27,717 nt of DNA, from positions 1 to 27,717 of IMG/VR virus record IMGVR_UViG_3300031963_000751; one strand, given 5' to 3'. How positions within the stretch are numbered: the stretch's first letter is position 1; the number at the start of each line of letters is the position of its first letter. The notes under the pieces were generated by a model. That model ran no database searches. It saw only the letters and a list, made by a program, of their open reading frames with translations, and had not been told where the DNA came from. Positions 1 through 27,717 of this stretch are shown in pieces. The position numbers and the translations under genes were made by a program. This stretch comes from a virus.

Positions 1-1273
1 CAACTGGAGAAAGGGAGTTCTGAGATGCGCCAGCAGGTACGAATCCTGTAGCAAATGACTCACCATTAGTAATGGTATCTGCATTGATACAATATTCCAC
101 ACCGCTTGATGGTGAAGCAGAAGTCCAAACAAGAGCACCAGTATTATTAGCCAAATATGATGAATTTGCAAGTTTACGAATTTCGTAGACGATACTATTT
201 GTTTCAGTATGCAGAGCAATTTGATTTAAACGAACGCTGATTCGATTTGGAAATCCTTGGAAAGTATTTTTAAGTCGAATTGCAATTAATGGAAGTTCAG
301 TTGCCGAAGGTGTTGCGGTTGATCGATTATTTGCAGTGATTGCAAAATCAATACCTGATTCAATATAACCGCCTTCGCTGGCAACGGTAGAACAAATCTG
401 TTCCATTACTCCACCAGTTCCTGGTCCTGTGTTTCTAATCTCACAGCGAACTGGAAGGTTTGGATTTGCGATATAAACTTCGTCTAGAACATTTGAGTGG
501 AGATATTCGTGAGCAATAATCACTTTACCATCATGAACAAATCCGCAACGAACACGACCAACACCCAGCCATTGAAAGTCTGTATAGGTTAATTGAGTTT
601 TGGTGATGTCTAGATTAAATCCACTCAATCCTGTTCCATCGCATTTATCTACATTCCAATCTGATTGTGGAACACGACGCTGGTAAGTATAAGGCACACC
701 ATTAATTGTTGTAACTACATTGGATTCATTTGCTGTATTGCCAGTATATGAGCGAATAACCCAGTTGAGCGTCTGTGTTGTATTTGCGACTAAATTTCCA
801 TTTGCCGTATCACTACCCACTTGTTCGAAGTAGATACCATCGCGATCATCGAAATATCCAGTTCTTTTCGTTACATTTCGATCTGGTGCACCAAAATTGA
901 AAGAAGAAAAGATTAATTGACTCTTTCCTGGTTGATAGTGGTGATAAAATTTAGTCTGGTGAATTGCATAAGCAGAAGAATTACTATTTGTAGAGAGTGT
1001 TGCTTGTGCTTTATTCATCTCAAATGTAACTGAGCCATTTGAAGTGACATCCAAAAAGTTTGGATCGATTGCAAAGAGATGCTTATAATCGCCGAGTGTG
1101 AACAATTCAGAAACACGAGTACGACCAAACGCATCTGGTGAAATGCCATTAATTGTGAGTGGCGTTTCTGAAGAATTAACAGTCACATTACCAGTAACAG
1201 GTAATGGATTACTTGTAGAAACCACAATACTATTATTTTGTGGGTTTACATTTTTATTAAACAAATATGTCAT
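1..1273 (-). CDS. Phage structural protein, C-terminus cut by window edge
   Basis: An open frame begins at the ATG at 1273-1271 and stays open for 424 codons to position 2, so the 3' end lies outside the window. The start overlaps the stop of the upstream collagen-like gene in a TAATG junction. The protein begins MTYLFNKNVNPQNN and continues with beta-rich, Asn/Thr/Ser-rich sequence with no catalytic motif. Its N-terminal style (FNKNVNPQNN followed by a PVTGNVTVN-like stretch) is typical of uncharacterised virion proteins of marine T4-like phages, as I recall them. Its position directly after three fibre or adhesin genes suggests a tail-fibre or baseplate-associated part. I cannot assign a specific T4 counterpart. 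Confidence 0.75.
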   Translation of the reverse strand, partial: MTYLFNKNVNPQNNSIVVSTSNPLPVTGNVTVNSSETPLTINGISPDAFGRTRVSELFTLGDYKHLFAIDPNFLDVTSNGSVTFEMNKAQATLSTNSNSSAYAIHQTKFYHHYQPGKSQLIFSSFNFGAPDRNVTKRTGYFDDRDGIYFEQVGSDTANGNLVANTTQTLNWVIRSYTGNTANESNVVTTINGVPYTYQRRVPQSDWNVDKCDGTGLSGFNLDITKTQLTYTDFQWLGVGRVRCGFVHDGKVIIAHEYLHSNVLDEVYIANPNLPVRCEIRNTGPGTGGVMEQICSTVASEGGYIESGIDFAITANNRSTATPSATELPLIAIRLKNTFQGFPNRISVRLNQIALHTETNSIVYEIRKLANSSYLANNTGALVWTSASPSSGVEYCINADTITNGESFATGFVPAGASQNSLSPV

Positions 1274-2367
1274 TAGATGATTCTCCAGCCAGAACGATAA
1301 AGCATTTGCACTGCTCCGTTATCTATTTGCAAACTAAATCCATTTGCATCGTTATCTATAGTACCGACGGCTAATATTGGATTATTTGAACAATTTCCCG
1401 ATTCATCTTTAATTACAATCATTCTGCCATTGGTTGAAGCAGGAACTGTGATTGATACGTTTCCTGCATAATTGACACCAATGTAATAATCGTTTGCATC
1501 AACGGTGTATGTTGAAGCGGTTACGAGAGTCGTATTAACTGTTGCAAAACCAGCCGCGCCTTGTACACCTTGATATCCTTGTTCACCCTGTGTTCCTTGA
1601 TATCCCTGTTCGCCTTGTGGACCTTGAATCCCCTGTTCACCTTGGAAGCCTTGTTCACCTTGATGACCTTGGAAACCTTGATAACCCTGTGCACCTTGAA
1701 TACCTTGTGCGCCTTGCGTTCCTACTGCTCCCTGAACACCTTGTGCACCTTGAACGCCTTGACGCCCCTGCGCACCTTGTGCTCCACCGCCACCACCACC
1801 TGCGGCAAAAGTAAATTGTTTTCTTGCTTCGTTATATTGTACGAATAGACCATCAGCAGCATTTGCGCGATCTAAATCGTCGGCATCCCAAATCTTAACA
1901 ATACCAGTACCACCACCACCCCAAGTGAGTGTGCCGATCTTTTGCATCATCTCAGAGAGAGTGCGTTTGATACCTTCAATTTCTTTTCGTTCAAGAGTTG
2001 AAATAATTTTTGGCGCTGCTGTGTTCAACGCCTTCATTGTTTGTTTAACTAATTCACCTTGCGTTGGTTTAGTTATGTAATCAACTGTTGGAGGAACAAC
2101 TTCTTTTGGAGGGACGGGAGGTGAAACACCACCACGATCAATATCAACTTCCGTAATAATAACAGGTTGCTCAACAACCTTTTCAATTACAGGTTCTGGT
2201 TCAGGAATTGATTCTGTTATTGGCTCAGGTGGTGGTGCTTCTTCTTTAAAAAGAAGTTTAGCAAGTTTTTCTTCTTTTTCGATTGATTCGACAAGTGCTT
2301 GATCAACTGGTTGACCAAACATTCTCGCCATCTTGACGAGTAATTTTTTCTCTTCAAGTGTTTTCAT
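1273..2367 (-). CDS. Collagen-like tail fibre protein
   Basis: A 364-residue protein with four visible regions. Residues 1-45 are charged and helical. Residues 45-100 are Pro/Glu/Val-rich and look disordered. Residues 105-190 include a GGGGTG stretch and an IWDADDLD motif of a type seen in marine phage fibre proteins. Residues about 195-272 are about 25 collagen-like Gly-X-Y triplets, most of them Gly-X-Gln. Residues 275-364 form a beta-rich C-terminal domain. In phage fibres collagen triplets form trimeric stalks and the terminal domain acts as trimerisation or receptor-binding knob. The gene lies between a glycine-rich adhesin-like gene and another structural gene and is coupled to the latter by TAATG. 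Fibre role is likely; the receptor is unknown. Confidence 0.8.
   Translation of the reverse strand: MKTLEEKKLLVKMARMFGQPVDQALVESIEKEEKLAKLLFKEEAPPPEPITESIPEPEPVIEKVVEQPVIITEVDIDRGGVSPPVPPKEVVPPTVDYITKPTQGELVKQTMKALNTAAPKIISTLERKEIEGIKRTLSEMMQKIGTLTWGGGGTGIVKIWDADDLDRANAADGLFVQYNEARKQFTFAAGGGGGGAQGAQGRQGVQGAQGVQGAVGTQGAQGIQGAQGYQGFQGHQGEQGFQGEQGIQGPQGEQGYQGTQGEQGYQGVQGAAGFATVNTTLVTASTYTVDANDYYIGVNYAGNVSITVPASTNGRMIVIKDESGNCSNNPILAVGTIDNDANGFSLQIDNGAVQMLYRSGWRII
1552..1785 (-). repeat. Collagen-like Gly-X-Gln triplet repeat
   Basis: This in-gene repeat encodes about 25 consecutive Gly-X-Y triplets, most of them Gly-X-Gln (for example GAQ, GVQ, GYQ, GEQ). Proline is nearly absent, in contrast to animal collagen. 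Such tracts are prone to length change by slippage or unequal recombination. Confidence 0.85.
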
Positions 2368-2382
2368 AATCTTTAACTTCTA

Positions 2383-3414
2383 TTAAAATGTGATGCTGCC
2401 AGAGGCATTAAAGACATAAACTCTAAAGCCGCCAGAAACCGTAACTGTTGGACTACCAGTAGTTGTTGCTGCAGGGTAACTATCAGCATATTTAATAATC
2501 ACGACACCTGAACCGCCTGTACCACCTGGCTGAACTGAAACGCCAGGGCTAGTTACTGCGTTTGGTGTACCGAAGGCTCCACCACCGCCACCACCGCCAC
2601 CAGTATTTACTGTTCCTGCTGTGCCTGCTGCTGTTGCTGGAGTTGAACCACCACCCGCACCACCACCGCCAGTACCACCAGGTCTCTGAGTAACAATTTG
2701 ATTGTGTGGTGGATTTCTGCCGCCGCTACTACCGCCACCACCACCACCACGTGTTACTGATGATCCAGAAATTGATGAGGCTACGCCATTACCACCTCTT
2801 CCTGCTGTACCACCACCATTGCCGCCAACAGTATTTTTTGATGCAGCTTCTCCGACTTCACTAGCACCACCACCGCCCCCAGAAAGACCACGAACTCCTG
2901 TCAAAGAACTGTATGGTCCAGGAGTATATGTGAATGTTGCTCCACCATTATTTCCTTGACTTGGCGAAGTTGATGGTGTGTTTCCTGCGCCACCTGTGCC
3001 CGCTACTGTTGTGGTTCCATAACCGCCACCACCACCAGATCCACCAGATCCACCCGCTGCACCAAGAGAGGCAACTGTTGCACCGTTACCGCCACCAGCA
3101 GAAGTGATTGTGTGAAATACTGAACCTGAACCACTTGTTCCTGCGGCAAAACCTGAGCCACCGCCACCGCCCCCACCAATCGTGATTGTGTATGTTGTGC
3201 CAGAACTTACTTCGAAGTTTGCACCTTCTCTATAACCACCAGCACCACCACCGCCACCTGGACCAGCACCACCACCGCCGCCACCAATCACAAGATAATC
3301 AATGAAAACTGGACCAGCAGCAGCGCCACCTGCAATTTTTTTTCTAACAATGCGAACGCTGGCGCCACCAGTAACTGAAATAGATCCGCTTGCAATTGTG
3401 GACAGTAAAGGCAT
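2383..3414 (-). CDS. Glycine-rich tail fibre adhesin-like protein
   Basis: A 343-residue protein. From about residue 40 to 300 it is dominated by glycine runs (GGGGGG blocks) separated by short Ser/Thr/Ala segments. The first block follows the signature DYLVIGGGGGG, and the last precedes GGSGVVIIKY and a beta-rich C-terminus. This layout is characteristic of phage glycine-rich domains found in tail-fibre and adhesin proteins. In T4-like phages polyglycine sandwiches form the distal receptor-binding adhesin. A role in host recognition is therefore likely. The C-terminal segment (about 300-343) could be the attachment or receptor-contact part. The gene lies between fibre genes on both sides. 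Confidence 0.8.
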   Translation of the reverse strand: MPLLSTIASGSISVTGGASVRIVRKKIAGGAAAGPVFIDYLVIGGGGGGAGPGGGGGAGGYREGANFEVSSGTTYTITIGGGGGGGSGFAAGTSGSGSVFHTITSAGGGNGATVASLGAAGGSGGSGGGGGYGTTTVAGTGGAGNTPSTSPSQGNNGGATFTYTPGPYSSLTGVRGLSGGGGGASEVGEAASKNTVGGNGGGTAGRGGNGVASSISGSSVTRGGGGGGSSGGRNPPHNQIVTQRPGGTGGGGAGGGSTPATAAGTAGTVNTGGGGGGGGAFGTPNAVTSPGVSVQPGGTGGSGVVIIKYADSYPAATTTGSPTVTVSGGFRVYVFNASGSITF

Positions 3415-3425
3415 TTTAATCTACC

Positions 3426-3980
3426 TTATACAAATTCAGTTTTTGAGCCAAGTACGGTATATGTGTTTGTTGCAGTTTTAATGATTGTAAATCCGTAAGC
3501 ATCAAGAGCATTAGTGTTTGCTGTTGGTGTAGTATTTCCTGACCATTTTGGTGTGATGCCTGTGCCATCAATTTGAACGTTTGCAATTACATATCCTGTT
3601 GCACCATTTTTAACGATTACAAGACTTGTGATTGATTGATTTGTTGAAACCAAAGAATCAAGTGTAGTTGTACTATTACCTCTAAAATTTACTGTAGAGT
3701 TTGCCGTTGCATCGTTTGTTAGATAAGTCACAGCGCCATCTAATAAGTTAACAGTCAAATTTGCACTTAACGCTGTAGCGCTCACATTCACACGTTCTTT
3801 TGTTTGCTGCAATGTTGTTGTGGTTTCCATATTCAAACCACCTGCAGAAATGGTAAGTTGTCCAGTCATTGTATCGCCAGACTTAAGAACTCTATCAGTA
3901 GGCAATATGTTTGATGCTAACTGAGTATTTGTTATCGTATTTGCAACGATTGTTTTACTTGCGTTTAATTTATCTGGCAT
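3426..3980 (-). CDS. Tail fibre protein
   Basis: A 184-residue protein beginning MPDKLNASKTIVANTITNTQLA. At residues about 34-45 it carries SGDTMTGQLTI, the short repeat signature seen in many phage tail fibre proteins. The rest is beta-prone and rich in Asn, Thr and Val, with no catalytic motif. It is preceded by a purine-rich ribosome-binding site (GAGAG) and sits between the endolysin and the glycine-rich adhesin-like gene. A fibre or fibre-attachment function is likely; the specific part is not identified. Confidence 0.75.
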   Translation of the reverse strand: MPDKLNASKTIVANTITNTQLASNILPTDRVLKSGDTMTGQLTISAGGLNMETTTTLQQTKERVNVSATALSANLTVNLLDGAVTYLTNDATANSTVNFRGNSTTTLDSLVSTNQSITSLVIVKNGATGYVIANVQIDGTGITPKWSGNTTPTANTNALDAYGFTIIKTATNTYTVLGSKTEFV

Positions 3981-3989
3981 TTTTCTCTC

Positions 3990-5162
3990 TTATGATATGA
4001 AACCTGGTTTATACACAGTTTTACCTTTTTCTGTTAACGCAGTAAGTTTTTGTTTTCTGTTTTGATTTTTTGATGAAACAGATGCGTGAACCCAACCAGA
4101 GTTTGGTCCTTCTTTCGGATCATAGAACTCAAGAATGATCTGATCGAATTCACAATTTTCAGCAACCCATTTCGCTAGGTCTGGGTTTGGGAGTCCGTCG
4201 ATTTCGAAGTCGACCGCTTCTCCATTGCAATGCTGACTTTTGCTGCTACCACCAACAGCGGCATTAAGAGCAGCGCCCCGATACCCGCTATTAATACGAA
4301 CAGGTTTACCGAAATGTTTACGAACTGGTTCAAGAATCTTTTCGCATACCATTTTAAGGTTGTTAGCGTGTTCTGCATTTGGTGTGTTATCAATCCTTTT
4401 TCGAATTGCAGTTTCACTTTTAGTAAACTCTTTCAAATTAAAATGTTCAGATAATTGCATTTCAGGATTTACTTTACCTGAGGATGCTACTGCAGATTTT
4501 GCAGCCGCTGGTGCTGCGGCAACTTTAGGTGCAGCAATTGCACCAGGTGCGCTCAATTGCGCGAAGTACGTTTTCGTCTTATTCTTGCGATCTTCCAAGC
4601 CGTGTGTACCACCATTAACTTTCTTACTAATGGATAAAATCGTAGCATCAGTCACTCCTTGATCGCAAATTGTCCAAAGTTTATTTCTTTCAAAAAAGAA
4701 CATCGCAGATTCAAATGCCAATTCCGTGGCAACGAGATCTGGATTTGTCATTACGTCTGGACGATTACAATACTTTGAGAAAGCCAGATAATTATCTTTA
4801 CCTGTCAATTGTAATGCACCACGTCCACGATATTTCCAACCGTCACCTGACGCTTCTGGACCATTGCCCATACGACTCGCATAAACACGATTTGCAATTC
4901 TTTCTGGTTTGCGTTCGTATTGTAATGCAAGAGCATCGGTTGGGAAATATTTACCAAAAATCCCACGGAGACCTTTTGCTCCATAGTTTAAGTTTTCAGA
5001 GAATGCTTTGAATCCGCCAGTCTCATGAGCAGTTTGCCCAAAGAAGTGCGCTGCTCTTGCTGGAGATAATTTATAATAGGCAGCAGCAGCACGTAGAGTA
5101 CCAGGACCCCACGCACCGTCTGCTGTTACGCCTATTTTTTGTTGAAGTGCTTTTAAACTCAT
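3990..5162 (-). CDS. Two-domain endolysin: GH19 muralytic plus M15 peptidase
   Basis: A 390-residue cell-wall hydrolase. Residues 1-27 (QKIGVTADGAWGPGT) resemble a shortened peptidoglycan-binding repeat. Residues about 28-205 match glycoside hydrolase family 19 (chitinase-like lysozyme), with HETGG at 46-50 giving the likely catalytic Glu47 and YRGRGALQLTG at 111-121. An Ala-rich linker spans about 207-228. Residues about 235-365 match a peptidase M15A-type domain with the zinc-ligand pattern SQHCNGEAVD (H311, D318) and WVH (H359). One domain would cut glycan strands and the other peptide stems. The gene follows a membrane protein and a lipoprotein, consistent with a lysis group. A GAGGTG ribosome-binding site supports the start. 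Confidence 0.9.
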   Translation of the reverse strand: MSLKALQQKIGVTADGAWGPGTLRAAAAYYKLSPARAAHFFGQTAHETGGFKAFSENLNYGAKGLRGIFGKYFPTDALALQYERKPERIANRVYASRMGNGPEASGDGWKYRGRGALQLTGKDNYLAFSKYCNRPDVMTNPDLVATELAFESAMFFFERNKLWTICDQGVTDATILSISKKVNGGTHGLEDRKNKTKTYFAQLSAPGAIAAPKVAAAPAAAKSAVASSGKVNPEMQLSEHFNLKEFTKSETAIRKRIDNTPNAEHANNLKMVCEKILEPVRKHFGKPVRINSGYRGAALNAAVGGSSKSQHCNGEAVDFEIDGLPNPDLAKWVAENCEFDQIILEFYDPKEGPNSGWVHASVSSKNQNRKQKLTALTEKGKTVYKPGFIS

Positions 5163-5170
5163 AAGTCACC

Positions 5171-5584
5171 TCAAGCGATTTCGTCTTCGTCTTCTTTTGC
5201 TGCATCTGCAACAACAGCACCAGCAGCAACACCGACAGCGCCTGCAACAACAAGTGGTGCAACTTCAGCAACTGGTTCTGGGATTAAATCATCTGGTGTT
5301 GGATCACCAAGAGTTGGCTCTGGTGGCTTTGGTGCTTCTGGTTTCTTGTCATCTTTACCAAGCATAATACCTGATAGGATACCAGTCAAGAAAGTAGCAA
5401 TTGGCGTAATCAACTCAAAGAACTTGGCGTCATTTGGCGATTGCTGCATTGGTTGAGTTACGAAGATAAGTGAGTAGAGAACTACAAACACAATTCCCGT
5501 AAGTGTAAAAGCAAGAGAAAGACCGACTGTAAATTTGAGTCGTGCCATCAATTCACTTTCTGTATAACGTGGTCCTTTAAACAT
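5171..5584 (-). CDS. Small membrane protein, holin candidate
   Basis: A 137-residue protein. Residues about 17-42 form a strong hydrophobic helix and 55-75 a second, moderately hydrophobic one. A charged, Pro/Glu-rich segment follows (78-106). An Ala/Val/Gly-rich stretch at 107-128 could be a third membrane segment. The C-terminus is acidic (KEDEDEIA). A good AGGAG ribosome-binding site precedes the ATG. Size, topology and position immediately upstream of the endolysin and downstream of a lipoprotein suggest a holin. No holin family signature is recognisable, so another membrane role is possible. Confidence 0.55.
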   Translation of the reverse strand: MFKGPRYTESELMARLKFTVGLSLAFTLTGIVFVVLYSLIFVTQPMQQSPNDAKFFELITPIATFLTGILSGIMLGKDDKKPEAPKPPEPTLGDPTPDDLIPEPVAEVAPLVVAGAVGVAAGAVVADAAKEDEDEIA

Positions 5585-5586
5585 AA

Positions 5587-5853
5587 TTATTCTCCTGTAG
5601 ATTCATCTATATTAGTTTCTTCTGCAGTTTGTTCTACAACTGGTTCTGCAGGTACTTCTTCAACCTTCAATTCAATTACTTGTTTTGGCGGTAAACCGTT
5701 CAATGTGTCGTAGCAGAATCCATCTGCTTCACACGCTGGGCGATTGCATTCAGGATTATCCTTATTTGCAGGATCCTGACAAGGATATCTATATGTATCT
5801 TCACACCCAACAAGGGTAAATGACAAAGCAAAAAGTATAAGAGTATTTCTCAT
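5587..5853 (-). CDS. Cys-rich lipoprotein, possible spanin component
   Basis: An 88-residue protein starting MRNTLILF. It has a short signal peptide ending in the lipobox LVGC, so Cys17 would be lipidated and the protein anchored in the outer or inner membrane. Four more cysteines (25, 36, 41, 47) lie within 23 residues and could form two disulfides in the periplasm. The tail is acidic and Pro/Glu-rich. The frame is open further upstream to 5970, but this ATG is preceded by GAGG and starts directly with the signal peptide, so I prefer it. The neighbouring holin-like and endolysin genes make an outer-membrane spanin-like role possible, although no inner-membrane partner is evident. Confidence 0.75.
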   Translation of the reverse strand: MRNTLILFALSFTLVGCEDTYRYPCQDPANKDNPECNRPACEADGFCYDTLNGLPPKQVIELKVEEVPAEPVVEQTAEETNIDESTGE

Positions 5854-5860
5854 TTTTGCC

Positions 5861-6016
5861 TCATAACTTTGGTGGTTTTCTGCGTAAAATCTTTTTACCG
5901 ATTCTCTTTTTAAGTTGTAACGCATAAACGTCAGATGGGTTCGTAAGAGACGGAACGCCACCTGCTGCAATTGATACTGCTGGTGCCTCTTCTTTTACTT
6001 TAATTCTCTTAGACAT
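5861..6016 (-). CDS. Small basic protein of unknown function (51 aa)
   Basis: A short frame of 51 codons, starting MSKRIKVKEEAPAV and ending KKILRRKPPKL before TGA. The start is preceded by AGGAAG at a suitable distance. It overlaps the 3' end of the upstream gene by 22 nt and stops 7 nt before the lipoprotein start, so it fills a gap that would otherwise be unusually long here. The C-terminal half is strongly basic. I do not recognise the family. The start signal and tight fit favour a real gene. Confidence 0.65.
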   Translation of the reverse strand: MSKRIKVKEEAPAVSIAAGGVPSLTNPSDVYALQLKKRIGKKILRRKPPKL

Positions 6017-6384
6017 TTTACCGCTTCCTGATCCAGACCAACATTACTTGATCGTATATGTTTACCGCGAATACCATAAATCGTTTCTGGCATAAAATTT
6101 AAAAACACCAAAAACGGTTTGATAATTTCGTAGTCTTTTTCATCCAACTTATAAAATAAAATTCTTGTAGCACCTTCCACGCCGAACACATTATAAATCA
6201 CAGTAATATGATTTAATATGAGACGACCTTTAAACTCACCCGAATCACGGTACTTTGTGATTAATCTTTTGATATACTGTATTCTGTTTAAGTCTTCTTC
6301 AAACTCACTAATTATAGCATTTGGTTTGCTATAACATTTCATAGCATATAATAAAAAATTATCGTCATTCAAATTTTCAAACAT
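5995..6384 (-). CDS. Conserved T4-like phage protein, unknown function
   Basis: A 129-residue protein beginning MFENLNDDNFLLYAMKCY. It is helical, with mixed charge, and has a segment DLNRIQYIKRLITKY that resembles a small protein found near structural genes in marine T4-like phages. No catalytic motif is visible. An upstream in-frame TTG at 6396 would add four residues, but the ATG is preferred. The start overlaps the stop region of the upstream acidic protein, suggesting translational coupling. Function unknown. Confidence 0.7.
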   Translation of the reverse strand: MFENLNDDNFLLYAMKCYSKPNAIISEFEEDLNRIQYIKRLITKYRDSGEFKGRLILNHITVIYNVFGVEGATRILFYKLDEKDYEIIKPFLVFLNFMPETIYGIRGKHIRSSNVGLDQEAVKCLRELK

Positions 6385-6389
6385 ACGAC

Positions 6390-6785
6390 TTACCAACTTG
6401 TGTCGTCTGTTCTTCTCGTGCGCAATAAGAATGGAGAAATACCATAGTCAGTTGGATTTTCATCTTCAGACTCAACTTCTTCAAGTTCATCATCATCTAC
6501 GCCGAGTGCATCTAATTCGTCTTCATCGACGACGTTTGCATACACATCGTAACCTTGTGGGGTTAAGTCGTATGTGATATACAAGTAATGCCCAGTATAA
6601 TCATTAGCACCATCTTTAAGTTCAAACAAGAACTCATCATCCCCCTTTAAATTTAAAGCAGGAAGGATGATTCCATGTTGACCTAAAGTCATTGCAATTG
6701 TATTGTGTGCAGTTGGTAGATCTAAAAATGGTTTTGCCAAAAATAGATCTAGATCTGCATTTAATTTATCAATCTCGTTTGTCAT
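6390..6785 (-). CDS. Acidic hypothetical protein
   Basis: A 131-residue protein beginning MTNEIDKLNADLDLF. The middle (about 50-85) is beta-prone and includes FLFELKDGAND and YLYITYDLTPQG. Residues about 86-108 are a highly acidic run (DEDELDALGVDDDELEE), and the C-terminus is Arg/Thr-rich. I recognise no family. It lies between a modular virion-type gene and a small conserved gene, in a single co-directional run. Confidence 0.65.
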   Translation of the reverse strand: MTNEIDKLNADLDLFLAKPFLDLPTAHNTIAMTLGQHGIILPALNLKGDDEFLFELKDGANDYTGHYLYITYDLTPQGYDVYANVVDEDELDALGVDDDELEEVESEDENPTDYGISPFLLRTRRTDDTSW

Positions 6786-6791
6786 TTACAA

Positions 6792-8120
6792 TTACTTCTT
6801 TTTCTTACCAAGTGGGTGAAACACTACTGGATCAGCTGGTTTCTTTGTCATTGTCTTGCCAGGTGCGCCGAGTTTCTCACGAACCTTTTCGCGCAACTCT
6901 GCTTCGCCAAGTTTGACACCACGAGCATGTAATACATCTTTACGAGTAATCAAATGCTTTGGGTGAGCCTTTGCAGCCAATTGTTTTTCTTTTGGCGTTT
7001 TTGGTACTGTGCCAGCCTTCGCTTCGCTCATTTCGGCAAACTTCTTATCAACGTCGCTATACTGATCTTTTGCAACAACAGAAACTTCATGGGCTTCTTT
7101 GTCTGTGAGCGTTGGAACGCGATCCTTTACGAACTCTGGGCTGAGCATTTTTGGCTCGCCTGGTGGAATGAACTTCCATGGCTTACCGCTGACTGTTGTT
7201 CCAGAGAAGTAGCGAACTTCTTCGTCAACTTTAGTTGAACCTTTTTTACTTACTGCAGCAGTCACTTTCGGAGTCATATCAACTTTTGGTTGTAACCCAG
7301 AATGATCTAAACGGCGAACTTTACCTCTAATAGAAGAAAGATCTTTGTTTAAATTTTTTGTCGAAACTGCACCGAATGCTTTCTTCCAATCTTTTGCACC
7401 TTCTTCGACTTCTTCAACTTCTTCCTTCATGTCTTTCTTTTTCATTCTCATAAGATTATCATGAAATGCTGAAGCCTTAACTGGATCAGTTTTTGCAAGT
7501 TTGTCAAAGATCTTTTTGTTGTTCTTGTCAACATCAGTCTCTGTACCCAAACGCCACTCTGCTCGCCAGTGATATGGCTTGAGTTTCTTTTGGGTTTCAT
7601 CGAGTTCGAGTTCTTCTTTCTTTATTGCTCGAACATAACTAGTGTCCATGTGTTTGGTTGGAGAAAAACCAATATCTTTATTGAATCCCTTGACGCCTGG
7701 TGCACCTGTGATTTTGCGACGCTCTTTTGCTGCTACAGCAAGACGATCTCTAAAATCTGATGCCGAGAACGACCCTGGTCGGACTCTGACATTTGATTTC
7801 CTAGGCAAACCCCTTTCAACATCAACAATACGAACTGCTTCGTCTGTTTGTTCGACTTCTTCGTCTAGATCTTCTTCGCCTTCCATATAGTTGGCGGCAG
7901 TAAGAACATAGTCTTCAGCAAGAGTAATCTTGCTCTGAACCCACTCAGGTAAGTTGGTGTCATCTTCTAGCATGTCATGCAATCTCTGAGCATTTGTAAT
8001 AATGCTCTTCAATTGTGACTTTGCCATGTCACCTTCGTAGTCGTACTCGCGTTCGTCTTTTTCTTCAACGAAATGTGTTTTGACGAGTAGATTTAAAAAT
8101 GTATCTTTATATGAACTCAT
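6792..8120 (-). CDS. Modular virion-associated protein with acidic linkers
   Basis: A 442-residue, Lys- and Glu-rich protein. Residues about 33-80 form a helical module (KSQLKSIITNAQRLHDM, then LPEWVQSKITLAEDYV) of a kind recurrent in marine T4-like phages. After it come short basic segments separated by acidic linkers: EEVEQTDEA (87-95), LELDET (171-176), EEVEEVEEG (233-241) and KVDEEV (297-302). The C-terminus is basic (HPLGKKKK). No enzyme motif is visible. The linkers are of the same type as in the 820-residue protein encoded upstream, so the two are probably related in processing or assembly. Likely role: internal head or other virion protein. This is inference. Confidence 0.6.
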   Translation of the reverse strand: MSSYKDTFLNLLVKTHFVEEKDEREYDYEGDMAKSQLKSIITNAQRLHDMLEDDTNLPEWVQSKITLAEDYVLTAANYMEGEEDLDEEVEQTDEAVRIVDVERGLPRKSNVRVRPGSFSASDFRDRLAVAAKERRKITGAPGVKGFNKDIGFSPTKHMDTSYVRAIKKEELELDETQKKLKPYHWRAEWRLGTETDVDKNNKKIFDKLAKTDPVKASAFHDNLMRMKKKDMKEEVEEVEEGAKDWKKAFGAVSTKNLNKDLSSIRGKVRRLDHSGLQPKVDMTPKVTAAVSKKGSTKVDEEVRYFSGTTVSGKPWKFIPPGEPKMLSPEFVKDRVPTLTDKEAHEVSVVAKDQYSDVDKKFAEMSEAKAGTVPKTPKEKQLAAKAHPKHLITRKDVLHARGVKLGEAELREKVREKLGAPGKTMTKKPADPVVFHPLGKKKK

Positions 8121-8121
8121 T

Positions 8122-9057
8122 TTACTTACCTTTTCTTTTTACTAGTAGGTTTTTGAGAGCAGCACGAGCGAGGCTGCGTGCACGACGTTGTCCTGCTGGG
8201 CGCTTTCCTGCAGGTAATGTTGACTTTGCAACAACTGGACCACCAAGAACTTCTTGTGCTTTGAGGCGACTTGTTTCTTCGCGATCAGTAGCAATGTCTT
8301 TCATTCTACCTTCTTTGAGTTTTGCTTTTTTTGCCGCTGCAAGATAAAGACCATAAGAAGTGCCAGCTTGTCGCTTTTTTGCTCTGTCTTCTAGTTCTTG
8401 CGCTCTTCTTTCGGCATCAAACTTTTGCTGCGCTCTTTTGACATATGGCTTCATTGGTTCGTGCGATTCAGCAAATTGCTTTGAGTATTTTGATTGAAGA
8501 TCTCTCTTTAGATCTGCAGCATGTCCTGCAGCCTGACTGCGGCTGTGTGCTGATGGCATGCTTGCGTAAGCAGTTGCCGTTTCTCGGCTCTTTCCTTTAC
8601 TTGCAACACCCTTGATCAATTGTCTCTTTAAATTTGCAATTCTCTTTTCTTTTGCATCCATCTCTTCACCCAAACGATAACCCTTAATTGGCATACCTGC
8701 GCGTGCCATTGAAATTGGATTGTCGTGCTCGGCGCCAAGTGGTTCACCACCGAATGCTCTGCGAAGTTTAAATTCTTTATTGCGAGCATTACGCTTTTCT
8801 ACGGCTCTCCTAATCAATTCAATGCGATCAACTTTCTTTGGCTCAGCAGCCTTTGCTTTTGCTTTGTTGATTACAGCGACATCTTTCTTGGCTTGAGCGG
8901 CGCTCTTTTGTTCGCCTTCATAACCACCGCTCTTTAAGAAAGCCTGAAACTTTGGATTTTTCGCATGTACTTTCTTTAACTTGCTCTTGAGCGCTTCAGA
9001 ACCAGAAGTAAAAACTTTGTGCCAAGCAGCATTTTCGTCTAAATTTTCGATTTCCAT
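8122..9057 (-). CDS. Strongly basic protein, candidate internal head protein
   Basis: A 311-residue protein, very rich in Lys, Arg and Ala and largely helical, ending LLVKRKGK. Such composition suits DNA binding or condensation. The N-terminus reads MEIENLDENAAW, placing an L-D-E tripeptide at residues 6-8, where a prohead-protease cut would leave a short leader. A motif PISMARAGM (114-122) resembles PLSVARMGM near the C-terminus of the NMNAT-kinase fusion. The ATG is preceded by GAGGATAATCGC. The gene lies between the Dps-like gene and another modular protein. I do not recognise a named family. Confidence 0.6.
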   Translation of the reverse strand: MEIENLDENAAWHKVFTSGSEALKSKLKKVHAKNPKFQAFLKSGGYEGEQKSAAQAKKDVAVINKAKAKAAEPKKVDRIELIRRAVEKRNARNKEFKLRRAFGGEPLGAEHDNPISMARAGMPIKGYRLGEEMDAKEKRIANLKRQLIKGVASKGKSRETATAYASMPSAHSRSQAAGHAADLKRDLQSKYSKQFAESHEPMKPYVKRAQQKFDAERRAQELEDRAKKRQAGTSYGLYLAAAKKAKLKEGRMKDIATDREETSRLKAQEVLGGPVVAKSTLPAGKRPAGQRRARSLARAALKNLLVKRKGK

Positions 9058-9078
9058 GCGATTATCCTCAGTAACTAA

Positions 9079-9612
9079 TTAAACGCCTTTGAGCGTTGTA
9101 GCAACTTTCCAATTTAACTTGGAAAATGCTTCGATGTTATTTTGCAAAAAATTTGAGAAACCAATTTCGCCAGCGGCTTCTGCTGCAGCGTATACGGTTT
9201 TCAATTCACGAACTAGTTTTGATAGTTCGTCGTTTAGATTTGCAAGCATCTGACGTGGCTCGAGCATTGCTGAAGTGTCTTCAACAACTGAAGATTTACG
9301 AGCAAGAGTTGCTGGTGAGAGCATTACATATCCGCCGAGAATACGAATGTGCTCAGCATGATTATCTACTGTGCCGTAAAGACCTTCGTAAACTTCACCA
9401 AATAGTGCGTGGTATTGTGGGAAGTTTGCGCCGTCGATGTTTAGGTGATAGGTATGTGCCTTCAAATAAACGCCGAAAATGTCAACAAGAGCCTTGTCAG
9501 CCATGCTTACAAGACCTGCTTTTTGAACTTCAACGTCTTCTTTTAGTTTCGTAGCCATAACAGCCTTCGCTGCGCCAGCCACTGAAAGTAATGATTTATC
9601 CTTAATGAACAT
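9079..9612 (-). CDS. dps: Dps-family ferritin-like DNA-protection protein
   Basis: A 177-residue protein, the usual Dps length. After an N-terminal extension (1-30) it has the Dps four-helix core. The segment from Y55 to G92 aligns without gaps to the ferroxidase region of E. coli Dps. His56, His68, Asp83 and Glu87 match E. coli His51, His63, Asp78 and Glu82. The position of E. coli Asp67 is Gly72, followed by Glu73. The C-terminal helix (about 120-172) also fits the family. Dps proteins form dodecamers that oxidise and store iron and bind DNA. The start is supported by AGGAG upstream, and a late-promoter-like AATAAATA lies 29 nt before the ATG. It sits amid basic virion-type genes, suggesting late expression. 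Confidence 0.85.
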   Translation of the reverse strand: MFIKDKSLLSVAGAAKAVMATKLKEDVEVQKAGLVSMADKALVDIFGVYLKAHTYHLNIDGANFPQYHALFGEVYEGLYGTVDNHAEHIRILGGYVMLSPATLARKSSVVEDTSAMLEPRQMLANLNDELSKLVRELKTVYAAAEAAGEIGFSNFLQNNIEAFSKLNWKVATTLKGV

Positions 9613-9640
9613 TATAGTTTACTCCTGGTTAGGTACGTTA

Positions 9641-9648
9641 TATTTATT
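9641..9648 (-). promoter_or_regulatory. T4-type late promoter-like core upstream of dps
   Basis: The minus strand reads AATAAATA, 7 of 8 bases of the T4 late core TATAAATA. It lies 29 nt before the dps ATG and overlaps the stop codon of the upstream gene. Position and spacing match the second AATAAATA at 13592-13585. Late T4 promoters have little else to recognise, and AT-rich sequence yields chance matches. Confidence 0.45.
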
Positions 9649-12106
9649 TGTCGCCAAATTCACGCTCAAATGCCTCGTTGACATCTACTGACTCACGACG
9701 CAAATCCTTATCGGCTGTGTGGTAGGTTTTGCCCTTTGTAATATAGGAATTTACACGAGCATGACCCCACTGCTGTGGCGTGGTTCCTGGACGATGTCCA
9801 GAATTCCAAGCCGCAACGCCACGATTATAAACCTTTCTTAAAGTGCCAAGCGAAATGCCCGACTTTCTCGCTTTATCGGCAAGTGACTTACCTGCTGATT
9901 CTTCCATCGTGCCCATTGCGGCTTGATGAATATGGCGATTTTGATGATGAATTACACGAGTATCGCGAATGCGCCGCTCACGTTCTGTCTTTTTAGTAAT
10001 TGCAGCATTATCAGTCATTTGCTCAGCAACGCGTGGCAATTCACGATAGGCTTTTGCTAATCCCTTTGAAGGAAGTTTCTTTGCAGCCTCACGACCCATT
10101 TGTAGTGCAGATCCACCAAATCGAACTTTACCGCTGATTGCTGCATTCACGCCAGCCTGACGCAATACCTTTTTCTTGGCTTCTGCGTTTGCTTTATTGC
10201 GTTCATCAATTTGTTCTACGCTTTCATATGCAGCAACTGTATGACGGTGAATGACTGGTCCTGTTTGTTGAGGTTTCGCGACTCGCGTTTGTCTTTCAAT
10301 AGTTGAGAATACAGCGCGCATATGTTTGTGGCTAACTGCTGGTTTCTTTTTTGCAACAGGTTTCTTTCGTAGAAAGGATAAGAAACCTTCAAATTGTTCG
10401 ACTTCTTCGTTTGTCTTAGCGACTTGTTTTTTATCATATTCTTTGCGAGCCTGAGTCAGCATTTCCTCGCCACGCTTACGGCTGGCATCGCTTGCAGTTT
10501 TTTCTCTGTCAAATGCGCGTTGTAATTTGACGGCTGCACTCATGCGCTTTGAGCCTTCATCCACTTGCTCGGCTTCTTCTTTCATTTGATTAATGTATGA
10601 TTTGAATTTGTCAGCAACAGTATCCCCTTTATGTCTGCTTATGTTGACAGACTTACCATGCAAACTACCACGGACTGTGTCATCGTCCTTGTCATGTTCT
10701 AGCCAGCCAACTTCTTTATTTCCAACAGAGACACTAAAGTGCCGCATCATTGGGTTTGCTCTTGAGCCTTTGAATACAGGAGACTCTTTAGGCTCAATTT
10801 TATATCCACGAGCCTCATCCACTTGCTCGACTTCTTCAAAATGAGCCTTCATGTGTGCTTCGGTGTCTTTCTTGGTTTGATTTGGACCAAGACCACCAAG
10901 TTTTGTCATGCGGCGAATATATTTTTTAGAAGCGGCAGCTGCACGAGCATTCTTATCTCGATTCAAGAAGTTCTTGACATCAGATGATTTTGGGCGAGCG
11001 GCTGCTTCATAATCGAAGCGCATGTTGGCTTCATCAACCTGCTCGACTTCTTCTTTTACTTTTTTATATTGTTTTTGCAATATTTTCAATGCACCTGATT
11101 TAACTTCATCGCGTTTAACTGGATTCGCTTTTTTTCCTAATGCTAATCCTTCAGCACCACGACTTGAAGATGGTTGAGATTTATCCATTTCATCGAGTGC
11201 AACTTCATGTAAGCGAACGTTGCTTACATGTGTTTTAAATATTGGGTAATAGTCATCACCACGACCTAGTGTACTGCGCTTATAATCGCTGCGGAAATAA
11301 ACATGACCACCTTCAACCTTTTCAACTTTACCAGTATTTTGACCACCTTTAATAGTTGAAATGTGATCGCCGACCTTTGGTTTATAATCTGCCATCTTTT
11401 CTTCACCCATATGTTTGAAGTATTGAACTTGTCTTTCGCGCTTCATTGCGCCAGCCTTTGTGTCATAAGTTCCAAGATTGCGTCCAGTCTTTTTAGAAAC
11501 AAGACGAAACTTACCATCAACCTTTACGATTGTTTCATCTAACTCTACGGACTCGTCCATTTTTGGACTGATTCCTTTATATTCTCTTTTAACACCTTCG
11601 CCGTCCCAATAAGCGCAGCACATTCTTTCTGTCACAAAGTCATGAATGTCCTCGTGATTGCAATATGCTTTTATCTTAACAACTGCCTTTCCTGGCAATG
11701 TAACAAGATCAGCATGTTTAGACATTTCAACGTATGCTTCGTTTGGCGCTTTCAATCCACCATATTCGTTCAATTCGCTCTTGTCGACTGGCTTCTCTGA
11801 TTCCTTTACCCAGTGAATACAGTTAGCGCAATTTGTTCCTTCAATCTTTTCTGGTGCACCTTCAACAACAATACCAATTTGTTCACCGAACATTTTATGA
11901 AAACGTTTTGTGTATTTGCTTGGTTTTGTTTTTGCTGTTGCATCACCAGGTGCAGGTTTGTATGCGCGTGGATCGCTGTCGGAAAGTTTTGCTGCCTTTT
12001 TCCAATGCGCAGCACGAGCCTTTGCAGTAGATTTACTTAAACCTGCCACATACTTCTTTGGCAATCCTGATTCTTTATCTTTTGCAACAGGAGGAAACTT
12101 TTTCAT
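9644..12106 (-). CDS. Large modular protein with recurrent [LIV]DE linkers
   Basis: An 820-residue mosaic protein. Residues 3-73 are a Lys-rich module (FPPVAKDKESGLPKKYV). Residues 91-168 are Cys-rich (C93, C96, C149, C163, C164) and resemble a HiPIP-like or zinc-binding fold. Residues 241-300 look like a small SH3/KOW-type beta-barrel. Residues 745-800 (SLGTLRKVYNRGVAAWNSGH) form a module recurrent in phage proteins. Between them lie short basic segments separated by acidic linkers ending in LDE, VDE or IDE at residues 191, 306, 359, 431, 517 and 635. T4 prohead protease cuts after I/L-x-E, so this may be a precursor cut into internal head peptides. It is coupled to the upstream NMNAT-kinase gene by ATGA. 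Function is inferred. Confidence 0.65.
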   Translation of the reverse strand: MKKFPPVAKDKESGLPKKYVAGLSKSTAKARAAHWKKAAKLSDSDPRAYKPAPGDATAKTKPSKYTKRFHKMFGEQIGIVVEGAPEKIEGTNCANCIHWVKESEKPVDKSELNEYGGLKAPNEAYVEMSKHADLVTLPGKAVVKIKAYCNHEDIHDFVTERMCCAYWDGEGVKREYKGISPKMDESVELDETIVKVDGKFRLVSKKTGRNLGTYDTKAGAMKRERQVQYFKHMGEEKMADYKPKVGDHISTIKGGQNTGKVEKVEGGHVYFRSDYKRSTLGRGDDYYPIFKTHVSNVRLHEVALDEMDKSQPSSSRGAEGLALGKKANPVKRDEVKSGALKILQKQYKKVKEEVEQVDEANMRFDYEAAARPKSSDVKNFLNRDKNARAAAASKKYIRRMTKLGGLGPNQTKKDTEAHMKAHFEEVEQVDEARGYKIEPKESPVFKGSRANPMMRHFSVSVGNKEVGWLEHDKDDDTVRGSLHGKSVNISRHKGDTVADKFKSYINQMKEEAEQVDEGSKRMSAAVKLQRAFDREKTASDASRKRGEEMLTQARKEYDKKQVAKTNEEVEQFEGFLSFLRKKPVAKKKPAVSHKHMRAVFSTIERQTRVAKPQQTGPVIHRHTVAAYESVEQIDERNKANAEAKKKVLRQAGVNAAISGKVRFGGSALQMGREAAKKLPSKGLAKAYRELPRVAEQMTDNAAITKKTERERRIRDTRVIHHQNRHIHQAAMGTMEESAGKSLADKARKSGISLGTLRKVYNRGVAAWNSGHRPGTTPQQWGHARVNSYITKGKTYHTADKDLRRESVDVNEAFEREFGDK
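10202..11053 (-). repeat. Degenerate EEVEQVDE-type linker repeats
   Basis: Five copies of a nine-residue linker lie within the 820-residue protein at 11053-11027, 10837-10811, 10579-10553, 10408-10382 and 10225-10202. They read EEVEQVDEA, EEVEQVDEA, EEAEQVDEG, EEVEQFEGF and ESVEQIDE. At DNA level the first three share GAAGAAG[TC]CGAGCA. Synonymous differences between copies indicate selection on the peptide, not recent DNA duplication. Confidence 0.8.
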
Positions 12107-13557
12107 TTGCTTTCTTCTTGTATTGCTGTTGTCGTTAAACCAATTCCACCTGATGGTACTGCGCCCATGCGACCATCAAAGTAACTGCTCATTCCCATTC
12201 TTGCGACAGAAAGAGGAGAGATATCTTTCAATTTCTTTTTCTTAGACTTCTTATTTTCTTCTTCGCCAATGGTTGGCTCAGCAGACCTGGCAACGGCAAT
12301 GCCGCCCCCTCTTGCATCTCCCTGACTACTTTCAAGGGGATTCTGTTCCTTTCGACGAATATTTTTCTTTTTATCTTCGTCAGCACTTGTTTCAGCTTCC
12401 GCATAACTCTTGACATCATTTGTGACCTGTCCTGGTGTTAAGTGCTTCATAAAATTTGAAGCATCGTTTGTCCCTGCTTCCAAAACTCTTTCATCTAAAA
12501 ATCTTTCAACACCTTCTGACAATTCACGAAGCCATCCGCCAATTTCTGCTTTGCGGCTTTCTTCTGCAATAATAATATTTTCTGAATTGTCATAGATGAA
12601 GAATGTTTTAAATTCTTCAAAAAATGCATTCATGTTCTTTAGTGATTCATCGTAACGATTCTTACGAACTTCTTCATTAAATGTTTTCGAACCTTTCATC
12701 AAACGGAAGTTATTACGATTGCGCGAAACTTCATCTGATGTATAAACGAAAACCATGGCAGTATCATAACCCATGGCTTCTAAAATTGTTTTTGCAATTT
12801 CAATCTTTCCTTTATTTTCGGCAGTACCGTTAATAATTACAGAAGGATAATCTTCTAGTTCAAGAAGATTCTTTTGTTCTAAAATTGCTTTATGCAGTTT
12901 ATCTAAACTTAATTCAATTAAATTATGTTCATTGAATACAGAATGAATCAAGAAATCTTTACCGCTTCCTGGTCCACCAACAAGAAATACTGCTTTATAA
13001 CTTTCTTTGAGTTTAGTCATTCCTGCTTTTACCTTATCGTGTAGTTCAGCGCCTAATTTTTTATCTTTATAATGAGATATGAAATCATTACGTTTGCCTG
13101 ACGAAACCAAACCGCGAAGTTTTGAGGCTGACATACCCTCCGCACCTTCTGAGTCTGGATCACGATGTCCTGCAGAAACAACTTCAACTTTCTTAATTTT
13201 TGGGAATTCTTTTGCGCGATATTTGTTTAGTAATTCGTGATATTCTGGAACGCGATCTGAGCCTGCAATTAGGGTAACGTGAGTATGCCCCTTACTTTCC
13301 AAATGCTGCATTGCATGAATAAGAGTACGAACCTTTGAATTTGAAACGACGTTTGCTTTTGGAAACAAACGACGCATCGCTGAAACTTTATCGTCGTGGG
13401 ATAGCGGATTGCTACGACTATCTTGAGTGTGTGTAGGGAAAATGTAGTGAGCGCCGCCTGTTTTTTCGGCGTGCTCCATTGCGGAGTTTACTACTTTACC
13501 GTGACCTTCTTCTGTTGGAGGGTTAAAACGACCCCACACTAGTGTTGCTTTACTCAT
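12103..13557 (-). CDS. NMNAT-like nucleotidyltransferase fused to P-loop kinase
   Basis: A 484-residue protein with two enzyme-like domains and a basic tail. Residues 2-180 resemble a nucleotidylyltransferase of the NMNAT/cytidylyltransferase superfamily: WGRFNPPT at 8-15 and EEGH at 16-19 in place of the usual [HT]xGH, and SASKLRG at 143-149 matching the ISSTxxR-type signature. Residues about 187-345 are a P-loop kinase with Walker A GGPGSGKD (194-201). The tail (from LDE at 354-356) is disordered and Lys-rich. NadR pairs NMNAT and ribosylnicotinamide kinase domains similarly, so NAD salvage is one possibility. Another is a polynucleotide or small-molecule kinase. The ATG is chosen over an in-frame TTG at 13578, since the fold starts at once. 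ATGA coupling follows. Confidence 0.75.
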   Translation of the reverse strand: MSKATLVWGRFNPPTEEGHGKVVNSAMEHAEKTGGAHYIFPTHTQDSRSNPLSHDDKVSAMRRLFPKANVVSNSKVRTLIHAMQHLESKGHTHVTLIAGSDRVPEYHELLNKYRAKEFPKIKKVEVVSAGHRDPDSEGAEGMSASKLRGLVSSGKRNDFISHYKDKKLGAELHDKVKAGMTKLKESYKAVFLVGGPGSGKDFLIHSVFNEHNLIELSLDKLHKAILEQKNLLELEDYPSVIINGTAENKGKIEIAKTILEAMGYDTAMVFVYTSDEVSRNRNNFRLMKGSKTFNEEVRKNRYDESLKNMNAFFEEFKTFFIYDNSENIIIAEESRKAEIGGWLRELSEGVERFLDERVLEAGTNDASNFMKHLTPGQVTNDVKSYAEAETSADEDKKKNIRRKEQNPLESSQGDARGGGIAVARSAEPTIGEEENKKSKKKKLKDISPLSVARMGMSSYFDGRMGAVPSGGIGLTTTAIQEESK

Positions 13558-13584
13558 AGTTTTACCATCTGTTGGCAATAAGAT

Positions 13585-13592
13585 TATTTATT
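13585..13592 (-). promoter_or_regulatory. T4-type late promoter-like core before the NMNAT-kinase gene
   Basis: The minus strand reads AATAAATA, 27 nt before the ATG at 13557. It overlaps the end of the upstream ligase-like gene. The same octamer at nearly the same spacing precedes dps, which strengthens both. Confidence 0.45.
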
Positions 13593-14754
13593 TTTTTCTT
13601 CCTTTTAGCAAATTAGAACGAGCAAATTCTGCACGATTTACTAATTTTGTTGGATGTCCATTATGTACCATAACAAACCCTTCTGGCTCGGTTTTTTTAC
13701 CGTCTATATGGTGTTCAAATTCAGTCGAGGAAGATAGAGTTTGCACTAGTGCATTTTTCGCTTTTTGAATAGCATGATGAATCTTAAACGCTTGGGCTAA
13801 ATGTTTACCATTTCTGTCGACTTCGTTGTGAAATGCATTTAAAAGTTCGTGTTGTTTGAGTTTACCTTTTGGCGTTTTCTTCTTTTCGATCTCGCCTTCG
13901 TAACGATTGGAGACGAAAGAACGATAACCCTCAACCGTTGGAGTCGTATTTTCACGAACGGTGTGATTAATATAAAGGTCTAAATGATCTTTATGGGCTC
14001 GAGCCACGTGATACATCTCTGGATGAGAGGCTTGGTGGTGGCGAATTGCTGAATTTAGGTAGGTGCGAAACTCTTTTTGATTCTTTTCAGAGTGTTCGAC
14101 TGGCTTTACGCCTGGATGAATAAGGTGAACGCTTGGGTGAGACCCAAATTTATCGTGATCTACGTCAAACCCTGCAGTCATATTTGCAAGATCAGGACCG
14201 TGATACTTTGTGTGAACAACTAATCCGACGTGGGCTTTTGCGATCTTTTGACCGTGTTCTGAGTCTACAGGGGTAGAATAGGTGATTGTATTTGGAGTAA
14301 AATGATATTTACCGCCTTTTTTAGCCACATCACCCTTTGTATACATTAGGTCGCCTTGATAAACGCCATGTTTTGGGGCGACTTTAGGTAAATGTCGAAG
14401 CGCAGTTTTAAGTTTTTCGACTAATCCAGGTGCGTGACCGTGATTGCGATCGATGTCGGCTTCACTATAATTGATTTTTGGATTAACGTTGAAAGCCGAC
14501 TTACTGGCAACAAAGAACTTGCCCGTTTGTGGATGACGACCAAACACGATAGAAGGGGATCCATCGTACTTGGTCGTCACTTTTGTAGTATTGAACGCAC
14601 CGTTAAGTTTGTCGTTTACTGCTGAGAGAGCATCTACCGTATGGTGAAAACCTGTTTCACCGCTATGTAGAAAGTTATCTTCTGCGTGTGTTAAGTGCTT
14701 TAAATGCTTAACTGGTTCTATTTCTTCTTGTAAATAGGTGCTAAACGATAACAT
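13588..14754 (-). CDS. Ligase-like nucleotidyltransferase (DUF6267-like)
   Basis: A 388-residue protein with the order of motifs seen in covalent nucleotidyltransferases (DNA/RNA ligases). KYDG at 62-65 supplies the likely nucleotidyl-accepting Lys62 (motif I). YQGDLMY at 132-138 fits a motif III region. PEGFVMVHNG at 357-366 fits motif IV, and TKLVNRAEF at 369-377 fits motif V. It resembles an uncharacterised marine-phage family that I recall as DUF6267. Substrate is unknown: nick or RNA sealing, or a non-ligase NMP transfer, are all possible. The first ten residues (MLSFSTYLQE) match the pattern of the T4 capsid-targeting sequence, hinting at packaging in the head. A late-promoter-like CTAAATA and a GGAGAG site precede it. 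Confidence 0.75.
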   Translation of the reverse strand: MLSFSTYLQEEIEPVKHLKHLTHAEDNFLHSGETGFHHTVDALSAVNDKLNGAFNTTKVTTKYDGSPSIVFGRHPQTGKFFVASKSAFNVNPKINYSEADIDRNHGHAPGLVEKLKTALRHLPKVAPKHGVYQGDLMYTKGDVAKKGGKYHFTPNTITYSTPVDSEHGQKIAKAHVGLVVHTKYHGPDLANMTAGFDVDHDKFGSHPSVHLIHPGVKPVEHSEKNQKEFRTYLNSAIRHHQASHPEMYHVARAHKDHLDLYINHTVRENTTPTVEGYRSFVSNRYEGEIEKKKTPKGKLKQHELLNAFHNEVDRNGKHLAQAFKIHHAIQKAKNALVQTLSSSTEFEHHIDGKKTEPEGFVMVHNGHPTKLVNRAEFARSNLLKGRKK

Positions 14755-14762
14755 TTAAAAAC

Positions 14763-14791
14763 ATACTCTCCGCTCTGTGGGATATGAGTAT
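14763..14791 (-). promoter_or_regulatory. Inverted repeat overlapping a ribosome-binding site
   Basis: ATACTC (14791-14786) and GAGTAT (14768-14763) on the minus strand are complementary, with a 17-nt loop between. The 3' arm overlaps the GGAGAG (14771-14766) that serves the gene at 14754, 11 nt before its ATG. A hairpin here could partly hide the ribosome-binding site. The stem is only 6 bp, so the effect may be small or nil. Confidence 0.3.
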
Positions 14792-14797
14792 ATTTAG
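14791..14797 (-). promoter_or_regulatory. Late promoter-like CTAAATA before the ligase-like gene
   Basis: The minus strand reads AACTAAATATACTC in the 50-nt gap between the reductase gene and the ligase-like gene. TAAATA matches the last six bases of the T4 late core TATAAATA. This is the longest intergenic gap in the window and marks the change from sugar-metabolism genes to virion-type genes. Confidence 0.45.
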
Positions 14798-14804
14798 TTT
14801 CTTT

Positions 14805-15590
14805 TTAATTACTCTTCATTTTTGCAAGAGCAGCAGTCAACGCCTCACGAACTGGACGCATAGCAGGATGCGCTGGGATCGTGCAGGTAGAACGAGAAGC
14901 CAAAGTGGCTTCTTTGAATTCTTCTGGCGTAAACCATTGAACGTTATCAATACCCATTAACTCCACGAGTTCGTGCATATTGACCGAACCTTCGTTTACA
15001 AGATTCACAGGACCTGATTCGCCGTCTTCAATAAGATCGCATGCAACACGAACGGCTTCGTCAAGGTCAGTAAGAGAGTTTTGACCTGCGTCGATAAGTT
15101 TAGCGTTCTTGGCGTAATTCATCACCTTGGTTAGGTAATTCTTTTTCTCATTAAGACCAGTAAATGGCATGCGAATACGGAAAACAAGAGCACGATCCTT
15201 CAAATAAAGATCCGAAACGCCCTTGGTTACTGAATAGATGCTACCGAAGTAATTTGGATCATCATTTACATGAGAGATCTCACCTTGGTAAATGCAGCCG
15301 CTCGAGAAGTGAGCCAAACGTGGCTTGTGCCAATTTTCTTCGCAGGATTTGTAAAGTAATGCTGGAAAAATGGCATTAGCGTAGGTGGTTCCTTCGCGAT
15401 CTAATTCACAAGCATCGACATTTGGCGATCCTGTCATACCTGCACAGTTCACAACCCAATCATAAACGCCATCTGCTGCTTCTGCCAACGCATTCTTATG
15501 ATCGGAAATCGTCACAACATGATTGCGATTCATAAGTTCCGTTAAAACTTTTTTACCTGTCCATCCACGCCCAACAACTAAAATTTTCAT
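14805..15590 (-). CDS. rmlD: RmlD-like dTDP-sugar reductase (SDR)
   Basis: A 261-residue extended short-chain dehydrogenase/reductase. The N-terminal dinucleotide-binding loop is GRGWTG (7-12), a GxGxxG variant. FSSGCIY (95-101) and the catalytic YSVTK (119-123) follow. It resembles dTDP-4-dehydrorhamnose reductases and the reductase half of epimerase/reductases, which reduce the 4-keto sugar with NAD(P)H. It follows rmlB and rmlA in a single run, supporting a dTDP-sugar substrate. No rmlC is present nearby, so the product need not be dTDP-rhamnose. The ATG with GAGGTG at good spacing is preferred over an in-frame TTG at 15602. Confidence 0.75.
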   Translation of the reverse strand: MKILVVGRGWTGKKVLTELMNRNHVVTISDHKNALAEAADGVYDWVVNCAGMTGSPNVDACELDREGTTYANAIFPALLYKSCEENWHKPRLAHFSSGCIYQGEISHVNDDPNYFGSIYSVTKGVSDLYLKDRALVFRIRMPFTGLNEKKNYLTKVMNYAKNAKLIDAGQNSLTDLDEAVRVACDLIEDGESGPVNLVNEGSVNMHELVELMGIDNVQWFTPEEFKEATLASRSTCTIPAHPAMRPVREALTAALAKMKSN

Positions 15591-15598
15591 AGCACACC

Positions 15599-16477
15599 TC
15601 AATTATGTTTTCCCAGTTTAATGATCTTCTGCAAATATTTACCATAGTCCGACTTAATATACTTGTTTGCCGCTTCTTGAAGTTGGTATTCTGTAATCCA
15701 AGCATTACGATATGCAACCTCTTCAGGGCAAGCAATCATTGTTCCAGTTCGTCTTTGAATTGAACCAACAAAGGTTGATGCCTCTGCAAGTGATTCAAAC
15801 GTACCAGTATCAATCCAAGCAATACCACGATTCAAATATTCAACTTTACAATCGTGATCTTTCATATAAAGATTATTAATGTCTGTGATTTCAAGTTCAC
15901 CGCGAGCAGACGGTTTGATTTGCCACGCATAATCTACGACTTTATTGTCATAGAAATATAGACCAGTTACAGCATAGTTTGTTGGCGCAACGGCTGGTTT
16001 CTCGAGAATTGCTTTTGGATCACCATGCTCATCAAGTTCAAGAACGCCGAAACGTTCTGGGTCTTGTACATGATATGCGAACAAAGTGCAACCTGTATTG
16101 TTCTTTGCGTAATTGAAACGGTTGATCAAATCATTACCGTAAAAAATATTGTCACCAAGAACAAGAGCAACATCATTCTTACCAATCCAATCTTGAGCGA
16201 GACGGAAGCACTCGGCAATTCCGTTTGGCTTTTCTTGAATCATGTAATCAATTTTCAAACCCCACTGCGAACCATCTTTCAACAAACGTTTGAATTGTTC
16301 GCTATCATTTGGTGAGTTGATGATTAAAATATCGCGAATTCCCGCTAACATCAAAGTCACAAGAGGATAATAAACCAATGGCTTATCATAAACTGGTAGC
16401 AATTGTTTCGATGTCACTTCAGTACATGGATACAAACGAGTACCCATACCACCTGATAGAATAATCCCTTTACGCAT
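15599..16477 (-). CDS. rmlA: Glucose-1-phosphate thymidylyltransferase RmlA
   Basis: A 292-residue protein, the family's normal length. It makes dTDP-glucose from dTTP and glucose-1-phosphate, the entry step to dTDP-6-deoxysugars. Visible signatures are GGMGTRLYP (9-17), the nucleotide-binding loop, KQLLPVYDKP (24-33), and VLGDNIFYG with the metal-binding Asp. IVK-type and EKP segments of the family are also present. Its start overlaps the end of rmlB by 8 nt, and GGAG precedes it, so the two are co-translated. Assignment is strong. Confidence 0.95.
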   Translation of the reverse strand: MRKGIILSGGMGTRLYPCTEVTSKQLLPVYDKPLVYYPLVTLMLAGIRDILIINSPNDSEQFKRLLKDGSQWGLKIDYMIQEKPNGIAECFRLAQDWIGKNDVALVLGDNIFYGNDLINRFNYAKNNTGCTLFAYHVQDPERFGVLELDEHGDPKAILEKPAVAPTNYAVTGLYFYDNKVVDYAWQIKPSARGELEITDINNLYMKDHDCKVEYLNRGIAWIDTGTFESLAEASTFVGSIQRRTGTMIACPEEVAYRNAWITEYQLQEAANKYIKSDYGKYLQKIIKLGKHN

Positions 16478-17420
16478 TATAATACTCCAAAGTTTTAATT
16501 AAGCCATCATTAATATTCGTTTTTGCTTGCCAACCCAAGTCATGAGCAATTTTACTCGCATCCATTGAGTATCTAAAATCATGACCTTTACGATCAGGAA
16601 CAAAATTAATCCAGTTTTGATACATGTGAACTGGCTTACCCATCAGATCAAGGATGAGTGTAATCATATCAAGATTACTCATCTCAACGCCACCACCGAT
16701 GTTATAACGCTCACCTGACTTAAAGTTTTGACCAATAGTCAGCAATGCATCGCAGTGATCTTCAACAAACAACCAGTCGCGAACATTTTGACCTGTGCCA
16801 TAAACTGGAATTGGTGTATTGTTCTTAATGTGACGAATCACAGTTGGAATGAATTTTTCTGAGTGTTGTCGCGGACCGTAGTTATTTGAGCAATTTGTCA
16901 CAACTGCTTCAATGTTATGCGTGTTTACATAAGCGCGAACTAAATGATCGCTGGCTGCTTTGGTTGCAGAATACGGATTGCGTGGATTGTATGGTGTATT
17001 TTCTGTGAACGCTGGATCATCATGACCCAAACTACCATATACTTCATCAGTAGAAACGTGAACTAATTTCCCTCCGTACTTTTTGATACACTTGAGGATA
17101 TTGTGAGTTCCGTTAATATTTGTATCCAAGAAAACGTCGTCGCCGCGAATGGAATTATCCACATGAGATTCAGCAGCAAAATGGAAAGTAATATGCGGTT
17201 CGTAATCATGATACAAACTCTCCAAATGTCCGAAGTTGCGAATGTCGCAACGTTTGAGTTTGAGTCGCCAATCGTTCCAATAACCGTCTAAATTGCTTTC
17301 GTTTGCCGCATATGAACAATTGTCAATAACGATGATCTCATCTTCAGGATACTTTTTCAGATGAGAGATTACGAAATTAGAACCAATAAAACCCAAACCG
17401 CCAGTCACAAATGTAGTCAT
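16470..17420 (-). CDS. rmlB: dTDP-glucose 4,6-dehydratase RmlB
   Basis: A 316-residue extended SDR that converts dTDP-glucose to dTDP-4-keto-6-deoxyglucose. It shows TGGLGFIG (6-13) for NAD binding, the catalytic triad region STDEVYG (Thr124, Asp125, Glu126) and YSATK (150-154). All key residues are intact, although the protein is somewhat shorter than typical bacterial RmlB (about 350). GGGTGA precedes the ATG. It is the first gene of the sugar group and is followed by rmlA and an RmlD-like gene. The product may serve host surface modification, virion glycosylation or DNA modification; the sequence does not decide between them. Confidence 0.95.
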   Translation of the reverse strand: MTTFVTGGLGFIGSNFVISHLKKYPEDEIIVIDNCSYAANESNLDGYWNDWRLKLKRCDIRNFGHLESLYHDYEPHITFHFAAESHVDNSIRGDDVFLDTNINGTHNILKCIKKYGGKLVHVSTDEVYGSLGHDDPAFTENTPYNPRNPYSATKAASDHLVRAYVNTHNIEAVVTNCSNNYGPRQHSEKFIPTVIRHIKNNTPIPVYGTGQNVRDWLFVEDHCDALLTIGQNFKSGERYNIGGGVEMSNLDMITLILDLMGKPVHMYQNWINFVPDRKGHDFRYSMDASKIAHDLGWQAKTNINDGLIKTLEYYNA

Positions 17421-17443
17421 AATTCACCCAAGTTATAATTAAA

Positions 17444-18706
17444 TCATGCTGATGTAGCAATCAACGAAGTTAGGAGTTTTCCTTTTTCTATATAGTTTCT
17501 AATATAGGTAGACCCATCAGGTTTACCTTCTGCTTTCACACGCACTTCCAAAAATGATTCTTCATCTTTGTCTTCAATAATCATTCTTGGTTTACCGCTG
17601 GAGTCAATAATCTTTACTTTCAAATCCAAATTTTGAATTGCGCCCATCACTTTACCGAAATCATAAACTTTAGCAGCACCACCAGCAAGTTGAACCAAAG
17701 TTACATTTTCTTCACCGCTTGTTGCAAACTTTTGTATACCACTACCCAAATTGTTTAACAAAGTCGTTTTAGTTCTTTTGTTTTTTAGCATAGTGTTCAT
17801 TTTGTTTGACACATAATCATATACTAGATACACAGCCTTTTCAACTTTTTTCTTCTTTAAAAGGTTAGTGTAATCGTCTTCCAATTCTGAAACATCAATA
17901 CCTGCAAGTTTATTCCAAAGTGTAATTTGTTTTTCAAACTCAGAACCGCCAACCTGACCGAACTGTTTAACATCATCTGCTTTTAGAGAGATATTAACGT
18001 TTGTTGCTTTACCATCGACCTTAACTTTCACGTCAACCTTTGTGCCTTTCTGGTCACCGACGCCATCACTGATTACATCAATTACATTTTCTTGATTGTT
18101 TTCGTAAAGTAGTTTAGACCATTTCGTTATGGTTTGACCGTTTGCGTATTTTGCTGCCGCATCAAAAAGATCACTGTACGAGTCCCATGAACTTTGATCT
18201 AAAAAGAATTTCATATTGGATTCAGCAAGCGACAAATAGAATTGAACTGTATCTTTGATTTTGGGATTCTTATTTGGTGATGGGAATGATTTTTCTACAA
18301 CCTTACCATTTTTAGTTGAAAGGGAGGAAATGATTTCCTTTACTTTACTTGAGTCAATCGGTTGATTCTTATTTACAAATCGAGCAGCAATTGCTGCGGC
18401 AAGAATACCTTCAGCAATGTCGCCTTTGTTACCCTTGTCTTTAGGTTTATCAATAGCACCAATAGCAACCAAACCGCTAGTTGTTTCTAGGATCAAATCT
18501 AAGGCTGCTCTTTCTGTACTGGATGATGATGCAAGTTGCGAGTACTTTTTCAATACTTGCTTGTTTTTATCGTTATTTTTTATAATGACAGTTTTGATGC
18601 CCGCTTTTATGCCAGTTCTACTATTCATAGAAGAACCAACAACACTTAAAAGACCAGCAGTGTATTTGGCTAACTGTCCTTTACTTGTAGTTCTTAATTG
18701 CGCCAT
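17444..18706 (-). CDS. Hypothetical protein with possible nuclease signature
   Basis: A 420-residue protein. A GDIAEG segment (95-100, Glu99) lies in a helical region. A later beta-hairpin region has VDVKV (D225) followed by NISLKADD (238-245, Lys242) and Gln248. The spaced acidic residue, then xLK and Gln, is suggestive of a PD-(D/E)xK nuclease core, but the usual second acid is Ser240, so the match is weak. The rest is Lys/Ser/Asn-rich with no other motif. It is coupled by TAATG to the upstream HExxH protein. It may instead be a virion protein. Confidence 0.55.
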   Translation of the reverse strand: MAQLRTTSKGQLAKYTAGLLSVVGSSMNSRTGIKAGIKTVIIKNNDKNKQVLKKYSQLASSSSTERAALDLILETTSGLVAIGAIDKPKDKGNKGDIAEGILAAAIAARFVNKNQPIDSSKVKEIISSLSTKNGKVVEKSFPSPNKNPKIKDTVQFYLSLAESNMKFFLDQSSWDSYSDLFDAAAKYANGQTITKWSKLLYENNQENVIDVISDGVGDQKGTKVDVKVKVDGKATNVNISLKADDVKQFGQVGGSEFEKQITLWNKLAGIDVSELEDDYTNLLKKKKVEKAVYLVYDYVSNKMNTMLKNKRTKTTLLNNLGSGIQKFATSGEENVTLVQLAGGAAKVYDFGKVMGAIQNLDLKVKIIDSSGKPRMIIEDKDEESFLEVRVKAEGKPDGSTYIRNYIEKGKLLTSLIATSA

Positions 18707-19089
18707 TACTCATAAATTTTAGGATTTTGCTTCCCATAATTCCTCATTATAACACCAGCAACGCTATTTGCTTCATTCTCAAAGTCACTGCCAGTTTCGC
18801 CAGCATTTCGGGTTAAAATTCCCTTCAAGTTTTGCTGATGATGAACCATTTCGTGAGCCAAAGTGCGAAGCACGTCAGCTAGGTGACGACCACCTGTATT
18901 TAAATAGATTTTCTTTTCGCTTGGACTATACCCACCGAAACTTTTGTTTTCAATTGCAACGTTTTTGTCTGGGATCAACTCAAGTGCAGGCATTTCTTCA
19001 AGTTGCAGGAAGTCGCGAACATAGTTCATAAAGTCATCTATGTGCTCGGTCTTTTCTTCTTCCTTCAGGTACTGTTTGAACTTCAACAT
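18706..19089 (-). CDS. Small HExxH zinc metallopeptidase-like protein
   Basis: A 127-residue protein with TLAHEMVHHQQ (77-86), a classic HExxH zinc site with catalytic Glu80, and a downstream DFENEANSVAG (102-112) that could supply the third ligand. This arrangement fits a minimal zincin. The N-terminal ten residues, MLKFKQYLKE, match the T4 capsid-targeting pattern (aromatic at 4 and 7, hydrophobic at 8, Glu at 10). The start overlaps the preceding gene by 56 nt; an internal ATG at 19029 would avoid this but would lose the decamer. The substrate is unknown: cell wall, host protein or virion protein. Confidence 0.75.
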   Translation of the reverse strand: MLKFKQYLKEEEKTEHIDDFMNYVRDFLQLEEMPALELIPDKNVAIENKSFGGYSPSEKKIYLNTGGRHLADVLRTLAHEMVHHQQNLKGILTRNAGETGSDFENEANSVAGVIMRNYGKQNPKIYE

Positions 19090-19696
19090 TGAGTTTATAA
19101 ACCTTTTTTAAGAATTTTTTCCAAACTTTAGGATCGGCAGTACGAAAGTGCATACGATACATAAAGATCGCTTCGCTTTCTCGCCAACCTATTTTATGGG
19201 CTGCTCTTAATTTATTTATATTCAATCTTTCGGCTTGAGTTTCGTATGCATGAGCGTCCAATTCGTCTGGATTCCCATAATACATCGCCTTCAATTTATG
19301 CTGTTTTGGTTTAGGTTTATACTCTTTCTGTATGAGCCAATGACGCCCTCTTTGCTGATGTTTATGGCGATACTCATGATGAATAGCCCGAACAATCTTT
19401 ATCGCTAGGTTTTTAGCGCCCTTTTGAGTTATGATCGCCTTTTTAACTTCTTTTGGAAAGTTTAATTGAATGTATATGTGTTCGGGGATAATATCCCGTA
19501 TTCGATAACAATAATGACCGTTTACAATTACATTATGATCTGGATAGTATTCTTCGTCAAATCGACCTGAAGAAAAACAAACAATGTACTTCTTAAAGGC
19601 AGCATTTAACTCGCGGATCATAGAGGGAATATGCTTTTCGCCGACCCAATTTTCGGCAAGAGCAAAAACCTTCTTTTCGATCCGCTCTAACTTCAT
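19034..19696 (-). CDS. HEYRH-motif metallopeptidase-like protein
   Basis: A 220-residue basic protein containing IHHEYRHKHQ (105-114), with HEYRH at 107-111 fitting HExxH. Downstream NPDELDAHAYE (142-152) could supply a third metal ligand. The combination resembles an uncharacterised T4-like phage family. Its ATG overlaps the gp41 stop as ATGA, so it is translationally coupled to the helicase. Whether it is an active protease or a structural metal site cannot be told. It directly precedes a second HExxH gene, but the two proteins share no evident similarity beyond the motif. Confidence 0.65.
   Translation of the reverse strand: MKLERIEKKVFALAENWVGEKHIPSMIRELNAAFKKYIVCFSSGRFDEEYYPDHNVIVNGHYCYRIRDIIPEHIYIQLNFPKEVKKAIITQKGAKNLAIKIVRAIHHEYRHKHQQRGRHWLIQKEYKPKPKQHKLKAMYYGNPDELDAHAYETQAERLNINKLRAAHKIGWRESEAIFMYRMHFRTADPKVWKKFLKKVYKLNVEVQTVPEGRRKDRAHR
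19213..19220 (-). promoter_or_regulatory. Exact TATAAATA inside the HEYRH gene
   Basis: The minus strand has an exact T4 late core TATAAATA, followed by AATTAAG. It lies 124 nt before the ATG at 19089, near the boundary between replication genes and the downstream block. It is inside a coding region and in AT-rich sequence, so chance is a real alternative. Confidence 0.35.
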
Positions 19697-21078
19697 ACCT
19701 TGATGCCGCTAAACTTGTTCTTTGGTTTCTCGTATGACCCGCCGCGATCTAACTCTTGCCCAGAGTCAGCCAAGGTAGTTTGAGCAGCAGCCTCTACGTC
19801 GTATAGTTTCATCTTGGAACGATCAACTCCCACAACGAACCTTTTATTTAGGGTCGGGTCGTTATAACGATTCTTCAACTGCTTCACCATAATGTGATTC
19901 AGTTTTTCTAATTCCTCAGAAGTGATAAGCGCAAACATAAAGTCAGCCGTCGCAGGGAGACCGAACGACTCTGAAGTATCTTCCAAGCCAGGATCGGTAT
20001 TGGTATAACCTGAACGAGTCGTTTGAGTAGCCGAAACGATCGGAACCTTAAACTCAACTGCCAAGCCGCGAAGTTCCTCGGCGATGGCTTTAATGTAAGA
20101 ATACGAGTTTACGTTAGCGCCATGTTTCAGACGAGCAGAGGCGCAAATATTCAAATAGTCGATGAATACGATATCTGGCTTGAAGTTCTTTTTGATTGCC
20201 AATTCATTCAACAGAGTACGGAAGTGAATAGAACCTGCCGATGCCGTCGGGTATTCTTTAATGATCAACTTACCCTTGATGTTCTCTTTAATACGAGAGA
20301 TCTTTCTTTCGTAAGTATCTTTCGGAAGATTGGCAAGGTCATCAAGTTTGACGTTAAGAAGATTCGCGTCAATGCGCTCGGCGATTTTTTCTTCAGCCAT
20401 TTCAAGGGTAATGTATAGAACGTTATAGTTCTGACTCAACGCACCTGCTGCCACATGGCACATGAACAAAGACTTACCGACACCTGTACCAGCAAGTGCA
20501 ATATTCAAAGTCTTGGTTGGCAATCCACCCTTTGTAATGCGATTGAAGAAGTCAAGATCAAACGGAATGCGCTTTTCAACTTGATGATAAAAGTCAAATC
20601 GCTTTGACGCATCTTCAATATAGTCGTGACCGATATTAGGATCGAAGGATACTGAAAGCGCATCTGAAAGAATTTTAGGAATTGCGCCTTTAGTCTTGTC
20701 GCTCTTTTCATCAAGAATATGAATAGACTCAAGAATAGCATTATGAAGTGCTTTCTCTTGACAAAACTTTTCGGTCAGTTCAATAAGCCATTCAAGTTTA
20801 CTTGAGTCATCACTCGCTTGAAGATTATCAATCAATTCATTTGATTGACGGAAATCTTCTTCGAATAAATTATCTCTCTGCGTAAGAGAGATATTGATGG
20901 CTTCAAACGAAGGAAGATTATTATACTTTAGAACATAACTCTGAACTTCTTCAAAAACGATCTTTTCAATTCTTTCTTGAAAGTACTCGCTTTTTAGAAA
21001 CGGAAGGGTTTTTCTTACGAACTGCTCGTTTTTGAACAGGTTCTTCAATATAATCTGTTCGATCTTCGTCAAATTCAT
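19693..21078 (-). CDS. 41: Replicative DNA helicase gp41 (DnaB-like)
   Basis: A 461-residue hexameric helicase of the DnaB/T4 gp41 type that unwinds DNA at the fork and works with the primase. The Walker A motif is AGTGVGKS (196-203). Later LYITLEMAEEKIAERI fits the family's motif region, and VFIDYLNI the Walker B region. SATQTTRSG fits the sensor region. The order pol (43), uvsX, 41 matches marine T4-like phages. The start is supported by GGGGAG 8 nt upstream and lies inside the 3' end of the preceding gene. The stop overlaps the next gene by ATGA. Confidence 0.93.
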   Translation of the reverse strand: MNLTKIEQIILKNLFKNEQFVRKTLPFLKSEYFQERIEKIVFEEVQSYVLKYNNLPSFEAINISLTQRDNLFEEDFRQSNELIDNLQASDDSSKLEWLIELTEKFCQEKALHNAILESIHILDEKSDKTKGAIPKILSDALSVSFDPNIGHDYIEDASKRFDFYHQVEKRIPFDLDFFNRITKGGLPTKTLNIALAGTGVGKSLFMCHVAAGALSQNYNVLYITLEMAEEKIAERIDANLLNVKLDDLANLPKDTYERKISRIKENIKGKLIIKEYPTASAGSIHFRTLLNELAIKKNFKPDIVFIDYLNICASARLKHGANVNSYSYIKAIAEELRGLAVEFKVPIVSATQTTRSGYTNTDPGLEDTSESFGLPATADFMFALITSEELEKLNHIMVKQLKNRYNDPTLNKRFVVGVDRSKMKLYDVEAAAQTTLADSGQELDRGGSYEKPKNKFSGIKV

Positions 21079-21466
21079 TATCTACTCCCCTCAACTCTTG
21101 TTCTAAAGATTTCATTCTGTCGTCGGCTGCCTTAATTGCATCTTCAAGAACAACCAATAAAATGTCACCAGTTATTTTATTAAATCCTTCATCAAGAGTC
21201 AAGTCGCGTTTAAATTTACTGGGCTGTTGAATAACATCAACATCAAAAGTGGCTTTCGCTGAACCGTCTGGTAAAGTCTCACCAACTTTAATTGCGCCAA
21301 TAGAGAATACAACATCTTTGTACTTACCTTTAAGAATTTTAAAGGCAGCGACATGATTTTCATTTTGATATAGTTTATCGTCAGAGTAGATTTCATAAAA
21401 TCTTCCTCTACGATATTTGTAATCGCGATACCACGTATTGAATTTGTCACGAAGATTATTCAGCAT
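20966..21466 (-). CDS. Small conserved protein overlapping gp41
   Basis: A 166-residue protein starting MLNNLRDKFNTWYRDYKYRRG. The middle (about 30-90) is beta-prone and carries VVFSIGAIKVGETLPDG. The end is basic (KKRVLSRKN). I do not recognise a family. An upstream in-frame ATG (21487) exists, but this one has AAGGA nearby. It overlaps the uvsX 3' end by 11 nt and its own last 113 nt overlap the gp41 start in another frame. The position between uvsX and 41 suggests a role in replication or recombination. Confidence 0.7.
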   Translation of the reverse strand: MLNNLRDKFNTWYRDYKYRRGRFYEIYSDDKLYQNENHVAAFKILKGKYKDVVFSIGAIKVGETLPDGSAKATFDVDVIQQPSKFKRDLTLDEGFNKITGDILLVVLEDAIKAADDRMKSLEQELRGVDNEFDEDRTDYIEEPVQKRAVRKKNPSVSKKRVLSRKN

Positions 21467-22514
21467 CTTCCTGTTCCTTAACAACATCTAGGTTGCCAGC
21501 AACTGCTGAACTGAATTGATAGTTTTTACGAATCCATTCCTTAAAGGCATCATCAGCAAGAATGCTATCCCAGAATTCAGGACATTCGGTGTCAGCCAAA
21601 CGCCACTTCTTCGCATCAACTTCACCAGTGCCAGTATTGACCTTTGCGTACCAACCGACATTTGGCTTGGTGACGTGACCAGATTCTAGAGCCATTTCAA
21701 GAAGACCGCTATACTTGCTAATGCCACCGTCAAAACGAACAGTAACAGGAATCTTTGCCTTCTCTCTAACATATCGAGACTTTTCAACATTAATAATAAA
21801 ATTGTACCCAATGAGATCTTGTCCATCTTTTTCCTGCTGGCGTCCGAGAATATAAATGTTATCAGCCGAGTAATAGGAACCTGTTCCGCCACCGACGATG
21901 TCTTTTGGATACAAACCGATTTCCTTATAGGTGTGGTTGACTACAACCATCGGAATGTCCTTCAAGGTGAGGTGTGGGGTCACCATACGGAACAGGGATT
22001 TTATTTGCTTTGCGCGACTCATATCAGCAACTGACTTCTGATCTAGCGCGTCCTCAACTTCTTTCTTAGAAGCAAGGTTGCCGATAGAATCGATGACGAT
22101 CATAACACGTTCGCCGCGCTCGATCTGAGTCAACTGCTGCATAATATCAAACTTCAATTGTTCAACATCCGTAATCGGAGTGTGAACAACGCGATCAGTG
22201 TCGATACCAAACGAAGTGAAATAGTTTTGCGGAGTACCGAACTCTGAATCATAGAAAAGAACAACTGAATCGGGATACTTATCTTGGTATGCCTTTACCA
22301 TCAAAAGACTGAATGCAGTTTTGAAGTGCTTTGAAGGACCAGCCCACATGGTGAGACCAGGAGTGAAACCACCATCAAGGTCGCCAGAGAACGCAACGTT
22401 CACGACTGGAATCTTTGTTTGAATCATGTCCTTTGCAGCAAAGAACTTGGAACGAGCAAGAATTGCAGAATCCTTAATCGTCGAATTTTTCTTAATCTTA
22501 TCAAGTAAACTCAT
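21456..22514 (-). CDS. uvsX: RecA-like recombinase UvsX
   Basis: A 352-residue RecA-family strand-exchange protein. The Walker A region is GPSKHFKT (59-66), the divergent P-loop of T4-like UvsX. VIDSIGNLAS fits Walker B, and a DNA-binding loop region follows (VVNHTYKEIGLYPKDIVGGG). UvsX with UvsY and gp32 drives recombination-dependent replication. It follows the polymerase gene, and AAGGAGAGA precedes the ATG. The C-terminus is acidic (VVKEQEDAE), as in other UvsX proteins. Assignment is strong. Confidence 0.95.
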   Translation of the reverse strand: MSLLDKIKKNSTIKDSAILARSKFFAAKDMIQTKIPVVNVAFSGDLDGGFTPGLTMWAGPSKHFKTAFSLLMVKAYQDKYPDSVVLFYDSEFGTPQNYFTSFGIDTDRVVHTPITDVEQLKFDIMQQLTQIERGERVMIVIDSIGNLASKKEVEDALDQKSVADMSRAKQIKSLFRMVTPHLTLKDIPMVVVNHTYKEIGLYPKDIVGGGTGSYYSADNIYILGRQQEKDGQDLIGYNFIINVEKSRYVREKAKIPVTVRFDGGISKYSGLLEMALESGHVTKPNVGWYAKVNTGTGEVDAKKWRLADTECPEFWDSILADDAFKEWIRKNYQFSSAVAGNLDVVKEQEDAE

Positions 22515-22526
22515 TTGTATCTCTCC

Positions 22527-25079
22527 TTATGAGAAGAAGTCATCTAGGGAATTTGTTTTCTCGCTTTTCCAATTAATACTATTCAACACAATAGTCAATG
22601 GGTCAAGAAATGATTTCTGGAATTGAGTATCATAATCTAGATACGGTCCCAAGTCAAATTCTTTTGGGATAGTTGTTAGGAACGAGATCACACTACACTG
22701 TAATGGATTTGGTTCTTTTACATAAAGGAATTTGATCTTTTCGCCTTCTTTGATTTCTTGATACTTCTTTTCAAGACCCTTTGAACGGATCGCATTATTA
22801 AAAATAAGCGCACCCTTAACATGAATTGGTGTACCTTTCGCATAAACACTATTTTTGTCAGCATATTCTTTTACACCATTCACTGATCGTGGAAACGCAA
22901 TATCTTCAACAGGCAACGATTTAAAATGTCGACGGAAATCTGCAATGAACTGAATCAAAGCGTCTTGATCTTTTGTAAGAATAACTTCAAACGCTTCTTT
23001 AATCTTTTCACGACAAGCGTTCGGCGTTGATGACTTAACTGCTTCAAGACCCATGATCTTCAATTTAGGCTTCTTGTATTCAACGCCTTCGTTATTATAC
23101 ACGTTGATCAAATATCTTTTCTTCGCAGTCCAGATTGCTTTATCCGCAAGAGCCTCGCGCTTCATCTTCATCTTCTGCGCATAAGCATTTACATATTCAG
23201 ACAACTGTTGATACGAAGAATCAATATATGGCTGAAGTTTCTGTTCACAAAACTGATCCATCGCACGAATGATCTTAAGACGATCAACCTTATCAATATT
23301 TGGAATAGACTTTTTAATCATCGGACCAAGATTCAAGTAGATTGAATCGGTATCAGAAGCAATTACATAATCAGCATTTCGCGTTTTAAGAATCTTATTG
23401 ATGTAATCGTTAAGTTGATTTTCAATCCAACGAATTGATAACTGACCGCTCAAAGTAATCGCTTCAGCAATACGAATATCAAAGAAACGGAAGTACTGAT
23501 TACCGATAGCACCGTAAGCAGAATTCAGCGTAACCTTTTTAGCCAACTGAATGTTATTGAACTTTGCTATTTGCTTTTCAAGTTCGCGTTTCTCAGATTC
23601 AGAGACAGACTTCTCAAGCAACTTCTTTGCTTCCGTAGCCTTGTTCTTATACATGGCGCGATCTTCATACATGCGCTCCATGATTTCAGACAAGAATCCT
23701 TGCTTACTGATATCAAACAACTGACCGTTTGGAGTCAGAGTTACTTTCAGTTTTTTCAAATCGGCTGTTGGAATATTACCAGCGAGTAATGAATCAACAT
23801 TGATCTTACTACCATACGCTGCCATATAATTGCGCATGTCTGGCGTATAGTCTTTCGGTTCAATGAGCATCTCTGGCGAAAGATTATATTGCATGATCAA
23901 GTGAGGATACAGACTGTTCAAGTCAAACGATGCAACCCATTCATGCATACCAAGGATCGGATCCTTAACGAACGCACCAGCATATTGACTATCCTTCGCT
24001 GAGTTTTTGCGAGGAGGAATAACCATATGCTTGGCTTTAAGGGTATTGTATGTGATCGTATCCCACATTCTTACCTGCGAGAATACGTCATCATAGTTTA
24101 CCTTGGCGTCATATGCCAGAGTCATCGCCAGTTCAATCAATCGAATTTTATCTTCAAGTTTCTGAACAAGTTCTACGTCGCGAATATTATACTCGATGAA
24201 CTTCTGATAATCCAAACGATACAATTGATGCAGATTTTCGTATTCAGAATAATCGAGTTTACGTTCACCTAATTCAACGCTGCAGATATGATCGAGTTTG
24301 TATGACTCTTGGTTTGGATTTGACGAATACTTACGATACAATTCGTAATAGTCAAGAATGGCAATACCCATCAAGTCATAACAAACTTGAACCTTACCTC
24401 TGAAGTTTACTTCGCTTGAAGAAACTTTACCCCATGGAGAAAGTTTCAACGCCTTATCCTCGCCAAAAAGGCGAGTGATGCGCTTTACGAGATAAGGGAA
24501 GTCGAAGAAGCGAACGTTCCAGCCACTCACAATATCAGGATAATATAAAGTCCACTTGTCGATGAACTTTTCAATCAGTTCAAATTCATCCTGACATTTG
24601 ATATACTCTGTATTCTCAAATGTATTATTGAACTCACCACAACCAAAGACATAGTTGCGACCATTCATTCCAAGAGTGATTGCTGTAACTTCTTCGTTTG
24701 CTTTACTTGGTTCAGGGAAGCCATTCTCAGAACCCACCTCAATGTCGATATATGCAACGCAGATATGAGTCAAGTCCCAATCAATTTCCTCTGGGAAGAT
24801 ATCTGAGATAAAAGCATATTCAAAACGGTTTGATCCATAAATTTCAAAGTTGTTTACATCTTTGAATTCTTCTATAAACGATCTGGCTTCGCGAATAGAT
24901 TTGAATGTCTTTTCTTCAACATACTCTTTGTTTAGAGTTTGCCATTTGGTCGGTGTTTGAGACTTCACATACAACTTTGGATTGTAGTGAACTTTTTTGC
25001 GGAATCGTTTACCGTCTTTAATTCCGCGAAACAACACATTGTCGCCTATAAGGGCGACATTAGTGTAGAATGCACTCAT
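22527..25079 (-). CDS. 43: DNA polymerase gp43 (family B)
   Basis: An 850-residue family B polymerase with proofreading exonuclease. The exonuclease DIE is at 112-114 and NIRDVEL at about 298-304. The palm motifs are DLNSLYP (386-392), KVTLNSAYGAIGN (515-527) and ASDTDS (574-579). The final SLDDFFS resembles the T4 gp43 tail that binds the sliding clamp gp45. Length is a little below T4 gp43 (898). No split or intein is seen. Its start overlaps the upstream stop as ATGA, so it is coupled to the small protein upstream. Confidence 0.96.
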   Translation of the reverse strand: MSAFYTNVALIGDNVLFRGIKDGKRFRKKVHYNPKLYVKSQTPTKWQTLNKEYVEEKTFKSIREARSFIEEFKDVNNFEIYGSNRFEYAFISDIFPEEIDWDLTHICVAYIDIEVGSENGFPEPSKANEEVTAITLGMNGRNYVFGCGEFNNTFENTEYIKCQDEFELIEKFIDKWTLYYPDIVSGWNVRFFDFPYLVKRITRLFGEDKALKLSPWGKVSSSEVNFRGKVQVCYDLMGIAILDYYELYRKYSSNPNQESYKLDHICSVELGERKLDYSEYENLHQLYRLDYQKFIEYNIRDVELVQKLEDKIRLIELAMTLAYDAKVNYDDVFSQVRMWDTITYNTLKAKHMVIPPRKNSAKDSQYAGAFVKDPILGMHEWVASFDLNSLYPHLIMQYNLSPEMLIEPKDYTPDMRNYMAAYGSKINVDSLLAGNIPTADLKKLKVTLTPNGQLFDISKQGFLSEIMERMYEDRAMYKNKATEAKKLLEKSVSESEKRELEKQIAKFNNIQLAKKVTLNSAYGAIGNQYFRFFDIRIAEAITLSGQLSIRWIENQLNDYINKILKTRNADYVIASDTDSIYLNLGPMIKKSIPNIDKVDRLKIIRAMDQFCEQKLQPYIDSSYQQLSEYVNAYAQKMKMKREALADKAIWTAKKRYLINVYNNEGVEYKKPKLKIMGLEAVKSSTPNACREKIKEAFEVILTKDQDALIQFIADFRRHFKSLPVEDIAFPRSVNGVKEYADKNSVYAKGTPIHVKGALIFNNAIRSKGLEKKYQEIKEGEKIKFLYVKEPNPLQCSVISFLTTIPKEFDLGPYLDYDTQFQKSFLDPLTIVLNSINWKSEKTNSLDDFFS

Positions 25080-25369
25080 ACGATCAATTGTTTAGGAGGG
25101 GTGACGATTCCACCGAACATTGAGCTGTAAGTGTTTTTAACTTCGTCCGTTGGGTTACCCATTGTGACTACGTTACTCAGTCCTATTGAAACGAGCCTCT
25201 CGCCCTCTATCAGACTACACCAAGGCATGAAGCCAAACGTGAAACCGTCTTGTGATGGGCGAATAACAATTGCTAGCGGATTCTTTAATGTGATGAGCGT
25301 TTCATCTTCAAGAGTTACCTCACCAATAATCTCTTCACCTGTAATTAATTTAAGAATTTTAATATTCAT
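25076..25369 (-). CDS. Small beta-rich protein, possible LSm-like fold
   Basis: A 97-residue protein starting MNIKILKLITGEEIIGEVTL. The N-terminal ITGEEIIGEV, then TLITLKNP, resembles small Sm-like beta-barrel proteins of marine T4-like phages, but no residue signature proves the fold. The ATG here is preferred to the one six bases upstream because AGGA sits 7 nt before it. It is coupled to gp43 by ATGA, and its 5' end overlaps the preceding gene. It may regulate gp43 expression, but that is speculation. Confidence 0.65.
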   Translation of the reverse strand: MNIKILKLITGEEIIGEVTLEDETLITLKNPLAIVIRPSQDGFTFGFMPWCSLIEGERLVSIGLSNVVTMGNPTDEVKNTYSSMFGGIVTPPKQLIV

Positions 25370-25640
25370 TTTCATTTCCTGTTTTTCTTTGTTTGGACAT
25401 TGCCTTCCATCTCCTTACAGTAGGAGTGGTTTCAACTTCCTCTGGCGTCTCTATTATAACTCTTTCGTAACCGTCAAGCAAGGTTTTTTCCTTTATACTT
25501 CTCGGTAAATTGTTACAATAAAACACATCGTTGTGCATTGTCCAGGTATCTTTTCCAACTTTAAGATACCAACCCTGAAACTCTTTGATTTTTATTTCGT
25601 TGCGAGCGAAGTAATCACGCAACTCAGAAAGAGAGTGCAT
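25359..25640 (-). CDS. Hypothetical small protein
   Basis: A 93-residue protein starting MHSLSELRDYFARNEIK, with an aromatic-rich segment (FQGWYLKVGKDTWTM) and a basic C-terminus. I recognise no family. It begins in a TAATG overlap with the upstream gene and ends 11 nt inside the next one, so it is part of a tightly coupled run ahead of gp43. Confidence 0.6.
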   Translation of the reverse strand: MHSLSELRDYFARNEIKIKEFQGWYLKVGKDTWTMHNDVFYCNNLPRSIKEKTLLDGYERVIIETPEEVETTPTVRRWKAMSKQRKTGNENEY

Positions 25641-25846
25641 TATTCACCATCAGATGCGTCGCGATTCTCTGACGATTGTCGCTTCATCTTGAATCCAACA
25701 TGATTAGCATGAGCAGCCATCATTGCTCGACGAAGATCACCACGTGCATGTTGATCACCAGTCCAGCCATAAACTTGACCCATTGTAAGCATACGCTTGA
25801 TGCTGCGTGGGAGTTTAGCGTTAAAAAAATCACTACGATTAGCCAT
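25640..25846 (-). CDS. Small basic hypothetical protein
   Basis: A 68-residue, Lys/Arg-rich protein starting MANRSDFFNAKLPRSIKRML, with a His-containing segment (GDQHARGDLRRAMMAAHANH). No recognised motif. The start has GGTGAA upstream and overlaps the preceding methyltransferase gene's end by 8 nt. Its size and charge fit a small nucleic-acid-binding protein, without proof. Confidence 0.6.
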   Translation of the reverse strand: MANRSDFFNAKLPRSIKRMLTMGQVYGWTGDQHARGDLRRAMMAAHANHVGFKMKRQSSENRDASDGE

Positions 25847-26435
25847 TTAATTCACCTTTATCAATTATCATTAAAATACTGTCGTTCTTTTCGTCAGTTT
25901 GACGAAGGTCGAACACTTTAATACATTTTTGCAATTCACTTGGTACTGCATCTGATAGCTGACGCAACCAACTGTACTCAACAATGTCCTCAATACACAT
26001 TATACCATTATCTGACAATTTACTCAAATAATTTTTTACACAAAACAACATTGTATCTAAAGTATGGGGACCATCATCGATGATGATATCAAAGTAGTCG
26101 TCTTTAAAAAGGTTTAATGTTTCATTTTTGTAAGCATCACCAACAATTTCAATTATTCTTGACTGATGATCCAATTTGTCACAGTGTTTGATATCAATTC
26201 CAACAACTGTTGCTTCAGGAAAGTAATCTCTCCACAACAGATGTGAACCGCCAGTATACACTCCTATCTCAAGAATGTTTTTTGTTAGTCGGAATCGTTT
26301 GAACAATTCACCATATGCACTTTCAACATATGAGTGTTTTTTATCCACCCAAGTGCATATCGTGTTGTCTGTAGAAAATTTATCTGTGTCGTATTTGTTT
26401 GTGCGACACAATTCAAGTAGTTCAGTACTATTCAT
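25839..26435 (-). CDS. Class I SAM-dependent methyltransferase
   Basis: A 198-residue protein with the SAM-binding motif I LEIGVYTGGS (55-64) and the acidic end of the next strand GID (79-81, Asp81). IIIDDGPH at about 113-120 fits motif IV of the TylF/family-24 type, which methylates sugars or related small molecules. The target is unknown. It overlaps the end of the glycosyltransferase-like gene by 8 nt. The pairing with a glycosyltransferase suggests sugar modification of a surface or virion part. Confidence 0.8.
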   Translation of the reverse strand: MNSTELLELCRTNKYDTDKFSTDNTICTWVDKKHSYVESAYGELFKRFRLTKNILEIGVYTGGSHLLWRDYFPEATVVGIDIKHCDKLDHQSRIIEIVGDAYKNETLNLFKDDYFDIIIDDGPHTLDTMLFCVKNYLSKLSDNGIMCIEDIVEYSWLRQLSDAVPSELQKCIKVFDLRQTDEKNDSILMIIDKGELNG

Positions 26436-27147
26436 TTAGTGCCTTCTCGCAACGAGCCCAAAACATTTCTTGATTACCTGGATGAGCAATTTGGAAATTA
26501 TGATAATAAAGGGGACCATGTTCTTCTGTCCCGAATGTTGTGCCAATACCATAAACTGGCATACCATCTTTCAACGCCCAATGTGGGTTTTGATCTTTTT
26601 CCCATCCATATTTGTGAGGCGCTTTATCGTAAGAAAGTGGCATAACAAGTTCAACAGGCATATTCGCAGCCTCTGCAAGCCAAGTATATTCTTCGGCAAC
26701 ATCAGATCGCATAGTTTCCTGAGCAGATGGTTTCCCAATTTTCAAAAAAGTTTCTCGAGAAAGAGCGATAGCAGAAGGGGCAGCAAATAGATGTTGATCG
26801 TTCTCAATATGATTTGAACGTTGAACATTTCCAATAATTTTTCCTGCTGCAGCCTGTTCAAGATAGTAATCAATCGAATGTTCGCTTAATGGAATACAAT
26901 CAATATCAAGAATTAAAATTACGTCATGATCCAACTCTTGTTTAATTTGAGCTGAGGACATATAATCTGGCGCAGCGCCATTAACAGTCCAAAAATAATC
27001 AATAAACTGACCATGAGTTGGTTGACCTTTTACTTGATATAGAGGCACTTTAGATTTGTTGAATTTTTCAACAACTGCTCTTTGCAGTTCTGGTGTTTTA
27101 TCCAGAATGTTGCCCATAAAGTAAGTTACGATACATGGATTTTTCAT
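26428..27147 (-). CDS. Glycosyltransferase-like protein (GT-A)
   Basis: A 239-residue protein. VILILDIDCIPL (76-87) carries a DxD motif (81-83), which binds metal and nucleotide sugar in GT-A enzymes. FAAPSAIALSRETFLKIG follows, as in such folds. No membrane segment is visible. It is coupled by ATGA to the upstream gene and overlaps the methyltransferase. The likely role is transfer of a sugar, perhaps one from the dTDP-sugar genes, to a phage or host target. Donor and acceptor are unknown. Confidence 0.65.
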   Translation of the reverse strand: MKNPCIVTYFMGNILDKTPELQRAVVEKFNKSKVPLYQVKGQPTHGQFIDYFWTVNGAAPDYMSSAQIKQELDHDVILILDIDCIPLSEHSIDYYLEQAAAGKIIGNVQRSNHIENDQHLFAAPSAIALSRETFLKIGKPSAQETMRSDVAEEYTWLAEAANMPVELVMPLSYDKAPHKYGWEKDQNPHWALKDGMPVYGIGTTFGTEEHGPLYYHNFQIAHPGNQEMFWARCEKALNE

Positions 27148-27717
27148 TTTGTACTCTCTAGTTTGTCTATTTCAGAAGAAAGATCAATCGTTAATTGATC
27201 ATAGAATTTTTTGCGGGCTTGCAAAACTACATCATTAACTCTATGGTGAATGCCTCTATCGGCTTGATGATCTGATGCGGTCAAACGTCTTTGAATATTT
27301 TTCTTTCTTTTCAAAAATGATTCGGTGTATGGCGAAAGATTCATATGGCAAATTGCCAATTGATCTGTTGCTCTAGTTAAATCCCAAAAATGTCTACCGA
27401 CAGAATATACTGACGTGCCCAAATAATCAACATTATAGTTGTGAATACTTCTCATCCAACGAGTGTTTAGAATAACTCCCTCAGGCTTCTGTTGTTCAAA
27501 AACTTGGAAAGATTTGCCGCGATGTGGGTGCGGGTAATCTGACTTGTAGTGAACACCATGATGGCGCTGCTTTAACAAAGAAATTTCTGAATCAGGTTCA
27601 ACATTCTCATGTTCAGGTAAATCGTTCATTAGATGACACGGTATCAACACTTGTCGATTCATTTTAAAATTATCAAGGAACGATAAATCTCCAATTAAAA
27701 ACTCTGTTGCATTTAAA
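27144..27717 (-). CDS. Unknown protein, N-terminus beyond window edge
   Basis: At least 190 codons, ending in a TAA/TGA-type stop at 27144 that overlaps the next start. An internal ATG at 27662 gives 172 residues, but the frame continues open for 18 more codons to the window edge (ending LSFLDNFK before that Met), and no ribosome-binding site precedes the ATG. The gene therefore probably starts outside the window. It is His- and Arg-rich (RHHGVHYK, ADRGIHHRV) with no recognised motif. It lies next to the glycosyltransferase-like gene. Confidence 0.6.
   Translation of the reverse strand, partial: LNATEFLIGDLSFLDNFKMNRQVLIPCHLMNDLPEHENVEPDSEISLLKQRHHGVHYKSDYPHPHRGKSFQVFEQQKPEGVILNTRWMRSIHNYNVDYLGTSVYSVGRHFWDLTRATDQLAICHMNLSPYTESFLKRKKNIQRRLTASDHQADRGIHHRVNDVVLQARKKFYDQLTIDLSSEIDKLESTK

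Follow-up and report, generated by a model that had tools for sequence, protein, structure and literature searches.

A putative T4-type capsid-targeting decamer on a candidate ligase-type nucleotidyltransferase of a T4-like freshwater phage

The DUF6267 protein encoded by a T4-like freshwater phage is, in our judgement, reasonably likely to be a head-packaged, gp21-processed nucleotidyltransferase of the ligase type, which carries a T4-type capsid-targeting tag and is delivered beside a tagged or fused NMNAT partner. The T4 mechanism itself is known; what is new is that very abundant aquatic phages seem to mark a whole set of enzymes with it, by one interchangeable tag. The window, the whole stretch of DNA analyzed here (27,717 bases), is an IMG/VR virus record and a fragment, the record being the window itself, and contigs between 28 and 54 kb long carry identical copies of the DUF6267 protein. 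The open reading frame starts with ATG and reads from 14754 down to 13588 on the minus strand, near genes for a DNA polymerase, RecA/UvsX and a helicase that by eye have a T4-like appearance. The features discussed below are as follows.

13588..14754, minus strand: DUF6267 gene (PF19782 / phrog_455), a ligase-like nucleotidyltransferase candidate of 388 aa (Pfam 4.5e-96; PHROG 1.2e-99; AlphaFold2 pLDDT 89)
14725..14754, minus strand: codons 1-10, MLSFSTYLQE, candidate T4-type capsid-targeting decamer with a putative gp21 cut after Glu10 (tag-pattern tests)
14569..14571, minus strand: codon of Lys62, the predicted nucleotidylated lysine, in motif I, K62-Y-D-G-S (invariant in 38 homologues)
14350..14358, minus strand: motif III-like Q133-G134-D135 (invariant; on predicted strand 131-139)
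13672..13683, minus strand: motif IV-like E358-G-F-V361 (E, G and V invariant; strand 359-364)
13633..13647, minus strand: motif V-like K370-L-V-N-R374 (K and R invariant; strand 367-371)
12103..13560, minus strand: NadR-like protein downstream of DUF6267, with an NMNAT/cytidylyltransferase domain and a P-loop kinase domain, without a tag in the window (Pfam and PHROG)
18706..19089, minus strand: second tagged gene of the window, metallopeptidase-like, N-terminus MLKFKQYLKEE (Pfam, PHROG and tag pattern)

The DUF6267 family and its N-terminal decamer

The window protein belongs to Pfam DUF6267 (PF19782; T4-GC 71) over its full length, matching at residues 19-383 with 322.9 bits against a gathering cut-off of 27. 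PHROG 455 is longer than DUF6267, its C-terminal part corresponding to the neighbouring cytidylyltransferase. Among the phage records searched, 471 contain a relative, mostly T4-like cyanophages, with further members in Pelagibacter and Methylophilales phages; the relatives are nearly always annotated as hypothetical, and the Pfam family has no assigned function. Bacterial and archaeal genomes yielded 13 matches (12 MAG contigs and one Prochlorococcus record), which we read as phage sequence binned with cells or caught in them. A literature search for DUF6267, or for the tag in cyanophages, returned no paper.

The decamer MLSFSTYLQE agrees with MKTYQEFIAE of T4 IPII and IPIII at positions 4, 7, 8 and 10. 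The T4 internal proteins IPI, IPII and IPIII share a common ten-residue N-terminal pattern, the capsid-targeting sequence, which serves as a modular leader on otherwise unrelated proteins and is cut after Glu10. Whereas the T4 cargo is a small basic protein or an inhibitor, the cargo here would be a 388-aa enzyme-like protein. In a survey of 95 distinct N-terminal 14-mers from 151 DUF6267 loci, Phe or Tyr was present at position 4 in 85 and at position 7 in 86, Leu or Ile at position 8 in 84, and Glu at position 10 in 85; positions 2, 3, 5, 6 and 9 were variable, and the whole pattern was satisfied by 84 of the 95. In T4 IPIII, mutagenesis assigned targeting to residues 4 and 7 and processing to residues 8 and 10 (PMC9026906). 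The likeness to the T4 targeting peptide, proposed in the first-pass annotation, is thus stronger than first stated, the four functional positions being conserved across the family.

The tag pattern is M-x-x-[FY]-x-x-[FY]-[LI]-x-E at the extreme N-terminus; besides a tight form, a wider version with Leu also allowed at position 4 was used. Of 2,022 predicted N-termini, 21 matched the tag pattern, where shuffling of residues 2-14 gave an expectation of 0.83, and none of 2,582 internal Met positions did; a chance origin of the decamer was rejected on these two tests. Applied to 251 T4 open reading frames as a control, it selected exactly ipII and ipIII and missed one variant, a 95-aa open reading frame with the N-terminus MKTFKEF, which we take to be IPI. 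That the pattern is an effect of chance or of the composition of phage N-termini, a reading already disfavoured, we regard as very improbable. Such a reading could appeal to the shortness of the pattern and to the wider version, which also matches some ordinary proteins outside virions, but the excess over shuffled N-termini, the complete absence at internal Met positions and the fit of the great majority of DUF6267 N-termini all speak against it.

Tagged proteins in related phages and in published virion proteomes

Besides DUF6267, the tag occurs in related loci on cytidylyltransferase/NMNAT proteins, HAD phosphatases, a metallopeptidase, an adenylate kinase and proteins without a family, and in S-CREM2 also on a SAM hydrolase and an APH/ChoK-like kinase. 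On whole contigs, nearly all matches to the pattern are grouped near DUF6267. The adenylate kinase (L066, 6953-7528) bears a 15-residue capsid-targeting-like extension, MKSFKQYFFEAINK, and its core family match begins at residue 16. Judged by this distribution, the tag is a modular leader, apparently interchangeable among unrelated proteins. It is no peculiarity of the ligase-like enzyme: the tag is common to the whole enzyme set, and many cyanophage DUF6267 proteins are without it.

A gp21-type prohead protease was found on five related contigs, in which the gp21 N-terminus and the gp23 propeptide contain similar [FYL][LIM]xE/ sites at predicted cleavage positions (e.g. SYLTE/AK and AFLNE/AA, the slash marking the putative cut). 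No gp21 was found within the 27.7-kb window, which is a fragment, nor on the fragments of its closest relatives.

Published virion proteomes provide a link between the tag and the phage particle. The cytidylyltransferase has been detected by mass spectrometry in purified virions of S-SM1 (PMC3037559), S-CREM2 (PMC10665884), S-SCSM1 (PMC9602691) and S-SZBM1 (PMC9146016), and all four proteins are tagged (MKKFSAFLNE, MKNFSSFLTE, MKSFLQFLKE and, one residue shorter, MRFRQFIIE, respectively). This NMNAT/NadR-like protein of cyanophage virions (T4-GC190) is a neighbour or fusion partner of DUF6267 and has the same N-terminal tag, but it is a HIGH-type adenylyltransferase whose fold differs from that of DUF6267. 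For S-CREM2, where 52 of 219 open reading frames were detected in virions, the tight pattern selects four proteins: the SAM hydrolase and the APH/ChoK-like kinase (OR473000, L140; 3837-5081 and 10579-12846; tags MKDFDSFLEE and MKRFDAFLTE), ORF136 and the cytidylyltransferase. All four were detected in virions (P = 0.003). With the wider pattern the count in S-CREM2 was five of seven (P = 0.009), two candidates being undetected; for three phages taken together, the tight pattern likewise gave five of seven (P = 0.004). The Cas9-like nuclease ORF12, the fourth non-structural, non-lysis enzyme of the S-CREM2 virion, has LRFASFMAE/AA close to its annotated start.

The authors of two of these proteomes considered that such virion enzymes may be lysate carry-over (PMC10665884, PMC9602691). 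The tag would explain their presence, and it offers a sequence-based, testable answer to the question of cargo or contamination, which several groups reporting enzymes in cyanophage virions were unable to decide; it would also permit the prediction of cargo from genomes alone in aquatic phages of great abundance.

Unlike the window protein, the DUF6267 proteins of the six cyanophages examined (S-SZBM1, S-CREM2, S-SCSM1, S-SM1, Syn9 and S-PM2) have no tag, and packaging is therefore not expected to be universal in the family. The untagged proteins of S-SZBM1 and S-CREM2 are absent from the virion lists of both phages, and that of S-SCSM1 has no virion-protein label in its record. Untagged DUF6267 absent from virions and tagged proteins present in them fits a tag that chooses the proteins to be packaged. 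A tagged DUF6267 does occur in a cultured phage, Methylophilales phage Melnitz (N-terminus MINFSKYITE followed by DK). Our literature search for a virion proteome of any phage with a tagged DUF6267 found none.

The existence of untagged cyanophage members missing from two virion lists could also be taken to mean that the ligase-like enzyme remains unpackaged in the cytoplasm during infection, the decamer being an amphipathic helix that docks to another phage protein, and the location of the gene beside those for DNA polymerase, UvsX and helicase would suit such a role. We nevertheless consider this quite unlikely, as the decamer marks virion-detected proteins and is confined in T4 to internal head proteins; moreover, its positions agree with the T4 mutagenesis, and on adenylate kinase it is an appended extension. 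The assignment of the DUF6267 decamer as a T4-type capsid-targeting sequence is well supported at the level of sequence, because the T4-critical residues are conserved family-wide, the leader appears modular, the T4 control behaved as described, and other tagged proteins have been identified in virions by published mass spectrometry. The window protein probably travels in the virus particle and reaches the host along with the DNA. Such a fate would resemble that of T4 Alt, a head-packaged enzyme that gp21 processes and that is delivered together with the DNA (PMC9026906), although Alt, an ADP-ribosyltransferase, has a propeptide of 7 residues and no sequence relation to DUF6267 is claimed.

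Two small tagged proteins that are homologous to each other were also observed, SSCSM1_30 (MK867354 44215-44535, L178; MKTFKQFMSE) and SSZBM1_191 (OL473597 122311-122628, L179; MKSFKSFLSE). Both adjoin virion protein genes, and they are themselves not reported in virions, which counts against the packaging reading.

Ligase-type motifs and predicted fold

Nucleotidyltransferase motifs I, III, IV and V are all present in DUF6267, in ligase order and conserved. Across 38 homologues, the most distant of them about 35% identical, the residues K62, D64, G65, K85, G130, Q133-G134-D135, E358-G359, V361, K370 and R374 are invariant. The KxDG(S) form of motif I, the EG[FY]V form of motif IV, and the order and strand placement of the motifs are those of T4 Rnl1, Rnl2 and the adenylation domain of NAD+-dependent DNA ligase, and the motif V Lys follows motif IV by 12-13 residues, as in T4 Rnl1. 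DUF6267 is unlike these ligases in its motif III, QGD (ligases usually have GE at this motif, DUF6267 GD), in a large helical insertion, and in its non-significant profile and fold scores.

An AlphaFold2 model built from the homologue alignment reached a mean pLDDT of 89 and a pTM of 0.84, and was used in place of the single-sequence prediction, which was unusable (pLDDT 36). In the model, residues 1-14 are disordered (pLDDT under 50), the motifs lie on or adjoin predicted strands, and the helical insertion (about residues 206-343) is located between motifs III and IV. Short natural forms of about 300 aa, in S-CREM2 and S-SCSM1, are missing the insertion and retain the motifs; a search for close relatives of the S-CREM2 form found none.

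Comparison of the model with the PDB using Foldseek placed adenylation domains of NAD+-dependent DNA ligases (E 0.24, the best value) among the top ranks, together with T4 RNA ligase 2, the trypanosome editing ligase TbREL1 and the Pnkp1/Rnl complex, none of them significant. Searching PDB sequences with the DUF6267 profile gave helical chance matches only, and a Pfam scan of all 38 members had no ligase family among the matches listed. Against relatives of T4 Rnl1, hhalign aligned the motif IV-V segment alone (P about 0.05, not significant), pairing Rnl1 EGYVAVMKDGSHFK with DUF6267 EGFVMVHNGHPTK and placing Rnl1 E227-G-Y-V exactly opposite motif IV. The comparison with Rnl2 was not significant, and these hhalign results lack power, because the positive control, Rnl1 against Rnl2, was also weak.

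Of the original proposal of a ligase-like nucleotidyltransferase, the motif evidence stands, KYDG and motifs III-V being invariant, ordered and on strands, whereas the fold and profile matches are all non-significant. On balance it is likely, if not proven, that the DUF6267 protein is a covalent nucleotidyltransferase. A search of the literature for a ligase with a capsid-targeting leader found none.

That no known ligase matches significantly in fold or profile would also suit a protein that is tagged and packaged but inactive as a ligase, and delivered as a scaffold, an inhibitor or a nucleotide-binding protein. Its large helical insertion, missing from the short natural homologues, points the same way, as do the T4 internal proteins, which have been described as diverse defence proteins and include an enzyme inhibitor, IPI (PMC3012670). 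Inactivity is still unlikely in our view, since K62, D64, G65, the motif IV Glu and the motif V Lys are invariant to about 35% identity, and the short S-CREM2 and S-SCSM1 forms retain them. Full catalytic sets are rarely retained by pure scaffolds.

The NMNAT/NadR partner, a proposed mechanism and neighbouring genes

An NMNAT-type motif is encoded downstream of DUF6267, on the same strand and within 4.5 kb, or fused to it, at 67 of 84 loci. Among the 67, the partner is fused to DUF6267 in 14, separate with its own tag in 27, and separate without a recognised tag in 26, including the window. Fusions with a single N-terminal tag were noted at L011, L012, L014, L020, L023, L024, L189, L221, L222 and L233. 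By Pfam and PHROG, the partner in the window is NadR-like, combining an adenylyltransferase with a P-loop kinase; this architecture has been described, and a general case has been made for the packaging of NAD+-handling enzymes in contractile-tailed phages (PMC9503650).

As we infer them, the packaging and cleavage of the DUF6267 protein, its delivery, its chemistry and its substrate would be connected in the following way. During head assembly, decamer residues 4 and 7 would dock the protein on the scaffold core, and the prohead protease, a gp21 homologue, would cleave it after Glu10. The freed residues 11-388 would remain with the DNA and enter the next host at infection. As a ligase-type covalent nucleotidyltransferase with predicted AMP transfer to Lys62, the protein would there have nucleic acid as its substrate, repairing nicks or tRNA or adenylating ends, and the co-packaged NMNAT/NadR-like partner would regenerate NAD+ from NMN.

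Provided that the enzyme is active, two functions can be suggested, both tentatively and to a similar degree: repair, as the ligase-like enzyme, the P-loop kinase and the tagged HAD phosphatases together look like a set for mending RNA or DNA ends; or NAD+ economy, in which NMN released by DUF6267, should it use NAD+, would be reconverted to NAD+ by the NMNAT. A broader and more speculative proposal, which we consider possible but rather doubtful, is that Kyanoviridae-like and related aquatic T4-like phages head-pack a set of enzymes (DUF6267, NMNAT/NadR, HAD phosphatase, adenylate kinase, SAM hydrolase, kinase and protease) by means of one ten-residue tag, as a ready-made kit for NAD+ and nucleic-acid repair and counter-defence. 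DUF6267 would then form a new family of ligases, with the co-packaged or fused NMNAT supplying their adenylation cycle. If packaging is true, a ligase-like enzyme is among the proteins that reach the host as infection begins, and DUF6267 would receive its first functional frame.

Several other genes of the window were noted, all on the minus strand. An 820-aa protein (9644-12106) contains repeated EEVEQVDE/A-like linkers and a C-terminal DUF5824 domain, with seven [VIL][DNTS]E[AGNRSTE] sites where shuffling gave 0.88; judged by these sites, it may be a head polyprotein processed by the prohead protease. Adjoining it is a Ferritin-like/Dps protein (9079-9612; Pfam 2.4e-14; PHROG 'DNA binding protein'), for which a DNA-protecting, packaged role is conceivable. 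A collagen-like protein with GxQG repeats (1273-2367) is probably a fibre or surface protein. Finally, a run of genes at 14805-17420 resembles, by eye, a dTDP-sugar synthesis pathway, with a nucleotidyltransferase, a dehydratase and a reductase.
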